A stretch of DNA of 64,000 bases, taken from the NCBI GenBank assembly GCA_949949005.1, contig CATLHM010000004.1:62001-126000 (forward strand), given 5' to 3'. The translations under genes and the position numbers were made by a program. Below are positions 1 to 64,000 of the stretch, in pieces. Each line of letters starts with the position of its first letter. Within the stretch, counting starts at the first letter, position 1. The notes under the pieces were generated by a model, which saw nothing but the letters and a program-made list of their open reading frames with translations, was not told the origin of the DNA and did no database searches. Source of the stretch: an uncultured Lachnospiraceae bacterium. GTDB taxonomy: Bacteria; Bacillota; Clostridia; Lachnospirales; Lachnospiraceae.

Positions 1-360
1 GATGCCCAGATATGTTTGAAAATGGAATAGCACATCGCATTCTATTTTGCAAAGAGTTTAAGAATATTTCAGGAAATAAAAATGTACACGCTTGATAAAA
101 TGTATATTTTTACTGTAATGGAGGTATAAAGGAGATAATTGATATGTTGATGGAACAGGCTACGGCTGTGAGAAGGGAGTGGAGCGCTGTCTGTGACAGT
201 GTTATTCATGAAAAACCTAAATTTATCAAGCGAACGAGAGACAAAATGTGGTTTTCCAATTTGGATACCATGTCTGAGATTTTGCGGGCGTATCAATTTT
301 CTGCAATAAAATATCGGGAAGATGATGGCTCAGTTACATTATCTCTTAATGAAATTGATC
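1..360 (+). repeat. Direct repeat copy A (antitoxin-like locus)
   Basis: This segment matches 2431-2773 closely and in the same orientation. The match includes the leader (shared 'cagatatgtttgaaa' and 'aagaatattt'), the double purine-rich RBS and most of the small ORF. Copy A carries about 16 extra bases ('cgcttgataaaatgta') before the -10 region, which create a TTGATA element 16 bp upstream of TGTAAT. The match ends at 'aatgaaattgatc' (position 360). The left end may lie beyond the window. The two copies bracket the Rpn gene region. Confidence 0.8.
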
Positions 361-389
361 GGTTATTGTCAATCAGGCCATGCCCGTAA
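144..389 (+). pseudogene. Truncated antitoxin-like protein (first copy)
   Basis: This 81-aa ORF is nearly identical to residues 1-72 of the ORF at 2557, then diverges abruptly at the repeat boundary (position 360) and ends after a short unrelated tail that runs into a terminator. The start ATG at 144 has an AAAGGAG about 9 bases upstream and matches the start chosen for copy 2. Residues 1-72 ('VIHEKPKFIKRTRDKMWFSN') resemble the N-terminal part of small Clostridia proteins that sit before HicA-like toxins. I infer a 3'-truncated remnant left when the Rpn segment was inserted or the locus duplicated. A functional short product cannot be excluded. Confidence 0.6.
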
Positions 390-418
390 ACCTCTTTGCG
401 GCCATGGCCTGATTTTTT
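371..418 (+). terminator. Rho-independent terminator
   Basis: A perfect 12-bp stem (AATCAGGCCATG / CATGGCCTGATT) is followed by six T on the + strand. The left arm lies inside the last codons of the truncated ORF at 144-389, so it terminates that transcript. There is no T run on the other strand. Confidence 0.85.
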
Positions 419-430
419 ACAAGGAAATTC

Positions 431-685
431 TTAATAAATAATTTTCCGTATAGAGTCTCCAGAGAGGCCGTATTCCTGCGCCAACGCATCCGGAGAGCTT
501 CCGGCTTGATATTTGGATCGTATTTCCTCATTCCTTTTCTTGTAAAAGGCCCTGGCGCCGGAGGATTCTCCCCAGGGCTTTTTTTCACGGACATTCGGAA
601 CGTAGAGAGTTTCCCCGGAGACGTATTGCTGCAGCTCCCTTAACAGATGGTCCGGCAGGATATCCTGTGCATTTTTATATTTCAT
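431..685 (-). CDS. CD3324 family small DNA-binding-like protein
   Basis: This 84-aa protein begins 'MKYKNAQDILPDHLLREL' and ends with a helix-turn-helix-like segment (about residues 58-83: 'YQAGSSPDALAQEYGLSGDS'). The length, N-terminal motif and the central 'YKKRNEEIRSKY' match my recollection of the CD3324/Mor-like family common in Clostridia. These are probably small DNA-binding regulators, but the biological role is unknown. The ATG at 683-685 directly abuts the TGA of the upstream gene at 686, so the two are very likely co-transcribed and translationally coupled. Confidence 0.75.
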   Translation of the reverse strand: MKYKNAQDILPDHLLRELQQYVSGETLYVPNVREKKPWGESSGARAFYKKRNEEIRSKYQAGSSPDALAQEYGLSGDSIRKIIY

Positions 686-1084
686 TCAGGAATTCCTCTT
701 CACTTTGATACTCATGGATGATGCCGCCCCCCCCTTGGCGATCATATCTCGGATAAGCTTCTCCGCCTCTTTTGCCTTTTGGGCGATCAGGGAAAGGTTT
801 TCGCAGTCGAAATATTTCATCAGTTCCACCTTTTTGGCTCCAAAATCCTGGCATACGTCGTTCAATTCACTTTGCAGGTAGATCCCCCACATGTATACCT
901 TTACGGCGTCATTTTGCTGAACGTAATGGCGGATCCTCAGCCAGGTGTAGGACAGCTCGCCGTACCAGTCGGCCAGATCCTGATAATTATGCTCGGTGGG
1001 GATACTGCCGTTTTTCTCAGGCTCCTTTTCGGAAAGATAATCCTGCATAAGGCTGATCCACTGTGTTACAAAATCATAGCTCAT
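686..1084 (-). CDS. Hypothetical helical protein
   Basis: I set the start at the internal ATG at 1082-1084 ('MSYDFVTQWISLMQDYL'), giving 132 aa. The upstream extension in the ORF track is Arg-rich and low quality, and looks non-coding. The product is mostly helical and acidic/aromatic, with a Trp-rich centre ('DLADWYGELSYTWLRIRHYV') and a basic C-terminus. No signal peptide or membrane segment is seen. It is followed without a gap by the CD3324-like gene. I do not recognise the family. It lies between the two direct repeat copies, so it may have travelled with the Rpn segment. Confidence 0.6.
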   Translation of the reverse strand: MSYDFVTQWISLMQDYLSEKEPEKNGSIPTEHNYQDLADWYGELSYTWLRIRHYVQQNDAVKVYMWGIYLQSELNDVCQDFGAKKVELMKYFDCENLSLIAQKAKEAEKLIRDMIAKGGAASSMSIKVKRNS

Positions 1085-1337
1085 ATCAATACCTATACCT
1101 TTCCGCGGCCTGCCGCTTCTGATTCCATGAACACACGCTAAAAGGTCTTTTATCAGAAGAGGCAGGCGCCGTACTTGATTGGATTGTGACGGATATCTTC
1201 GAAGATAGCCCTTTCGGGACATTATTATTGTAGATGCAAAAAGTAAAAAGGCAATGCAGTAAATGATTCTGTAACGTTCTTTCCGCAGGGCCCTTTGTGA
1301 GAGTGTGCCAAAGAGAAAATAAGCAGACAGCGGATTT

Positions 1338-2315
1338 TTACACACCCGCTGAGAAGACCTCATAAATCTGCGCCACGTCATAGTTGCCGGTTTGCTGCTG
1401 CGCTGCTATCATTTTTTCAATTTCGGAAAGATCTTCTTCCAATTCCTCAGCTATCACTTCCGGCGTTTTTCCCTTTTGGAGTTTTTTGCATACGGCATTT
1501 ATTATGTATTTGTGCTCACCCTCTAACGCCATATCCACGAACGCCTTGCATAAGTCATATTTTGCCTCTATGATTTCCATAGTATCATTCTCCTCTCTGA
1601 TTTTAACCTTCGCCACAACCTCAAGCAGCTCCCGGGTTTCACTGTCCATTTGGCTGTAGGATTGTTTGTTTTCTTCCATGATCTTTTTCAGTTGATCCTT
1701 GTCCTGCCCGTACCGAACCACCTCAAATAGCTGGCGCAGCCCGGTGTGATATTCCTCAAAGGTATCATGCTCATGGCAGTCGTAAAGATTCAGCCTGTAA
1801 TTGGTGACAAAATCCTTCAGTTCATCGTCAATTTCCAGCAGGTCATACAGGCATCTTGCGCCATCCCAGGGATGTTTTGTTCCGCAGTACACTACCAGGG
1901 TGATAATTGGAATGAACTTTTCATCCTTTCTCATTCCCGAATAAAATTCATCTGTTCCAATCTTAAAATCCTTTTCCTTTTCATGGGCTGCTTTCTTTCG
2001 CTTCCACTGTCTCTGGTAGCTGATGCTTTCCGTCAGCATATTTCTAAAAACCATATGGTAATCTACATAGGTCTGATTTTCTACAGCCAGGATGTGTATC
2101 AGCCTGCCGCGCCACATCCTCACCTTATCTGTGATTGTCTTGAAATTTTCCCGGGCGCCGAGTTCCTTTCCCAGATATACAAACTGCATATCTGCGGGTT
2201 CCAGTTCCTCGGGCTTTACTACCTGCCTGCCCTTAAAAAGAGCGCCGTTTATCTGGTCTGCAAATCTGCTGTTGTCGTCCAGATAATCAAAGTGATATTC
2301 ATCTGATTTTCCCAT
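1338..2315 (-). CDS. Rpn family PD-(D/E)XK nuclease / putative transposase
   Basis: The start is the ATG at 2313-2315 (MGKSDEYHF...), which has GGGAGG 7 bases upstream; this gives 325 aa instead of the longer ORF. The protein has the Rpn-type layout: an N-terminal 'DNSRFADQINGALFKGRQVV' segment, a PD-(D/E)XK-like core with 'ILAVENQTYVDY' (an E-x-Q half-motif) near residues 76-87, a 'FIPIITLVVYCGTKHPWDGA' segment, and a C-terminal helical tail. Rpn proteins are linked to recombination and more recently to toxin-antitoxin or phage-defence roles. Here the gene sits between two copies of an antitoxin-like repeat, which suggests it was part of the event that made the duplication. Confidence 0.8.
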   Translation of the reverse strand: MGKSDEYHFDYLDDNSRFADQINGALFKGRQVVKPEELEPADMQFVYLGKELGARENFKTITDKVRMWRGRLIHILAVENQTYVDYHMVFRNMLTESISYQRQWKRKKAAHEKEKDFKIGTDEFYSGMRKDEKFIPIITLVVYCGTKHPWDGARCLYDLLEIDDELKDFVTNYRLNLYDCHEHDTFEEYHTGLRQLFEVVRYGQDKDQLKKIMEENKQSYSQMDSETRELLEVVAKVKIREENDTMEIIEAKYDLCKAFVDMALEGEHKYIINAVCKKLQKGKTPEVIAEELEEDLSEIEKMIAAQQQTGNYDVAQIYEVFSAGV

Positions 2316-2430
2316 TTGGTTTCCTCCCTTTTTTGATAAGCCAATCTCCAAAGGCTATCAGCTTTCTTTTTCATATAAGGGATTCTTTGAGAAATAGATG
2401 ATTTGTCACAGATGTGATATCAGAATAGAA

Positions 2431-2773
2431 GATTCCCAGATATGTTTGAAATTAGAATAACACACTGCATTATATTTTGTAAAGTGCTTTAAGAATATTT
2501 CACGAATTAAAAGTGTACATTTTTACTATAATGGAGGTATAAAGGAGATGATTGATATGTTGATGGAACAGGCTACGGCTGTGAGAAGAGAGTGGAGCGC
2601 TGTCTGTGGCAGTGTTATTCATGAAAAACCTAAATTTATCAAGCGAACGAGAGACAAAATGTGGTTTTCCAATTTGGATACCATGTCTGAGATTTTGCAG
2701 GCGTATCAATTTTCTGCAATAAAATATCGGGAAGATGATGGCTCAGTTACACTATCTCTTAATGAAATTGATC
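2431..2773 (+). repeat. Direct repeat copy B (antitoxin-like locus)
   Basis: This is the second copy of the segment at 1-360, with scattered substitutions and lacking the extra 16 bases near the promoter. It covers a TATAAT at 2527-2532, an RBS and the first 72 codons of the gene at 2557. Sequence diverges after 'aatgaaattgatc' (2773). Confidence 0.8.
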
Positions 2774-2856
2774 TGATCGAGAACGGTGCGGACGAAAGAA
2801 AGGCACGTAGGAAGCTTGGCGAGGCGATATTAGAATATTCGCTGGAAATATTATAA
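2557..2856 (+). CDS. Antitoxin-like protein, frameshifted (second copy)
   Basis: The start is ATG 2557 (MLMEQATAVRREW); the ORF-track ATG at 2548 touches the AAGGAG and has no spacing. The reading frame gives 99 aa ending 'EYSLEIL'. The stop appears premature: dropping one A near 2845-2848 continues the protein as 'EYYNEYEMYSHSPNRRKHIP' to a stop at 2981. The intact product would be about 143 aa, the size I recall for proteins preceding HicA-like toxins in Lachnospiraceae. The likely role is antitoxin or regulator for the gene at 2962. It is either a frameshift mutant, a sequencing error, or less likely a programmed shift at the A-rich site. Confidence 0.6.
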   Translation: MLMEQATAVRREWSAVCGSVIHEKPKFIKRTRDKMWFSNLDTMSEILQAYQFSAIKYREDDGSVTLSLNEIDLIENGADERKARRKLGEAILEYSLEIL

Positions 2857-2983
2857 TGAGTACGAAATGTATTCCCATAGTCCGAATCGAAGGAAACATA
2901 TTCCGTATATATTCAAGGCATTGATTATAGATGACCCTGAAAAGATAGGAGATATACTACAGTGCCAAGATGGAGAGAACTAA
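2849..2983 (+). pseudogene. Displaced C-terminal part of the antitoxin-like gene
   Basis: This is an open frame of 44 codons without its own start, one base out of register with the ORF at 2557. It encodes 'YSHSPNRRKHIPYIFKALII' followed by 'CQDGEN'. The protein-like composition and exact abutment to the upstream stop argue for a single ancestral gene split by one base. The last 22 bases overlap the GTG start region of the toxin gene, so translation of the intact gene would have been coupled to the toxin. Confidence 0.6.
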
Positions 2984-3180
2984 AGGGATTTTGCGAGAAA
3001 GACGGGTGGGAGTTGTATAAAGATACGGATCACTATCTTTATCGAAAAACAGATGAAGGTGGAAAGATACGGATGACTAAGATTTCGAAAGGTTCTGGAG
3101 AGATTCATTCCAAAATGTGGAAAGAAATATTGAAAAAACAGCTACAGGTCACACAAGAGTATTTCAATAGCAAAATATAG
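2962..3180 (+). CDS. HicA-like toxin
   Basis: This is a 72-aa basic protein from a GTG start at 2962 with AGGAG about 10 bases upstream. It has the HicA/YcfA layout: 'MPRWRELKGFCEKDGWELYK' (helix), then 'TDHYLYRK' with the catalytic-type His in a beta hairpin, 'GGKIRMTKISKGSGEIHSKM', and a final helix. HicA toxins are dsRNA-binding-fold mRNA interferases normally paired with HicB. Here no HicB is seen; the partner appears to be the frameshifted upstream gene. If the antitoxin is inactive, the toxin must be silent or neutralised by another copy. Confidence 0.7.
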   Translation: MPRWRELKGFCEKDGWELYKDTDHYLYRKTDEGGKIRMTKISKGSGEIHSKMWKEILKKQLQVTQEYFNSKI

Positions 3181-3189
3181 GAAGTTCAC

Positions 3190-3232
3190 AAACAGACCAT
3201 GTCTGCGGAAACGTTGCAGACATGGTCTGTTT
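3190..3232 (+). terminator. Strong hairpin after HicA-like gene
   Basis: Seventeen-bp perfect arms (AAACAGACCATGTCTGC / GCAGACATGGTCTGTTT) flank a 9-base loop, 10 bases after the toxin stop. The T tract is short, but stem length and position support termination. Confidence 0.75.
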
Positions 3233-3360
3233 ATGAAAATTGTTGCTTTTGCAATCTTAGTACATTATAATGATAAAGAACCGAATTGGATCGCAGATGC
3301 GAAACTGCCTGCACGGATTTCGCATCGCGTTGCCGCAAAAACCGCGGCATGGAGGTTAAA

Positions 3361-3981
3361 ATGAATAATAGCTTAAGAAGCGTGAGGGAGGCAGTGGCAA
3401 TATTGGGTGAGCTTGGGATTGCCTCTATTTCGGAGAGGATGATCGTGGAGTTTGAGCGTTCCTGGAATAGTGTGCCCAAGGAGACCCGGGAGTCTTTGGA
3501 CGTGATCACTATGCTCCTGGCGGCAGTGGGGGTAGGGCATTTTGACGCCGAAACCTTTGAGTGGACGCCCACATCGGATATCGTGTACAGCTTTGATGTG
3601 GAGGTGTTTGATATTGACAGGATGTACACCCTGTTTTTGCAGGGAATACAGTCCATCAGCGGAGATGAATTTGAGATCACACAGATCCGGGAGGAAGCCG
3701 GAGGAGTGGAATACCCCTCGGGCAGAGAAACCCAGAGAGTGCAGTTTTTATGTGATGGAAAAGAGTGTACTTACCTGGCGCAGGTGAATTATGATTGGTT
3801 TGATGTGGGAATTTTGGATTATATGAACGAGGTGCTGGCCGATATGGGTAATCCCAAAAGGCTCTATTTTATGAGCGACGGTTATCAGGAGTGTATTATT
3901 TTTTACTGCACTCAGTTCTGGGCCAGGCGTTTTGAGAAAAAGACCGGATGCCGGCTCTACAGCAATACAAAAAAAGCGTAA
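3361..3981 (+). CDS. Hypothetical protein
   Basis: The start is ATG 3361 (MNNSLRSVREAV), 5 bases after GGAGG; the longer ORF start at 3286 lacks an RBS. The 206-aa product is acidic and soluble, with a helical N-terminus (about 1-50), an 'AAVGVGHFDAETFEWTPTSD' segment, and a mixed alpha/beta C-terminal half ('QRVQFLCDGKECTYLAQVNY', 'FDVGILDYMNEVLADM'). There is no signal peptide or membrane segment. I do not recognise the family. It precedes the aldose epimerase gene by about 60 bases on the same strand. Confidence 0.65.
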   Translation: MNNSLRSVREAVAILGELGIASISERMIVEFERSWNSVPKETRESLDVITMLLAAVGVGHFDAETFEWTPTSDIVYSFDVEVFDIDRMYTLFLQGIQSISGDEFEITQIREEAGGVEYPSGRETQRVQFLCDGKECTYLAQVNYDWFDVGILDYMNEVLADMGNPKRLYFMSDGYQECIIFYCTQFWARRFEKKTGCRLYSNTKKA

Positions 3982-4043
3982 AAACAGGAGGAAGGAAGAC
4001 CGGAGGGTCAATTCCCCGTTAAAAGAAAGGAGAAGGTTTTCAT

Positions 4044-4922
4044 ATGGCTATTTTTGAATTTAAAAATGATGGGATTGCAATTAAAGTAAACTCCGTAGGG
4101 GCGGAGCTGAAATCCTTAAGGAGGTTGGATAGGGGAACCGAATATATGTGGTGTGCAGACCCTGCTTTTTGGGAAAGAACCTCGCCCATCCTGTTTCCCT
4201 TTGTGGGTTCGGTAAACGGTAAGCGCTACCGCACGGGCGGGAAGGCTTATCCCATGAATCAGCATGGCTTTGCCAGGGATATGGAATTTTCTCTGCTTTC
4301 CCAGACACAGGACGAGCTCTGGTTTGAGCTTAGGGATAACGAAGAGACGAGAGAGAAATACCCCTTTGCATTCCGGCTGAGATTGGGCTACCGTCTGCTT
4401 TCGGATGGTGTGGAGGTAAAGTGGCAGGTGGAAAATCCTGGGGAGGAGGAGCTGCCTTTTTCCATAGGCGGACATCCGGCCTTTTATTGTCCTTTAGAGG
4501 ATGGGGAGCAAAAGACGGATTGCTTCCTTAAATTTGACAAGATAGAGCGGTTCGAGAGCACGAGAGTGGGCGACGGGCTTGTGATAGATGAGAAGGGAAC
4601 CTATGAGCTGGAGCAGGGGGGATATCTTGCGGTCACGGAGCATTTATTCGACTGCGATACCCTGGTGCTTGAGGATTACCAGACAAACGCCATCTCACTG
4701 TGCAGGGCGGATAAGAGCCCTTATGTGACTGTAATCATGGAAAAGGTACCGGTCTGGGGCGTGTGGACGCCATCGCCGGAGGCTCCCTTTATCTGTATTG
4801 AGCCCTGGTATGGCAGGTGTGACAGGACAGGCTTTGAGGGAGACTTAAAGGAGCGGGAGTGGGGCAATATTGTCCGTTCCGGAGAAACCTTTGAAGCTTC
4901 TTATAAGATTATAGTTTCATAG
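4044..4922 (+). CDS. Aldose 1-epimerase family protein (LacX-like)
   Basis: This 292-aa protein has a galactose-mutarotase fold signature: 'GAELKSLRR', 'FPFVGSVNGKRYR', 'MNQHGFARDMEF' (catalytic-type His), 'IGGHPAFYCP' (second His), and 'FICIEPWYGRCD' with the C-terminal acidic residue. The FPFVG and HGFAR motifs place it in the LacX branch rather than classical GalM. The family interconverts alpha and beta anomers of hexoses or hexose phosphates in the cytoplasm. It has a good RBS (AAAGGAG) before ATG 4044. It is 36 bases upstream of valS and may be co-transcribed with it. Confidence 0.9.
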   Translation: MAIFEFKNDGIAIKVNSVGAELKSLRRLDRGTEYMWCADPAFWERTSPILFPFVGSVNGKRYRTGGKAYPMNQHGFARDMEFSLLSQTQDELWFELRDNEETREKYPFAFRLRLGYRLLSDGVEVKWQVENPGEEELPFSIGGHPAFYCPLEDGEQKTDCFLKFDKIERFESTRVGDGLVIDEKGTYELEQGGYLAVTEHLFDCDTLVLEDYQTNAISLCRADKSPYVTVIMEKVPVWGVWTPSPEAPFICIEPWYGRCDRTGFEGDLKEREWGNIVRSGETFEASYKIIVS

Positions 4923-4958
4923 ATTGGGCTGAGACGAAATAGCGGCATGGAGGAGAAA

Positions 4959-7643
4959 ATGAGCAGGGAACTTGCAAAGACTTATGACCCCAAGGGGATT
5001 GAGGACAGAATTTACGAAAAATGGCTGGAAAAGAAATATTTTCATGCGGAGGCCGATCGCTCGAAGACGCCTTTTACCATTGTGATTCCCCCTCCCAATA
5101 TTACGGGACAGCTTCATATGGGACACGCGCTGGACAATACCATGCAGGATATCCTGATCCGCTTTAAGAGAATGCAGGGCTTTAACGCGCTCTGGCAGCC
5201 GGGGACGGATCACGCAAGTATTGCCACCGAGGTGAAGATCATTGAGAAGCTGAAGGAAGAAGGGATTAACAAAGAGGATCTGGGCCGGGAGGGCTTCCTT
5301 GAGAGGGCCTGGGAATGGAAAAAGGAATACGGGGGCCGTATCATCAGCCAGCTTAAGAAGCTGGGCTCTTCCTGTGACTGGGACAGGGAACGTTTCACCA
5401 TGGATGAGGGATGCAATAAGGCGGTGACGGAAGTTTTTTGCAAGATGCATGAAAAAGGCTGGATCTACAAGGGGAGCCGTATCATCAACTGGTGCCCGGT
5501 ATGTAATACCTCCATTTCCGACGCAGAGGTGGAATATACGGAGCAGGCAGGCCATTTCTGGCATATTAAATACCCGGTGATCGAGGAGGACGGGAGTGTG
5601 AGCACCACAAGGTTTGTGGAGTTCGCCACCACCAGGCCGGAGACCATGCTGGGGGATACGGCAGTTGCCGTAAACCCGGAGGATGAAAGATATCAGGATA
5701 TCATCGGCAAGAAGCTGATGCTTCCTATTATAAACAGGGTAATCCCCGTAGTGGCGGATTCCTATGTGGATATGGAGTTTGGAACCGGTGTGGTGAAGAT
5801 CACCCCCGCTCATGACCCCAACGACTTTGAGGTGGGAGGGCGTCACAACTTGCCGGAGGTGAATATCTTAAATGATGACGCCACCATCAACGAAAACGGC
5901 GGAAAGTTCTGCGGAATGGATCGCTATGAAGCCAGAGCAGCCATCGTAAAAGAGCTGGAGGAGATGGGGCTTCTGGTAAAGATTGAAGATTATTCCCACA
6001 ACGTGGGAACCCATGACAGGTGTAAAACCACTATTGAGCCCATGATCAAGCAGCAGTGGTTTGTGAAGATGGAGGAGCTCATAAAGCCGGCGGTGGAAGG
6101 GGTGAAAAACGGTGACGTCCGCTTGATTCCGCCCCGGATGGAAAAGACTTATTTTAACTGGACGGACAATATCAGGGACTGGTGTATTTCCCGCCAGCTC
6201 TGGTGGGGGCACCGGATTCCCGCCTACTATTGCGACAAGTGCGGGGAGATTGTGGTCAGCCCTTCGGCCCCTGGCGTATGCCCGGCCTGCGGCCACGATC
6301 ACCTGACTCAGGACGAGGACACCCTGGATACCTGGTTTTCCTCAGCCCTCTGGCCCTTCTCTACCCTGGGATGGCCGGAAAAAACCGAGGATCTTGCCTA
6401 TTTTTATCCCACAGACGTGCTGGTGACGGGGTATGATATTATCTTTTTCTGGGTGATCCGGATGATCTTTTCGGGTTATGAGCAGATGGGGGAGCGGCCC
6501 TTTAAAACCGTGCTTTTCCATGGACTGGTAAGGGATTCCCAGGGGCGTAAAATGAGTAAATCCCTGGGCAACGGGATTGACCCGTTGGAGATTATTGATA
6601 AATACGGTGCGGACGCTTTGCGCCTTACCCTGATCACGGGCAATGCCCCGGGAAATGACATGCGTTTCTATTATGAGCGGGTGGAGGCCAGCCGGAATTT
6701 TGCAAACAAGATCTGGAATGCTTCCCGCTTTATTATGATGAATATGGATAAGCTCTCCGGGGAGCTTACGGCAGAGGGGGCACAGAAGATGGACGATTGT
6801 GCCTTAGAGCCGGTGGATAAGTGGATTATCTCCAAACTGAATACGCTGGTCAAAGATGTGACGGACAATATGGAGAGCTTTGAGCTTGGGATTGCAGTGC
6901 AGAAGGTTTACGATTTTATCTGGGACGAATTCTGCGACTGGTATATTGAGATGGTGAAACCAAGACTCTATAATTCCGATAACGCGCAGAGCCGCGGGGC
7001 GGCCCTTTGGACTTTGCGGACAGTGCTGATTGATGCCCTGAAACTTTTGCACCCTTATATGCCGTTTATCACGGAGGAAATTTTCTGTACCCTGCAATCG
7101 GAGGAAGAGTCCATCATGATTTCTTCCTGGCCCGAATTTCAGGAGGCAAGGAGCTTTATAAAAGAAGAAAAGGAGATAGAGGTTCTCAAGGAAGCGGTAC
7201 GCGGCATCCGCAATGTGCGCACGGAAATGAACGTGGCTCCCTCCAGAAAGGTGAGGGTTTTTGTAGTCAGCGACAGGGAAGAAATTTTGTCGGCATTCCG
7301 TTTGGGGAAACTCTTTTTCCAGTCCCTGGCAGGGGCATCGGAGGTGTTGGTGCAGAGGGATAAGGAAGGAATTGCACCGGATGCGGTGTCGGTGGTGATT
7401 GCCAATGCGACCTTATATATTCCCTTTGAAGAGCTGGTGGATATTGCCCAGGAGATCGCCCGTCTTGAAAAGGAAGAAAAACGCCTTGAGGGAGAGCTTA
7501 AGCGGGTAAACGGCATGCTTGGCAATGAGCGGTTCCTTTCCAAAGCGCCCCAGGAAAAGATTGCACAGGAGAGGGAAAAGCGGGAGAAGTATACCCAGAT
7601 GATGGAGCAGGTGAAAGGGCGTCTTTTGCAGCTTAAAAGATAG
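4959..7643 (+). CDS. valS: Valine--tRNA ligase
   Basis: This is a class Ia aminoacyl-tRNA synthetase of 894 aa. I chose ATG 4959 ([11 protein letters not shown]), since GGAGG lies 5 bases upstream inside the longer ORF. Visible landmarks are the HIGH region '[15 protein letters not shown]' (about residues 44-58), the editing (CP1) domain with '[17 protein letters not shown]', '[12 protein letters not shown]', a zinc-ribbon-like insert '[20 protein letters not shown]', '[15 protein letters not shown]', and KMSKS at about residue 531 ('[14 protein letters not shown]'). The C-terminal coiled-coil arm ('[18 protein letters not shown]') is typical of ValRS. It charges tRNA-Val and deacylates Thr-tRNA-Val. 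No T-box leader fits in the short upstream gap. Confidence 0.97.
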
Positions 7644-7710
7644 GGCAGGAAGAAAGGGCACGGCTTTAATTTCGAATTGATGATTTCTTTGACAATAAGG
7701 GAGGGTAGGA

Positions 7711-9273
7711 ATGAGCAGCAATAGCGAATTTTTGACGGAAGACGAATTGCGGGAGTTCCGCAAGGAGATTGAAGGTCTTGGACAGAAAGCTACGGTCCCC
7801 CAGGCGGACGAGGACGAGATAACGGAGGGACAGATTTTAAGTGAGATCATTGACGAGACGAACTCAAAGCTTCTGACTTTGGAAGAGAACGGTTCCTATG
7901 TAAAGATTTCCAAGGATAATATGACAGCCTGGCTCTATCTGACGGACCCCGGTATTGAACGAGAGAATTATACCATGGATGAGCTGATGGATTTCCTCAG
8001 ACAAAATGAGGTGACCACAGGATATCATCATTCCAACCTGGCTGCGATGATCAAGAAACGCGTATATAAGAGAGAGATCGTTGTGGCCATGGGGCAGGAG
8101 GCTATAGAGGGAAATAACGGATATTATGAATACAAGTTTGACATGAACCAGCGCAAGGCGCCCAAGGTTCTGGACAATGGCAGGGTGGATTATACCAACA
8201 TGAGTTCCCTCCAGAATGTTCATGAGGGAGATGTGGTGGCAATCTATCATCATGCCAAGGAGGGGAAGGACGGGTATGATGTGAAGGGCCGGATCCAACA
8301 GGTAAAGGGAGTAAAGGAAATTCCGCCCCTTGCGGGAAAGGCCATCTGTCAGAGCGGAGAGAATCCGGACGTCTATATCGCCCTTCAGGACGGCAAGATC
8401 GGAATGAAGAACGGTAAGATTGATATTCAGGCTCTCCACGAGATCAACGGGGATGTTACTCTTATCACGGGGAAGGTGGAATTTTTCGGCGATGTGGTGA
8501 TCACCGGAGGCGTGGAATCCGGCGTGGTGATCCGGGCAGGCAGGAATATTGAGATTAAGGGAAATGTGGAGGCAGTCAGCCTTTTCGCCGGAGGCGATAT
8601 TATCTTAGGCAGGGGCATTCAGGGAGGACAGAGATCAAAGATTATTGCCAGAGGCAATATTTATGCGGACTTTCTCGAACACACGGTGGCTGTGGCCGGA
8701 GGCGATGTGCAGGCCAATACTATTTTGAATTCAAGAGTCTCGGCGGACGGCAAGATTACCCTTACAGGAAAGAAAGGGGCGGTCATCGGCGGTTATAACC
8801 ATGCCATGATGGGAATAACGGCTACAGAAATCGGCAATGTGGCAGAAATCCGGACAGTGGTTCACGTGGGCTGCGAGAAGGAGGTTTACCAGAAGGTGCA
8901 AAAGCTGAGGATTGCCGAGGCTTCCCAGGAGGAGGCTTTAAGCGAGGTGAAAGAGGATTTCCTGGAGCTGATACAGAGAAAGAAAAAGGCAGGGAAGCTT
9001 TCGGACGCCTTAGAGATCAAGCTGCAAACCCTGGAATCCAAATATAATGCGGGCAGAAGCGAGTTGGAAGCTACAAGAAAAGAGCTGAGAAAGCTGGAAG
9101 ATCTGATCGCCACAGGGCAGGGCTCCGAGATCCTTGTGAACGGTAATGTTTACCGGGGCACAGTGGTATGCCTGGCTCAGGCACAGATGCCGATTGAGAA
9201 GGACACCTGCTTTATGAAGTACTATCAGCAGAGAGGCATGATCGAGAGCAGCGTGATTGCCTACTCTTCATAG
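7711..9273 (+). CDS. DUF342 / FapA-like protein
   Basis: This 520-aa protein starts at ATG 7711 after GGGAGG. It contains the FapA/DUF342 region: 'NGRVDYTNMSSLQNVHEGDV' followed by a Gly/Val-rich right-handed beta-helix-like repeat ('GDVTLITGKVEFFGDVVITG', 'GNVEAVSLFAGGDIILGRGI') to about residue 390. A coiled coil follows (about 395-475: 'SKYNAGRSELEATRKELRKL') and then a short beta tail. DUF342 proteins occur with motility or polysaccharide loci and in spore formers as possible bactofilin-like assemblies, but the molecular role is not settled. It sits between valS and folC on the same strand. Confidence 0.88.
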   Translation: MSSNSEFLTEDELREFRKEIEGLGQKATVPQADEDEITEGQILSEIIDETNSKLLTLEENGSYVKISKDNMTAWLYLTDPGIERENYTMDELMDFLRQNEVTTGYHHSNLAAMIKKRVYKREIVVAMGQEAIEGNNGYYEYKFDMNQRKAPKVLDNGRVDYTNMSSLQNVHEGDVVAIYHHAKEGKDGYDVKGRIQQVKGVKEIPPLAGKAICQSGENPDVYIALQDGKIGMKNGKIDIQALHEINGDVTLITGKVEFFGDVVITGGVESGVVIRAGRNIEIKGNVEAVSLFAGGDIILGRGIQGGQRSKIIARGNIYADFLEHTVAVAGGDVQANTILNSRVSADGKITLTGKKGAVIGGYNHAMMGITATEIGNVAEIRTVVHVGCEKEVYQKVQKLRIAEASQEEALSEVKEDFLELIQRKKKAGKLSDALEIKLQTLESKYNAGRSELEATRKELRKLEDLIATGQGSEILVNGNVYRGTVVCLAQAQMPIEKDTCFMKYYQQRGMIESSVIAYSS

Positions 9274-9350
9274 GAAGAGTTTCTCTTCGTGAGGAGGGTT
9301 CTCTTTGTGGGAAGGTGTTTCTTCGTAAATGGTTTGTCGGAGGTATGAGG

Positions 9351-10682
9351 ATGATGACCTGTCAGGAGGCGGAGGAGTATATACTTTCCATCCCCAAATT
9401 TGCGGGTAAGCATACCCTGGAAGATACCAGGAGACTGCTTGGGCGCATTGGCGGGGATGGGATCAGGGGAAAGATTATCCATATTGCAGGCACAAACGGA
9501 AAAGGCTCCGTTTGTGCTTATTTGCGTTCCATCTTGATGGAGGGCGGGTGCAGCGTGGGAATGTTTACTTCCCCCCATCTGGAAACCATGCGGGAGCGGA
9601 TTTGCCTGGGGAATGAGAAGATCTCTCAGGATGAGTTTTTAAAGGCTTTTCGGAAGGTCAGACAGGCAGTCAGGGAGGAGATGGAAGAGGGCTCTTTTTC
9701 AAAGGAAAAATCTCATCCCTCCTTTTTTGAGTTTTTATTCCTTATGGCTATGGCTTATTTCAGCGAGAAGCAGCCGGATTATCTGATTCTGGAGACAGGC
9801 TTGGGGGGAAGGCTGGATGCCACGAATTGTCTGATGCATAAGGATTTATGCGTGATCACGGAAATCGGTTATGACCATATGGAATATCTGGGAAATACCT
9901 TAGAGGAGATCGCTGCGGAAAAAGCCGGTATTATGATGCGGGAAGTGCCGGTGGTATTTGTCGATAAAAGGAGCGGGAGCACAAAGGTTTTGGCCGAATA
10001 TGCCAAAAAAGTAAAAAGCCCGGCGGTTATTATCGGAAAAAACAATATTTTCGATGTGAATATAAATCATAAAACCATTGATTTTTCGCTTTACACTGGT
10101 TATTATAAATATGTTAGCCTTTCGCTGGAGACCACTGCCCTTTATCAGCCGGAGAATGCTTCTCTGGCGGTGGCGGCTCTCGAACAGCTTAAGGATGGGA
10201 GGATTAACGAGAGCACGATAAGAAAGGGCCTGCGCTCTGCCAAATGGCCGGGCAGGATGGAGGAGATACGGCCGGGGGTGTATCTGGACGGCGCCCATAA
10301 TGAAGATGGGATTGAAATGTTGCTGGCAACAGTAAAGAGCCGCAAATGTCAGGGGAAGAGATTTCTGCTGTTTGGGGTGTTGGCGGACAAGCGTTATGAG
10401 AAAATGATAGGCCAGATCGCTGAGTCGGCGCTTTTTCAGAAGGTGGCCGTGACCGCAGTTGGTGAAAAAAGGAGCCTTTCCCTTGAAAAGGAGAGGGAAG
10501 TGTGGACGAGATATGGGGAGGAATCAGGCGGCGGTATTGCCCTTAGCTTTTACGAAGATGCGGCTCTGGCGTATCGGCATATCCTTGCGGAAAAGAAAAG
10601 CGGGGACGAGGTATACATTGCGGGATCGTTATATTTGATTGGACAGATGAAGTCCTTTTTGAGGAGAATACAGGATGATTGA
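9351..10682 (+). CDS. folC: Folylpolyglutamate synthase / dihydrofolate synthase
   Basis: The protein is 443 aa from ATG 9351 (MMTCQEAEEYIL), 7 bases after CGGAGG. It has the Mur-ligase-type fold: the P-loop 'IHIAGTNGKGSVCAYL' (about residues 44-59), 'GMFTSPHLETMRERI', 'ETGLGGRLDATN', 'ITEIGYDHMEYLGNTLEEIA' (metal-binding His), and the C-terminal ligase domain with 'WPGRMEEIRPGVYLDGAHNE'. It adds glutamate to folates, and possibly to dihydropteroate, using ATP in the cytoplasm. The stop overlaps the start of a 54-aa gene by 8 bases, implying translational coupling. Confidence 0.95.
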   Translation: MMTCQEAEEYILSIPKFAGKHTLEDTRRLLGRIGGDGIRGKIIHIAGTNGKGSVCAYLRSILMEGGCSVGMFTSPHLETMRERICLGNEKISQDEFLKAFRKVRQAVREEMEEGSFSKEKSHPSFFEFLFLMAMAYFSEKQPDYLILETGLGGRLDATNCLMHKDLCVITEIGYDHMEYLGNTLEEIAAEKAGIMMREVPVVFVDKRSGSTKVLAEYAKKVKSPAVIIGKNNIFDVNINHKTIDFSLYTGYYKYVSLSLETTALYQPENASLAVAALEQLKDGRINESTIRKGLRSAKWPGRMEEIRPGVYLDGAHNEDGIEMLLATVKSRKCQGKRFLLFGVLADKRYEKMIGQIAESALFQKVAVTAVGEKRSLSLEKEREVWTRYGEESGGGIALSFYEDAALAYRHILAEKKSGDEVYIAGSLYLIGQMKSFLRRIQDD

Positions 10683-10839
10683 TTTTGAAGAGGAGTTAAA
10701 GAAATTTCAGTTCAGCCTTGAGGTTGAGGACGCGGAGGAAGCCATCAATTCCCTGAGCAGGGAAGTGGACATGGCGGATCTTCTGCTTAAGATGATGGAA
10801 AAGACGGAGAAGGAAGAGAAAAAGGAAGAGGAAGAATAA
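10675..10839 (+). CDS. Small acidic hypothetical protein (54 aa)
   Basis: This ORF is shorter than the track's threshold. ATG 10675 overlaps the end of folC, and the RBS GAGGAG lies inside folC about 10 bases upstream. The product is strongly acidic and helical ('EEELKKFQFSLEVEDAEEAI', then a Lys/Glu-rich tail), ending at 10839, eleven bases before the next ATG. The tight placement folC / small gene / TPR gene and the consistent coding composition support a real gene. I do not recognise the family; the role is unknown. Confidence 0.7.
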   Translation: MIDFEEELKKFQFSLEVEDAEEAINSLSREVDMADLLLKMMEKTEKEEKKEEEE

Positions 10840-10849
10840 GGAGGACGGC

Positions 10850-12298
10850 ATGGTTTGTTATAAGTGTGGATGCCGTTTGTCAGAGCATGATTTTTGTACG
10901 GCCTGCGGTGCGGATGTAGCCCTTTACAAAAGGATATTGTCTGCATCCAACCGTTTATATAATGACGGGCTTGAGAAGGCCTCGGTGCGGGATTTGTCCG
11001 GGGCGATCATCAGCTTGCGGCAGAGTTTAAAATACAATAAAAATAATATTGATGCCAGAAACCTTTTGGGGCTGGTTTATTTTGAGATGGGGGAGGCGGT
11101 TGCTGCCCTGAAGGAGTGGGTCATCAGCGCCAATATCCGCCCCAAGAAAAATATTGCCACGGATTATATTGAGATGATCCAGGCCAATCAGGCCAGGCTC
11201 AGCAGCATCAATGAAACCATCAAAAAATACAACCAGGCGCTGATGTACTGCCATCAGGACAGCGCAGATCTTGCGGTGATACAACTGAAAAAGGTGCTCT
11301 CCAACAGCCCTAAATATGTGCGCGCCCATCAGTTGCTTGCGCTTCTCTATATCAATTCGGAGGAGTGGGAGAAAGCCCAGAGGGAGCTGATCAAGTGTAG
11401 TCATGTAGATACGAACAACACCACCACCATGCGCTACCAGAAAGCGGTGGAGCGTATGCTGATGCCGGAGAGTACGGCAGCAGGGAACAAGAACAGTGTC
11501 AGCAAGAAAAAGGCCTCCGGCAATTCGGTGCGGTATCAGAGCGGCAATGAGATCATCATCCAGCCTGCCAATGTGAAGGAGCCGAAGGGAATCGGTTCCC
11601 TGCTGAATCTGGGAATCGGAGTGATTATCGGGGTGGCGATTGCCTGCTTTTTGATCCTTCCGGGGCAGATCCAAAGCGCAAGGGCTGATATAGACGAGCA
11701 GCTTCGCTCCGTCAGTGAAAAGTCGGATGCCAAGACGGCCACCATTGACGAGCTGGAGCAGAAAGTACAAAAGCTGCAGGACGAAAATATACAGCTTTCA
11801 GAAGAGATTTCCTCCTACCAGGTAAATGACGATACCCTGAGGGCGACGGACAACCTTATGATGGCAGTCAGCGCATATTTGGCTGATCCCGATGACCTGG
11901 ACGGGGTGGCCGCCCACTTAGAAGCTCTGGATGGGGAAAACCAGATGGAGGGGCAGGAGGATGATGACAGCCAGTACAAAACGGAATCCTATATGGCATT
12001 GTACAACGGCTTTGTGGAGACGGTAAGGCCCCGGCTGGTGGAGTACTATTACAATACCGGCTACGAAAATTACCGCGCCCGCAATTTTGAGGATGCCATT
12101 CCGGATCTTTCCAGAGTATGCCAGTATGATGAGACCCACGTGAACGCTCTGTTCTTTTTGGGGATCTGCTACTACAGAACCGAGGATTATGATAATGCAA
12201 AAGAAACCTTTGCAAAGGTGATCGACGACTTCCCGGGCACCAACAGTGCCAGCCAGTCGGCGACCTATCTGGCAGAGATCAACAATATGGAGCAGTAG
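10850..12298 (+). CDS. Zinc-ribbon and TPR repeat membrane protein
   Basis: The product is 482 aa. It has a four-Cys zinc ribbon at the N-terminus (C3, C6, C16, C19: 'MVCYKCGCRL...CTACG') and cytoplasmic TPR repeats at about 30-205 ('IDARNLLGLVYFEMGEAVAA', 'VRAHQLLALLYINSEEWEKA'). A low-complexity linker leads to one transmembrane helix (about 249-271), then a coiled coil (about 280-325), and extracytoplasmic TPRs near the C-terminus ('VNALFFLGICYYRTEDYDNA', 'FPGTNSASQSATYLAEI'). The topology is inferred as N-in/C-out. It has TPRs on both sides of the membrane, which suggests a scaffold linking cytoplasmic and cell-wall factors. It starts at ATG 10850 after AAGGAGG and precedes the spoIIA operon. 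Confidence 0.85.
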   Translation: MVCYKCGCRLSEHDFCTACGADVALYKRILSASNRLYNDGLEKASVRDLSGAIISLRQSLKYNKNNIDARNLLGLVYFEMGEAVAALKEWVISANIRPKKNIATDYIEMIQANQARLSSINETIKKYNQALMYCHQDSADLAVIQLKKVLSNSPKYVRAHQLLALLYINSEEWEKAQRELIKCSHVDTNNTTTMRYQKAVERMLMPESTAAGNKNSVSKKKASGNSVRYQSGNEIIIQPANVKEPKGIGSLLNLGIGVIIGVAIACFLILPGQIQSARADIDEQLRSVSEKSDAKTATIDELEQKVQKLQDENIQLSEEISSYQVNDDTLRATDNLMMAVSAYLADPDDLDGVAAHLEALDGENQMEGQEDDDSQYKTESYMALYNGFVETVRPRLVEYYYNTGYENYRARNFEDAIPDLSRVCQYDETHVNALFFLGICYYRTEDYDNAKETFAKVIDDFPGTNSASQSATYLAEINNMEQ

Positions 12299-12360
12299 GG
12301 AGAAAATTTGTAACAGTTAAGAGAGTTTGCATTGCCGATGCAGTTATAGCTTTACGAAAG

Positions 12361-12390
12361 AGAACAGACGAGGAGTTTGTTCTTTTTTTC
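12361..12390 (+). terminator. Probable terminator after the TPR gene
   Basis: A short AGAACA/TGTTCT stem is followed by a run of T ('ttctttttttcc') about 60 bases after the TPR stop, separating it from the spoIIA operon. The stem is weak. Confidence 0.5.
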
Positions 12391-12471
12391 CTTGCACAAA
12401 TGTTTGCAGGAAGACGGATGTGGAATCATCAGGCATCGGAGATGCGTTTTGCGAATCATTAGGGGGATGCT

Positions 12472-12792
12472 GTGGAAAATAATTATTCGGAAAATTTTAA
12501 GGTCATTGACAATTACCTGATGGTCCGGATGCCGGAGGAGGTAGACCATCACAAATCGGGATATATCAGCAGGACGGCGGATGATTATATCATGAAGGAG
12601 GGTGTGGGAAACGTGGTTTTTGATTTTGAGGATACCCGTTTTATGGACAGCTCCGGGATCGGTATTATCATAGGGAGATATAAAAAGATATCCTATTTTG
12701 GGGGAAAGGTATTTGCTATCAATACGGATACGCGGATCAAGAGAACTCTGATGATATGTGGTCTGCATAAGGTGATCGAGATCATGGAATAA
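12472..12792 (+). CDS. spoIIAA: Anti-sigma F factor antagonist
   Basis: This is a 106-aa STAS-domain protein from a GTG start at 12472 (AGGGGG upstream). The phosphorylatable Ser is in 'RFMDSSGIGIIIGRYKKI' (about residues 61-78), the classical SpoIIAA motif. When dephosphorylated by SpoIIE in the forespore it binds SpoIIAB and frees sigma F. It is the first gene of the spoIIAA-spoIIAB-sigF operon. In other spore formers this operon is transcribed by sigma H with Spo0A; I could not see a convincing sigma H promoter in the upstream 170 bases. Confidence 0.95.
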   Translation: MENNYSENFKVIDNYLMVRMPEEVDHHKSGYISRTADDYIMKEGVGNVVFDFEDTRFMDSSGIGIIIGRYKKISYFGGKVFAINTDTRIKRTLMICGLHKVIEIME

Positions 12793-12902
12793 ACGGCAAA
12801 AATACCAAAGGCGCGCAGGAAAGATAAGCTTGGAAGTAAGCTTCTAAGCCTTTATGGGAGCAGTATCGCGGGCGCAGCCTGCGGTATGTGGAGGTAAAAA
12901 GA

Positions 12903-13415
12903 ATGGAGTTAGGACAGAAAATCGAAAACGGGATGGAAGGTAGAACGGGCATAAGGAATGAGATGCAGATGAGCTTTGACGCCATATCGGAAAACGAGGC
13001 CTTTGCCAGGCTGGCGGTTTCAGCTTTTGTGATGCCTCTGAATCCTACCGTGGAGGAAATTTCGGATATTAAAACAGCGGTTTCGGAGGCAGTCACCAAC
13101 GCAATCATTCACGGGTATGATGAGGAATACCGGCAGGAAAATGACAGGGAAACCAAAAAGGTGCAACTACACTGCCGGATAGAGAAGGATATGCTTTACA
13201 TACAGGTAAAAGATACGGGAAAAGGGATTGAGGATATTGCAAAGGCTATGGAGCCTCTTTTTACCACAAGACCTGAGCTGGAAAGATCCGGGATGGGTTT
13301 TGCGTTTATGGAGGCATTTATGGATCGCCTGGAGGTGGTTTCCGAGCCGGGATGCGGTACGGTAGTCCTGATGGAGAAGAGACTGCGGATGGCGGAGGAA
13401 GCGGATGAGCTATGA
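12903..13415 (+). CDS. spoIIAB: Anti-sigma F factor / serine kinase
   Basis: The start is ATG 12903 (MELGQKIENG), 8 bases after GGAGG; the GTG at 12888 lies before this RBS. The 170-aa protein shows the GHKL ATPase boxes: N-box 'AVSEAVTNAIIHGYDE', G1 'VKDTGKGIED', and G2 'SGMGFAFMEAFMDRL'. SpoIIAB binds sigma F in the predivisional cell and phosphorylates SpoIIAA. It is slightly longer than the B. subtilis protein, with about 10 extra N-terminal residues. Its stop overlaps the sigF start (ATGA), implying coupling. Confidence 0.95.
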   Translation: MELGQKIENGMEGRTGIRNEMQMSFDAISENEAFARLAVSAFVMPLNPTVEEISDIKTAVSEAVTNAIIHGYDEEYRQENDRETKKVQLHCRIEKDMLYIQVKDTGKGIEDIAKAMEPLFTTRPELERSGMGFAFMEAFMDRLEVVSEPGCGTVVLMEKRLRMAEEADEL

Positions 13416-14137
13416 CGGAAAATACAGTACTGATCAAACGGGCACAGGAGGGAGAAAAGCAGGCGCGTGAAGTACTGATAGAACAGAATCTGGGGTTGGT
13501 ACACCATATTGTAAAGCGATTTCTGGGGCGGGGCTATGAGGCTGAGGATCTGTTCCAGATCGGCGTGATCGGACTAATCAAATCCATAGATAAATTTGAT
13601 ACCGGATATGATGTGAAATTTTCTACCTATGCAGTGCCTCTGATTACGGGAGAGATTAAGCGATTCATCCGGGACGACGGGATGGTGAAAGTATCAAGAA
13701 CCCTGAAGGAAAACAATGTTAAAGTGAAGTATGCAAGAGAAAGGCTGGAGGGCAGGCAAAATCATGAGCCGACCCTGGAAGAGGTGGCAAGGGAGGCAGC
13801 TTTGAGCGTCGAAGAAGTTGTGCTTGCCATGGAGGCCAATGTTCAGGTAGAATCAATCTATAAATCGGTCTACCAAAACGACGGAAATGAAATCTATATG
13901 GTGGATCAACTGGCGGATGAAAAGCAAAACGGCCAGGAGGCAGTCTTAAACCACATGGTTTTGAACCAGTTACTGGACGGCCTTCCGCAAAAAGAGCAGA
14001 AACTGATATGGCTTCGCTACTATCAGGACAAGACGCAGACAGAAGTGGCCAGGGTTTTGGGAATCAGCCAGGTTCAGGTCAGCAGGTTAGAGAAGAAGAT
14101 CCTGATGAATATGCGGCAAAAAATGATGGAAGTATGA
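13412..14137 (+). CDS. sigF: RNA polymerase sporulation sigma factor F
   Basis: This 241-aa sigma-70 family protein overlaps spoIIAB by 4 bases. Region 2 reads 'RGYEAEDLFQIGVIGLIKSI' and 'DTGYDVKFSTYAVPLITGEI'; region 3 'EPTLEEVAREAALSVEEVV'; region 4 'DKTQTEVARVLGISQVQVSR'. The context after spoIIAA and spoIIAB identifies it as sigma F, the first forespore-specific sigma factor, rather than sigma G or B. Confidence 0.96.
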   Translation: MTENTVLIKRAQEGEKQAREVLIEQNLGLVHHIVKRFLGRGYEAEDLFQIGVIGLIKSIDKFDTGYDVKFSTYAVPLITGEIKRFIRDDGMVKVSRTLKENNVKVKYARERLEGRQNHEPTLEEVAREAALSVEEVVLAMEANVQVESIYKSVYQNDGNEIYMVDQLADEKQNGQEAVLNHMVLNQLLDGLPQKEQKLIWLRYYQDKTQTEVARVLGISQVQVSRLEKKILMNMRQKMMEV

Positions 14138-14203
14138 AGAACAGAAGGAAGGATGAAAGCGACAGGCAGATTGGAAATGGCTGTTGCGGAATAAGGAATA
14201 CGG

Positions 14204-17200
14204 ATGAAGAATTGGAAAAAAGTAATTGCATGTATCTTAAGTCTTGCCCTACTTGGGGGAGGCAGTATGAGTACACAGGCCTCCCAGACCGATGGGCCAG
14301 AGGATGGAAAAGAACCATCGCAGGAAGAGGGGGAGGATACCCCGGAGAACGGACAGGATGAAGATTCAAAGGACGGTTCTTCGGAGAATACATCGCAAGA
14401 GCCCACAGAGGATTCCTATGATGAGGAGCTTATGGAATACATAAAGGAGGCCCAGAACGCCCTTGCCCAGGTAACGGGGGAGGAAACGCTTATGGCGCTT
14501 GTCTATCTCTGTGAGAGCTATTCTCTGAAAAAAGCGCCGGATCCGGAGAGTGAAAGCATAGCGAAAATTCCTTCCGGTTCCACTGTTTTTATCACCGGTG
14601 TGGATGTGGATGCGGAATTAAATCTCTGGTATCAGATCACCGGGGAGCAAAGCGGCAGTACCTATACCGGCTATATCCAGCGGGAATACCTGGCCTACTC
14701 CAATGAACTGTTTCTGGAATGGGAGGATACCTACTTTCCGAAGATGGCCATGTTTGCCGCAGGAAGCGGGGTTTATCCGGATGTGGAACAATTCCCCAGG
14801 TCCTATCAGGATAAATTGATGCGGTTAAAGCAGGCCCATCCCAACTGGATTTTTGTTAAGCAGAATACCGGCCTGGAATGGCAGAAGGTAGTTAAAGAGG
14901 AAAATTATCAAGACCGGAATCTCATACATAAGTCCATGGGGGAGCCTTACCGGGGAGATTATTATGGACAGGGCTGGTATTATGCCTCGGAAGCGGCAGT
15001 GAAGTATTATCTGGATCCCAGGAACTTTCTGGATGACACCAGAATCTTCCAGTTCGAGCAGCTTACTTATAACCCCTCCTATCATTCCAAGGCGGCGGTG
15101 CAGAATATTCTGAGCAAGACTTTCATGAAGGGCCAGTTGCCGAAATCGGATATGACTTATGCGGATGCTTTTTACAAGATCGGCGTTTCCCTAAAGGTCA
15201 GTCCTTTTCATTTGGCATGCCGTGTGTATCAGGAACAGGGGGAAGGAAAGTCTCCGCTGATTTCAGGGACATATGATGCGGTGCCGGAATACAGGGGGTA
15301 TTACAATTATTTCAATATCGGCGCTTCTGGCACCACTGATAAGCAGGTAATAGAGTCAGGACTGGCAAGAGCCCGCAAGGAAGGGTGGAATACGCCTTAT
15401 GCCTCGTTAAACGGCGGTGCAGGAATTCTGTCGGTCAATTATATCCTGAGAGGGCAGGACACTTTGTATCTCCAGAAGTTTGATGTGGATGCCAGCGACG
15501 GCACCCTCTTTACCCATCAGTATATGCAGAATATAATGGCGCCTTATTCGGAATCCTCCATGGTAAAGCAGGCCTATGTAAAGACGGGGGCATTGGACAA
15601 TCCCTTTGTGTTTAAGATCCCGGTTTACAATAATATGCCCCAGGCTCCCTGCCCGGTGCCCAGCCAGGCGGCACCAACCGCCACACCAACGGCCACGCCT
15701 ACAATGAAGCCAACGGCAACGCCGACCTTGACGCCAACGGCAACCCCTATGGCAACAGCCACAGCTTCGCCGGCATCGAAACCAACCGCAACCCCTATGG
15801 AAACAGCCACAGCTTCGCCAACATTGAAGCCAACGGCGACGCCAATGGAAGCAGCCACAGCTTCGCCAACATCGAAGCCAACGGAGACGCCAATGGAAGC
15901 GGCCACAGCTTCGCCAACATCGAAGCCGACAGCGACGCCAATGGAAACAGCCACAGCTTCGCCAGTATCGAAGCCAACGGAGACGCCAACCGTAACGGCC
16001 ACAGCTTCGCCAACATCGAAGCCAACGGAGACGCCAACCGCAACGGCCACAGCTTTGCCAACATCGAAGCCGACAGCGGTGCCTACAGCAACAGCCATAG
16101 CTTCGCCTATAGCGACACCCGCGGCCACGTCTACAGCGACGGCCACGGCAACGCCCACGGCCACTCCCACAGGGGCAGCCACCACCGGGCCGGCACAGGA
16201 ACCTACGGTGAGGCCAACAGCTACAGCCGCAGCTACATCCCTGCCGACGAAGAAACCCACGCCGGTTCCCACCGACACGTTCACGCCGAAGCCAGAGGTG
16301 TCTTCCACAGCCACTGCGGAACTGACGCCGAAGCCAGAGGTCACGGCTACTGTGGAACCGACGGCTAAGCCCATAGTCACACCAGCAGAGACTTCTGCGC
16401 CAACCGTGACAACCAGGCCCACAGAAAAACCTACGGCGATTCCCACGGCCACAGTGACGCCAATAACAAAACCTGCGGTTACACCAACGGTCACACTAAC
16501 ACCCACACCAACGGCCACACTCACAGTTACAGTGACAGCCGCGCCCACAACGAACCCAACAGCAACCCCGGCCGCCACTGCTGTGGCTAAGCCAACGGCA
16601 GAACCGACAAAGGAACCCGCTGCCCCGGCTGAGTCAGCGCCGCCGGCGGATGGGAAGTCTTCGCCTGCCGCCACCCCGGGCGAAAATGTTCCCGGCGTGG
16701 GTATTTCTGAAGGAAGGGAAAATGCTGGACAAGGATCGGCTTCGAATGTGACCCAAAACACCAATTCGGCAGGTGTTACGGTGACGGCAGCCACACCGAA
16801 GTCCTATACCGAATCGTCGGAAAAGAAGGCCCTTTCCATGGATATGAGCAAGACTGGCATGATTTATGCACAGACATTGCAGCAGATCAAAGACCAGGGA
16901 ATGGAGGTTGAGCTTAAGATCAGCGACCAGGCAAGCTGGTTTATTGACGGCAGTGCCATAGAGGGGGAAAGCCTGGGTGACATTAATCTGGGCGTAACCC
17001 TTGGGGAGAGTGGAATTCCGAAAGAGAGGCTGGCTATCTTAACGGAAAATGAGAAGTATGTGGAAATGTCCCTGGCCCATGAAGGAGAATTTGGCTTTAC
17101 AATTGTTCTTTCCATAAAGCTTGAGGAGGCCCAGCCGGGGCAGTATGCCAATCTTTTCTATTATAATGAAGAGGAAGGCGAGTTTGAGTTTATGTGCGCC

Positions 17201-17479
17201 ACCGAGGTGGGAAATGCGGGCAGTGCAGACTTTACATTTAGCCATGCCTCGGATTACGTGATCATTATCAGTGATGAAACGAAAGAGAGCCTGTTGCAGG
17301 AAAAAACAGAAGCATTGCAGGAGGTAAAGGCGAAAGAGGTAGAGGCTATGGCCCAGGCCAGGGAAGAGCTTCCGGCTAAGGAGCCCGGAAAGGCCGCCGC
17401 ATTTATTGCCCTGATCCTTCTTGGCAGTGTGGCAATCGGAATTGCCGTTTATCTGGTAATGAAAAGAAAGGATGAGTGA
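14204..17479 (+). CDS. Cell-surface N-acetylglucosaminidase with Thr/Pro-rich repeats
   Basis: The product is 1091 aa. It has a signal peptide (about 1-27), an acidic linker, an SH3-like domain (about 100-165) and a glucosaminidase domain (about 195-475). Likely catalytic Glu is E344 in 'CRVYQEQGEGKSPL', with 'YYNYFNIGA' downstream. A long Thr/Pro/Ala tract (about 488-830) includes eight 16-residue units of the type 'ASPTSKPTETPMEAAT'. A folded C-terminal domain (about 870-1040) and a final transmembrane helix (about 1061-1083) with a short basic tail complete it. It probably cleaves peptidoglycan glycan strands at the cell or forespore surface, with the TP tract as wall-spanning spacer. It follows sigF by 66 bases; control by sigma F is possible but not shown. 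Confidence 0.85.
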   Translation: MKNWKKVIACILSLALLGGGSMSTQASQTDGPEDGKEPSQEEGEDTPENGQDEDSKDGSSENTSQEPTEDSYDEELMEYIKEAQNALAQVTGEETLMALVYLCESYSLKKAPDPESESIAKIPSGSTVFITGVDVDAELNLWYQITGEQSGSTYTGYIQREYLAYSNELFLEWEDTYFPKMAMFAAGSGVYPDVEQFPRSYQDKLMRLKQAHPNWIFVKQNTGLEWQKVVKEENYQDRNLIHKSMGEPYRGDYYGQGWYYASEAAVKYYLDPRNFLDDTRIFQFEQLTYNPSYHSKAAVQNILSKTFMKGQLPKSDMTYADAFYKIGVSLKVSPFHLACRVYQEQGEGKSPLISGTYDAVPEYRGYYNYFNIGASGTTDKQVIESGLARARKEGWNTPYASLNGGAGILSVNYILRGQDTLYLQKFDVDASDGTLFTHQYMQNIMAPYSESSMVKQAYVKTGALDNPFVFKIPVYNNMPQAPCPVPSQAAPTATPTATPTMKPTATPTLTPTATPMATATASPASKPTATPMETATASPTLKPTATPMEAATASPTSKPTETPMEAATASPTSKPTATPMETATASPVSKPTETPTVTATASPTSKPTETPTATATALPTSKPTAVPTATAIASPIATPAATSTATATATPTATPTGAATTGPAQEPTVRPTATAAATSLPTKKPTPVPTDTFTPKPEVSSTATAELTPKPEVTATVEPTAKPIVTPAETSAPTVTTRPTEKPTAIPTATVTPITKPAVTPTVTLTPTPTATLTVTVTAAPTTNPTATPAATAVAKPTAEPTKEPAAPAESAPPADGKSSPAATPGENVPGVGISEGRENAGQGSASNVTQNTNSAGVTVTAATPKSYTESSEKKALSMDMSKTGMIYAQTLQQIKDQGMEVELKISDQASWFIDGSAIEGESLGDINLGVTLGESGIPKERLAILTENEKYVEMSLAHEGEFGFTIVLSIKLEEAQPGQYANLFYYNEEEGEFEFMCATEVGNAGSADFTFSHASDYVIIISDETKESLLQEKTEALQEVKAKEVEAMAQAREELPAKEPGKAAAFIALILLGSVAIGIAVYLVMKRKDE
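15764..16147 (+). repeat. 48-bp tandem repeat tract (16-aa units)
   Basis: Eight consecutive 48-bp units encode 16-residue blocks such as 'ASPTSKPTATPMETAT' inside the glucosaminidase gene. Neighbouring units differ at a few bases, so the tract is likely prone to slippage and copy-number change. Degenerate shorter TP repeats continue on both sides. Confidence 0.85.
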
Positions 17480-17505
17480 TACCGAAAAGAGGAAGGAGGA
17501 AGAGG

Positions 17506-17898
17506 ATGTCCGGGGAAAAGGTTTTACTGTTTCACTTCACGGAAGAATCCCAGTTGAAGGCCGTGCGGACGATATTGTTTCTCATGCAGATTCCGGAAAG
17601 GATTGTGCGGAAAGAGGAATATGCCAGGCCGATCAAGGAATTGTTGGAAGAGGCGGGAGAAAATCAGACTCTCAAGGCGAATCCTATGATGCGGGAGTTA
17701 GACGGACAGATGATAGTATTTGCGGGGATTTCGGGAGATAAGTTGGATAGCCTTCTCTCCCTCCTCCGCTCCAACCCGGCCTGTGGGAGTATCCCCTATA
17801 AGGCAGTGCTTACGGAAATGAACCAGAGTTGGAGTGCCTACGCATTGTTTGAGGAACTAAAAAGAGAACATGAGGCTATGAACAAACAGAGGAAATAA
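17506..17898 (+). CDS. DUF3783 domain-containing protein
   Basis: The start is ATG 17506 (MSGEKVLLFHFTE), preceded by AGGAGG; the ORF-track start at 17476 has no RBS. The 130-aa soluble protein has a compact alpha/beta domain: 'VLLFHFTEESQLKAVRTILF', 'VRKEEYARPIKELLEEAG', 'QMIVFAGISGDKLDSLLSLL', and 'IPYKAVLTEMNQSWSAYALF'. These match my recollection of DUF3783, a family of unknown function in Clostridia. It lies 26 bases after the glucosaminidase gene. Confidence 0.8.
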   Translation: MSGEKVLLFHFTEESQLKAVRTILFLMQIPERIVRKEEYARPIKELLEEAGENQTLKANPMMRELDGQMIVFAGISGDKLDSLLSLLRSNPACGSIPYKAVLTEMNQSWSAYALFEELKREHEAMNKQRK

Positions 17899-17912
17899 TA
17901 AGGAGAAAAAAT

Positions 17913-19040
17913 TTGGAAGCGAAGTATTGTGTATATCTGCCTGATCCGTTTATCAACAGAAGCGGAAAGAGAATAGAGAACAGGGAAGAATGGGAGGAAC
18001 AGGTTGCCCTTTTTAGGGAGCTGACACAGAAATATATGTACGGCAAATGGCCGGGGGCTGCGCAAAGCCTGAAAGCGGAAATCACTATGTCCCAGCCCGA
18101 GTATGGGGGAAGGGCACACAGGGAAAGGATAAATCTGCTGATCAATGACAGATATCCCTTGGAAATGGAATGGATCTATCCGACGGAGGCAGAAGACTTT
18201 CCGGTCATTGTGAACAATGCTTCCTGCCGGAAGGAAAGCAGATCGCCGGTGGAGGAGAAAGTAGTAGTGGAGGCAGGATACGGGATAGCCACTTTTGAGC
18301 GTAAAATGATCATGCCGGATCACGTTATAAATTGGGAGGAAAAACAAAAATATCCTGAATTAGCCTGTGGTACGATCATGGCCTGGGGATGGTGTCAGTC
18401 GATTGTTGCGGACTATTTAAAGTCCCGGAAAGAAGTGGGAGAGCTGATCGCCACAGGACATTCCAGATGTGGAAAGGCAGCGCTTTGTGCAGGTATTTTT
18501 GATGACCGTTTCGCGGTAGTGGCCCCCATGGGTTCAGGGTGCGGCGGAGCGGGAAGTGCGCGATTTTTGGGGACGGCGGACGGAAAACGTCAGGACGAAG
18601 CCCACTGTGAGACCATCGGGGCTCTTGTAAAGAATTTTCCCCATTGGTTTTCGGAGGCCTATGGGGAATTTGGAACGAAGCAGGAGCCCTACCCTTTAGG
18701 GGACGAGGTGAATTATTTTCCTCTGGATGCCCATATATTACGGGCGGCATGTGCGCCGAGAGCAGTTTTTTGCTCAGAGGGCACAGACGACTTCTGGGCC
18801 AACGGCTTTGGAACTCAGCTTGCATACGAAGCGGCCCAGAAGGTATTTGATTTTCTGGAAGTGCCCCAGAAAAACGGCTTTCATGTCCGGCCGGGGGGAC
18901 ATGCCTTCAACGAACATGATTGGCTCTCGCTCATAGATTTCTGCGATCTGGTACTGGGGCGTGAGAGAAAAATGATGCATGATGATACAGGTACTAAATT
19001 TTTCGACATTAAATTGGCCGATTATGCTCCATGGGCATAA
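17913..19040 (+). CDS. CE15-like (glucuronoyl esterase-like) alpha/beta hydrolase
   Basis: This 375-aa protein starts at a TTG (17913) with AAGGAG 7 bases upstream. The nucleophile elbow 'IATGHSRCGKAALCAGIF' (about residues 180-197) fits the G-x-S-R-x-G-K motif typical of carbohydrate esterase family 15, and a C-terminal His lies in 'RPGGHAFNEHDW'. CE15 enzymes cleave esters between glucuronoyl groups of xylan and lignin alcohols, but the family includes esterases of unknown substrate. There is no signal peptide, so it is probably cytoplasmic. It is 14 bases after the DUF3783 gene and is likely co-transcribed. Confidence 0.75.
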   Translation: MEAKYCVYLPDPFINRSGKRIENREEWEEQVALFRELTQKYMYGKWPGAAQSLKAEITMSQPEYGGRAHRERINLLINDRYPLEMEWIYPTEAEDFPVIVNNASCRKESRSPVEEKVVVEAGYGIATFERKMIMPDHVINWEEKQKYPELACGTIMAWGWCQSIVADYLKSRKEVGELIATGHSRCGKAALCAGIFDDRFAVVAPMGSGCGGAGSARFLGTADGKRQDEAHCETIGALVKNFPHWFSEAYGEFGTKQEPYPLGDEVNYFPLDAHILRAACAPRAVFCSEGTDDFWANGFGTQLAYEAAQKVFDFLEVPQKNGFHVRPGGHAFNEHDWLSLIDFCDLVLGRERKMMHDDTGTKFFDIKLADYAPWA

Positions 19041-19064
19041 TCGGCCGAGTTGGTCGTTTGAAAG

Positions 19065-20135
19065 TCAGACCCCGGTGATGTCAAGGGCATGCATATAGGC
19101 GTCGGAGCCGTGGGCGCAGACAACGGAAAGCTTTCTGCCGCTGACCAAAACCTTACAGCCGCTGACACTCCTTACCGCGTCAAGCTTTATTTCCATCTGT
19201 CCCTGGGGGGTGTCGAGGTACAGCATATTTTCTGTGGATTTGCTTCCCACCGTTCCGGTTACGGTAGAGGTGGAAGAAGTATCAACATCTACAGACCAGG
19301 TGCTTTCCTTGTATCCGGTAATACTGGCAGCATGCATATAAGCATCGGAGCCATTGTAGACTGATACGGTCAATTTCCTGTCGGGGGTGAGAACCATGCC
19401 GCTTCTGGAGTCGGTATTACTGTCGATTACAATCTGCATTTCGCCGCCATCCGTAGAAAGGTAGAGGAGATCTTCTTTCGTCTTGTCCGATACCGTTCCG
19501 TTTACTGTCAAGGTGGAAGCAGTCACCGCAGAAGCAGGCGCAGGCGTCAGAGAAGATGTGGCCGACGAGCTTCCTGATGAGGATGTGGATATTCCGTCAG
19601 TAATGCTTACCGCATGCATATAAGCGTCGGATCCGCGGGTGCAGGTAATGCTGTAGGTCTTGTCCTCCACAAGAACGGTACATCCGCTCATATTGGTGGA
19701 TGCATCCAGCTTAATCTGCATTTCTCCCTGTGCCGTTTCAAAGTATAAAATATCGTCCTTGCTCTTATTGGTGATCTTTCCAGTGACGGTAGTGGTGGAA
19801 GAATCAAGAGTGACTGCTTTGGTCGGCGCTGCGCTGGTAATCTTCACAGCGTGAAGATATTCGTCATTGCCATAACATACGGAGACAAAGATTTTTTTGT
19901 CCGGGAGCAGCACTTTGCAGGCAGTGGTGTCAGTTCCGCTGTCCAGTTTAATTTCCATGTCGCCTTCTTTGGTGGAAAGCTTCAAAAGCTCCGAGGTGGT
20001 TCCGGACATGACCGTTCCCTCAACGGTGGCTATGACTTCTGCGGCCTGAGCTGGGAAAAGGCAGGCAGGAGAAAGAAGCATTCCAAATGTAAGGCAGAGA
20101 GCTGTGCATAATTTGACAAAAATTTTGCGTTTCAT
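19065..20135 (-). CDS. Secreted protein with four tandem ~75-residue repeats
   Basis: The start is ATG 20133-20135 (MKRKIFVKLC) with AGGAGG upstream; the longer ORF start is not supported. The 356-aa product has a signal peptide ending about 'FPAQAAE'. Four tandem beta-rich repeats follow, each with the pattern 'T-V-x-G-T-V ... LYLxTxxGEMQIKLD ... LxxDRKLxVxxxxGSDAYMHAxxITG'. The conserved 'GSDAYMHA' and 'EMQIKLD' occur once per repeat, and a Ser/Thr/Pro linker separates repeats 2 and 3. No cell-wall anchor is seen. I do not recognise the domain; a ligand-binding or adhesive exported protein is plausible. It has its own promoter and converges with the CE15-like gene. Confidence 0.7.
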   Translation of the reverse strand: MKRKIFVKLCTALCLTFGMLLSPACLFPAQAAEVIATVEGTVMSGTTSELLKLSTKEGDMEIKLDSGTDTTACKVLLPDKKIFVSVCYGNDEYLHAVKITSAAPTKAVTLDSSTTTVTGKITNKSKDDILYFETAQGEMQIKLDASTNMSGCTVLVEDKTYSITCTRGSDAYMHAVSITDGISTSSSGSSSATSSLTPAPASAVTASTLTVNGTVSDKTKEDLLYLSTDGGEMQIVIDSNTDSRSGMVLTPDRKLTVSVYNGSDAYMHAASITGYKESTWSVDVDTSSTSTVTGTVGSKSTENMLYLDTPQGQMEIKLDAVRSVSGCKVLVSGRKLSVVCAHGSDAYMHALDITGV

Positions 20136-20194
20136 ATGTAAAATCCTCCTCATGATAATAAATGACGTATGTGTCATACTTTGTTTGAAAAGCG

Positions 20195-20242
20195 TGACCT
20201 TTCTGGTCAATATATCATACAATATCCGTCGCAGAAAAACAA
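20195..20242 (-). promoter_or_regulatory. Sigma-A promoter with operator-like dyad
   Basis: On the minus strand, TTGTTT (20237-20242) is 17 bp from TATGAT (20214-20219), upstream of the secreted repeat protein. Immediately after the -10 lies TGACC-AGAAA-GGTCA (20195-20209), covering the probable start site, and a second dyad ATGAC/GTCAT is at 20162-20177 in the leader. This looks like a repressible promoter; the regulator is unknown. Confidence 0.65.
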
Positions 20243-20346
20243 GACAGATTCCTATTTTTTGTGATGTTTAGGAGAAAATTAATATCTTAATCGGTAGTTT
20301 ATGGGAAGATTGGGGAGAAGTTTGCGATACCTATACCTTTGCCTAC

Positions 20347-20925
20347 ATGATCATGAAGCATATGGATGCCAGGGAGCTGGGGGAGGTGCTTACCTGCTGT
20401 ACGGCAAAGGAACAGTTCTTGCTGGGGGCACAGCTTGGAAAGCTCATACGGGCTATGAATATTCCATGCAGGCCCTTTAACCAGATCCAGGTGATCTCCG
20501 ATCCGGACAGGAGTAAAAGATGGAGACCTTACAGGGAAGTCTTCCGGAGGGAGCGGGCGGCATATCTAAAAAGCCGGGACTTGGGCGAGTTTGTGTTTAC
20601 CCATGGAGACCTCTGCACAGACAATGTGCTTGTAGGGAAAGAAGGGGAGCTCGTGGCGATAGATTTTGGCGACGCGGTGCTGGCACCGAGATGTTATGAG
20701 CCCTCTCTGCTTGCATTTGAATATCGGCGCTATCCGGCGTTTCTGCGCGGATGCTGGCAGGGAAAAGACCTAAAGCTGATGGCAGAGCAGGTCTTTGACG
20801 GAATCCTAATCCATGATTTTGGGGGAGACATTGTAAAGTCAGTTTTTCCTGACGCCATTCAGTATGGGAAGGTGGAAGAGCTCTATAGAGGGATTTTGAA
20901 GCTTCCTATCTTTTGTGGAGAGTAA
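20347..20925 (+). pseudogene. Decayed aminoglycoside phosphotransferase-family protein
   Basis: This 192-aa ORF keeps the C-terminal kinase core of the APH/choline kinase family: 'EFVFTHGDLCTDNVLVGKEG' (catalytic loop HGDxxxxN) and 'LVAIDFGDAVLAP' (metal-binding DFG-like Asp). The nucleotide-binding N-lobe is missing. The frame is open back to a stop at 20269-20271, and the sequence upstream of the ATG still reads protein-like ('WGEVCDTYTFAYM'), but no RBS or start is present. I infer a 5'-truncated remnant; substrate cannot be assigned. Confidence 0.6.
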
Positions 20926-21040
20926 GCTTGTGTGCGATATGCCGATTAATATTTTGAAAGAAAACGGGTTTATGGACGGTGTGAATAAAAAATAATGAAG
21001 GAAATGAGAAGTAGATGGAATCGATTGGAAAAATATCTGA

Positions 21041-21067
21041 AAAAATCTGAAAATTTTTCAGATTTTT
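21041..21067. terminator. AT-rich perfect inverted repeat before the chemoreceptor gene
   Basis: Thirteen-bp arms (AAAAATCTGAAAA / TTTTCAGATTTTT) around one T, followed by further T-rich sequence. It could act as a bidirectional terminator or as a protein-binding palindrome for the mcp promoter about 75 bases upstream of its start. Confidence 0.5.
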
Positions 21068-21140
21068 GTTGAAATTTTTTTAATATTTTTGTAAACTAAA
21101 GATAACGGCTTATTGAAAACGCTGAAAGGAGCGGCAAATT

Positions 21141-22817
21141 ATGAAAAAAGCGATCAGTCAATCTGTGTTATCCTTCATTTTAAATGGGATTTCAATCTTG
21201 TCCCTGTTGGTTCTGGTAGTGGCCCTGTCCAAATACAAGGAGGTGAACTACCAATTAGATCAGGCCAATGAGGACCGGTTTAACCTGACCTATAACGCTA
21301 ACCGGTTTATGAACGGGTCGGCATATCTCACCAATGAGATCAGAGCCTTTGCGGCCACCGGGCTCACGGAACATTACGACAATTACCTGAATGAGGTCAA
21401 TAACCTGAAAAACCGTGATATAGGCGTAGCCACGATGCAGGAGATCGGCATTACGGAAGAAGAGCAGGCAATGATCAATGAGATGTCGGAGCTGTCCAAT
21501 ACCCTGGTACCTCTTGAGGAGGAAGCGATGCGAAATGTCCAGGAGGGGAAGCTGGATGAGGCCCTTAACTATGTATATGGGGTGGATTACAGCGCATCAA
21601 CTGCACAGATCAATGCTATCAAGGAAGAATTTCTTGACGCTTTGGATGCCAGAGCTTTGGCGCAGGTTCAATCCCTTATGCATGAGTCGGACAATATCAA
21701 GACAAGCATGACAATAATTCTGGTAATCGTGGTACTATTGCAGGTGATAAGCATGATTTTCATCAGGCGAGGCGTGCTCAGCCCTGTGTTTGTGGTGAGA
21801 AACCAGATGGGAGAGATTGCCCAGGGAAATCTTTCGGCGGACTTTGCACTGAAGTCGGACACCTCTGAAATCGGAATGCTGGTGGAATCCATTCACGAGA
21901 CTAAGCGGGTGCTGAAAAAATACATAAGCGATATTGATTCTAAATTGTCTCAGATGGCGGAAGGAAAAATGGATCTGACTATCGACGGACAGTATCGGGG
22001 AGAGTTCATTCCGATCCAAAATGCGATGAGGCAGATTTTGGATTCCCTGAATAAGGCACTGTCCCAGATCAATATGACTGCGGGACTGGTATCCGAAGAA
22101 GCGGAAAGGATGGCCTCCGATGCCCAGGTACTTTCCAACGGGGCGGTAGAGCAGGCGGCGGCGGTTCAGCAGTTGACAGCCAGCATTCAGGAGCTGTCAA
22201 GCCAGGTGGACAGCGCTTCCGCAGACGCCAGTAATGCCCGGGAGACTACGGAGAAAGCCGCTACTCAGCTTGAGGTATGCAGCAGCAAGATGGGAGCGCT
22301 TACAAAGGCAATGCTGGATATTTCCCAATCCTCCCGCCAGATTGAAGGGATCATTAAGACAATTGATGATATTTCCTTCCAGACCAATATTTTAGCCCTG
22401 AATGCGGCAGTGGAAGCCGCCCGTGCGGGTGAGGCCGGAAAGGGATTTGCGGTGGTTGCCGAGGAGGTCCGCAATCTTGCCAATAAGAGTGCGGAGGCGG
22501 CAAGGGATATTACAGACCTGATTGAGAATTCCATGGATCTGGTTCAGCAGGGAGAAGAACTGTCAAGCGAAACCACGCAGGCGCTTTTGGAAGGAGTGTC
22601 CGGGGCCCGTACTTCCACCGATCTGGTGGATCGGATTGCGGAGGCAGCCAAACAGCAGGCGCAGGCCCTTCATCAGGTTTCGCTGGGAATGAGACAGATT
22701 TCGGATGTGGTTCAGACCAATGCGGCAACGGCAGAAAAGTCCGCATCTTCTGCAGAAGAGCTCTACAGCCAGGCGGAAGAGTTGAAGGAATCTGTACAGA
22801 GGTTTAGGCTTCGCTGA
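21141..22817 (+). CDS. Methyl-accepting chemotaxis protein
   Basis: The product is 558 aa. TM1 (about 9-29) and TM2 (about 189-209) bracket an extracytoplasmic four-helix-bundle-like sensor domain. A HAMP domain follows ('[20 protein letters not shown]'), with a second HAMP-like stretch, and the signalling domain contains the hairpin tip '[20 protein letters not shown]' and '[20 protein letters not shown]'. It senses an unknown ligand and controls CheA. The RBS AAAGGAG precedes ATG 21141. No chemotaxis or flagellar genes are adjacent. Confidence 0.95.
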
Positions 22818-22903
22818 CAAGACTTGAAAGTTCCTCTTAAACTCCCTTAGGGGTGCGGTAATGGCAAAGCAATGATAGCAGAGGAATAGAGATAGGATTA
22901 ATG

Positions 22904-22963
22904 AAAGGGCGCTGATTTTGGTGGCAGGTAAGTGACATTACCCCAAATCAAGCGCCCTTTTTG
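22904..22963 (+). terminator. Terminator after the chemoreceptor gene
   Basis: AAAGGGCGCTGATTTTGG pairs with CCCCAAATCAAGCGCCCTTTTT, with one small mismatch and a terminal T run, about 90 bases after the mcp stop. Confidence 0.8.
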
Positions 22964-23032
22964 TGTGCAGATATTAAAAGCAGATTTTGTAAGATAGAAT
23001 TGCTAAGGCCCGGCTAAACAGGCTGTTGGCCA

Positions 23033-24703
23033 TTATCTTCCGCATACGATTACCTGGCAGGGAGCTAAGGTAATCTGCCCCTCTTTTATTAGAACATTGT
23101 CCTGGTTGCTCAGCAGAACTGTGGCGCCAGATAATGCCTCGGCCTTGACGGTAAGTTCCTTTTCGCCGAAGTTGGCAAATACGGCGGCGGACTTATGATC
23201 CAGCTTCCTCTCATAGGCCAGGAGGTTTTCGGTATCCTCCAGGAGAGGGCAGAAAGCGCCATAGGTAAAGACTTCCCTGTATTCAGAGGATTTGCGCAGA
23301 GCCAAAAGCTTTTTGTAATAAGAAAGAATGGAATCCCCGTCGGAGAGCTGTGCTTCCACATTGACCTTTGTATAATTTGGATTCACCTTAAGCCAAGGCT
23401 TTCCGGTGGAAAAGCCTGCACTCAGAGAGCTGTCCCACTGCATGGGGGTTCTGGCGTTATCCCGGCTGGTGTGATAGCAGGCGTTCAGGGCCTGCGCTTG
23501 TGAGAGGCCGGACTCTATGGCAGTCTGATATTCCCAGCGGGTGCCAATGTCATCATAATCGTCAATGGAATCCATGGGGCAGTTCCGCATACCGATTTCC
23601 TGTCCCTGATAGAGGAAAGGAATGCCCCGCAGCAGAGTGCTGATGGTGCCTAACATTTTTGCCCCGGAAGCATTCTGGGCATAGGCAGGCAGATAACGGT
23701 CAATGCATCTTGGAATATCGTGGTTTTCAAGAACATTTGCCATAAAGCCCACATCCTGGCATTTGAGCTGGGACTGGAATAGAACATGCTTTAATTTTTC
23801 CAATTTCTCGGCAGTGGAGCCGTAGGGGCCTTTTTTGCTTGCTAGTACGGAGTGGGCGCAAAAATCAAACATGGTGGAAAAGTGCCCATTATCTCCGATA
23901 AACTGGTCAAGCTCGTTTTCCTTCATGTTAAAAACCTCGGCAACCGTAAAGGCTTCGTAGCGGTCAAAGGTATTTTTCTTAAGATCCTCCAAAAGCTCCC
24001 CTACTCCTTCCACCTTTTCCACCATACGCCATACCCAGGTAAGGCCGTCAGGGCCGTCCGGCTCAAAGCTCTCAAAGTCCGGATCCTTTTTGATATTGAT
24101 GATGGCGTCTATGCGGAAACCGGAAACGCCCTTTTCCAGCCACCAGTTGATCATGTCATATAATTCCTTTAGCATTTTTGGGTTGTTCCAGTTCAGGTCA
24201 GGCTGCTCTTTGGCAAACATGTGAAGGTAGTAATAGTCGCATCCCTCCACCTTTTCCCAGGCGCTGCCGCCGAAGTAAGAGCGGTAATTGCTGGGAGGAT
24301 TGCCGTCCTTTCCTTTCCGGAAGTAAAAATAATCCCCGTATTCGCCTTCCGGATCCTTAAGCGCTTTCTGAAACCATTCATGCTGGTCGGAACAATGGTT
24401 GATCACCAGATCCATAAGGATGTGCATATCACGTTTTTTGGCTTCCGCAAGAAGGATATCAAAGTCCTCCATGGTGCCGAAGGCCTTGTCGATCTGATAA
24501 TAGTCGGAAATGTCATACCCTTCATCCACAAAAGGGGACTGGTAGATAGGGGAAAGCCAGATAATATCAATTCCCAGATCCTTTAAATAGTCCAGCTTTT
24601 GGGTAATGCCGTTTAAGTCTCCGATACCGTCCCCGTTCGTATCCCGAAAACTCTTCGGGTAAATTTGATAGGCTATTTTGTCGTGCCACCACTTTTTGTT
24701 CAT
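23033..24703 (-). CDS. GH13 alpha-glucosidase (oligo-1,6-glucosidase-like)
   Basis: The start is ATG 24701-24703 (MNKKWWHDKIAYQIY), preceded by CGGAGG; product 556 aa. It contains the Ca-binding loop 'DTNGDGIGD', conserved region I 'DLVINH' (about 98-103), region II 'GFRIDAI' with nucleophile D199, region III 'TVAEVF' with acid/base E256, and region IV 'ENHD' with D329. Length and motifs match oligo-1,6-glucosidase, trehalose-6-phosphate hydrolase or sucrase-isomaltase types (GH13_31). There is no signal peptide, so it hydrolyses imported short oligosaccharides in the cytoplasm. The AraC-type gene lies directly upstream on the same strand and is a likely regulator. Confidence 0.92.
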   Translation of the reverse strand: MNKKWWHDKIAYQIYPKSFRDTNGDGIGDLNGITQKLDYLKDLGIDIIWLSPIYQSPFVDEGYDISDYYQIDKAFGTMEDFDILLAEAKKRDMHILMDLVINHCSDQHEWFQKALKDPEGEYGDYFYFRKGKDGNPPSNYRSYFGGSAWEKVEGCDYYYLHMFAKEQPDLNWNNPKMLKELYDMINWWLEKGVSGFRIDAIINIKKDPDFESFEPDGPDGLTWVWRMVEKVEGVGELLEDLKKNTFDRYEAFTVAEVFNMKENELDQFIGDNGHFSTMFDFCAHSVLASKKGPYGSTAEKLEKLKHVLFQSQLKCQDVGFMANVLENHDIPRCIDRYLPAYAQNASGAKMLGTISTLLRGIPFLYQGQEIGMRNCPMDSIDDYDDIGTRWEYQTAIESGLSQAQALNACYHTSRDNARTPMQWDSSLSAGFSTGKPWLKVNPNYTKVNVEAQLSDGDSILSYYKKLLALRKSSEYREVFTYGAFCPLLEDTENLLAYERKLDHKSAAVFANFGEKELTVKAEALSGATVLLSNQDNVLIKEGQITLAPCQVIVCGR

Positions 24704-24844
24704 GAGATTCCTCCGTTTTTGTCCGCCGCTATGTGTGTCAGGCACATGCCGGTTTGGTATAGAATAGTAACTGGTTTGTTTGGTGGTTACATTCTATTAT
24801 CTCATGACAAAGATTTCTTGCCTATAATTGACGAATTTCTTGCA

Positions 24845-25756
24845 CTATTTTGACTTGTTTGAGCGCCTGCGGTACTCGGAGGGAGTGACACCCTTTTCTC
24901 CTTTGAATCTTCGGATAAAATAACCTATATTTTCAAATCCCGTGTTCTCCGCAATAGTGATGATCTTGTCATCAGTTTCAGCCAGAGCCTCGGCCGCTTT
25001 TTCGATCCGGATTTCATTGATGTATTCGGTGGCGGTCTTTCCCATATTTTCCTTAAAATACCGGCAGAAGTACTGAGAATTTAGATTGACCAGTCCGGCC
25101 AATTCTTCCAGCCGGATAGGAGAGGCATAATTTTCTCCGATATAGCGCAGTACCTTTTTCAGGTTCCTGATCTGCTGTTCGTTTTCGTTGTTGATCTCCC
25201 GAACAGGAATGAGGCAGTTGTTCTGATACAGGATGGCCAGCAGGCTGTAGAGCAGGGCCTTGATTTGCAGGTAAAGGGAGTTCTTGGTAAGCTCTTCTTT
25301 ATCAGGACAACTGTTCATTTGCCGTACTTTCCGCTCTGTCTGCTCGTAGCAATCCCTGATCTGTGGAAAGATGGGGGAATCGCGCTCAAGAAGCAGGGGC
25401 ATTTTCAGCCGCCCGTCCATAAGAGGTCGGATGAGCTTGGCTTGGATGGCGTCATAGTGTTCAAAACTCAGGATGTTCAGGTGAAAGACGATGGCGCTTT
25501 CCTGGGCCCCGGCAGGCAATTCCAGGCAGTGAAGTTCGCCGGCATGGATGCATAGGATGGCAGGGCCTTCAACCAGAAATTCCCTGGTGTTTAGCCAGGT
25601 GCGGAAACTTCCTCTTTTTAGATAAATCAGTTCCATTTCCTCATGCCAGTGAGGAGAGACCTTCCAGGAAATATCCGCACTGTCCCATTCATAGAGGGCA
25701 AGCGGGAAGCGTACTGTGCCGTGGGTAGTATTTTCTTTCAGAGAATGTAAGTCCAT
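24845..25756 (-). CDS. AraC family transcriptional regulator
   Basis: The 303-aa protein has an N-terminal cupin-like sensing domain ('VSPHWHEEMELIYLKRGSFR', 'AILCIHAGELHCLELPAGAQ') and two C-terminal helix-turn-helix motifs (about residues 200-297: 'IRLEELAGLVNLNSQYFCRY', 'KIITIAENTGFENIGYFIRR'). AraC/XylS proteins of this layout activate sugar-use genes. The gene is about 140 bases upstream of the GH13 gene in the same direction, so oligosaccharide control is inferred. Confidence 0.92.
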   Translation of the reverse strand: MDLHSLKENTTHGTVRFPLALYEWDSADISWKVSPHWHEEMELIYLKRGSFRTWLNTREFLVEGPAILCIHAGELHCLELPAGAQESAIVFHLNILSFEHYDAIQAKLIRPLMDGRLKMPLLLERDSPIFPQIRDCYEQTERKVRQMNSCPDKEELTKNSLYLQIKALLYSLLAILYQNNCLIPVREINNENEQQIRNLKKVLRYIGENYASPIRLEELAGLVNLNSQYFCRYFKENMGKTATEYINEIRIEKAAEALAETDDKIITIAENTGFENIGYFIRRFKGEKGVTPSEYRRRSNKSK

Positions 25757-25815
25757 AAAAACTCCTGCTTCTTTGGTGGATGTTTGCCAGGCTGTTTGTT
25801 TGGCCTGCCGTATAT

Positions 25816-25857
25816 TATGATAGTGAACGACAAATTATCCTGTCGCCTACTATAGTA
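25816..25857. promoter_or_regulatory. Imperfect inverted repeat upstream of the AraC gene
   Basis: Arms 25816-25832 and 25841-25857 share ATAGT...CGACA / TGTCG...ACTAT, matching at 12 of 17 positions, in the divergent region between the AraC-type gene and the flavin reductase. It is a possible regulator site; low certainty. Confidence 0.35.
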
Positions 25858-25915
25858 ACATGCGGCGGGCTTCCAGAAAATATTTTTTTATGCATCTATT
25901 CAGGTTAATATTGAG

Positions 25916-25965
25916 TTGACAATTACAGGGGAAGCATTTACACTTTAATAGTAATTATTACTATT
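25916..25965 (+). promoter_or_regulatory. Promoter with palindromic operator for flavin reductase
   Basis: TTGACA (25916-25921) and TACACT (25939-25944) are spaced by 17 bp. Directly downstream lies the perfect 19-bp palindrome AATAGTAAT-T-ATTACTATT (25947-25965), covering the expected start site. The form is typical of MarR- or HxlR-type repressor operators. Confidence 0.75.
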
Positions 25966-26032
25966 TTAGCTGAGTCAGACCTGCAAAAGCTTTACTGACA
26001 GGCCTGGCCGGAGTGAGGTGAAAGGGTATAAA

Positions 26033-26539
26033 ATGAACAAAAATGTATTTCACAAGCTTTCTTACGGGGTTTATGTGGTAAGCACCTGGGATAACGGGAG
26101 ACCTACCGGATGTACGGCAAACAGTGCCATGCAGATCACTTCTTCCCCTGCTACCATTGCGGTGAGCATCAATCACGACAACTACACCAACAAGTGTATC
26201 AAGGAGACGGGAAGATTTGCCATTTCCATTCTGGCAGAAGATACGCCTGCGTTGATTATCGGAACCTTTGGCTTCCGGTCGGGGAAAGATTCGGACAAGT
26301 TTTCAGAGGTAAAATACAGTGTGGAAGATAATATGCCGGTGGTGACAGATTCCTGTGGCTATATTGCCTGTGAGGTGATTGACAGTATGGAGACGGCAAC
26401 CCATACCGTATTTTTAGGAGAAGTAAAGGGTGCAGAGCTCTTTGGAGATCGGGAAGCCATGACCTATTCCTATTACCACAAAGTAATCAAGGGAAAAAGT
26501 CCTAAGAATGCACCGACTTATCTTCCTGAGGCAGAATAA
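26033..26539 (+). CDS. Flavin reductase family protein
   Basis: The start is ATG 26033 (MNKNVFHKLSYGVYVV), with AAAGGG 6 bases upstream; product 168 aa. It has the FMN-binding split-barrel signature: 'LSYGVYVVSTWDNGRPTGCT', 'ATIAVSINHDNYTNKCIKET', and 'GRFAISILAEDTP'. Family members bind FMN and reduce flavins or act as flavoredoxins; the rubredoxin domain fused in some Clostridia homologues is absent. A repressible promoter is directly upstream. Confidence 0.88.
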   Translation: MNKNVFHKLSYGVYVVSTWDNGRPTGCTANSAMQITSSPATIAVSINHDNYTNKCIKETGRFAISILAEDTPALIIGTFGFRSGKDSDKFSEVKYSVEDNMPVVTDSCGYIACEVIDSMETATHTVFLGEVKGAELFGDREAMTYSYYHKVIKGKSPKNAPTYLPEAE

Positions 26540-26598
26540 CCTCAGACTTATGATTAAGAAAGAAGCAATATAATATTGAAGAAAGGATATACAAAGTG

Positions 26599-27507
26599 AT
26601 GGAAGAATCAATGAAGGATTACGAGGTGGAACTGGAGGCTTCCTTTCGGAAGATCAATGAGGGGGACGTGATCCAGGGAACGGTGATTGATGTCAACGAG
26701 AACGAGGTGACTCTGGATCTGAAATACTACACCCAGGGCATCATCAAGGCAGAGGATATGAGCAATGATCCCGGCTTCTCTGTTTTAAATGATGTGAAGA
26801 TCGGAGATGTAGTCGAAGCCTCGGTGGTTAAGATGGATGACGGACAGGGAAATATCCTTCTCTCCAAAAAAGAGGCAAATGAGGTGCTGGCCTGGGATGT
26901 GCTGGAGCGTTATCTGGAAGAAAAAACTGAATTGACCGTAAAAGTCAGTGAGATCGTGAAGGCAGGCGCGGTTGCCTGGGTGGAAGGAATCAGAGGATTT
27001 ATCCCCGCTTCCCAGTTAGACATTTCTTATGTGGAAGATCTGAGCGTTTTCCAGGGAAAAGAATTGACTGTTCGGGTCATAACTGTGGACAGAGAAAAAG
27101 AAAAGCTGGTACTGTCCGCAAAGGAAATCCTAAAGGAACAGGCCAAAGAGGCCCACGATCACAAGGTTGCCATGCTGGTGCCGGGGACGGTTCTGGAAGG
27201 TACTGTTGAAAGCCTGCAGCCCTACGGCGCGTTTGTGGATTTGAAGGACGGCTTAAGCGGTCTGGTGCATATATCCCAGATCAGCCAGAGAAGGATCAAA
27301 AAACCTTCCGAGGTATTGAAGGTGGGAGATACGGTGAAGGTGAAGGTGTTAAACACCAACGACGGAAAGATTTCACTGAGTATGAAGGCGGTTTCCGAGG
27401 AGCAGGAGGCAGAAGCGGTGGAAAAGGTAGATACCTCCAAATACAGCTCGAAGGAAAGTTTCGGCACAAGCCTTGGAGATTTGCTTGCCGGACTGAATAT
27501 TAAATAG
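26599..27507 (+). CDS. S1 RNA-binding domain protein (RpsA-like)
   Basis: The start is taken as ATG 26599, with GAAAGG upstream; a GTG at 26596 is an alternative. The 302-aa protein contains three S1 (OB-fold) domains: about 18-90 ('VIQGTVIDVNENEVTLDLKY'), 105-175 ('AGAVAWVEGIRGFIPASQLD'), and 192-262 ('VLEGTVESLQPYGAFVDLKD'). Short Firmicutes S1 proteins of this kind bind mRNA and may support translation rather than being true ribosomal S1. It is followed 13 bases later by a HAD phosphatase. Confidence 0.92.
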   Translation: MEESMKDYEVELEASFRKINEGDVIQGTVIDVNENEVTLDLKYYTQGIIKAEDMSNDPGFSVLNDVKIGDVVEASVVKMDDGQGNILLSKKEANEVLAWDVLERYLEEKTELTVKVSEIVKAGAVAWVEGIRGFIPASQLDISYVEDLSVFQGKELTVRVITVDREKEKLVLSAKEILKEQAKEAHDHKVAMLVPGTVLEGTVESLQPYGAFVDLKDGLSGLVHISQISQRRIKKPSEVLKVGDTVKVKVLNTNDGKISLSMKAVSEEQEAEAVEKVDTSKYSSKESFGTSLGDLLAGLNIK

Positions 27508-27520
27508 GGTGGATCAATTT

Positions 27521-28198
27521 ATGGTCAAATTCAAATATTGTCTTTTTGATTTAGACGGCACTTTGACCGATCCTAAGGAGGGCATTACCAGGTCAGTACA
27601 GTATGCCCTCCGTTCTTTTGGGATAGAAGAGCCTGACCTGAAAAAGCTGGAAGGATTCATCGGCCCGCCCTTAAAGGACAGCTTTCAGGAGTATTACGGC
27701 TTTGGGGAGGAACAGGCCGCAAAGGCCGTCTCGGCCTACAGGGAGCGATTTGCCCCCATTGGTATACTGGAAAACCGCATTTTCCCAGGGGTGCCCGCTA
27801 TGCTTTCAAACTTGAAGGACAGGGGAATTTCCCTTGCCGTTGCTTCCAGCAAACCCACCAATTTTGTACACCGGATTTTGTCACATTTTGAGATAGAGCA
27901 ATTTTTTACTGTGATTGTGGGAAGCGGGATGGATGGAAGCAGATCGGCGAAGGAGGAAGTGGTGGAAGAGGCTCTTAAGGAGCTTGGAGTGCTCACGCTT
28001 CCCAAGGAACAACGGCATAAAAGTTGCGCTATGGTGGGGGACAGAAAATTTGATATTCAGGGGGCCGAATCCAATGGAATTACAGGGGTAGGCGTGGCCT
28101 TTGGATTCGCGAAGCCGGGAGAACTGGAGGAGGCAGGCGCCGCGTTTATTGCGGGTACGGTGAAGGAGCTGGAAGCTTATCTTCTGGGAGAGCTTTGA
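27521..28198 (+). CDS. HAD hydrolase, phosphoglycolate phosphatase-like
   Basis: The start is ATG 27521 (MVKFKYCLFDLDGTLTDP); the ORF-track GTG at 27509 is an alternative. The 225-aa protein has HAD motif I 'FDLDGTLTD', a helical cap domain (about 18-85), motif II 'LAVASSKP', motif III Lys at about residue 145, and motif IV 'AMVGDRKFDIQGAESNGI'. It hydrolyses a phosphomonoester in the cytoplasm, substrate unknown. It sits between the S1 gene and the CPBP protease gene with very short gaps. Confidence 0.9.
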   Translation: MVKFKYCLFDLDGTLTDPKEGITRSVQYALRSFGIEEPDLKKLEGFIGPPLKDSFQEYYGFGEEQAAKAVSAYRERFAPIGILENRIFPGVPAMLSNLKDRGISLAVASSKPTNFVHRILSHFEIEQFFTVIVGSGMDGSRSAKEEVVEEALKELGVLTLPKEQRHKSCAMVGDRKFDIQGAESNGITGVGVAFGFAKPGELEEAGAAFIAGTVKELEAYLLGEL

Positions 28199-28228
28199 CG
28201 GAGATTGCCGGTGGGCAGGGAGATTACA

Positions 28229-29191
28229 ATGGGTAATTTTTTCAGGATGATCAATATAAGATGGAGCAGGGAGGAGATTGCCGGCTGGGGTTCCCTGCGC
28301 AAAACGGCATATCTGCTTTTGCCGCTTTTGTTTTATTTCCTGGTTCATGATGGGGCGGAAATCCTTTTATGGGCCGGACTTGACGGGATTATGACCTCCG
28401 GCAACAAGTCTTTGACCTCTTTTCTGACGGACAATGCCTATACGGTAAACGGCCTGATCAATGGATTTGCCATTTTAGCAGGCGTGGCGGCTATCTGGCG
28501 GGCCATCCGGGGGGAAATCAGAGGAAGAGGGGAAGAGGAGACCTGTTCCTTAAAACAAGGAAGTGTCGTATCCGGAAAGGAAGGAAGCGCTGTATCCGGG
28601 GATGAAGGGTACAAAGAGACAGAAACCGGGGTCAACCCTGCAAGGAGCGGCATGGAGTCGGTGGTGACCCGCTATATGGTTCTAGGGGCGCTGGCCTTTT
28701 TGACAGCGTTATCCCTTAACCTTCTCTTTTCGCTGCTAGGCCTGACTGGAAGCTCTCAGGGATATGCGCAGACGGCCAGGGCCCAATATGGGGTAAATTT
28801 TGTGGTAGGGCTTTTTTTGTATGGAATCCTGTCGCCTGCGGCGGAGGAAGCCGTATTCCGGGGACTGATTTATAACAGGATGAAACGGTGCTTTGGATAT
28901 GTCATTGCCCTGGTGGTCTCCTCCCTGTTTTTTGGCTGTTACCACGGAAATGTGGTACAGGCCCTTTACGGGACGGTTCTGGGGCTTTTGATCGCCTGGG
29001 CCTACGAAAAATACGGCAGCTTTGCAGCGCCTGTGCTTTTTCACGGCGTGGCGAATGTGAGTATTTATGCCATGACCTACTATAATAGTCTGGGGGCTAT
29101 GAGCAGGGAGGTAAGTATTGGCGTCATAGTGGTTTCTTTGCTGGGGGCGGGGGTGTGTCTGGGGTATATTAAACGCTGCCACAGGATTTGA
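28229..29191 (+). CDS. CPBP family intramembrane glutamic protease
   Basis: The start is ATG 28229 (MGNFFRMINI), 7 bases after GGGAG. The 320-aa integral membrane protein has the three CPBP/Abi motifs: 'AAEEAVFRGLIYNRM' (EExxxR), 'FGCYHGNVVQ', and 'LFHGVANVSIYA'. An unusual Gly/Glu/Ser-rich soluble loop (about 100-140, 'GEEETCSLKQGSVVSGKEGS') with a small internal duplication separates early and core helices. Family members process prenylated or signalling substrates or provide bacteriocin immunity; the substrate here is unknown. Confidence 0.9.
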   Translation: MGNFFRMINIRWSREEIAGWGSLRKTAYLLLPLLFYFLVHDGAEILLWAGLDGIMTSGNKSLTSFLTDNAYTVNGLINGFAILAGVAAIWRAIRGEIRGRGEEETCSLKQGSVVSGKEGSAVSGDEGYKETETGVNPARSGMESVVTRYMVLGALAFLTALSLNLLFSLLGLTGSSQGYAQTARAQYGVNFVVGLFLYGILSPAAEEAVFRGLIYNRMKRCFGYVIALVVSSLFFGCYHGNVVQALYGTVLGLLIAWAYEKYGSFAAPVLFHGVANVSIYAMTYYNSLGAMSREVSIGVIVVSLLGAGVCLGYIKRCHRI

Positions 29192-29297
29192 GTGTGGCAA
29201 CTTCGTTTCTTAGCTTTTCAAATTCGTCTGTAAGAGAAGGTGTCTGGATTTCTTAAGCGAGATGTTTGTAGATGTTCGGAATTGCCTGATGGAAGGG

Positions 29298-29320
29298 TTT
29301 ACATATTTCAAATGTGTAAA
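29298..29320. promoter_or_regulatory. Operator-like palindrome before the NACHT gene
   Basis: TTTACATATTT-C-AAATGTGTAAA: 11-bp arms matching at 10 of 11 positions around one base, centred about 33 bases before the ATG. No separate -35/-10 pair of good quality is seen, so the dyad may overlap the promoter. Confidence 0.55.
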
Positions 29321-29341
29321 AATGTATAAGGTGGGGTATAA

Positions 29342-31699
29342 ATGAGTACTACAATTAAAATTGTCTCAGCAGTATTAAAGGCGGTGGTAGGAGATAAGGT
29401 TGGGAGTGGATTAGTTCAGGATTTGATTGGAATTTCAATAGATGAGGCATCTGAAAAAAGCATAAATGAGATTGCGGACTTTATTGATAAAGAAAAATTT
29501 AAGATTGGCCGGATTCTTTCTGAAGAAAATTTGAAGTCTATGGGGATTTCAGAAAATAAAATTGATTATGTGATAGTTGAGATAAAGGATTTATTTTTTA
29601 AGGTTAGCATCACGGATGAAGTGCTTGAACAATGCAGATATGATAGCATGAATTTGAGTGCCTTTTTGTGGAATAAATATAGAGAATATAGAAATGATTA
29701 TATAGAATGTGAAAGCGAGATTAAACAATGCTTATTTGTTATTGCGGAAACAATAATTAAGTTAGTGCGAGAGAGTGAAGAATTTGAAAAGGATGTTTTG
29801 GTACAGATCAGTAATTCTGTTGATGACACTAATGCAGAATTACAGAATATATCTGGTTATTTGAAAGAGAATTTCAGTAAGCTGGATGATAACAGCCAAA
29901 TGGTACTGAATATTCTACTGAAGATTTTAGAGCAGATCCAGAAAATGAGTGTGAAGGATAATAAATTAAAAAACAGGGATTGTGAGAAGGAAAAGTTCCA
30001 AAATAATAAAAAGCAACAATATATTGATATTTGGAATGGTAGATTATTCCTTCATGCGGATACGGATGAAAACCCGTTAACTTTAGCAGATGCATTTATT
30101 ATGCCTGATTATGAGATACATAAGGCTATTCAGAAAATGCGCTATTCATATTCTGGTACACTGGACGGAATTATTAAAGAATTTGCAGAATATGAGAGAA
30201 CATCTACAATGCTTATTACAGGCGCCCCAGGTATAGGAAAATCAACTATTACTTCGTGGATGGCAAATAAGTATAAGGACGATGATCGGTTTATTATATT
30301 ACGGTTTCGTGATTGGGATAGCGAAGAATTGGAACAGGGATTGCAAAAGGCTATCTGTAATGAGTTGGAATGTGAAAACAAAGACTTGAATGATAAGATC
30401 TTGATTTTGGATGGATTCGATGAGATGAAATCGTTAGATATTCGCAATAGATTGCTCCATGTGTTTTTTAACGATATAAAGGATAGAAAAAATTTTAAGT
30501 GCATTATAACGTCAAGGCCAGCTTATATAGATTCGTCACACTTTCAAAATGTTATTGAACTTAAGGAATTTAATATAAATAAAGTAGATGCTTTCTACAG
30601 AAGTATGAAAGGGAGAGGGTTGACTGGAAGAGAAAAAATGGAGTTAAACTTGGAGGTGCTGGGGATTCCGGTAATATTATATATGGCTATTATGTCAGGC
30701 ATAGATATTAATGAAAACCACACTAAACCGGAGTTATATAACAAAATTTTTGCAGAGGAAGGAGGTATATTTGATAAGTTTTATGATGGCAAAAATGAAT
30801 ATAGTGAAGGTTCACAGATTATGAGGGATTCTGATAATATAGAAAAGTATTTAAAATTTTTGTGTGAGATTGCATACAAAATGTTTGCAGATAATAAGCA
30901 GAATTTAAAAACGGAAGCTTGTAAAGTTCCGGAATTAGTGTTCCAAAAAGATACGGTAAGTATTTTAGAATTTCCGATTAAGCATTTATTTGAGAATACA
31001 GAAACAAATATTGAATTTATTCATAAATCTATATATGAGTATTTTGTTTCTGAATTCATTTATATACATATCATTAAGAGAATAGGGCAATGCGGGGATA
31101 GAAATTATTTAGCCGGAGAAATTGCTGGCTTGCTAAACTGCAATCATTTATCAGAAGAAATCTGTGAGTTTTTAAAGTACAAGGTTAGTCAAAAAGCAAA
31201 TGTAAATTCATTTAACGGTGTTTTTGATACATTTAATTTAATGATACGTGATGGCATGACGTATCATATGGCCGATCGTTGTAAAAATATAATAAAGTGC
31301 GAAATGAATGTATTCGCTAATATGCTCGAAATTATACATCTGTGGAATAATGGGAATTTTGTGTTCGATAGTAAAATTTTCGATTACTTGAAATATAATT
31401 ATGGATATGAACTTAATTTGTCCGGAATTGATTTGGCAGGCAAAAACTTATCAAAGTTACTGCTAACTAATGTGAATTTAAGCAATGCAAGGTTGGATTC
31501 TGCAAATTTGGGAGGTATGGATTTAAGAAGTACAAAGTTTATAGGAGCAAGCATAGGTAACATTAATTTGGATGAGGCGATTTTAGACGGGGCGATATTC
31601 TCGGAGAGTCAAGTTACGTATTTGGATAAGAAATATAATCTATCTGGTATTAAAGTATATTGTAGTACAAATAATAAGGTATTAAATTATGAGTATTAA
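29342..31699 (+). CDS. NACHT-type STAND NTPase with pentapeptide repeats
   Basis: The product is 785 aa. A helical N-terminal region (about 1-225) has an amphipathic start ('IVSAVLKAVVGDKVGSGLVQ'). The NACHT NTPase follows, with Walker A 'GAPGIGKST' at 294-302, Walker B 'ILILDGFDEM' at 353-362, and the sensor 'IITSRPAY' at 388-395. A winged-helix/helical arm (about 430-580) includes 'IEFIHKSIYEYFVSEFIY', as in NACHT proteins. The C-terminus has pentapeptide-like repeats (about 690-755: 'LSGIDLAGKNLSKLLLTNVN', 'ARLDSANLGGMDLRST'). Bacterial NACHT proteins include many anti-phage sensors. The gene stands alone, is much more A+T-rich than its neighbours, and lies next to a tRNA, suggesting horizontal gain. 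The trigger and effector are not evident from sequence. Confidence 0.85.
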   Translation: MSTTIKIVSAVLKAVVGDKVGSGLVQDLIGISIDEASEKSINEIADFIDKEKFKIGRILSEENLKSMGISENKIDYVIVEIKDLFFKVSITDEVLEQCRYDSMNLSAFLWNKYREYRNDYIECESEIKQCLFVIAETIIKLVRESEEFEKDVLVQISNSVDDTNAELQNISGYLKENFSKLDDNSQMVLNILLKILEQIQKMSVKDNKLKNRDCEKEKFQNNKKQQYIDIWNGRLFLHADTDENPLTLADAFIMPDYEIHKAIQKMRYSYSGTLDGIIKEFAEYERTSTMLITGAPGIGKSTITSWMANKYKDDDRFIILRFRDWDSEELEQGLQKAICNELECENKDLNDKILILDGFDEMKSLDIRNRLLHVFFNDIKDRKNFKCIITSRPAYIDSSHFQNVIELKEFNINKVDAFYRSMKGRGLTGREKMELNLEVLGIPVILYMAIMSGIDINENHTKPELYNKIFAEEGGIFDKFYDGKNEYSEGSQIMRDSDNIEKYLKFLCEIAYKMFADNKQNLKTEACKVPELVFQKDTVSILEFPIKHLFENTETNIEFIHKSIYEYFVSEFIYIHIIKRIGQCGDRNYLAGEIAGLLNCNHLSEEICEFLKYKVSQKANVNSFNGVFDTFNLMIRDGMTYHMADRCKNIIKCEMNVFANMLEIIHLWNNGNFVFDSKIFDYLKYNYGYELNLSGIDLAGKNLSKLLLTNVNLSNARLDSANLGGMDLRSTKFIGASIGNINLDEAILDGAIFSESQVTYLDKKYNLSGIKVYCSTNNKVLNYEY

Positions 31700-31829
31700 A
31701 AATGATACAGCATTTGCACAGATTTGAAAGGACATTTTATAGGCAGAGAAAAAGCAGATATCAATCATAGTTTATAAATATTTCCTAATGGGAGATTGTA
31801 TTTCGCGGCTCCCCCGTTACCACAAAGAA

Positions 31830-31902
31830 TGGAGCATACGGGACTTGAACCCGTGACCTCCACACTGCCAGTGTGGCGCGCTCCCAACTGCGCTAATGCC
31901 CC
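31830..31902 (-). tRNA. tRNA-Ala (anticodon GGC)
   Basis: The minus strand folds as a standard 73-nt tRNA. Acceptor GGGGCAT/ATGCTCC carries the G3-U70 wobble pair that identifies alanine tRNAs. The anticodon arm CCACA-CTGGCAG-TGTGG has anticodon GGC, and the T arm is ACGGG-TTCAAGT-CCCGT. The 3' CCA is not encoded. Confidence 0.97.
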
Positions 31903-31910
31903 ATAAGAAA

Positions 31911-31938
31911 AGTATAACACAAATTTCGTAAAAAACAA
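31911..31938 (-). promoter_or_regulatory. Promoter for tRNA-Ala
   Basis: Minus-strand TTGTTT (31933-31938) and TATACT (31911-31916) are spaced by 16 bp, with the -10 ending 8 bases before the mature 5' end. Confidence 0.6.
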
Positions 31939-32047
31939 CAAAAAAATAATTGACAGAAATTTAGCACCAAAAACAACAAAAAGACTCATAATAACAGAAT
32001 AGATATATAATTAACAAATAATCAGACAATTTACCAAATATTCGTTA

Positions 32048-32076
32048 TTTACAACCGGTGAAAACAGGTGTATATT
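32048..32076 (+). promoter_or_regulatory. Sigma-A promoter for gltB
   Basis: TTTACA (32048-32053) and TATATT (32071-32076) are spaced by exactly 17 bp. The expected transcription start, about 32083, falls at the base of the leader hairpin. Confidence 0.75.
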
Positions 32077-32083
32077 ATAACAT

Positions 32084-32132
32084 ACAGGTCGCAAAGGAGC
32101 GTACAGGAGAGCCCCTTTGCGACCTGTTTTTT
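32084..32132 (+). terminator. Leader terminator (attenuator candidate) of gltB
   Basis: A perfect 14-bp stem (ACAGGTCGCAAAGG / CCTTTGCGACCTGT) is followed by six T, and starts about at +1 of the gltB promoter. It lies about 70 bases before the gltB start codon and has no T run on the other strand. It should stop most transcripts unless an antiterminator acts, or it defines a roughly 50-nt RNA. Confidence 0.75.
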
Positions 32133-32200
32133 CGTCCCATAAAATATCCGAAGCTTTTGTGGGACAAAAACAAACTCTTTTGAATAAGGAGGAAAAAGAC

Positions 32201-35200
32201 ATGTTTGATGTAAAAAATACTCATCCCAAGGCGCCCTTATACCGGCAGGAATTTGAGCATGATAACTGCGGGATCGGGGCCTGCGTGAATATGAAAGGGG
32301 TGAAGAGCCGGGAGACAGTGGTAAACGCCCTTAAGATTGTGGAAAATTTAGAGCATCGCGCCGGGAAGGACGCGGAGGGCAAAACCGGCGACGGGGTTGG
32401 AATCCTGACGCAGGTTCCCCATAAGTTTTTTAAGAAGGTGACGGCCCCTTTGGGGATTGCCATCGGAGGTGAGAGGGAGTACGGCGTCGGCATGTTCTTC
32501 TTTCCCCAGGAGGAGCTGCGCAAGAACCAGGCAAAAAAAATGTTTGAGATCATTGTGGAAAAGGAGGGGCTTACTTTCCTGGGGTGGCGGGAAGTGCCCA
32601 CCGAGCCTTCCGTGCTGGGGCATAAGGCTGTGGAGTGTATGCCTCATATCATGCAGGCCTTTATCAAAAAGCCGGCGGAGGTGGAGAAGGGGGTTGCCTT
32701 TGACCGGCTTCTGTATGTGGTGAGGCGGGTCTTTGAGCAGTCCTCGGACAATACCTATGTGGTGTCTTTATCCAGCCGGACCATCGTGTATAAGGGGATG
32801 TTTCTGGTAGGGCAGCTGCGCACCTTTTTTACGGATTTGCAGGATAAGGATTTCGAATCGGCCATTGCCATGGTGCATTCGCGTTTTTCCACCAACACCA
32901 ATCCAAGCTGGGAGCGGGCCCATCCCAACAGGTTTATCGTACATAACGGGGAGATCAACACCATCCGGGGCAATGCGGATAAGATGCTGGCTCGGGAGGA
33001 AAATATGGAGTCGGAGCATTTAAAGGGGCTTTTGCACAAGGTGCTTCCGGTGGTGAATACGGCGGGCTCCGATTCGGCCATGCTGGACAATACCCTGGAA
33101 TTTCTGGTGATGAGCGGTATGGATCTGCCGCTGGCGGTGATGATTACCATTCCCGAGCCCTGGGCCAACAACCAGACCATGTCTCAGCACAAAAGGGATT
33201 TTTATCAGTATTATGCGACCATGATGGAGCCCTGGGATGGCCCGGCCTCCATTCTGTTTTGCGACGGGGATGTGATGGGGGCCGTGCTTGACCGGAATGG
33301 CCTGCGGCCTTCCCGGTACATGATCACCGATGGCGATCAGCTTATTTTGTCCTCAGAGGTGGGGGTGCTGGACATTGACCCTGCCAGGATCCTGGTAAAG
33401 GAGCGGCTCCGCCCCGGCAAAATGCTGCTGGTGGATACGGTGAGAGGAAAAGTGATTGACGATGATGAGCTGAAGGAAACCTACGCCTCGAGGCAGCCCT
33501 ACGGGGAATGGCTGGATCGGAATCTGGTATATCTCCATGATCTGAAGATTCCCAATGAAAGGGTGCCGGAGTTTAGCCCCCAGGAGCGGCAGCGGATGCA
33601 GAAGGCTTTTGGCTATTCCTACGAGGAAGTCAAAAACAGCATCCTTCCCATGGCAAGAACGGGCGGGGAGGCCATTGCGGCCATGGGAGTGGATACCCCC
33701 CTTCCGGTGCTGAGCAAGACCCATCATCCTCTGTTTCATTATTTTAAGCAGCTTTTTGCCCAGGTGACCAATCCTCCCATCGACGCCATCCGGGAGGAGA
33801 TCGTGACCTCCACCACGGTTTATGTGGGAACGGACGGAAATATTTTGGAGGAGATTCCCAAGAACTGCAACATGCTCCGGGTGAATAACCCGATTTTGAC
33901 CAACACAGACCTGATGAAGATCAAGAGCATGAAAAAGGACGGCTTCAAGGTGGAGGTGATTCCCATTACCTATTACAAAAACACCAGACTGGAGAGGGCC
34001 ATTGACCGTCTCTTCGTGGAGGTGGATCGGGCATACCGGGACGGGGTGAATATTATGGTGCTTTCCGACCGGGGGGTGGACGAAAACCACGTGGCCATTC
34101 CTTCCCTGCTTGCCATTTCCGCCCTGAACCGGCATCTGGTGGTGACCAAGAAAAAAACCAGCGTGGCCCTGATCCTGGAGTCCGGGGAACCCAGGGAGGT
34201 TCACCACTTTGCCACCCTTTTGGGCTACGGGGCCTGCGCCATCAATCCCTATCTGGCCCAGGAATCCATCAAGGAGTTGATCGACTCCCATATGCTGGAT
34301 AAGGATTACTATGCGGCGGTGGAGGATTACAACAATGCCATTCTCCACGGTATTGTAAAGATTGCCTCCAAGATGGGGATCAGCACCATCCAGTCCTATG
34401 AGGGCTCCCAGATCTTTGAGGCTATTGGAATCGACAAGGAAGTGATCAACAAATATTTCCCTCATACGGTCTGCCGGGTTGGGGGTATTACATTGGAGGA
34501 CATTGAAAAGCAGGTGGACGATCTGCATTCCCAGGCCTTTGACCCCCTTGGGCTCGCCAATGACCTGACGCTGGATAGTCTGGGACACCACAAAATGCGC
34601 AGCGGGGCGGATGAGCATCTTTACAATCCGGCCACCATCCATCTGTTGCAGGAATCTACCAGAAGAGGGGATTACCAGCTTTTTAAAGAATATACCGCGC
34701 TGGTCAATGATGAAACTTCGGTAAAAAATCTCCGGGGGCTCATGGATTTCAATTTCCCTGAAAAGGGGGTTCCCATTGATGAGGTAGAAAGCGTGGATTC
34801 CATCGTGACCCGCTTCAAGACAGGAGCCATGTCTTACGGTTCCATCTCAAAGGAGGCCCATGAGACTATGGCAATCGCCATGAACCGTCTCCATGGCCGC
34901 TCCAACTCCGGGGAAGGGGGAGAGGAGCCGGAACGTCTTACGGTGGGGGCCGATGGGGTCAACAAATGCTCTGCCATCAAGCAGGTGGCCTCGGGACGGT
35001 TTGGGGTTACCAGCAGGTACTTAGTCAGCGCAGAGGAGATTCAGATCAAGATGGCTCAGGGAGCCAAGCCGGGAGAAGGGGGGCATCTGCCGGGAGGAAA
35101 AGTGTATCCCTGGATTGCCAAGACCAGACATTCCACGCCGGGGGTCAGCCTGATTTCCCCGCCGCCCCATCATGACATTTATTCCATAGAGGATTTGGCG

Positions 35201-36751
35201 GAGCTGATCTATGATCTGAAAAATGCCAACAAGCAGGCAAGGATCAGCGTGAAGCTGGTTTCCGAGGCGGGTGTGGGAACGGTAGCCGCCGGTGTGGCCA
35301 AGGCCGGGGCACAGGTGATTCTGGTTTCCGGTTATGACGGCGGTACGGGGGCGGCGCCCAGAAGTTCTATCCACAACGCAGGGCTTCCCTGGGAGCTGGG
35401 ACTGGCAGAAACCCATCAGACTCTGATTATGAACGGTCTTAGAAATAAAGTGAGGATCGAAACCGACGGAAAGCTTATGAGCGGCCGGGACGTGGCCATT
35501 GCGGCGATCCTAGGGGCGGAGGAGTTTGGCTTTGCAACGGCTCCCCTGGTAACCATGGGATGCGTCATGATGCGTGTCTGCAACCTGGATACCTGTCCGG
35601 TAGGCGTGGCTACCCAGAATCCGGAGTTGCGCAAAAATTTCCGGGGAAAGCCCGAATATGTGATGAACTTCATGCGCTTTATTGCCCAGGAGCTGCGGGA
35701 GTATATGGCAAGGCTGGGAGTGCGTAGCGTGGATGAGCTGGTGGGGCACACGGAGCTTCTCAGGGTCAGGGAGGACTTGACAGAACGCCAGAGCAAGGTG
35801 GACTTAAGCCAGATTCTCTCCAATCCCTATGCGGGAGGAAAAGAGAAAGTGACCTTTGATCCCAGGCAGGTTTATGACTTTAAGCTGGAAAACACAGCGG
35901 ACGAGAGGGTGTTGTTAAAGCAGCTCAACAAGTCCATTGACGCAGGAAGCAAACGCAGCCTCGAGGTGGACGTGAAAAATACGGACAGAGCTTTCGGCAC
36001 CATCCTTGGTTCGGAGATTACCAGAAGGCTTGGGGACGATTTGGAGGAAGATACCTACCGGGTGCTCTGCAGCGGGGCGGGAGGCCAGAGCTTCGGCGCT
36101 TTTATTCCCAGGGGACTTACCCTGGAGCTGGTAGGGGACAGCAACGATTACTTTGGAAAAGGGCTTTCCGGCGGAAAGCTGGTGGTTTATCCTCCCAAGG
36201 GAAGCCGTTTTAAGGCGGAGGAAAACATTATAATAGGAAACGTTGCGCTCTATGGGGCCACCAGCGGAAAGGCTTTTATAGGCGGCGTGGCGGGAGAGAG
36301 GTTCTGCGTGAGAAATTCCGGCGCTATTGCGGTGGTGGAGGGTGTAGGCGACCACGGCTGCGAGTACATGACGGGAGGCCGTGTGGTGGTGCTTGGCCCC
36401 ACAGGTAAGAATTTTGCGGCAGGCATGAGCGGCGGCATCGCCTATGTGCTGGATGAGGATAACGATCTGTATATCCGCCTGAATAAGGAGATGGTTTCCT
36501 CCTATGAAGTGACCTCCAAGTACGACGTAATCGAGCTGAAGGAAATGATCAAGGAGCATGTGGCTCTGACCAATTCCGCGAAAGGGAAGCTGATACTGGA
36601 TCATTTCAAGGAATATCTTCCTAAATTTAAGAAGATCATTCCCTATGATTATGAAAAGATTCTTACCAGCATCGTACAGATGGAAGAAAAGGGACTCAGT
36701 GCGCAGCAGGCGCAGATCGAGGCTTTTTATGCCATGAAGGCGGCGAAGTAA
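32201..36751 (+). CDS. gltB: Glutamate synthase, large subunit
   Basis: The start is ATG 32201 (MFDVKNTHPKAPLYRQ) after AAGGAGG; the ORF-track start lies in the terminator. The 1516-aa protein has the class II glutamine amidotransferase N-terminus, with the nucleophile after propeptide removal likely C23 in 'HDNCGIG'. A central FMN-binding TIM barrel ('SGEGGEEPERLTVGADGVNK', 'KPGEGGHLPGGKVYPWIAKT') follows, then the 3Fe-4S cysteines 'CVMMRVCNLDTC' (about residues 1120-1135) and the C-terminal beta-helix domain ('GKGLSGGKLVVYPPKGSRFK'). It makes glutamate from glutamine and 2-oxoglutarate together with GltD. Its strong promoter and leader terminator suggest nitrogen-dependent control. Confidence 0.97.
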   Translation: MFDVKNTHPKAPLYRQEFEHDNCGIGACVNMKGVKSRETVVNALKIVENLEHRAGKDAEGKTGDGVGILTQVPHKFFKKVTAPLGIAIGGEREYGVGMFFFPQEELRKNQAKKMFEIIVEKEGLTFLGWREVPTEPSVLGHKAVECMPHIMQAFIKKPAEVEKGVAFDRLLYVVRRVFEQSSDNTYVVSLSSRTIVYKGMFLVGQLRTFFTDLQDKDFESAIAMVHSRFSTNTNPSWERAHPNRFIVHNGEINTIRGNADKMLAREENMESEHLKGLLHKVLPVVNTAGSDSAMLDNTLEFLVMSGMDLPLAVMITIPEPWANNQTMSQHKRDFYQYYATMMEPWDGPASILFCDGDVMGAVLDRNGLRPSRYMITDGDQLILSSEVGVLDIDPARILVKERLRPGKMLLVDTVRGKVIDDDELKETYASRQPYGEWLDRNLVYLHDLKIPNERVPEFSPQERQRMQKAFGYSYEEVKNSILPMARTGGEAIAAMGVDTPLPVLSKTHHPLFHYFKQLFAQVTNPPIDAIREEIVTSTTVYVGTDGNILEEIPKNCNMLRVNNPILTNTDLMKIKSMKKDGFKVEVIPITYYKNTRLERAIDRLFVEVDRAYRDGVNIMVLSDRGVDENHVAIPSLLAISALNRHLVVTKKKTSVALILESGEPREVHHFATLLGYGACAINPYLAQESIKELIDSHMLDKDYYAAVEDYNNAILHGIVKIASKMGISTIQSYEGSQIFEAIGIDKEVINKYFPHTVCRVGGITLEDIEKQVDDLHSQAFDPLGLANDLTLDSLGHHKMRSGADEHLYNPATIHLLQESTRRGDYQLFKEYTALVNDETSVKNLRGLMDFNFPEKGVPIDEVESVDSIVTRFKTGAMSYGSISKEAHETMAIAMNRLHGRSNSGEGGEEPERLTVGADGVNKCSAIKQVASGRFGVTSRYLVSAEEIQIKMAQGAKPGEGGHLPGGKVYPWIAKTRHSTPGVSLISPPPHHDIYSIEDLAELIYDLKNANKQARISVKLVSEAGVGTVAAGVAKAGAQVILVSGYDGGTGAAPRSSIHNAGLPWELGLAETHQTLIMNGLRNKVRIETDGKLMSGRDVAIAAILGAEEFGFATAPLVTMGCVMMRVCNLDTCPVGVATQNPELRKNFRGKPEYVMNFMRFIAQELREYMARLGVRSVDELVGHTELLRVREDLTERQSKVDLSQILSNPYAGGKEKVTFDPRQVYDFKLENTADERVLLKQLNKSIDAGSKRSLEVDVKNTDRAFGTILGSEITRRLGDDLEEDTYRVLCSGAGGQSFGAFIPRGLTLELVGDSNDYFGKGLSGGKLVVYPPKGSRFKAEENIIIGNVALYGATSGKAFIGGVAGERFCVRNSGAIAVVEGVGDHGCEYMTGGRVVVLGPTGKNFAAGMSGGIAYVLDEDNDLYIRLNKEMVSSYEVTSKYDVIELKEMIKEHVALTNSAKGKLILDHFKEYLPKFKKIIPYDYEKILTSIVQMEEKGLSAQQAQIEAFYAMKAAK

Positions 36752-36831
36752 AAACCGTTACTGTGAGCGGACTTAAGGTCGTTCAAAGTAATCAATAATC
36801 TTCGGAATCGGAAAGGAGCAAGGGTGTAACA

Positions 36832-38316
36832 ATGGGTAAACCAACCGGATTTATGGATTATAAAAGAGAGGTATCAAAGGACAGAAGCCCCAGGGAAAGG
36901 ATCAGGGATTTTCAGGAATTTCACGAGCATCTTCCCAGGGAGCGGCAGCAGCTCCAGGGAGCCAGGTGTATGGAGTGCGGCGTCCCTTTCTGCCAGTCGG
37001 GAATGACCATCTGCGGCATGACCAGCGGCTGTCCGCTGCACAATCTGGTGCCAGAGTGGAATGATCTGGTCTATATCGGAAACTGGGAGCAGGCCTACAA
37101 CCGCCTGGTGAAGACCAACAGCTTCCCGGAATTTACTTCCCGGGTATGTCCGGCCCTGTGTGAGGCGGCCTGCACCTGCGGCCTCATCGGGGAACCGGTG
37201 GCAACCAGAGAGAATGAGTATGCCATCATCGAAAATGCTTACGAAAAAGGATATGCCGACCCGAGACCGCCCAAGGTTAGGACGGGAAAGACTGTGGCCG
37301 TGGTGGGGAGCGGCCCCTCGGGCCTTGCGGTGGCAGACCAGCTCAACAAGCGGGGGCACAGCGTTACGGTCTTTGAGCGCTCCGACCGTGTGGGAGGACT
37401 TCTCATGTACGGCATTCCCAACATGAAGCTGGAAAAGCAGGTTGTGGAGCGGAAGATCAAGGTGATGGAGGCGGAGGGCGTTACCTTCGTCACAGGTACG
37501 GATGTGGGAAAGGATCTGAAAGCGGAAAAGCTGCTGAAGGATTTTGACCGGGTGGTGCTTGCCTGCGGCGCCTCCAATCCAAGGGACATAAACGCCCCGG
37601 GGCGGGATGCCAAGGGAATTTACTTTGCGGTGGATTTCCTGAAAGCGAACACAAAGAGCCTTTTGGACTCAAATTTCCAGGACGGAAAGTTTGTAAGCAC
37701 CAAGGGTAAAAACGTGGTGATCATCGGCGGCGGCGATACCGGAAACGACTGTGTGGGCACCAGTATCCGCCACGGCTGTAAGTCCGTGACCCAGATCGAG
37801 ATGATGCCCAAAGCGCCGGATCAGCGCGCGGAAAACAACCGCTGGCCGGAGTGGCCGAAAATCTGCAAGACCGATTACGGCCAGGAGGAGGCCATCGCTC
37901 TCTTCGGACACGACCCGCGTATCTATGAGGCCACCGTGAAAGAGTTCGTGAAGGACAAAAACGGAAACTTGAAAGCGGTTAAGATCGTAAAGCTTTCCTG
38001 GGAGAAGGAGCCGGAGACAGGACGCATGAAGATGACCGAGATCCCAGGCTCCGAGCAGACCCTTCCCGCAGAGATCGTGCTGATCGCCGCAGGCTTTCTG
38101 GGGAGCCAGAAGTATGTGACGGACGCCTTTAAGGTGAACCTGGATAAGAGAACCAATGTGAGTACCGCACCGGGGCAGTATGAGACTTCGGTGAAAAATG
38201 TGTTTGCCGCCGGGGACATGCACCGGGGACAGTCTTTGGTGGTGTGGGCCATCCGGGAGGGAAGACAGGCCGCAAGGGCAGTGGATGAGAGTTTGATGGG
38301 GTATACGAATTTGTGA
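36832..38316 (+). CDS. gltD: Glutamate synthase, small subunit
   Basis: The 494-aa protein begins at ATG 36832 with AAAGGAG about 13 bases upstream. The N-terminal [4Fe-4S] region carries 'CMECGVPFCQ', 'GCPLHN' and 'CPALCEAACTCGL'. FAD-binding 'VAVVGSGPSGLAVADQLNKR' (about 152-171) and NADPH-binding 'VVIIGGGDTGNDCVGTSIRH' (about 296-315) Rossmann motifs follow, and a C-terminal FAD segment 'NVFAAGDMHRGQSLVVWAIR'. It feeds electrons from NADPH to GltB. It is 80 bases after gltB in the same operon. Confidence 0.97.
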   Translation: MGKPTGFMDYKREVSKDRSPRERIRDFQEFHEHLPRERQQLQGARCMECGVPFCQSGMTICGMTSGCPLHNLVPEWNDLVYIGNWEQAYNRLVKTNSFPEFTSRVCPALCEAACTCGLIGEPVATRENEYAIIENAYEKGYADPRPPKVRTGKTVAVVGSGPSGLAVADQLNKRGHSVTVFERSDRVGGLLMYGIPNMKLEKQVVERKIKVMEAEGVTFVTGTDVGKDLKAEKLLKDFDRVVLACGASNPRDINAPGRDAKGIYFAVDFLKANTKSLLDSNFQDGKFVSTKGKNVVIIGGGDTGNDCVGTSIRHGCKSVTQIEMMPKAPDQRAENNRWPEWPKICKTDYGQEEAIALFGHDPRIYEATVKEFVKDKNGNLKAVKIVKLSWEKEPETGRMKMTEIPGSEQTLPAEIVLIAAGFLGSQKYVTDAFKVNLDKRTNVSTAPGQYETSVKNVFAAGDMHRGQSLVVWAIREGRQAARAVDESLMGYTNL

Positions 38317-38357
38317 TGATGTGAGGAAAGACAAATTCTATTATAAATTCTATTGAA

Positions 38358-38458
38358 AAAAATGCAGAATTCCGCAAAAGATTTCATTATACTATTGCTC
38401 TTTGAAAAGAAGTGTAATAGAATGTCTATTGAAGAAAAAAGCGGAATTCTGCATTTTT
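38358..38458. repeat. Long inverted repeat upstream of the DUF4143 ATPase
   Basis: Eighteen-bp perfect arms (AAAAATGCAGAATTCCGC / GCGGAATTCTGCATTTTT) flank 65 bases. Inside, CATT..CTATT and AATAG.AATG can extend a second stem. 'tctattgaa' also precedes each arm region as a direct repeat. It may be a MITE-like relic, the gltD terminator, or an operator; no T run follows. Confidence 0.65.
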
Positions 38459-38479
38459 ATAAAATGGACGGGGAGAATT

Positions 38480-39733
38480 ATGGAAATACGCAGGGATATT
38501 TATCTCGATAAGTTAATATCAAAGAAACATAATGGACTGATCAAGGTGATAACAGGGATTCGAAGATGTGGAAAGTCGTATCTTCTGTTCAATTTTTTCC
38601 GTAAGCATCTGGCAGAGGAAGGAATTCCGGATGATCATATAGTTGAGATGGCATTTGATTTATATGAGAATGGGGAGTATAGGAATCCAAAGGTTTTTTA
38701 TCCATATTTGAGATCACAGATTAAAGATGAAAAAATGTATTATGTGTTACTTGACGAGGTGCAGCTTCTGGGCGATTTTGAAGCGGTCTTGAACAGCCTT
38801 TCAAGAATAAAAAATGTTGATGTTTATGTTACAGGAAGTAACGCTAAATTTCTTTCAAAAGATATTATTACTGAATTCCGGGGACGAGGTGACGAGGTGA
38901 ATATGCATCCGCTTACATTCGCGGAATATATGAGCATATATTCGGGAGAAAGAATGTCCGGATGGAGGGATTATGTTCTTTATGGAGGGATTCCTCTGGT
39001 ACAGGCTTTTACCACTTCTGAACAGAAAGTAGATTTTCTGAAAAGGTTATTGGATGAAACGTATATTTCTGATATCGTTGGGAGGAATAAGGTCAGAAAT
39101 AAATCGGAACTTGAAGAACTGCTTAATATCTTGTCCTCGGCAGTGGGTTCTCTGACGAACCCAAACAAGCTCTCCGCGACATTTAAAAGCGTAAAAAATA
39201 AAAAAATCAGTCAGAATACAATAAAGAAATATATTGACTACTTTGAGGACTCTTTTCTGATTGACAGTGCGCTCAGATATGATATTAAAGGGAAAAAATA
39301 CATTGATACCCCATCGAAGTACTATTTTACTGACCTGGGCCTTAGAAATGCACGGCTTAACTTCAGACAGGTTGAGGAGACCCATGCGATGGAAAATATC
39401 ATTTTTAACGAGTTAAAGGTTCGTGGATATAATATTGATGTTGGGGTAGTAGTCTCAAATGAAGTAGACAAAGATGGCAGGAAGATCAGAAAGCAGAGAG
39501 AAATAGATTTTGTATGCAATAAAGGATCAAAACGTTATTATATTCAATCAGCATTTGCAATACCGGACGAAGCGAAAAGAGAGCAGGAAATGAAATCATT
39601 GCTTATGACTCAGGATGCTTTCAAAAAAATTATCATAACCAAGGATGCTCTGGCGCCTCTTTATAATGATGACGGTATACTTGTAATGAGTGTATTTGAT
39701 TTCTTAATGGATAAGAATAGCCTTGAAATATAA
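38480..39733 (+). CDS. AAA ATPase with DUF4143 domain
   Basis: The start is ATG 38480 (MEIRRDIYLDKLIS), preceded by GGGGAG; product 417 aa. An N-terminal P-loop ATPase has Walker A 'GIRRCGKSYLL' (about 26-36) and Walker B 'YYVLLDEVQLL' (about 87-97), then 'VYVTGSNAKFLSKDI' (sensor). The C-terminal DUF4143 region includes a winged helix ('SQNTIKKYIDYFEDSFLIDS') and a PD-(D/E)XK-like 'REIDFVCNKGSKRYYIQSAF'. Such proteins are common accessory genes of Bacteria and Archaea with unclear function. It is A+T-richer than gltBD and starts just inside a long inverted repeat, suggesting acquisition. Confidence 0.85.
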   Translation: MEIRRDIYLDKLISKKHNGLIKVITGIRRCGKSYLLFNFFRKHLAEEGIPDDHIVEMAFDLYENGEYRNPKVFYPYLRSQIKDEKMYYVLLDEVQLLGDFEAVLNSLSRIKNVDVYVTGSNAKFLSKDIITEFRGRGDEVNMHPLTFAEYMSIYSGERMSGWRDYVLYGGIPLVQAFTTSEQKVDFLKRLLDETYISDIVGRNKVRNKSELEELLNILSSAVGSLTNPNKLSATFKSVKNKKISQNTIKKYIDYFEDSFLIDSALRYDIKGKKYIDTPSKYYFTDLGLRNARLNFRQVEETHAMENIIFNELKVRGYNIDVGVVVSNEVDKDGRKIRKQREIDFVCNKGSKRYYIQSAFAIPDEAKREQEMKSLLMTQDAFKKIIITKDALAPLYNDDGILVMSVFDFLMDKNSLEI

Positions 39734-39757
39734 AGCTGAAAGCAATCATGTTTTCTG

Positions 39758-39787
39758 TTGACAGAATTTCCTATTAAGTAATAGACT
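39758..39787 (+). promoter_or_regulatory. Sigma-A promoter for the transglutaminase-like gene
   Basis: TTGACA (39758-39763) and TAGACT (39782-39787) are spaced by 18 bp, about 78 bases before ATG 39865. A small hairpin (39817-39839, ATTCACCG/CGGTGTGAAT) lies in the leader. Confidence 0.6.
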
Positions 39788-39864
39788 GTAAGCAGACAAT
39801 CTTTATGTTAATTGTTATTCACCGTTTTGCGGTGTGAATGGATTGACATGAACAGGAGGCAGAA

Positions 39865-40629
39865 ATGAAAAGAAGCAGCGAATTTGGAAGAAAGCTTATG
39901 TTGAGGGCAGTCGGCATCGCCGTAGCCGGGATGATGTTTTGCGCCGGATCGGTGTCGGCATTTGCGGCGGAAAAATTTGACCCTGCATTTTATGCGGCAA
40001 CCTATGCCGATGTGGTAAACGCTCTGGGAACGGATGTGAATGCGTTGTACAACCATTATCTCATCTATGGGCAGAAGGAGGGCAGGCTCCCCTATGCCGG
40101 AGCGAAGGGCGGGGCGGAGGTTGACGGGATCGCTGACACGACGGTGACAGTAACGGCCCAGCAGACAACATCGGCGCAGACGACGGCGGAGGGCATTGTT
40201 CCCCTTGACCAGTTGGCAAACTATAAGAGTATTAAGAAAAAAATGACAAATGAGGAGTTCCAGGCAGCCTATGATGCAGCGCTGGCAATCGTGCAGCCCC
40301 TAGTAGGATTGAGTGCGGAGGATCAGCTTAAGGGAATCCAGAAAACATTAAGGGAAAGGTTCGATAACGGGATGGCATATTCCACATCCACAGATCACTA
40401 TAATGACCCTTACGGCTATCTGATCCTGGGAGCCGCATCCTGTGCCGGAAGCGCGAGAACCACGGGACTGTGTTTGAATATGCTGGGCTATTCCTATGAG
40501 CACGTGAACGAGAACCAGTGGGCCCATCAGTGGTGCCGGGTCAATCTCGACGGAACCTATTGGATCTGTGATCCTTATGGATTGTATGCAGGGCCGGAAC
40601 CTTCCGCGTATGGGCATCCGTATCTGTAA
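39865..40629 (+). CDS. Secreted transglutaminase-like protein
   Basis: The 254-aa protein has a signal peptide (about 1-34, ending 'SVSAFAAE'). A short N-terminal repeat domain ('FDPAFYAATYADVVNALGTD' to 'YGQKEGRLPY') is of the type seen in Clostridia cell-surface proteins. A Thr-rich linker (about 90-112) precedes a transglutaminase-like core with Cys in 'GAASCAGSARTTGLCLNMLG', His in 'NQWAHQWCRVNLDG', and Asp in 'WICDPYGLY'. This Cys-His-Asp order is the papain/transglutaminase triad. It could act as a protease, cross-linker or ligase outside the cell; the substrate is unknown. Confidence 0.8.
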   Translation: MKRSSEFGRKLMLRAVGIAVAGMMFCAGSVSAFAAEKFDPAFYAATYADVVNALGTDVNALYNHYLIYGQKEGRLPYAGAKGGAEVDGIADTTVTVTAQQTTSAQTTAEGIVPLDQLANYKSIKKKMTNEEFQAAYDAALAIVQPLVGLSAEDQLKGIQKTLRERFDNGMAYSTSTDHYNDPYGYLILGAASCAGSARTTGLCLNMLGYSYEHVNENQWAHQWCRVNLDGTYWICDPYGLYAGPEPSAYGHPYL

Positions 40630-40755
40630 AGCGAGAATGCAGGCCAAAATGCCGGTGGCTTTTGCGGGGTGCGCCGAGAGCGAATTTGCCCGACTGCGGA
40701 AACGGAGGGACAGACGGAGCGGTCTGAAGCGGTAAAAGGAAAGGGGTAAGACAGG

Positions 40756-40995
40756 ATGAAACGAAACAATGGCTCTTCGCTGTTGTGGCTGCTGCTGATT
40801 CCAGGACAGCTTTTGGTCAGTATTTTCTTCGTGTGGATCGGTATCCGGCTGGATTTTATGATTTTTTCAGGTGGGGAAGGCGGCCATGGAATCCCTGTCT
40901 TTTCCGCAATTTTTTTTGTGATTGCGGCGGCCATGACAATAGGGGTATTGATTCTGGCAGTTGTGCTGACGATCCGGGGATTTCTCCGGAAGTAA
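40756..40995 (+). CDS. Small two-helix membrane protein
   Basis: The 79-aa product begins at ATG 40756 after AAAGGGG. It has two hydrophobic helices (about 8-30 and 48-72) joined by a Gly-rich loop 'FSGGEGGHGIP', and ends with a basic tail 'RGFLRK'. It lies 126 bases after the transglutaminase-like gene and is followed by a hairpin, so it may form a short operon with it. I do not recognise the family. Confidence 0.65.
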   Translation: MKRNNGSSLLWLLLIPGQLLVSIFFVWIGIRLDFMIFSGGEGGHGIPVFSAIFFVIAAAMTIGVLILAVVLTIRGFLRK

Positions 40996-41012
40996 TTTGA
41001 AACCGTAGAGGA

Positions 41013-41041
41013 AAGGGACGGGCGATTTTGTCCGTTCCCTT
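41013..41041 (+). terminator. Hairpin after small membrane protein gene
   Basis: AAGGGACGG pairs with CCGTTCCCTT (one bulged T), followed by a few T, about 20 bases after the stop at 40995. Confidence 0.55.
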
Positions 41042-41164
41042 AGTTTAATAACATTGAGAAAATTCAAGCCTTTAAGAAAGAGAGGTGGTGGCAGGTATGC
41101 CTCAAAAGACAGCCTTTCATGAGAAGATTGCAGACGGGAACACACATCTCATGCCAATTTCGAA

Positions 41165-41422
41165 GTGATTGATAAAGTCACTGCAGTATGCAGGGCAAAT
41201 GGAGTCATGCGGCTGGATTTGTTTGGTTCTTTTGCCACGGGTACGGCCACGGCCACAAGCGATATTGATTTTGTGGTTTATGGATGCGGAGACATATTGC
41301 AGTTGGAGGAAGAACTGATGGAAATTGACACCCTTCGCAAAATTGACATTTTTGAATATGAAAGTATACACAACGATTTTTTGTTAGAGGATATAAGAAA
41401 ATATGGGAAACAAATCTATTAA
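41165..41422 (+). CDS. MNT-type minimal nucleotidyltransferase (antitoxin)
   Basis: The 85-aa product from GTG 41165 has 'LDLFGSFATGTATATSDIDFVV', the GSxxxGxxxxxSDxD nucleotidyltransferase signature, in the size range of MntA antitoxins. In HEPN-MNT systems MntA AMPylates the HEPN toxin. The next gene overlaps by 20 bases and encodes the start of a HEPN-like partner. No good RBS is seen and a stop lies just upstream, so the 5' end may also be decayed. Confidence 0.7.
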   Translation: MIDKVTAVCRANGVMRLDLFGSFATGTATATSDIDFVVYGCGDILQLEEELMEIDTLRKIDIFEYESIHNDFLLEDIRKYGKQIY

Positions 41423-41570
41423 CCGGTATCATACCTTTTGCAAAAGTCTTCAAAATCTGGGGAAAAGTCTGGATGCTGATGTAAAGGCTGACTTTGTGCT
41501 GGAAGGAACTGTCCTGAATTATAATCTTACGTTTGACATCGCTTGGAAGGTTATGAAGGATATACTGTAA
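41403..41570 (+). pseudogene. Truncated HEPN-like toxin partner
   Basis: This 55-aa ORF is too short for the track. It starts at ATG 41403 inside the MNT gene and encodes 'INRYHTFCKSLQNLGKSLDA' and 'DFVLEGTVLNYNLTFDIAWK', typical of the first helices of the HI0074/HEPN substrate-binding family. It stops after 'VMKDIL', well short of the usual 130-140 aa, so the RNase-active Rx4-6H motif is missing. I infer a truncated, inactive toxin. Confidence 0.65.
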
Positions 41571-41597
41571 AAAAGCTTGATGCGGAAAGGAAGAAGG

Positions 41598-42422
41598 ATG
41601 GAACACTACAAACTGCTTTTATTTGATCTGGACGGAACATTGCTCCGCAGCGACAAAACCATCTCACAGGCAACGCTGAAAGCCTTGCAGGAATGCAGGG
41701 AAAGGGGGAAGCTGATCGGCGTGTGTACCTCCAGAGGGGAGCAAAACACCTTATTTTTTATAAAGGAATTGCAGCCGGACATATTGATTACAAGCGGCGG
41801 GGCTTTGGCCAAATATAATGGCAGGTATGTCTATAGGGCGGAGTTTTCCACAGAGGAAACCAGGCGGATGATTGCCCTTGCCAGAGAAGTATGCGGCAGG
41901 GACTGCCAGATCACAATTGATACCATAGATTCTCATTATTGGAATTACAGAAGCGACCCTAAAGCCCAGGATCAAAGCTGGGGGGACAGCATTTATACGG
42001 ATTTTGAAGGGTTTAAAGAAAATTCCCTGAAAATGTGTGTGGAGATTTTTGAGGACAGCCAGGCAAGGCGGCTGCAGGAGTTGTTGGACGAATGCGACTG
42101 CGTGCGTTTTTCGGATGGGTACTGGTATAAGTTCACCAAAAAGACCGCAACAAAAGAGCGGGCGATCACAGAAGTATGTGCGGCATGCAAAATAAAGGAA
42201 AAAGAAATCATGGCTTTTGGCGATGATTATGTAGATATTGGAATGCTTCGGTTATGCGGAAAAGGCGTTGCCATGGGAAACGCTCTCAGGGAGGTCAAGG
42301 AAAACGCGGACTGTGTGATCGGAAGCAATGATGAGGACGGGATTGCAGAGTATCTGGCTGCGGTTATTCAAACCGATACAAAAACCCCGCAACATCGCAA
42401 ACATACCTTTTACACGGCATAG
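41598..42422 (+). CDS. Cof-type HAD hydrolase
   Basis: The start is ATG 41598 (MEHYKLLLFDLDGTLLRS), preceded by GGAAGAAGG; 274 aa. HAD motif I is 'LFDLDGTLL', motif II 'IGVCTSRG', and the C-terminal 'KERAITEVCAACKIKEKEIM' with 'AFGDDYVDIGML' gives motifs III and IV of the Cof/YidA type with a C2 cap. It is a phosphatase of small sugar or cofactor phosphates. Its end overlaps the convergent MBL gene by 59 bases. Confidence 0.9.
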   Translation: MEHYKLLLFDLDGTLLRSDKTISQATLKALQECRERGKLIGVCTSRGEQNTLFFIKELQPDILITSGGALAKYNGRYVYRAEFSTEETRRMIALAREVCGRDCQITIDTIDSHYWNYRSDPKAQDQSWGDSIYTDFEGFKENSLKMCVEIFEDSQARRLQELLDECDCVRFSDGYWYKFTKKTATKERAITEVCAACKIKEKEIMAFGDDYVDIGMLRLCGKGVAMGNALREVKENADCVIGSNDEDGIAEYLAAVIQTDTKTPQHRKHTFYTA

Positions 42423-43062
42423 GCCGGGGCGGTTCCTCTTCCGTTAATTTCCCTGCCATCAGCTCCTGTGTCCCCTGCAAAATGCCCGGAATAATATCTG
42501 CCTTTAAGGGAAAATCTCCATGGGAGGGCCACACAGAATCAAAGGTATCCGATAGGGCGATCATTTTTTTGAGGCTGCTCTGGTAGGCAGGCATATTGCG
42601 TCCTGCTCCAAACATATAAATGTCCCCATTCTGGATGGAATCCCCTGAAATGAGCATACGCTTTTCACGCTCCAAGAGCATAATACTCCCCGGAGTATGG
42701 CCGGGAGTCAGAATTACCTCAAATTTCCAGTGCCCCAGATCAAGAATCTCCCCTTCCCAAAGAGGGTGGACATGCTCCATCTGACAGCCATCTGGCAGCG
42801 CGTTTTTATAATGATCCATTTCCGCTGGATGCATATATACCGGATTAAAATCCTTGTTACCTCCCGTATGATCCCTATCCGTATGGGTGTTCACCAAAAA
42901 TACAGGTAAATTTGTCAGCTCTCTGACCATATCAAGAATCGGCAATGTGCCAAATCCGGTATCCACCAGCATTGCCCGTTTCTCTCCTTCAAATAAAAAT
43001 GAGCGGACGCCGTTTTCTTCAAAAATCCAAAAATGATTTGAAATATTTATAATGTTGTTCAT
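42364..43062 (-). CDS. MBL fold metallo-hydrolase
   Basis: The 232-aa protein starts at ATG 43060-43062 with GGGGA 8 bases upstream. Metal ligands are visible as 'VNTHTDRDHTGG' (the HxHxDH-type motif with Thr/Arg spacers), 'LTPGHTPGSIMLL', 'LISGDSIQNGD' and 'VWPSHGDFPL'. It is a soluble one-domain glyoxalase-II-type hydrolase of unknown substrate. It is transcribed toward the HAD gene. Confidence 0.9.
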   Translation of the reverse strand: MNNIINISNHFWIFEENGVRSFLFEGEKRAMLVDTGFGTLPILDMVRELTNLPVFLVNTHTDRDHTGGNKDFNPVYMHPAEMDHYKNALPDGCQMEHVHPLWEGEILDLGHWKFEVILTPGHTPGSIMLLEREKRMLISGDSIQNGDIYMFGAGRNMPAYQSSLKKMIALSDTFDSVWPSHGDFPLKADIIPGILQGTQELMAGKLTEEEPPRPMPCKRYVCDVAGFLYRFE

Positions 43063-43286
43063 TTATATATCCCCTGCATACCGCAAGCGTAGCTCGCGGT
43101 ACTGCCGCCAATAAGCAGTTTGAAAGTTTACTTTCGAACTTATCCTCCAGTAATTTCGTATACTCACAAGTCACAAGCCGGAATTTATCTCGCCGGCGTC
43201 TATGCCGAGAATGCCTGGCGACCTGCGTGCGCATCAGTACACTTCTATTATACCATGTAATGATAGGGAGCGAAACAGAAAAATGC
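43063..43286. other. Intergenic region, nothing recognised
   Basis: The stretch between the MBL gene start and the MerR-type promoter holds no ORF with an RBS. Short GC-rich dyads ('ccgcaagcgtagctcgcgg', 'cgccggcgtctatgccg') are present but no clear function is seen. Confidence 0.4.
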
Positions 43287-43317
43287 TTGACCTTACTCCT
43301 GGGGCATAGTTTAGACT
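43287..43317 (+). promoter_or_regulatory. MerR-type promoter of the ABC exporter operon
   Basis: TTGACC (43287-43292) and TAGACT (43312-43317) are separated by 19 bp instead of 17, the hallmark of MerR-activated promoters. The spacer 'TTACTCCTGGGGCATAGTT' is an imperfect dyad. A MerR-family gene is the last gene of the downstream operon. Confidence 0.75.
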
Positions 43318-43381
43318 TAACCTGAAACGGTACTTTAGAAGGAAAACTGCTTTGTATTCAGACGAAGCCGGGAGGAGCATT

Positions 43382-44347
43382 TTGAAAATCATAAAGAAGC
43401 TGATTAAACTGCACAGACTCCTTTTTATGGCAGCAGCGCTGATCACCATTTTAACTGCTATTTTAAGCGTATGGTGGAACAAATTTCTTGCAGAAATGTT
43501 GAATTTTTTGGAGGAGGCAGTCTCTTTTGGCTCCGGCGGCATAAGGAGCAGCGCTTTGGAAATTTTGCCTGCCGGAATCTTCGTGATTCTTTTGCAGTTC
43601 TTAAGCGAGTATTTATCGTCCTGTATCTCCTCCTATACCTGTGAGATTTTTGCCCATGATATGCGGATGGGATATGCCAGGTATTACTTACAAAGCGATA
43701 TTCGAATGCTGCTTAAGCTGAATGTGGGGGAAGAGCAGTCGGCCATGCAAAATGAGATGAAGGAAATTTCTGATTATCTGCATGAAAATCTTTTTCCCAT
43801 AATGAAGCAATTCGCAACCTTCATGGTCACCGTAGTATTTTTGCTCTGTCAAAATTTGAAGCTGGCGGTGATTTCTATCGTTCCGGTAATTCCACTGATT
43901 TTTTATTGCGCTTTTTCCAGCAGGGTCATTAAGGATTATACCCGGTATTGCCAGGAGCGTAAGAAAAAAATGAACGGTGTGGCAGAGTTGATTTTGGATT
44001 TATTTCCAGTGATCCAGGTGTACGGGGCCTGTAAACTGGTGAAAAACATGATGGGAAAGGAACTGACGGAATGGGAGAGGGCAAACGTCAAAAAGGAAAG
44101 GGTTTGCGCCAGGCTGATGTCACTCTCGGGGGTACTTTCGTTCGTACCGCTTTTGCTGCTGCTTGGAGCGGGGGGATTTATGGCCATAAACAAGGAGATC
44201 ACTACAGGGACTTTTTATATCTTTATCAATCTGTCAGGAAATGTTTCCGGATTCCTGCAAAATATGCCGGGCATTTATGCCGCGTTCCGGCAGTTTGACG
44301 CATCCGCCCAAGGACTGGAGGGAAAGCTGGTGCTGAAACGTGTTTGA
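43382..44347 (+). CDS. ABC exporter transmembrane subunit (no NBD)
   Basis: I chose TTG 43382 (with GGGAGG 6 bases upstream) over the upstream TTG at 43352; 321 aa. The protein has about six hydrophobic segments in the pattern of a type IV ABC exporter transmembrane domain ('LIKLHRLLFMAAALITILTA', 'VTVVFLLCQNLKLAVISIVP', 'SLSGVLSFVPLLLLLGAGGF') and ends right where the fused ATPase would normally begin. The ATPase is encoded separately at 44444. I infer a split exporter half; the cargo is unknown. Confidence 0.8.
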   Translation: MKIIKKLIKLHRLLFMAAALITILTAILSVWWNKFLAEMLNFLEEAVSFGSGGIRSSALEILPAGIFVILLQFLSEYLSSCISSYTCEIFAHDMRMGYARYYLQSDIRMLLKLNVGEEQSAMQNEMKEISDYLHENLFPIMKQFATFMVTVVFLLCQNLKLAVISIVPVIPLIFYCAFSSRVIKDYTRYCQERKKKMNGVAELILDLFPVIQVYGACKLVKNMMGKELTEWERANVKKERVCARLMSLSGVLSFVPLLLLLGAGGFMAINKEITTGTFYIFINLSGNVSGFLQNMPGIYAAFRQFDASAQGLEGKLVLKRV

Positions 44348-44401
44348 AAATTCATTTCCACAAACTGTGACCCACATCTGGCAGAAAGCAATTTTCAAAC
44401 A
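44341..44401. repeat. Inverted repeat between permease and ATPase genes
   Basis: TGTTTGAAAATT (44341-44352) and AATTTTCAAACA (44390-44401) are perfect 12-bp arms around 37 bases, starting at the permease stop. It could be an mRNA stability or processing element. Confidence 0.5.
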
Positions 44402-44443
44402 TGCTCTGGAGGAGAGGGGAAAGGAACGGTGAAAGGAGAAGTT

Positions 44444-45091
44444 ATGGGACGATATGCAGTGCGCCTAGACGATATTTCTTTTTCCTATGAAGACCATAGG
44501 GTGATCAGGAACCTGTCTCTTGGCGCAGAAGCAGGCGAACATATTGGAATCGTGGGGGAAAGCGGGTGCGGCAAAAGCACGGTATTGAAGATACTTGCCG
44601 GACTTTATGAACCTGATTGCGGAAAAATAATGATAGCAGGCGAGTGCTCGCCTGAAAAGATCAGGCGGCGGACCGCCCTCGTCATGCAGCGCAGCGGTCT
44701 TTTTCCACTGTCCATAAGGGATAATATTACCTGCGGTCATGATATTCCGGAAGAAAAAGTATGGGCTGCCTGTGAAAATGCAAGCCTTGTGAATTGGATT
44801 GAGAAGCTGCCAAAGGGGCTGGACACTTATGTGGGGGAGCGGGGCGGTCAGGTTTCCGGCGGACAGGCACAGAGAATTCAGATCGCCAGAGCGCTTTGTA
44901 AAGATGCGCCTGTTGTTTTGCTGGACGAACCCACTTCTGCTCTGGATCAGGATACGGGATACTCGGTTCTGGATGCCCTGAGTAGGCTGATGGTGGGCAG
45001 GACGGTAATTCATGTGACACACCATCGGGAGACACTGGATGAGAGTTATACCGTTTATCGAATGAAAGGGGGAAAACTGGTGCATGAGTGA
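44444..45091 (+). CDS. ABC transporter ATP-binding protein
   Basis: The start is ATG 44444 (MGRYAVRLDDISFSY), with AAAGGAG upstream; 215 aa. It contains Walker A 'GIVGESGCGKST', Q-loop 'ALVMQRSGLF', signature 'QVSGGQAQRIQIARAL', Walker B 'PVVLLDEPTSALD', and the H-loop 'IHVTHHRETLD'. It resembles the NBD of ABC exporters (MsbA/LmrA type) rather than importers. It is the only NBD for two flanking transmembrane proteins, so the complex probably contains two copies of it. It overlaps the next gene by 8 bases. Confidence 0.93.
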   Translation: MGRYAVRLDDISFSYEDHRVIRNLSLGAEAGEHIGIVGESGCGKSTVLKILAGLYEPDCGKIMIAGECSPEKIRRRTALVMQRSGLFPLSIRDNITCGHDIPEEKVWAACENASLVNWIEKLPKGLDTYVGERGGQVSGGQAQRIQIARALCKDAPVVLLDEPTSALDQDTGYSVLDALSRLMVGRTVIHVTHHRETLDESYTVYRMKGGKLVHE

Positions 45092-46037
45092 CTTGGGAAA
45101 GTTGCTAAAGAGGATGGGAATCCGTCGTAAATACCTGTTTTTACTGTTGCTCAGAGCGCCTTTCGACGCTTTTCGAACCTGGATGCTGGCAAATCTGCTG
45201 CGATCTGTCTGGGGCTGTGTGGAAAGGCAGGATAGCACTTCCCTGCTGAAAATATGTGTGGGGTATGGCTTGCTATGTGCAATGCTTTTTCTTTATAATG
45301 GAATTGTGTGGAGCAGTTATGCGGCATTTTCAGCCAAAGCAGAGGCATGGCTTCAAAAGGAACTGCTGGGAAAAATTTTGAGCCTGCCCCTGAAACGGAT
45401 AGAATCTCGATTGGGCGGAGAATGGATCACGAAATGGAACAGCGATATACACGGGGCTTTTCTCATGATGAACGGGGCGATGAATCTTCCCCACCTGGCA
45501 GTTTCCGTGGTCAATACGCTGTTGTCCTCCTTTTTGCTCTTTAGGAGCAGCCCGCTTTTGTTGGGGGCGACGTGGATGTTTATTTTTCCCCAGTTGCTGA
45601 TTAACGATAAGATCGTGCTTGAAGCTGTTCCCCAATTAAAGGAAAAATCCCAAAATGCTATGGCGGAAAGTACTTCTTCCATTAAGCCGTTGATTGCAGA
45701 GGCGGAGACAATCTTATTGTATGACGCCGGGGCGTTGATGATGAAAAACTGCGAGGAATACAGCAGAAGATTATTGGAGGTCAACATGAAAATGCATGTG
45801 AGGAAGGCTTTTGGCAATATGGGCATGAGCCTGTTGTGGATTGGAGGATACCTTACCCTTTTGCTGGCAGGATATGGATTGATCGAAAAGGGGACAATGG
45901 CCTTTTCGGACGTAGTCTACTGTTTTCAGGCCAGAGGAGGCGTCTTGGCGGGAACGCTGATGTTCGTTACCTGTTTCAATAATCTGAAAGTGAATTCCGT
46001 CTGCGTTAAGAGAATCAAGGATACATTGGAGGAATAG
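45084..46037 (+). CDS. Second ABC exporter transmembrane subunit
   Basis: The 317-aa protein begins at ATG 45084, overlapping the ATPase gene. It is a type IV exporter transmembrane domain without NBD: hydrophobic segments 'ICVGYGLLCAMLFLYNGIVW', 'SVVNTLLSSFLLFRSSPLLL', 'GMSLLWIGGYLTLLLAGYGL', and ends 'SVCVKRIKDTLEE'. It is divergent from the first subunit, so the exporter is likely a heterodimer of TMDs. It is followed 10 bases later by the MerR gene. Confidence 0.8.
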   Translation: MSDLGKLLKRMGIRRKYLFLLLLRAPFDAFRTWMLANLLRSVWGCVERQDSTSLLKICVGYGLLCAMLFLYNGIVWSSYAAFSAKAEAWLQKELLGKILSLPLKRIESRLGGEWITKWNSDIHGAFLMMNGAMNLPHLAVSVVNTLLSSFLLFRSSPLLLGATWMFIFPQLLINDKIVLEAVPQLKEKSQNAMAESTSSIKPLIAEAETILLYDAGALMMKNCEEYSRRLLEVNMKMHVRKAFGNMGMSLLWIGGYLTLLLAGYGLIEKGTMAFSDVVYCFQARGGVLAGTLMFVTCFNNLKVNSVCVKRIKDTLEE

Positions 46038-46047
46038 GAGAGCAAGT

Positions 46048-46518
46048 GTGAAAAATGATCTTATGTTAATCGGTGAAATTGCGGATTTTTTCGGAATTTC
46101 CAGAAAGGCAATCCGCTTGTATGAAAAGAAAGGGATTATCAGGCCGGTAAAGGTAGACCCTGCCAATGGGTATCGCTACTATTCGGCAGAGCAGGTGCAG
46201 CAGCTAAACGCCCTGCTGGAATTAAAGACGCTGGGATTTTCCCTTGACGAGATCAAAACGATTATTGACGGAGGGGCTGGGAAAGGGGCTTTGCTTGAAA
46301 TGCTGGAAAGGAAACGCCGGGCTTGGCAGGAGGCCATGGAACTGGCAAAATACAAAGGCGAATGCCTGGGTAGTATTATCCAGAATTTTCAGAGCTCTCA
46401 GGCGGGATTGGAAATTGCGGAAATGACAGAGGAGGAACGGGCGTGGTTTTTGGTAAAAATGGTGTGTACGGAGGACGTCAGGGCTCAGAAAATTTTGAGC
46501 GAAGCGTTGTGGTTGTGA
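46048..46518 (+). CDS. MerR family transcriptional regulator
   Basis: The 156-aa protein starts at GTG 46048 (AGGAG 6-7 bases upstream). The N-terminal winged helix is classical: 'LMLIGEIADFFGISRKAIRL', 'YEKKGIIRPVKVDPANGYRY', followed by a dimerisation coiled coil (about 75-120). The C-terminal part is too short for a GyrI-like drug-binding domain, so the effector site must be small. By position it most likely controls the 19-bp-spacer promoter upstream of the exporter operon, and thus its own synthesis. Confidence 0.92.
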   Translation: MKNDLMLIGEIADFFGISRKAIRLYEKKGIIRPVKVDPANGYRYYSAEQVQQLNALLELKTLGFSLDEIKTIIDGGAGKGALLEMLERKRRAWQEAMELAKYKGECLGSIIQNFQSSQAGLEIAEMTEEERAWFLVKMVCTEDVRAQKILSEALWL

Positions 46519-46576
46519 TATGGTGATAGTATAATGAAAGATATTTGTAGATTATTTGAAGCGATATGGGGGAAAG

Positions 46577-47227
46577 ATGGAACATAAAATTGTATTATAC
46601 CATGGAAGTCCTGATAAAAAAATTATTCCTACTTATGGTTTGGGTGAGGACAGGCATGATTATGGAAGAGGATTCTATTTGACGGAACATATTGAATTAG
46701 CCAAGGAGTGGGCGGTGTGTAATCCAAACAGCATAAGTGGATGGGTACACAAATATGAGCTTGACATATCCGGCTTGTCAATACTGGATTTTTCAGAAAA
46801 AAATATATTATCGTGGCTGGCAGAGCTTATGAAACACAGACAGGCAGACGATTCAAAACGTTACAGGCTTTTATCTGCTAAGTTCATAGAAAAATATGGC
46901 ATAAACACATCAGAATGGGATGTTATAAAAGGATGGAGGGCAAATGCATCCTATTTTTATATAGCAAAGGCTTTTGTGAGGGATGAAGTAGACGTAGAGA
47001 TTCTGGAAGAATTGCTTTGCCTTGGTGGTTTGGGAGTGCAATATTGTATTAAGTCGGAAAAGGCATACTCACAGCTAGAGGAAATTGCAGATGGATTGAC
47101 TTGCGTGGATTACCGCGAGTTTAATCAAAAGTACAATGAAAGGGATGTGGCTGCACGGATCAAGATGAAAGAACTAATCAATTCAGATAAAAATAAGATA
47201 GAAAATGTATTCAGCACATTAATTTAG
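46577..47227 (+). CDS. DUF3990 protein, ADP-ribosyltransferase-like (candidate toxin)
   Basis: The start is ATG 46577 (MEHKIVLYHGSPDKKI) with GGGGGAAAG upstream; product 216 aa. The N-terminal half shows the DUF3990 core: 'VLYHGSPDKK', 'HDYGRGFYLTEHIELAKEWA', 'GWVHKYELD', and 'NILSWLAELMKHRQADDSKR'. The H (in YHGS) and Y (in GRGFYLT) fit the H-Y-[EQ] pattern of diphtheria-toxin-type ADP-ribosyltransferases and PARPs. DUF3990 function is not established; transferase activity is inferred from this pattern. It is the first gene of a tight operon with an unknown protein and a NADAR protein. Confidence 0.8.
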   Translation: MEHKIVLYHGSPDKKIIPTYGLGEDRHDYGRGFYLTEHIELAKEWAVCNPNSISGWVHKYELDISGLSILDFSEKNILSWLAELMKHRQADDSKRYRLLSAKFIEKYGINTSEWDVIKGWRANASYFYIAKAFVRDEVDVEILEELLCLGGLGVQYCIKSEKAYSQLEEIADGLTCVDYREFNQKYNERDVAARIKMKELINSDKNKIENVFSTLI

Positions 47228-47243
47228 AAATTGGAGGCAAATC

Positions 47244-47669
47244 ATGTATGCATATGCAGAGTCTTATTTAAAGGAAGTAGTCGAAACGCAGGGAAAATTG
47301 TTTGAGGAAGTAGCAGAATATGAACCAGGGATAGATGTAAAATTTTTTATAAAAAAATATATGGAAAGTAAGACAAGAGAATATATTGATCATGGACAGG
47401 CGTATGTATGTACTCTTGATGCAAAAGCTTTATGGGATTATTTCTGTAAAACAGATCATTTTATGCCAAAGTGCGGTGATGCAATTGGAGGGTTTTCCGT
47501 AAACTGGATAGGACAGTTTTATGCGTATTTTCAATGGTCTTATAATATAAGCAGCAGGAAAGTGATCGAACGAATACCATTGGATTTTATTTATGCTGCA
47601 TACAACGGGCTGCATGATTTAGAATTGGATCTGGCAGTGAAGAAAGTAGGTGAGCAGGTTGTCAAATAA
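47244..47669 (+). CDS. DUF3990-associated protein of unknown function
   Basis: The 141-aa protein begins at ATG 47244 with TTGGAGG upstream, 16 bases after the DUF3990 stop. It is helical and Tyr/Trp-rich, with 'VKFFIKKYMESKTREYIDHG', 'ALWDYFCKTDHF', 'GFSVNWIGQFYAYFQWSYNI' and 'AAYNGLHDLELDLAVKKVGE'. The aromatic cluster before the last helix looks like a binding surface. I recall similar proteins beside DUF3990 genes in Clostridia but no named function. It may be an antitoxin or adaptor for the neighbour enzymes. It overlaps the NADAR gene by 20 bases. Confidence 0.75.
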   Translation: MYAYAESYLKEVVETQGKLFEEVAEYEPGIDVKFFIKKYMESKTREYIDHGQAYVCTLDAKALWDYFCKTDHFMPKCGDAIGGFSVNWIGQFYAYFQWSYNISSRKVIERIPLDFIYAAYNGLHDLELDLAVKKVGEQVVK

Positions 47670-48168
47670 AAAAATCATATGTTTCCATAATCCTGATGAA
47701 GAAAACGGATATTTAAGCAACTGGTATCCGTCAAAGTTTGAGATGGACCATATCACGTTTTCGTCCATGGAACAGTATATGATGTATCGTAAAGCACACT
47801 TGTTTCAGGATGAACTGATTGTATCTGAAATTCTGAAAACGGACAATGTGGGTAAAATAAAGGCGTTGGGGAGAGCTGTGTCCGGCTACAATGATCTGAT
47901 ATGGAGCGGCATGCGTCAGGTCATTGTCTATAATGGATTGGTTCAAAAATTCAGTCAGAATGAAGAGTTAAGGTCGCGATTGCTGACAACGGGGAACTCT
48001 GTTTTGGCAGAATGTGCAGTGATGGACAAAATTTGGGGAATTGGCCTTAGCATGTCGGATGAGAACAGATTTGATATGGGTAAATGGAGAGGACAGAATT
48101 TGTTGGGATTTGCGCTTATGGAGGTGAGAAAAATATGGTTACAGCAGGAGCACAGCTTTCCAGCCTGA
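47650..48168 (+). CDS. NADAR family protein (ADP-ribose N-glycosidase-like)
   Basis: The 172-aa protein starts at GTG 47650 inside the preceding gene. It shows the NADAR/YbiA signature: 'NGYLSNWYPSKFEMDHITFS', 'SMEQYMMYRKAHLFQDELIV', 'LIWSGMRQVIVYNGLVQKFS', 'GNSVLAECAVMDKIWGIGLS' and 'KWRGQNLLGFALMEVR'. NADAR proteins are N-glycosidases; some reverse ADP-ribosylation of guanine bases made by DarT1-type toxins. In this operon it is the plausible antidote for the DUF3990 product. The end overlaps the next gene by 34 bases. Confidence 0.88.
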   Translation: MSRLSNKKIICFHNPDEENGYLSNWYPSKFEMDHITFSSMEQYMMYRKAHLFQDELIVSEILKTDNVGKIKALGRAVSGYNDLIWSGMRQVIVYNGLVQKFSQNEELRSRLLTTGNSVLAECAVMDKIWGIGLSMSDENRFDMGKWRGQNLLGFALMEVRKIWLQQEHSFPA

Positions 48169-48899
48169 AAGCCTATCTTCAGACTCCGGAGCAGATGGAA
48201 GAAACCTTTGAAAAGCTATGGGACATTGGCTACCGTATCGTCCAATTGCAGTGGATTAATCCGGAGATTTCTCCGGAGACGATAGCAGCCGCCCTGAAAC
48301 GCTCAGGACTGAAAAGCGTCTCCACACAGGACTACTATCAGGAGGTGGTCAGCCGCCTTGACTCTACGCTGCGGCTCCATGAGCTGTGCGGGAGCAAAAA
48401 TATCTGTGTCAGCGGGATTCCGGAGCAGTTTCTGACGGAGAAAGGCTGCTTGGCCTTTGCCGGGGAGCTCACGGATTTTGCGCTTCGGATGCAGGATATG
48501 GGAAAGGTGGTGTCTTTTCACCCCAGGGTGCAGGAATACCGCCGCTTCGGCGGCAGAAGCGGGGTGGAGATTCTTATGGAAAATACACCCCATGTTCTCC
48601 AACTGGGGCTTGATATTTATCATCTGGTCAAGGCGGGAGAGGATCCTGAGAAATGGCTGCACCGGTATCAGGGAAGGATTGAATTTGTTCATTTCAAGGA
48701 TTACCGTACGGATGAGGGCGGCGGGGAGCAGTTGGTTCCGGCGGGGCAGGGTGTGATTTGCTGGGATCCCATCGTCCGGGCTTGCAGAGAAACCGGGGTA
48801 AAGTGGATTTTTGCGGAACAGGAACGGTGGGAGAAGGACGCTTTCCAGTGTATGGCGGAGAGTCTGGCCTTTTTGCGGGAAATGGGGGTGGAGCCGTAA
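48135..48899 (+). CDS. Sugar phosphate isomerase/epimerase-like TIM barrel protein
   Basis: The start is ATG 48135 (MVTAGAQLSSLKAYL) with GGAGGTGAG upstream, inside the NADAR gene; 254 aa. It is an AP-endonuclease-2/xylose isomerase-like barrel: 'ALKRSGLKSVSTQDYYQEVV', 'VVSFHPRVQEYRRFGG', 'LQLGLDIYHLVKAGEDPEKW', 'IEFVHFKDYR', and the final Glu in 'WIFAEQERW'. Family members isomerise or epimerise sugars with a divalent metal. The overlap with the NADAR gene suggests co-translation, but the metabolic link is unclear and it may be a housekeeping gene by chance downstream. Confidence 0.88.
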   Translation: MVTAGAQLSSLKAYLQTPEQMEETFEKLWDIGYRIVQLQWINPEISPETIAAALKRSGLKSVSTQDYYQEVVSRLDSTLRLHELCGSKNICVSGIPEQFLTEKGCLAFAGELTDFALRMQDMGKVVSFHPRVQEYRRFGGRSGVEILMENTPHVLQLGLDIYHLVKAGEDPEKWLHRYQGRIEFVHFKDYRTDEGGGEQLVPAGQGVICWDPIVRACRETGVKWIFAEQERWEKDAFQCMAESLAFLREMGVEP

Positions 48900-49049
48900 A
48901 TCTACTGTAAAATTTTCCGGGGCGGGGTGGAAAAGTAAGAGAAATTAAAAAGCACTCGGCGTGTTTCGTGGGGATAAGCATCTCTGAGGGAAGCTTTTTG
49001 CGCCTTGTGAAATCCTTATCTGCTTCACTACCTTTAGCGCCACAAGCGC

Positions 49050-49880
49050 TTACAGAATCCCTCGCAAGTCCAGCATGGATAAAGAGATAGCTAACGCTCC
49101 TATGGTAAAGCCTTCGCTTGGGTCGAAATCTCCATGACAGTCGCACCCTCCGGTGATCCTCATGTCGTTCCCTTTGCAGAAACGGACACAGGCATCTGTA
49201 ATATCTTTTGAATGTGACGGGTAAAAGCATTCAATTCCTTCTATTCCATATGCTTTCATTTCTTTTAGTACATTTGCGAATCCATCCGGATTCCGTTCAT
49301 ATAAATATCCCGGATGAGCCAGAACAGGAACGCCACCCGCCTGCTTAACCAATTTACAAAAGTCCTCCAAATTGCATTCTCCAAAGTCTGATAGATGGTT
49401 CGGTGTCGCGTACTTACTGTAAATGGTTGCATTGGCTTCTTCATAGGTTTTTGCGGCGCCCTTTGCTACTGCGTAATGTAAATATTTCCATCCGCCCCTG
49501 TCTTTCGGATAAATAAACTGGCGGTAGTCCTCCAGAGACATTTGCGGGTAATCCCTGCTCATATTATAAACAATGTACTCACATTCAATCGCTCTATATT
49601 GCCTGTTGATCAAATCGTTCATTTTTTCGTTGCTTTTGTCAAAGCTGTAGGCAAGCACATGTATGGTTTCCTCTTTCCATGTTGCTTCCAATTCGATGCC
49701 AAGGACATAATCCATCTTACTGTCCCGGCAAATTTCAGGCAGTACTTCATAAGCGCCTACTGTCGCATGATCGCAAATCGAAATCAGACCCACATCTCTC
49801 TTTTTTGCAAGAGCAACTATTTCTTCCGGGGAACGGGAACTGTCTGAATATGTTGAATGAATGTGTAAATCAGCTTTCAT
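49050..49880 (-). CDS. PHP domain phosphoesterase
   Basis: The start is ATG 49878-49880 (MKADLHIHSTYSDSS), after GGGGT; 276 aa. It has the four PHP metal motifs: 'DLHIHSTYSD', 'ISICDHATVG', 'VLAHPGYLYERN', and 'ITGGCDCHGDFD'. This domain layout matches the TrpH/YciV-like 3',5'-nucleoside bisphosphate phosphatase and 5'-3' exonuclease family (RNase AM type). It acts on small nucleotides or short oligonucleotides in the cytoplasm. It is transcribed toward the isomerase-like gene. Confidence 0.9.
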   Translation of the reverse strand: MKADLHIHSTYSDSSRSPEEIVALAKKRDVGLISICDHATVGAYEVLPEICRDSKMDYVLGIELEATWKEETIHVLAYSFDKSNEKMNDLINRQYRAIECEYIVYNMSRDYPQMSLEDYRQFIYPKDRGGWKYLHYAVAKGAAKTYEEANATIYSKYATPNHLSDFGECNLEDFCKLVKQAGGVPVLAHPGYLYERNPDGFANVLKEMKAYGIEGIECFYPSHSKDITDACVRFCKGNDMRITGGCDCHGDFDPSEGFTIGALAISLSMLDLRGIL

Positions 49881-50157
49881 GTTTATACCCCGCATACCTT
49901 TTTTCTATTCCCGGCAAAGTCTCTGTTGTCATCGTACCGGACAACCCCTGCCTTTTTGATGTTCACTGGCTTTATTATATATTTATTTTCTCAAGAGCGA
50001 AAGAGATTTTTTCATCGAATCGAAACTTGAACAGGGCAGCGGTGAAAATCTGAAAGAAAATGTTAACAAAACGGGCAAAAGAGTAAGCCTGCATTGGTAG
50101 ATTATTGCCTGCCTTTCCTTTATAATCTTAACCATCAAAGCAAAGGAGGGAAGGATT

Positions 50158-50616
50158 ATGAGTCTGGGAAACAACCTTTTTAATGCCCGCAAAAAGCGGG
50201 GACTGTCCCAGGAGGAGGTTGCCGAAAAGCTGGGGGTGAGCAGGCAGACCATCTCCAAATGGGAGCTTGACGAAACGCTGCCCGATATTTGTCAATCCAA
50301 AAAGCTTGCCAATCTCTATGGGCTGTCGTTGGACGAGCTCATCGAATTTGACATTGATGTGAAGGAAATTCAGGAAATCATTGACAGGACAAGCGATGCT
50401 GTCTCCGAAAAGATCGACTGGACGAAAGCGTGGAGCAAAAAGTACCCTGTTCTTGCCACTTACCGGGATGAGGTGGAAATACAAACCTATGCAAAGGAAT
50501 TGAACCGGCTGCTGGAGGATCTGGAAAAGAAGTATGGCTACGGCGAGTTGGATGCCTTTCTTGTCTTAAAGGACATTCTGGCCCTTGTCTGGAAAGGGAG
50601 GAAAGAGCAAGTGTAA
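50158..50616 (+). CDS. XRE family transcriptional regulator
   Basis: The 152-aa protein begins at ATG 50158 after AAAGGAGGG. The N-terminal HTH (about residues 5-60) reads 'NLFNARKKRGLSQEEVAEKL', 'GVSRQTISKWELDETLPDIC', 'KLANLYGLSLDELIEF'. The C-terminal half is a helical effector region without recognised domain ('YAKELNRLLEDLEKKYGYGE'). A TATAAT is at 50121-50126 but with a poor -35. The neighbouring SDR gene converges, so the target is unknown. Confidence 0.9.
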   Translation: MSLGNNLFNARKKRGLSQEEVAEKLGVSRQTISKWELDETLPDICQSKKLANLYGLSLDELIEFDIDVKEIQEIIDRTSDAVSEKIDWTKAWSKKYPVLATYRDEVEIQTYAKELNRLLEDLEKKYGYGELDAFLVLKDILALVWKGRKEQV

Positions 50617-50647
50617 ATTTTGACTCCAATTCAGGAGTGGCGAAGCT

Positions 50648-51349
50648 TTATTTCCTCCCAATCCGATGAAGCTGCGGCTTTAGGGTAATATCTGAAATTA
50701 CAAGCCCGTCCCGCTGGCTTAAAACATACTCCACGGCCTTTGCCACTTCCTGGGGCGTCAGATAGGACTGTATATCATCGCCCTCTTTAAAGTTTGCGTT
50801 GCGATAGAGGTTTGTCTGGGTCATGTCCGGGGAAATGGTTACTACCTTTACGCCGTACTTGCGGGCCTCGTCAAAGAGGCTGTGGGAAAAGCTGGAAAGC
50901 CCGGCCTTGGTAGCGCCGTAGGCGCACCCGTGGGGATTGGAACTGCCTGCCGTGACGGAGGATATATTGATCACATAGCCTTTATTTTTCTTGAGCTCCC
51001 GGAGCAGCAGGCAGGTGAGAATCATGGGAACTTCGAGATTGGTTCTCACCATCTGCTGTATCTTTTTGGGGTTGAGTTCTTCGTGCAGGCCATAATAAGC
51101 CGTGCCGGCATTATTGACCAATACGGTCACATGGCGATCGGAGGAAATTTCCTTTATGGTTTCGCAGAGCTTTTCCGTATCCAGCAGGTCGCAGAGGATC
51201 GGATGGAAGCTTTCCGCTGTAAGTTCTTTATCTTTATCAAAATTTCTCCCGATCCCAAACACCTGATAGCCAAGACGGCAGAGTACTTTGCTGATCTCAA
51301 GCCCGATGCCGGAGGATGCTCCGGTGACGATTGCTGTGTCTTTTCTCAT
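50648..51349 (-). CDS. Short-chain dehydrogenase/reductase
   Basis: The start is taken at ATG 51347-51349 (MRKDTAIVTGASSGIG), 10 bases after AGGAG; product 233 aa. It has the NAD(P)-binding 'VTGASSGIG', the structural 'NNAGTAYYG', catalytic Ser in 'INISSVTAG', and the 'YGATK' Tyr/Lys pair. It is a classical SDR oxidoreductase of unknown substrate. It shares strand and close spacing (38 bases) with the spore photoproduct lyase gene upstream of it, and may be in its transcript. Confidence 0.92.
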   Translation of the reverse strand: MRKDTAIVTGASSGIGLEISKVLCRLGYQVFGIGRNFDKDKELTAESFHPILCDLLDTEKLCETIKEISSDRHVTVLVNNAGTAYYGLHEELNPKKIQQMVRTNLEVPMILTCLLLRELKKNKGYVINISSVTAGSSNPHGCAYGATKAGLSSFSHSLFDEARKYGVKVVTISPDMTQTNLYRNANFKEGDDIQSYLTPQEVAKAVEYVLSQRDGLVISDITLKPQLHRIGRK

Positions 51350-51386
51350 AATTGCCATGCTCCTTCTTAAAAAATTTAGCTTTCCA

Positions 51387-52415
51387 TTATTGCCACAGGA
51401 ATATTTTCTCCTCAGGAACTTTCTTTTTAAGCAGCTCCACCAGAAACCCTTCCATCTGCTCTGTCAGCTCTTTGGAGTAGTGGTACACTCCGTTGTCATT
51501 CTGGTAGGGAAACTGAACCACCGCCGAGCCGGGCCGGGTTTTCCTCATTTTTTTCAGATAGTCCTGAGAGACGCGGAAAGTCCCTACGCTGACATCCGTG
51601 ATTCTATCCATATTGATCTCGGCGAATACCTGGCGCAGCATTTCACCGTATTGCTGCTTCCAATCTCTGCAATAAATCATGGGATCGAAGCAAAGCCGCA
51701 CAGAAAAGCCTCTTTGAAGGGCTTCTCTTGCGCTGGCAAGCCTGCGGGCCAGGGAAGGAGTCTTATGCTCACAGGCGTCAATGACAGCCTGGGGCGATAA
51801 GGTGATGGCATAAATGATTCCGGCAGCCGGAAGGTGCCTTTGCCAAAACAGACAGTCCGCGGATTTGGTGCGGATCTCGATCTTCAGCGTCTTTGCCGGA
51901 TCAGTCTGTGTCTGTGCGAACGCATTCCACTCCTTTACATATCCGGTGATCGGTTCCATTGCCAGAAGATCCGTGTCATAAGAGATACACAGATACACGG
52001 CGCGCTCTTCCAGAAGTTTTTTTACCTCACGAAAAATATCCTCCAGATTCACAAAGACCACCATATTCCCGGAGGGGTACATCCCCTTTAGATAGCAGTA
52101 TTCGCAGTCGTAAACACAGTTCATGACGCAGGAGGTATAATAAAAATTTTCATTTCCAAAGTCCTGGCAAACCGGCGCTCCGGGGTAGATGAGAGTTCCC
52201 TGTTTTGCGGCCAGAATCAGGTTTTGGGAGCATTGCTGTAAAATGAAATTCTGGCCTTTGCGGCAGAACACATCCTTATAGTGGTCGATCAAAATGACTG
52301 CTGCCCTTGGGAAGTTTTGCAGGATCCGTTTTGTTCTGGGGTGGTTCCGCACGGCTTTTTCCACATAAATATGAGAAAAAAATGGGTTATAGTAATCGTT
52401 TCTTAAGCTCTTCAA
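51387..52415 (-). CDS. splB: Spore photoproduct lyase
   Basis: I place the start at the TTG at 52413-52415 ('LKSLRNDYYNPFFSHIYVE'), with AAGGA 9 bases upstream. This gives 342 aa, as in B. subtilis SplB; the 398-aa ORF extends into the phosphorylase gene. Radical SAM cysteines are in 'CVMNCVYDCEYCYLKGMYPS' (CxxxCxxC), with 'NENFYYTS', 'IEIRTKS' and 'DAVGTFR'-type 'ITDVSVGTFRVS' downstream. It reverts the thymine spore photoproduct during germination. It overlaps the nucleoside phosphorylase gene by 29 bases. Confidence 0.92.
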   Translation of the reverse strand: MKSLRNDYYNPFFSHIYVEKAVRNHPRTKRILQNFPRAAVILIDHYKDVFCRKGQNFILQQCSQNLILAAKQGTLIYPGAPVCQDFGNENFYYTSCVMNCVYDCEYCYLKGMYPSGNMVVFVNLEDIFREVKKLLEERAVYLCISYDTDLLAMEPITGYVKEWNAFAQTQTDPAKTLKIEIRTKSADCLFWQRHLPAAGIIYAITLSPQAVIDACEHKTPSLARRLASAREALQRGFSVRLCFDPMIYCRDWKQQYGEMLRQVFAEINMDRITDVSVGTFRVSQDYLKKMRKTRPGSAVVQFPYQNDNGVYHYSKELTEQMEGFLVELLKKKVPEEKIFLWQ

Positions 52416-53289
52416 AACACTGTTTTCCTTCCCGTTTGTCTTTACAGGGAAGCTTTCCTTCCCGGTACATTTCTTCCACAACAGAACCATAATCCACACC
52501 GGAAAGGGCACAATACCGAAGGTGTTGACGCAAAGCCCCGGCCATTGTGCTGGAACAGTGAAGGGCAAGGCAGAGCTTTTCATAGGCTGCCTGTGCGGGG
52601 CGGCTCTGAAGGATATCGCTTTGCGATTCTTCCCGGAGAATGGCCTTCAGACCGGTGATGTATTGGGAGATGCTTTCCATATTTTGGCCGACCAGCTCCT
52701 GGATTTGCCGGGGAGTCACATCCTGGCAGTTTCCATTGTCAGATACTATTTTTAAAAAGCTCATCTGATGAGGGCCTAAGTAATAGGAGCCTGCCTGGTA
52801 GACTGCCGCCGCCTCCATATCGTAAAGATAAAAATCTGCTTCCTCCCCAAGATTGTTTTTTGCCGAAGGTATCTGTGTATATGGCCTGGGGCCGGTAACG
52901 ATCTGGGCCTCCACAAAGCTGTGACGGTAGAGAAGATCGGGATAGAAGGTTTTGCCCGTGGAGAGCTCGCTGATCTTGTTGCACAAAAAAAGCGTTCCCG
53001 TCTGGCAGGCTTTTTTCCTGTCTTGCACACTTTCCTTCCCGATCTGGCCGCACACGCCCACATTCAGAAGAAAATCCGCTGACTCTGAACTTCCTGCCTT
53101 GTATTCTGTGCAGATACTGCTTACCGCTGCAGCCGCCGGTAGGGAGCCGGTTCCGCTTATGATCAGGCACAGACTTCCCTCCCCATCCAGGAAGACTTGA
53201 AAATGGGTGTGGGAGAGATCCTTTTTTAATTGAAAGCGGGTAATGAAGGGGTGTGCTTCCGCATACATTGCCGTTACGATATAAATCAT
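52387..53289 (-). CDS. Nucleoside phosphorylase / MTA-SAH nucleosidase-like protein
   Basis: The start is ATG 53287-53289 (MIYIVTAMYAEAHPFI) with AGGAG 4 bases upstream; 300 aa. The N-terminal domain has the purine phosphorylase fold: 'LIISGTGSLPAAAAVSSICT', 'FLLNVGVCGQIG', 'YDMEAAAVYQAG', and 'LKIVSDN' (purine-binding Asp). The C-terminal about 80 residues form an extra helical region ('AYEKLCLALHCSSTMAGALR') not found in plain nucleosidases. It overlaps splB, a pairing that suggests a role in handling adenosyl by-products or nucleosides during germination. This link is inferred. Confidence 0.85.
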   Translation of the reverse strand: MIYIVTAMYAEAHPFITRFQLKKDLSHTHFQVFLDGEGSLCLIISGTGSLPAAAAVSSICTEYKAGSSESADFLLNVGVCGQIGKESVQDRKKACQTGTLFLCNKISELSTGKTFYPDLLYRHSFVEAQIVTGPRPYTQIPSAKNNLGEEADFYLYDMEAAAVYQAGSYYLGPHQMSFLKIVSDNGNCQDVTPRQIQELVGQNMESISQYITGLKAILREESQSDILQSRPAQAAYEKLCLALHCSSTMAGALRQHLRYCALSGVDYGSVVEEMYREGKLPCKDKREGKQCFEELKKRLL

Positions 53290-54266
53290 GTTACTCCTAT
53301 CTAAATCAGATATTTTCGGGATCATATCCCTGCTCTTTGATCCAGGCACGCAGTCTGGCAAGTTCGGCAGTCAAAGCTTCTTTTTCAGCGGTTGCGGCTT
53401 CATACTTCGCATTTGTTTCATCTATCATATTTTGAATATCCTCCTGGGTTCGGTAGTAGTCCTCCCGCGCCTCGCATTCCATGCGGATTCGTTCCTCAGC
53501 GGTGAGTTGGTATACGGTTGAGGCTGCATCTTTCAGAGTTTCATTATTCTGTGCAAGCATGTTGAGTTCCTCCCAGGTGGTGGATTTAAAGAACCTGGCC
53601 CAGCAGTCAAGCTGACAGGAGCGGTCTTTTTCAGTTGCAAGGGGTATCTGGGTTAAGTCTAACACGGACAGCCGTAGTTTGTCACTATAGAGTGAGTGGT
53701 TCCTTACGTTTAATAACTGGTAGGTGGCATAAAACTCCGGATGTTCGGGAAACAGCGTAAAATTCAAAAGCCCAATCTGAATGACAGTGGGTACCCTTTT
53801 GTAATTCTGGCCGGACTGTAGGGTGTCAAAACTCCTACAGAGATAGCTCAGTGAGCGTTTGACCCAGTTATGTTGGTTGATGACCTGCAGTTCCAAATTG
53901 ATGATGGTGTCATCATTTAAGCTGAGTCTGATGTCCAGGATAAATGTTTTGTCGCAGAGAGAAGTACCAAGTTCTATGGGGTTGTAAATGAGAATCTGAT
54001 CAGAAATGAATAAAGTTACATAGAATTGCACAACTCTTTTCCATTCATTTATATCATGGAAAACAAAAAAAGGCAAAGAAAACAGGCATACGAGAGTGTA
54101 GAAAAATCTATCCCAGCAGAAAAGAAAAAAGAGGTGATGGATACCATATTTTGTGGTAAAATGTTTTGTGAAGCAGATATAATACCATATCTTGTATTGT
54201 GCAACTTTCTGCAATCCCGGTTTTTCGGGTGAGACGAAGGAGGCTGGCGTAGAAGGAAAATGAATC

Positions 54267-54422
54267 ATGAAAATTGACTGGACAAAAGGAAATCTTAGAG
54301 ATGGAGTTATTTTAAAGGCGAGTAAGGATGTATGTATCATAGCGTTTGACCGAAGCGGCGCAGAATTAGCATCTCTCAGCTTTTGGAAGCATCTGGACAG
54401 GAGCCCGTGTCTATTTCGATGA
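54267..54422 (+). CDS. Possible small ORF (51 aa), weak
   Basis: ATG 54267 with AAGGA about 9 bases upstream encodes 'MKIDWTKGNLRDGVILKASK' and ends 'SFWKHLDRSPCLFR'. It lies in the otherwise gene-poor stretch between the Rpn remnant and the AAA gene. Composition is protein-like, but no family is recognised and it overlaps the open N-terminal extension of the antisense Rpn ORF. It may be a fragment of a larger decayed gene. Confidence 0.3.
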   Translation: MKIDWTKGNLRDGVILKASKDVCIIAFDRSGAELASLSFWKHLDRSPCLFR

Positions 54423-54439
54423 TTGGTTATGGAAAAGCA

Positions 54440-54468
54440 TTGCGTTTCTGATATCCTTATACTATAAT
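54440..54468 (+). promoter_or_regulatory. Sigma-A promoter for AAA-ATPase-like gene
   Basis: TTGCGT (54440-54445) and TATAAT (54463-54468) with 17-bp spacing, 26 bases before ATG 54495. Confidence 0.7.
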
Positions 54469-54494
54469 CAGAGTAGAAATGGAGGATATTTAGC

Positions 54495-56069
54495 ATGGGA
54501 TTTTATGTAAATCCGGGGAATAAAAGCTTTTGGGAGTCAATCCGCTCCTCGATTTATGTGGATAAAACGGGGCTGATTGGGTGTATAAATCCATTTATCA
54601 ATACGAATGAAAAGTTTATTTGTATGAGCAGGCCAAGGCGGTTTGGCAAATCCATGGCTCTTGAGATGCTTGCGGCTTATTATAGCTGCGGCTGTGAGTC
54701 GGCAGATTTGTTCAAAGGACTTAAGATAGAAGAGGACGAATCTTTTTTTGAAAACCTGAACCGATATGATGTGATCTTTCTGAATATGCAGCAGTTTCTG
54801 ATCGAGGCGCCTTCCGGGAAAGTAACACAATATCTGGAGCAGGAGGTGCTAAGGGAGCTTAGAAAAGAATACGGAGAAATTCTGAGTGGGCGCGATAGGG
54901 GGCTTGCAGTTGCGCTACGGGAAATTTATGTAGAGACAGAGCGGGAGTTTATTTTCCTGATCGACGAGTGGGACTGCGTGATGCGTGAAAGGCAGAAGTC
55001 GGAGGAGCTGCAGAAGCAGTACCTGGATTTTTTGAGAAATCTGTTAAAGGATCAGCCTTATGTTGCCCTTGCCTACATGACAGGGATTCTCCCTGTAAAA
55101 AAATACGGACAGCATTCCGCCCTGAATATGTTTGCCGAATATTCCATGACAGACCAGAGCATTTTTGAGGAATACACCGGCTTTACGGAGGCGGAGGTAA
55201 AGCATTTATGTGAGCGGTTTACTATGGATTTCGCCGAAACCAAAAGCTGGTATGACGGTTATGAGCTGGCAAAGGGGCGGCCAATATACAATCCCAAGTC
55301 TGTGGTGGAGGCAATGCGCCGCCGGAAATTTTCAAATTATTGGACGTCTACGGAGACCTATGAGGCGCTTAAGGTTTATATGGACATGGATTTTGACGGA
55401 CTGCGTTCGGACATTGTGCATATGCTGGGCGGCGGCCGGATCCGAATCAATACCCGGAGCTTTCAGAACGATATGTGTAATTTCAACACAAAGGATGATG
55501 TGCTGACGCTGCTGGTGCATTTAGGATATCTTGGTTATGACTGCGAGGCTGAGGAAGCGTTCATTCCCAACAAAGAGATCATCAGGGAGTTTGAGAATGC
55601 CATGAGCGTTGGCGGCTGGACTGAGATCATGCGGGTGCTTAAGGCTTCCGAAAGGCTCCTTGAAGATACGCTCTCAGGAGACGGAGAAGAAGTGGCCAGG
55701 GGGCTTGACAGGGCCCATGGTGAGGCGGCTTCCATTCTGACCTACAATGATGAAAATTCCCTTGCATGCGCCATTGGCCTTGCCTACTACAGTGCAAGAA
55801 AGGATTACCGGATGGTGAGGGAGCTGCCTGCCGGGCGGGGCTTTGCGGATATCGTCTTTTTGCCTCTGCCGTTAAGGGGGAAGCCTGCGCTGGTGGTGGA
55901 GCTGAAATATGACAAGTCGGCGGGGGCAGCCATACAGCAGATTAAGGACAGGCATTATACCCAGGCTCTGGAGGGATATGCAGGCGAGATCCTGCTTGTA
56001 GGTATCAACTATGATAAGGAGAAAAGGGATAAACCCCATAGCTGTGTGATAGAAAAGTTGGTAAAATAA
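54495..56069 (+). CDS. AAA-ATPase-like protein with C-terminal PD-(D/E)XK domain
   Basis: The 524-aa protein begins at ATG 54495 with GGAGG upstream. The N-terminus carries 'YVDKTGLIGCINPFIN', Walker A 'SRPRRFGKSMALEML' (about 44-58), and Walker B 'FIFLIDEWDCVM'. The middle contains 'GFTEAEVKHLCERFTMDFAE' and 'WYDGYELAKGRPIYNPKSVV'. The C-terminal nuclease-like domain has 'GRGFADIVFLPLPLRGKPAL' and 'VVELKYDKSAGAAIQQIKDR' (D...ExK plus Q). These are the AAA-ATPase_like (PF09820) and DUF1703-type nuclease domains, widespread accessory genes of unknown role, possibly defence or mobile element related. Confidence 0.9.
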   Translation: MGFYVNPGNKSFWESIRSSIYVDKTGLIGCINPFINTNEKFICMSRPRRFGKSMALEMLAAYYSCGCESADLFKGLKIEEDESFFENLNRYDVIFLNMQQFLIEAPSGKVTQYLEQEVLRELRKEYGEILSGRDRGLAVALREIYVETEREFIFLIDEWDCVMRERQKSEELQKQYLDFLRNLLKDQPYVALAYMTGILPVKKYGQHSALNMFAEYSMTDQSIFEEYTGFTEAEVKHLCERFTMDFAETKSWYDGYELAKGRPIYNPKSVVEAMRRRKFSNYWTSTETYEALKVYMDMDFDGLRSDIVHMLGGGRIRINTRSFQNDMCNFNTKDDVLTLLVHLGYLGYDCEAEEAFIPNKEIIREFENAMSVGGWTEIMRVLKASERLLEDTLSGDGEEVARGLDRAHGEAASILTYNDENSLACAIGLAYYSARKDYRMVRELPAGRGFADIVFLPLPLRGKPALVVELKYDKSAGAAIQQIKDRHYTQALEGYAGEILLVGINYDKEKRDKPHSCVIEKLVK

Positions 56070-56084
56070 GATTTGAAAGAATCA

Positions 56085-56116
56085 GGGACATGAGTGAAAA
56101 TCCATGCCCCTTTTTT
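56085..56116 (+). terminator. Terminator after the AAA-ATPase-like gene
   Basis: GGGACATG pairs with CATGCCCC (one mismatch), followed by six T, just after the stop at 56069. Confidence 0.7.
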
Positions 56117-56232
56117 GTGCAGGCCCATGCACAAAGCGCTACAGCGCTTGGAAATATGCCGCTAAAGCGGCGCACGGGCCGCGCAGCGGACAGGGGGGGA
56201 GAAGAAACCTCTCCTATCCGGTCTCCGTGTTC

Positions 56233-58713
56233 TTATTCCACCGCATCAATCGACCGGACAATATTCAATCTGGCAATGGCACGCAAGGGCACAACGGTTG
56301 CCAGCAAGCAGGCAGCCACAGAGACAAGGGCGGCCTGGGCGAGAGAAAGCACAGGCGGGGCCACAAGGGTCAGGGCATCGGTTGTGGCGGCGTTTATAAA
56401 GACTGTGCAGACATAGCCCAACAGGCCTCCAGCCGCGGAGGCGATCAAACCATAATAAGCACCCTCCCACAGAAAGGTTTTGTAAAGGCTCTTTGTATCC
56501 ATGCCAATGGCACGCTGGATGCCGATTTCGGATATCCGGGTGTGGATGTTGCTGTAAACCGTGTTGATGATGTTTAAAATTCCTATCAGTCCGATCAGGA
56601 GGATCAGTCCCCAGCAAAGCATACGGATCTGACCAAAGCTTTCCACAAGCTGGGCGTCGGTCTGCCGGTAAGAGAGCCAGTGGCTGCCGGGATTTTGGTC
56701 GCACCACTCGCCCAGCCAGTCTTCAAACAGAGCGGAATCTGCGTCCTGACGCAGTATGGGATAAATTTCCGAATAGCGGTCTGTTCCCGTGAGCAGATCA
56801 TAGGTTTTTTCGCTTACGATGATCTGGACTCCGTTGAGATAGCCCTGATTATTGATGGAAACGGCTCCCTGGGTGATAGCGGCAACGCGCAGAGGATGGC
56901 CGTTTACCGACAGGGTATCGCCGGCCTGGAAGGTGGTGGCAGCTACCGTTTCTCCCTCATAGGTAAAGGGAATGGGATTTTTAACAATACAGGCACTGCC
57001 GGAGCGCAGGTCGCTTTTATCCTGCTCCGATAAATCCGGGGCAAAAGAGGTGAAACTATCCTCATCAATCCCGGCGATATGAAAGGCTTCCCAGGATTCC
57101 AGGGAAAAATCAAGTGTCAGGGGAAACCTTCCCTGTTCGTCAGGGGGATAGATTGACAGTTTCGTGGTGGATAAACGCTCCACCCATTCATTTTCCCGCA
57201 GCTCCTCCACGCTTTGGGGCTCCATTCCCGTGGTTTCATTGGTGACGGAATAATCGCCTGGATTTAATTCTTGGACATCCCTGCTGGTATCCAGAAGGGA
57301 GCTAAAGCTTTGCAGGGCCACAAATACGGTAATGCTCATGACCAGGGACAAAATGGTGATGAGGGTTCTTCCCCGCCCTCGTTTCAGGTTGAGCCTTGCA
57401 TAGTAAGCTTCAAAATTGCGGATAGGCTTTACTTTCCGGTTCCTGCGCTTTAAGGTCACTTTCTGTCCGGACATGGCAAGGGTTGGGGACACATGGGAGG
57501 CATAGCGGGCTGCCGGAAAGGCCGCCAGCATCGCAAATAACAGAGTGACGGCGGCACCTGCAAAATAGGGGAGGACATTGCCAGGTGTAGTCTGCCGGAT
57601 GGAGTCATTTAACTGCGCGGTGCTCTCTGCCAGAAATAAGTCCGGATTGAAGATTCCCGTGGCGGCTATCAGAATGCCCTTTGCGGACAGGGCGCCGAAG
57701 CACAGACCAATGGGAATACCGATCCCGCACAGAGTCAACAATTCCAAGGAAACCAGGCGGTAAATCTGTCCCCGCTCGCTCCCAATAGCGCGCAAGGCGC
57801 CGAATTCCCGGATGCGTTTGGTGACGGCGATTTTCAGAATATTGTAAATGACCAGACCTGCGGCAAGCAGGACAAGAAGCCCTATCAGGCCTGCGGCAAG
57901 AGTCATGAAGGAGAACCCGGTGTCTGTATCTGACGAGCCTGCTTTGTCATAGGAAATGCCCAGGGCATCCAGCAAAACCCAGTTATACTGGATATGGGCC
58001 TCTGGGATGCCAAGGCTCTGGGCAAGCTCATCCACAAGGGCCTGAAAACGGCCCTCATCCCTGACTTTAAAGTCGGCGGAATAGAGCAGATAGCTCTCCG
58101 GAAGCAAGGCAGAGGCGCTGCCCTGGCCCAAAACGGCCTCCAATGTGCCGGTGGCATAGCCCACGTAGTTGGCTTCTAAGATACCGCAGACCTTGAAATC
58201 GGCAGAGTACCCATAGGATGGCAGGCTTCCGTCCATAAGGGAGATTTCTGCCGAAAGCGTGACGGTATCGCCCACATGGATCTCGCGGCCAAAGTATGGC
58301 AGACTGTTTTCCGGCAGGGCGATTTCCATGGGAGCCTCTGGCAGCCGCCCCTCCTTTAGCCGGTTGATGAAGGGATAGGCCTCTAAGGCATCCGCCGCAT
58401 ATTCCCGGGTAAAGAGGGACAGAGAGCCGTCTGCCAGCGCCACAGAGCCTGCGGTGAGGATGACGCCCACATCATAGAGGCGGGGATCGTTCACGATCTT
58501 CTCTGCCTGCTCCCCAGTGAGCTGGTGAAAGGTTCCATAGCGGTTTCCGTTCAGGGAGGCCGCCTGCTCGATTCTCATTTCCTGCAAAATACCTAGGGAC
58601 GTGCTGATGGCGGTGGTCATAAGACTGGAAAGAATGACGGCGGCCAGGATAAGGGCTGCCGTGATTTTCTGTGCTTTTAGTTCTCTGAAGGCAAGGGATA
58701 AATAAGATTTCAT
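56233..58713 (-). CDS. ABC transporter permease, FtsX/MacB-like
   Basis: The 826-aa protein has one N-terminal transmembrane helix (about 17-38) and a large extracytoplasmic domain. A set of three helices at about 270-400 ('LAAGLIGLLVLLAAGLVIYN') precedes another extracytoplasmic domain after a helix near 450, and the last three helices at about 680-815 ('ILLIGLIGILNIINTVYSNI', 'GAYYGLIASAAGGLLGYVCT'). This double-FtsX layout is typical of BceB/MacB-like permeases of Firmicutes that handle antimicrobial peptides or lipoproteins. It overlaps the ATPase gene by 4 bases. The nearby two-component system supports a stress or peptide response. Confidence 0.9.
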   Translation of the reverse strand: MKSYLSLAFRELKAQKITAALILAAVILSSLMTTAISTSLGILQEMRIEQAASLNGNRYGTFHQLTGEQAEKIVNDPRLYDVGVILTAGSVALADGSLSLFTREYAADALEAYPFINRLKEGRLPEAPMEIALPENSLPYFGREIHVGDTVTLSAEISLMDGSLPSYGYSADFKVCGILEANYVGYATGTLEAVLGQGSASALLPESYLLYSADFKVRDEGRFQALVDELAQSLGIPEAHIQYNWVLLDALGISYDKAGSSDTDTGFSFMTLAAGLIGLLVLLAAGLVIYNILKIAVTKRIREFGALRAIGSERGQIYRLVSLELLTLCGIGIPIGLCFGALSAKGILIAATGIFNPDLFLAESTAQLNDSIRQTTPGNVLPYFAGAAVTLLFAMLAAFPAARYASHVSPTLAMSGQKVTLKRRNRKVKPIRNFEAYYARLNLKRGRGRTLITILSLVMSITVFVALQSFSSLLDTSRDVQELNPGDYSVTNETTGMEPQSVEELRENEWVERLSTTKLSIYPPDEQGRFPLTLDFSLESWEAFHIAGIDEDSFTSFAPDLSEQDKSDLRSGSACIVKNPIPFTYEGETVAATTFQAGDTLSVNGHPLRVAAITQGAVSINNQGYLNGVQIIVSEKTYDLLTGTDRYSEIYPILRQDADSALFEDWLGEWCDQNPGSHWLSYRQTDAQLVESFGQIRMLCWGLILLIGLIGILNIINTVYSNIHTRISEIGIQRAIGMDTKSLYKTFLWEGAYYGLIASAAGGLLGYVCTVFINAATTDALTLVAPPVLSLAQAALVSVAACLLATVVPLRAIARLNIVRSIDAVE

Positions 58714-59384
58714 GATGCATTCACCTCCGAAAGTTTTCCGTCAATGATGGTAAAGCGGTGTTCTGCCATCTGTGCGATCCGGGAATCGTGAGTGATGACC
58801 ACAAGGGTCTTATTCATCTGCTTTCGTATCTGGCAGAGCATCTTCATCACCTCGCCGCCGCTTTTGCTGTCAAGATTTCCTGTGGGTTCGTCCGCAAAAA
58901 TGATATCCGGCCTGGCGATTAAGGCCCGGGCGATTGCCACACGCTGCTGCTGGCCCCCTGATAATTCATAGGGTAAATGGGAAAGACGGTTTTCCAGTCC
59001 CAGAAGAGTGGCCAGCTTCTGCAGATAATCTTCCTCTACCTTTTGTTTGTCTAAAAGCAGTGGCATGATGATATTTTCCCGGGCAGTGAGAACGGGAAGC
59101 AGATGAAACTGCTGGAAGATAAAGCCGATTTTTTGCCGGCGGAAAGCGGACATCTCCTTATCGCTGCCCTTGTGGATATCCGTATTGCCATAAAGCACCA
59201 TGCCCGAGGTGGGATGATCCACCCCGCTGATGATATGCAAAAGCGTGCTTTTTCCGCTGCCGGAGGGCCCCATGATAGAGATAAAATCGCCCTCCTTTAT
59301 GGTCATAGAGGCGCTGTCTAAAGCTATCACCCGACTCTCTTTTGTACCGTAGATTTTTGAAATATTTTTTACCTGAATTTCCAT
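58710..59384 (-). CDS. ABC transporter ATP-binding protein, MacB/LolD-like
   Basis: The 224-aa protein starts at ATG 59382-59384. It contains Walker A '[14 protein letters not shown]', Q-loop '[10 protein letters not shown]', signature '[16 protein letters not shown]', Walker B '[17 protein letters not shown]' and H-loop '[12 protein letters not shown]', in the LolD/MacB/BceA subfamily. It powers the adjacent FtsX-type permease. Its RBS lies in a hairpin and its promoter shares a box with the response-regulator gene. Confidence 0.94.
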
Positions 59385-59393
59385 AAAAATGAT

Positions 59394-59418
59394 CTCCTTA
59401 TCAACATTTGATAAGGAG
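59394..59418 (-). promoter_or_regulatory. Hairpin covering the ATPase gene RBS
   Basis: In minus-strand RNA, CTCCTTATCA pairs with TGATAAGGAG around a 5-base loop. The AAGGAG used for ATG 59384 lies in the right arm, so folding would hide the ribosome binding site. Confidence 0.55.
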
Positions 59419-59429
59419 AGTGTAAGGGA

Positions 59430-59452
59430 TAAATCTCAAAAATTTCTCAAAT
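59430..59452 (-). promoter_or_regulatory. Predicted response-regulator box 1
   Basis: Minus strand ATTTGAGAAATTTTTGAGATTTA contains two TTTGAGA repeats. It matches box 2 at 61325-61347 at 21 of 23 bases. A -10-like TACACT follows 7 bases after the box, toward the ABC ATPase gene. Confidence 0.7.
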
Positions 59453-59453
59453 A

Positions 59454-60629
59454 TCAAGTAATTTTTAATGTGACCAAAACCTGAGCCCCTGTCGGAGTGT
59501 CCGGGCCGGGCAAATCCGGGCCGAAAGCGGGTGCGGGATTAATCGTGACGGTACCCCCATGCCGCGTTGCAAGAAGCATACAGGTATATAAACCCATTCC
59601 AAAATGCTCTTCCTCCCCCTCTCCCTTTTGAAAGGGGCGGATCCCGTTTTTCATAACCATAACCGGAAACCCACAGCCATCGTCCCTTACGGACAGGACA
59701 AGCATTTCCTCCCGGACAGAGCAGGAGATACGAATGCGGCTCCTGGCAAAACGAAGGGCGTTTGACACAAGATTTTCCACGATCTGATACAAAAAAGAGG
59801 AATCAATCAGAAGGGAACGGGAACAGGGTTCTGCCGTAAAGAGCAGCTCTTTGCCGCTTTCTGATCCCATGAGGCGGATATTTTTGGCAAGCTCCCGGGT
59901 AAGGTCGTGATAATCTGTGGCCGCCAGGGCAGGCTGAATATCCTCCAGCTTCTGGACTCTGCTCATGGTCTCCACATAGCACTCGATGCGGCCGGAGTAG
60001 CTTTCCATCAGGCCTAGGTGCTCAGAGAGCTGTGAGGTGTCCATGCTGCCGCTTAAAAGCTCCTGGCGGGCCAGCTTGGCACAGCCCTTCAGAACAGTAA
60101 CAGGGTTGCGCAGATTATGGGAAAAGGCGGCGTTGAGCCGTTTGCGTTCCTCGGCCTGGCGCCATAGCCTGCGGTTATTTTCAAGCAGGGCTTTGCGCAT
60201 GGTTTCAAAGGCGATACAGAGCTGCCCCAATTCATCCCGGGATCTGGCCTCCACCACGAAGTCAAGATCCCCTTCTATGATCCGGGACGCCCCCCTGGAA
60301 AGCGTCTCCAAGGGTTCTTTCAGCTTCAGGCGGTAAAAGGCGGAGGCAGTGAAAAGCAGTGCAAAGGTAAAAATTCCCATGGGCAGAAGAATCTGCAAAA
60401 CAGAAACCAATTCAGCCAATTTTATCTGATCTGCGGTCGGCCCGGGCAGCTTTGTTACTACCACCGGATCGGAATGGACGTCCAGCATAATGCCTTGGGG
60501 TGCAATGGCAGAGCTCAGCTCCATGCATCCCCAGAAGGTAAGGGCGGACAGCAAAAGGGCTGCCGCATTGTTTAAGAAAGCGATGGTAAAGAGAGCTTTT
60601 TTCAGGCTCATTTTTTTCAGCCGTTCCAT
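59454..60629 (-). CDS. HAMP-containing sensor histidine kinase
   Basis: The 391-aa protein has TM1 (about 12-34), a short extracytoplasmic loop (about 35-75), TM2 (about 76-99), and HAMP (about 100-155). The phosphoacceptor is H171 in 'AAFSHNLRNPVTVLKGCAKL'; the N-box is 'LYQIVENLVSNALRFA', the G1 box 'VRDDGCGFPV', and 'GEEEHFGMGLYTCMLLATRH' the G2 region. The short loop suggests sensing within the membrane or together with the ABC transporter. It overlaps the response-regulator gene by 13 bases. Confidence 0.94.
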   Translation of the reverse strand: MERLKKMSLKKALFTIAFLNNAAALLLSALTFWGCMELSSAIAPQGIMLDVHSDPVVVTKLPGPTADQIKLAELVSVLQILLPMGIFTFALLFTASAFYRLKLKEPLETLSRGASRIIEGDLDFVVEARSRDELGQLCIAFETMRKALLENNRRLWRQAEERKRLNAAFSHNLRNPVTVLKGCAKLARQELLSGSMDTSQLSEHLGLMESYSGRIECYVETMSRVQKLEDIQPALAATDYHDLTRELAKNIRLMGSESGKELLFTAEPCSRSLLIDSSFLYQIVENLVSNALRFARSRIRISCSVREEMLVLSVRDDGCGFPVMVMKNGIRPFQKGEGEEEHFGMGLYTCMLLATRHGGTVTINPAPAFGPDLPGPDTPTGAQVLVTLKIT

Positions 60630-61291
60630 TTATAACCCACCCCCCAAACGGTTTTAATATAGCTGTGAGACGACAGGGCGGAAAACTTTGCCCGTATTTT
60701 TCGGATATGCTCCATGACGGTGTCGCTGCTTCCATCGCCCTCCAACCCCCAGACGGACTCATAAATCCGCTCCCGGTCAAAAACCTGTCCGGGATTTAGG
60801 GAGAGCAGCGCCACGATCTCAAACTCCTTTTTGGACAGAATGAGGGGCGTTTGATGGATGGAAATTTCTCGACTGGTATAGTCAATAACCATCTGATCAA
60901 AAAAGCGCAGCGTGGAGGACTCTTGCCGCCTGTTTTCCCGGCGCAAATGGGCGGCTACCCTTGCGCCCAGCTCATCCAGGTCAAAGGGCTTGACAATATA
61001 GTCGTCTGCCCCGGCGGAAAAGCCCTGGATTTTATCCTGCGTTTCCATGCGCGCCGTCAAAAAGAGGATGGGGCAGGCAACGTATTCCCGAATACGGGCA
61101 CATACGCTCAGTCCGTCCATGTCCGGCATATTGATATCGAGCAGAATAATATCAGGGGAGCAGGACATTTTCGAGAGAACCTCCTGGCCGCTGTAGGCCG
61201 TAATGACTTGATAACCTGACATTTCAAAGTAATTTTTCATAATGGCGACGATTCCCTTTTCATCGTCTGCCAACAATATTTTTTTGCACAT
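60617..61291 (-). CDS. OmpR-family response regulator
   Basis: The 224-aa protein has a receiver domain with acidic pocket 'LLADDEKG', phosphoacceptor D52 in 'IILLDINMPDMDG', and the 'FLTARMETQDKIQGFSAGAD' / 'DYIVKPFDLDEL' region. The winged-helix DNA-binding domain covers about 125-224 ('LILSKKEFEIVALLSLNPGQ', 'SDTVMEHIRKIRAKFS', 'IKTVWGVGYKW'). It probably binds the 23-bp boxes before its own gene and before the ABC genes. Confidence 0.95.
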   Translation of the reverse strand: MCKKILLADDEKGIVAIMKNYFEMSGYQVITAYSGQEVLSKMSCSPDIILLDINMPDMDGLSVCARIREYVACPILFLTARMETQDKIQGFSAGADDYIVKPFDLDELGARVAAHLRRENRRQESSTLRFFDQMVIDYTSREISIHQTPLILSKKEFEIVALLSLNPGQVFDRERIYESVWGLEGDGSSDTVMEHIRKIRAKFSALSSHSYIKTVWGVGYKWNG

Positions 61292-61324
61292 GAAAAAACC
61301 TCCTGTAGTATTTATTTTAAACCA

Positions 61325-61347
61325 TAAATCTCAATTATTTCTCAAAT
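61325..61347 (-). promoter_or_regulatory. Predicted response-regulator box 2
   Basis: Minus strand ATTTGAGAAATAATTGAGATTTA upstream of the response-regulator gene, followed after 7 bases by a -10-like TAAAAT. Nearly identical in sequence and spacing to box 1. Confidence 0.7.
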
Positions 61348-61574
61348 TTTTGATTCCGTTTTCTGGTTTCTAAAAGATAGTATTTCTGATCAATCTATGC
61401 TACAATCGGAAAATCACAGGGTATGGGGCGCTATTTGAATCTAACAACAGATAAAGAGGGCAAAAGGACATTTTGGGAAATTGTAGGATTCCTTCTTGCA
61501 TTCTAAAAAAAGGCAGAGTAAGATAGTAATACAGGGTTTCAACTGTGAAAAAATCAGACTCGAAAGGAGAAAAA

Positions 61575-62438
61575 ATGGCAGCAAAAGTATTTTTTTCCAA
61601 AGAAATTACACCTGAAAAGGTAGTGGAATTGTATCGCCTGACAGGGAAAGAGCTGGAAGGAAAAGTAGCCGTGAAGGTTCATTCCGGAGAAGAGGGGAAC
61701 CAGAATTTTTTAAGGCCTGAATTTTGGAAACCCATGGTGGAGTATGTGAAGGGAACCGTGGTAGAGTGTAATACCGCTTATGAGGGAAGCAGAGACACGA
61801 CAGAAAAACACCTGGAAACGCTGAAAAAGCATGGATGGAGCCAGACCTTTGATGTAGCGCTTTTGGATGCCCAGGGGCCGGATCTGGAGCTGCCGATTCC
61901 CCAGGGCGAGAAGATCAGGAAGAACTTCGTGGGAAAGGATATTGTCAACTATGATTCCATGCTGGTTCTTTCCCATTTCAAGGGACATCCCATGGGAGGG
62001 TACGGCGGAGCCATCAAACAGTTATCCATAGGAGTGGCGTCCGCAATGGGAAAGAAATATATCCACGGTGTAGGCGTTTTGGATGACTTCTGGAATTCAG
62101 ACCATGATTCCTTCCTGGAATCCATGGCGGAGGCGGCCTCCTCTGTGATTGACTTTTTTAAAGGAAATCTGGTCTACATCAATGTGATGAAGAACATGTC
62201 CGTAGACTGTGACTGCTGCGCGGTGGCAGAGGATCCCTGCATGGGGGACATCGGCATTCTTGCCAGCCTGGATCCGGTTGCAATCGACCAGGCGTGCCTT
62301 GACCTGGTGTATGCGTCAGACGATCCGGGAAGGGATCATTTGATTGAGAGAATCGAGTCCCGCAACGGCGTGCATACCATTGAGCGGGCGGCGGAGCTTG
62401 GCTATGGGGTGAGAGAGTACGAGCTGGTGGAGGTTTAA
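61575..62438 (+). CDS. DUF362 domain-containing protein
   Basis: The start is ATG 61575 (MAAKVFFSKEITPEKV), with AAAGGAG upstream; 287 aa. Features include 'EGKVAVKVHSGEEGNQNFLR', 'GTVVECNTAYEGSRDTTEKH', 'LVLSHFKGHPMGGYGGAIKQ', and the Cys-rich 'VDCDCCAVAEDPCMGDIG' (about residues 216-233), which may bind a metal or Fe-S cluster. DUF362 proteins are linked to iron-sulphur or ferredoxin-like electron transfer; a separate ferredoxin domain is absent here. No close operon partner. Confidence 0.88.
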   Translation: MAAKVFFSKEITPEKVVELYRLTGKELEGKVAVKVHSGEEGNQNFLRPEFWKPMVEYVKGTVVECNTAYEGSRDTTEKHLETLKKHGWSQTFDVALLDAQGPDLELPIPQGEKIRKNFVGKDIVNYDSMLVLSHFKGHPMGGYGGAIKQLSIGVASAMGKKYIHGVGVLDDFWNSDHDSFLESMAEAASSVIDFFKGNLVYINVMKNMSVDCDCCAVAEDPCMGDIGILASLDPVAIDQACLDLVYASDDPGRDHLIERIESRNGVHTIERAAELGYGVREYELVEV

Positions 62439-62538
62439 GAGGATAGAGTAATGCTTCTCATTCACTTTTTCCGTAAAAGAATGGATGTGCGGCGTTACCT
62501 ATCTCTTTAACGTAGAAAAATAACCGGACAAACACCGA

Positions 62539-62571
62539 AAAGGGACGCTTCACACAAAGAAGTGTCCCTTG
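62539..62571. terminator. Hairpin between the DUF362 and TraX genes
   Basis: AAAAGGGACGCTTC pairs with GAAGTGTCCCTT (one mismatch). There is no T run, so its role as terminator is uncertain. Confidence 0.45.
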
Positions 62572-62631
62572 CCGCATCTTGAGGGCTGGGGCCCAAAGTT
62601 TGCAGGTTTTGGAAAGGGAATGGAGATTGGT

Positions 62632-63399
62632 ATGTTTGACAAAGAGTGCAGAGGACTTTCCGGAAATCAATTGAAGATATTGGCAATTTTGTCCATGCTC
62701 ATAGACCATCTGGCGTGGACGATCTGGCCCGGATATGAGAATAAAGCCTGGTGGCTGATCGCCATTCACTTGTTTGGGCGACTGGCCGCGCCTGTCATGT
62801 GGTTTATGGTGGCGGAGGGATATCGGTATACAAGAAACCTGAAAAAGTATATGGCCAGGCTCTTTGTGCTATCCCTGTTTTCCCATTTTGCATACAATTT
62901 TTGCTTTGGAATTTCCTTTGTCCCCTTCCGTGATTCCTTTTTTAATCAGACCAGCGTGATCTGGGCGCTGTTTTGCGCCGTGGTGGCCTTGTATATTTAT
63001 GATGATGAAAAAAGAAGAGTTCCCTTAAAGAGCTGGCAAAAGTCATTGCTGCTGGCAGGCCTTTGCCTTCTGGCATTCCCTTCCGACTGGTCCTGTTTTC
63101 CGGTATTATGTACCCTGCATATTTACCAAAACAGGGGAAACCTGAAAAAGCAGGTGCTGGGTATGCTGGCCTATATTTCCATGTACGTCCTTGTGTGGTG
63201 CCTGTGCATTGATTTTGTTTACGGCCTGGTTCAGTTTGGAATTATTATTGTATGGCCTTTTATGCATTTTTACAATGGCACAAGGGGGAATTATAAGGGA
63301 ATGAAATGGTTTTTCTATGGCTTCTATGTAGGGCACCTGGTTTTGTGCGGGATACTGCGGCTTTTGCTGCACGGGAATGTGGTGACGATTGTGGGGTGA
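62632..63399 (+). CDS. TraX family membrane protein
   Basis: The start is ATG 62632 (MFDKECRGLSGNQLKI), 6 bases after GGAG; 255 aa. It has about seven transmembrane helices and the TraX signature 'LSGNQLKILAILSMLIDHLA' followed by 'LFGRLAAPVMWFMVAEGYRY'. In F plasmids TraX acetylates pilin; chromosomal homologues of Firmicutes are of unknown substrate, probably membrane acyltransferases. No conjugation genes are nearby. Confidence 0.9.
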   Translation: MFDKECRGLSGNQLKILAILSMLIDHLAWTIWPGYENKAWWLIAIHLFGRLAAPVMWFMVAEGYRYTRNLKKYMARLFVLSLFSHFAYNFCFGISFVPFRDSFFNQTSVIWALFCAVVALYIYDDEKRRVPLKSWQKSLLLAGLCLLAFPSDWSCFPVLCTLHIYQNRGNLKKQVLGMLAYISMYVLVWCLCIDFVYGLVQFGIIIVWPFMHFYNGTRGNYKGMKWFFYGFYVGHLVLCGILRLLLHGNVVTIVG

Positions 63400-63419
63400 G
63401 GGCACAGCAGAGGCAGAAC

Positions 63420-63450
63420 AGCCAGGAGGCCGGCCTGCGGCCTCCTGGCT
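63420..63450. terminator. GC-rich hairpin between TraX and peroxiredoxin genes
   Basis: A perfect 12-bp stem AGCCAGGAGGCC / GGCCTCCTGGCT around a 7-base loop. It lacks a T run but sits in the short intergenic gap. Confidence 0.5.
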
Positions 63451-63490
63451 AATAATCGGTATAAGAATAAAAATTTTAGGAGGACAAACC

Positions 63491-63946
63491 ATGTTAGAGA
63501 TTGGAACAAAAGCGCCGGATTTTACATTGCCGGATCAGAACGCAGAGATGCATTCTCTGTCAGACTACCGAGGAAAAAAGGTCATTCTTTATTTTTATCC
63601 CAAGGACAATACACCGGGATGTACGAAGCAGGCCTGTAATTTCGCAGAACTGTATCCGCAGTTTCAGGAGAAGGGAGCGGTAGTGATCGGCATCAGCAAG
63701 GACTCTGTGGCGTCCCACAAAAAATTTGAGGAAAAATACGCCCTGCCCTTTACGCTTCTCTCTGACACGGAGCTTACGGCCATCCAGGACTATGATGTCT
63801 GGAAAGAAAAGAAAAATTACGGCAAGGTATCCATGGGGGTGGTGCGGACGACCTACCTGATCGACGAGGAGGGGAAGATTGCCAGGGCTTTCGATAAGGT
63901 CAAAGCGGCGGAGAATCCCGGGGAGATGCTGGAGGAGATTTCATGA
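63491..63946 (+). CDS. bcp: Thioredoxin-dependent peroxiredoxin (BCP/PrxQ type)
   Basis: The start is ATG 63491 (MLEIGTKAPDFTLPDQ) after AGGAGG; 151 aa. Peroxidatic Cys is in 'KDNTPGCTKQACNF', with a resolving Cys five residues later, as in atypical 2-Cys BCP enzymes. It reduces H2O2 and organic peroxides in the cytoplasm. The stop overlaps the next start (ATGA), and that gene is yaaA-like, so the pair forms an oxidative-stress operon. Confidence 0.94.
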   Translation: MLEIGTKAPDFTLPDQNAEMHSLSDYRGKKVILYFYPKDNTPGCTKQACNFAELYPQFQEKGAVVIGISKDSVASHKKFEEKYALPFTLLSDTELTAIQDYDVWKEKKNYGKVSMGVVRTTYLIDEEGKIARAFDKVKAAENPGEMLEEIS

Positions 63947-64000
63947 GGATCATCCTTGCCCCTGCAAAAAAGATGAGGGAGGATGACGACACCCTTTCGG
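63943..64000 (+). CDS. yaaA: Peroxide stress protein YaaA (partial, runs off the window)
   Basis: ATG 63943 overlaps the peroxiredoxin stop. The visible residues 'MRIILAPAKKMREDDDTLS' match the YaaA/DUF328 N-terminus ('xIIxxPAKKM'). YaaA protects DNA and proteins during peroxide stress by lowering free iron. Only 19 codons are visible. Confidence 0.8.
   Translation, partial: MRIILAPAKKMREDDDTLS

Follow-up and report, generated by a model that had tools for sequence, protein, structure and literature searches.

The closest described systems to the leader studied here are the attenuators controlled by ANTAR proteins. Mutations in E. faecalis eutP showed that a hexaloop whose first base is A and whose fourth is G (A1/G4), in the hairpin overlapping the terminator, was needed for the ANTAR protein EutV, and that both hexaloops of this leader were required (PMC3369931). 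The paper on the structure of EutV argued that the minimal ANTAR binding unit is a single hexaloop, though attenuation still needs two (Walshe et al., 2022, PMC8934654). Single-hexaloop sites were supposed by the same authors to occur where the polymerase imposes no time limit, and work on them was called for (PMC8934654). Control by NitR and Clo1313_2030 was ascribed to an antiterminator plus antisense RNA, and the passage of the source that deals with them does not describe a hexaloop element (PMC4676874).

The leader of gltB was analyzed in a window of 64,000 nucleotides, the whole stretch of DNA under study, from an uncultured Lachnospiraceae bacterium. The features of the locus were as follows:

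32009-32031, + strand: conserved imperfect palindrome AATTAACAAATAATCAGACAATT upstream of the gltB promoter, candidate transcription-factor site
32048-32076, + strand: gltB promoter, with -35 TTTACA (32048-32053), a 17-nt spacer, and -10 TATATT (32071-32076)
32084-32127, + strand: intrinsic terminator stem-loop, arms 32084-32097 and 32114-32127
32090-32101, + strand: ANTAR-type mini-hairpin CGC[AAAGGA]GCG, stem C90G91C92/G99C100G101, hexaloop A93-A98
32105-32116, + strand: possible second hexaloop AGG[AGAGCC]CCT, with A1/G4
32127-32132, + strand: terminator U-tract, from the sequence
32134-32165, + strand: second hairpin of the 5' UTR, 11-bp arms with one G-U
32186-32192, + strand: Shine-Dalgarno sequence AAGGAGG
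32201-36751, + strand: gltB, glutamate synthase large subunit (GATase_2, Glu_syn_central, Glu_synthase, GXGXG)
36832-38316, + strand: gltD, glutamate synthase small subunit (Fer4_20, Pyr_redox_2)

The palindrome at 32009-32031 looks like a regulator operator. The half-site motif of its consensus, AAATTGTCAAATWATCTGACAATTT, was present in 82 of 95 gltB leaders, and in 77 of these it lay 17-18 nt upstream of the -35 hexamer. The palindrome was also seen in several gltB leaders that have no hexaloop. Further upstream, a tRNA-Ala(GGC) gene at 31829-31903 (- strand) is divergent from gltB. An ORF of 785 aa at 29342-31699, in AT-rich sequence that separates a membrane-protease-like gene from the tRNA, encodes a P-loop-like NTPase motif and, toward its C terminus, pentapeptide-like repeats; it looks foreign. 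In some relatives (e.g., L103 and L003), the end of a tRNA or of a CPBP-protease-like gene was found upstream of gltB.

The promoter-like site matched the consensus at 10 of 12 positions. The predicted +1 was at about 32083, and the position and spacing of the promoter were kept in relatives. The terminator stem is a perfect 14-bp helix that begins 7 nt past the -10 hexamer, at about +1. Its folding energy was -28.3 kcal/mol (z = -6.15), and none of 200 shuffled sequences folded equally well. The terminator scan of the window did not report the stem-loop at 32084-32127 because its loop is about 16 nt and the scan accepted a maximum of 8 nt. Sequence, fold, and conservation thus all bore out the claim of the earlier note that a perfect 14-bp terminator stands at the promoter +1 before gltB. 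The second 5'-UTR hairpin was absent from the closest relatives read, and the UTR of L099 differs at that place. Repeated REP-like hairpins of the AATAAGCTGTCCGCGAAGCGTGGCAGCG type were noticed in the 5' UTRs of gltB and glnA, past the terminator and before the start codon, in several congeners (L118, L120, L121, and L286), and the 5' UTR of L115 has longer tandem repeats at the same place.

A terminator before a biosynthetic operon could also belong to attenuation by a leader peptide, a T-box, or a riboswitch. The gap between +1 and the terminator is too short for a leader ORF or an aptamer, and apart from the tRNA gene no Rfam family reached the gathering threshold in the window; relaxed thresholds gave only chance-level matches, with no riboswitch or leader family among them. 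The probability of such attenuation is close to nil.

The 5' arm of the terminator has the sequence GGTCGCAAAGGAGCG, and CGC[AAAGGA]GCG lies inside it as a 3-bp mini-hairpin with A1 at position 93 and G4 at position 96. The arm takes in the 5' strand of the mini-hairpin stem together with most bases of the loop, so the hexaloop and terminator folds are mutually exclusive. When the RNA was folded length by length, the hexaloop was present once about 22 nt had been reached, and the terminator became dominant at about 37-40 nt. The element agrees with known ANTAR target RNA in a stem of at least 3 bp (CGC/GCG in the window, varied stems elsewhere and at glnA), in the loop bases A1 and G4, and in the overlap of the hexaloop (P2) with an intrinsic terminator. 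The earlier note had seen no room for an antiterminator helix. There is none upstream of the terminator, as it held, but one is present inside the 5' arm of the terminator itself.

The conservation of this element was investigated in two ways. Thirty leaders of the window's genus were gathered via GltB protein homology, independent of leader sequence, and the hexaloop element stood directly after the same promoter in 30/30 of those read. A pattern scan across GTDB matched 101 stretches; 80 were fetched, and 79 of them lay directly upstream of gltB, the remaining one being a contig end. The layout of a promoter with a terminator at +1 before gltB is far beyond chance, since it was kept in both sets. 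A leader not conserved in relatives would have spoken against the proposal of the earlier note, and the leader was found to be conserved throughout the genus set. A direct DNA similarity search with the leader across the family found little, and protein-anchored and pattern searches were needed. The element was missing from gltB in many members of the family.

In 54 aligned elements, GC-A1A2-G4-GCG was invariant, and loop positions 3, 5, and 6 drifted; this alignment and the GTDB pattern were selected on the loop sequence, and the unbiased test is that of the 30 genus leaders. Loop position 3 was A, T, or C, and the 3' arm of the terminator changed to match. The pairs between them were AU in 35 elements, UA in 9, and CG in 2, and 12 sequences were altered on both sides. 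Over the whole terminator stem, 41 double-change cells were counted versus 11.2 in shuffles. Paired cells made up 97.1% of the stem alignment, and about 50% or less when the alignment was slid. The three base pairs of the mini-hairpin were constant throughout the 54-element set; support for them comes from the other stems found in other lineages.

On this alignment, a plain terminator would account for the covariation, but not for why certain loop positions and the GCG never change. A constitutive terminator that merely limits gltB expression or yields a functional RNA of about 50 nt, with no antiterminator, is consistent with the great stability of the terminator alone. It leaves unexplained the invariance of loop positions 1, 2, and 4 and of the GCG outside the stem, the differing stems around the same loop, and the enrichment of nitrogen genes described below, and was judged very improbable.

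The number of hexaloops was then considered. The ANTAR attenuators studied so far are dual, and the window can fold AGG[AGAGCC]CCT with A1/G4, so a dual-hexaloop attenuator could be proposed here, with this second loop downstream or with one upstream if the true start lay further 5'. The distance from the assumed +1 to the stem was 3-9 nt in 93/94 gltB elements, and no upstream hexaloop fits in such a space. The promoter and this spacing were conserved, and the glnA hairpin begins exactly 6 nt past its -10. A second downstream A1/G4 hexaloop was found in 6/94 elements, with no enrichment over other signatures and fewer cases than several of them. Any second hexaloop at all was present in 5/45 broader leaders, with varied and weak stems. 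A dual-hexaloop attenuator is therefore improbable. The closest relative read, L099, cannot form an equivalent of 32105-32116, and this candidate loop was judged to be a chance fold that is not conserved.

The single-hexaloop element was also found in other genera. A set of 125 gltB leaders, for the most part a single one from each genus, contained C-AANGRN-G 67 times in sense and 15 times in antisense orientation. Of the 67 sense occurrences, 45 also pair at the next two flanking positions, through a wide variety of unrelated stems. The stems across genera included GAAC/GTTC, GAC/GTC, ATGC/GCAT, CTGGC/GCCGG, and TAAGCC/GGCTTA. Most of these elements start 4-15 nt past the best -10. The glnA leaders of the window's genus (17 leaders) carried GAAC[AAAGGC]GTTC exactly 6 nt past the -10 of a TTGACA-17-TATNAT-like promoter. 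The glnA hexaloop stem showed AU-to-GC changes among leaders, and its terminator is built from the loop and the 3' strand of the loop. About half of the glnA regions read in other genera had the same plan. Covariance models of the gltB and glnA elements recovered leaders of both genes; the glnA-type model had additional matches immediately before gltB in other genera.

A gene-agnostic scan for a promoter plus C-AANGRN-G was performed over 123 genomes of class Clostridia, followed by stem and terminator checks. The nitrogen targets were amtB (ammonium transporters), gdhA, glnA, and glutamine synthetases I and III, in a gene list that is not a random sample, as the loci read were partly hand-picked for non-Shine-Dalgarno sequence. 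Further targets were purF, purA, purB, purC, pyrG, nadE, dapF, a GatD-like amidotransferase, and glutamate-synthase-like class II amidotransferases, some of the amidotransferase calls (L500, L507, L512, L516) being based on sequence likeness with no Pfam match at the cut-off used. The few others were a PPDK-like gene, atpB, and unknowns. Loci with a single hexaloop and a terminator at +1 were L461, L462, L464, L473, L474, L480, L488, L489, L491, L493, L494, and L500-L516. Scan matches without a stem or terminator were mainly ribosome-binding sites, tRNAs, and unrelated genes. The single-hexaloop leaders across Clostridia likely form a nitrogen regulon.

The earlier note had called the arrangement an unusual design for a nitrogen-assimilation operon. 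This view did not hold, since the design is conserved in these bacteria and recurs at glnA, amtB, gdhA, and other genes. What is unusual in the gltB leader is that one hexaloop is apparently sufficient. Separately, CGC[AAAGGN]GCG with a terminator was observed in other genera before genes other than gltB: an amino-acid ABC binding protein, a peptide ABC permease, a fumarase/aspartase-like lyase, and an unknown ORF (at L311, L313, L322, and L325).

A gene for an ANTAR protein, about 185-200 codons long, was present in 264/299 genomes of the family and was usually the only one per genome. The look for ANTAR genes advised in the earlier note succeeded in the genus, with the gene in 36/38 genomes and directly after glnA in most congeners examined; it failed in the window's own assembly (59% complete), where the cognate glnA is also missing and only a 47% paralogue was found. 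Co-occurrence of ANTAR gene and element across the family was not discriminating because the gene is near-universal there. The congener protein matched PF03861 at 63.5 bits (cut-off 27.3) and was similar to EutV (6wsh/6ww6), Rv1626, 1s8n, NasR, and AmiR. Among 48 aligned homologues, the EutV RNA-contact residues K149 and E160 were invariant, R142, K143, and K147 were variable, and the position of Y164 was His in 45. The phospho-acceptor position was not Asp in the aligned homologues (CGYK-type motif), which differs from the phosphorylatable receiver of EutV. On the basis of this residue, the protein is classed as an AmiR-like pseudo-receiver, and phosphorylation is therefore unlikely as the signal.

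The adjacency of the ANTAR gene to glnA, together with the pseudo-receiver, gives some room for another RNA-binding factor, or a complex of glutamine synthetase with the ANTAR protein, as the reader of the hexaloop in place of the ANTAR protein alone. The A1/G4 specificity and the nitrogen-gene targets fit an ANTAR protein, of which there is typically one per genome, and a different reader is quite improbable.

The best reading of the gltB leader, at a probability of roughly 85%, is a nitrogen attenuator of the ANTAR type whose single hexaloop stands at the very 5' end of the RNA; that an ANTAR protein binds, in which direction it regulates, and that nitrogen is the signal are what we infer in it. 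The basis of this reading is the sequence, the conservation, the mutual exclusivity of the two folds, the covariation, the lack of a conserved second hexaloop, and the recurrence at nitrogen genes. By default, the nascent RNA would fold the mini-hairpin CGC[AAAGGA]GCG first. About 20 nt later the stronger 14-bp terminator would replace this fold, ending transcription at a length of about 50 nt. Under a demand for nitrogen assimilation, an ANTAR protein would bind the hexaloop via A1/G4 and stabilize the mini-hairpin. The bound hexaloop would withhold its strand from the terminator, and the polymerase would proceed into gltBD. Thus, gltB would be off with the ANTAR protein inactive, and gltBD would be transcribed with it active. 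As in known ANTAR antitermination, the protein is taken to be an activator. The signal is likely nitrogen status, possibly sensed via glutamine synthetase.

Among the ways of readthrough named in the earlier note, a protein antiterminator is upheld as the likely solution, presumably of the ANTAR type; a processive mechanism or a functional short RNA need not be invoked, as the antiterminator helix lies inside the 5' arm of the terminator. A wider reading is held tentatively and is somewhat doubtful. It proposes one class-wide clostridial regulon (glnA, gltBD, amtB, gdhA, GS-III, and glutamine amidotransferases) with single-hexaloop attenuators at +1 and one pseudo-receiver ANTAR protein, whose activity would depend on a partner, for instance the glutamine synthetase encoded next to it, and not on phosphorylation. 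If this is true, the lack of a P1 recruitment hairpin leaves the protein only the first ~40 nt in which to act, and it may already be associated with the initiating polymerase.

Leaders of the gltB type look like natural, widely conserved single-hexaloop attenuators, and a literature search of incomplete coverage found no paper describing them. The importance of single-hexaloop sites was left open by the EutV structure paper (PMC8934654), and these leaders make the question directly testable. Moreover, they could explain in simple molecular terms how ammonium assimilation is switched in Lachnospiraceae and other Clostridia, which are major gut bacteria. A promoter, a C-AANGRN-G hexaloop, and a terminator together give a search rule for sites that dual-hairpin models would miss.

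The patAB leader (RF02907) is short and has little beyond a terminator. The gltB leader matched it weakly, with 17.9 bits versus a gathering score of 92. The predicted ANTAR regulons of Desulfotomaculum (Ramesh 2012) have the same target classes (glutamate synthase, PII, and ammonium transporters), but were found with a dual-hairpin model, whereas the elements here are single-hairpin. NitR (glnA of solventogenic Clostridium) and Clo1313_2030 (C. thermocellum) are ANTAR proteins encoded beside glutamine synthetase or glutamate synthase genes, as here. In E. faecalis eutP/EutV, Klebsiella nasF/NasR, and Pseudomonas amiE/AmiR, an A1/G4 hexaloop mini-hairpin overlaps an intrinsic terminator as in the gltB leader, and the targets are likewise nitrogen-related. 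Compared with the dual-hexaloop attenuators, the gltB leader has the P2-type hexaloop only, with no P1 recruitment hexaloop, and its hairpin starts 3-9 nt after +1. The gltB element lacks the two mini-hairpins with a short linker that define ANTAR target RNA (Ramesh 2012), and it agrees with the other sequence and structure criteria. Therefore, it is a variant of ANTAR target RNA that would work like one, outside the class as defined.
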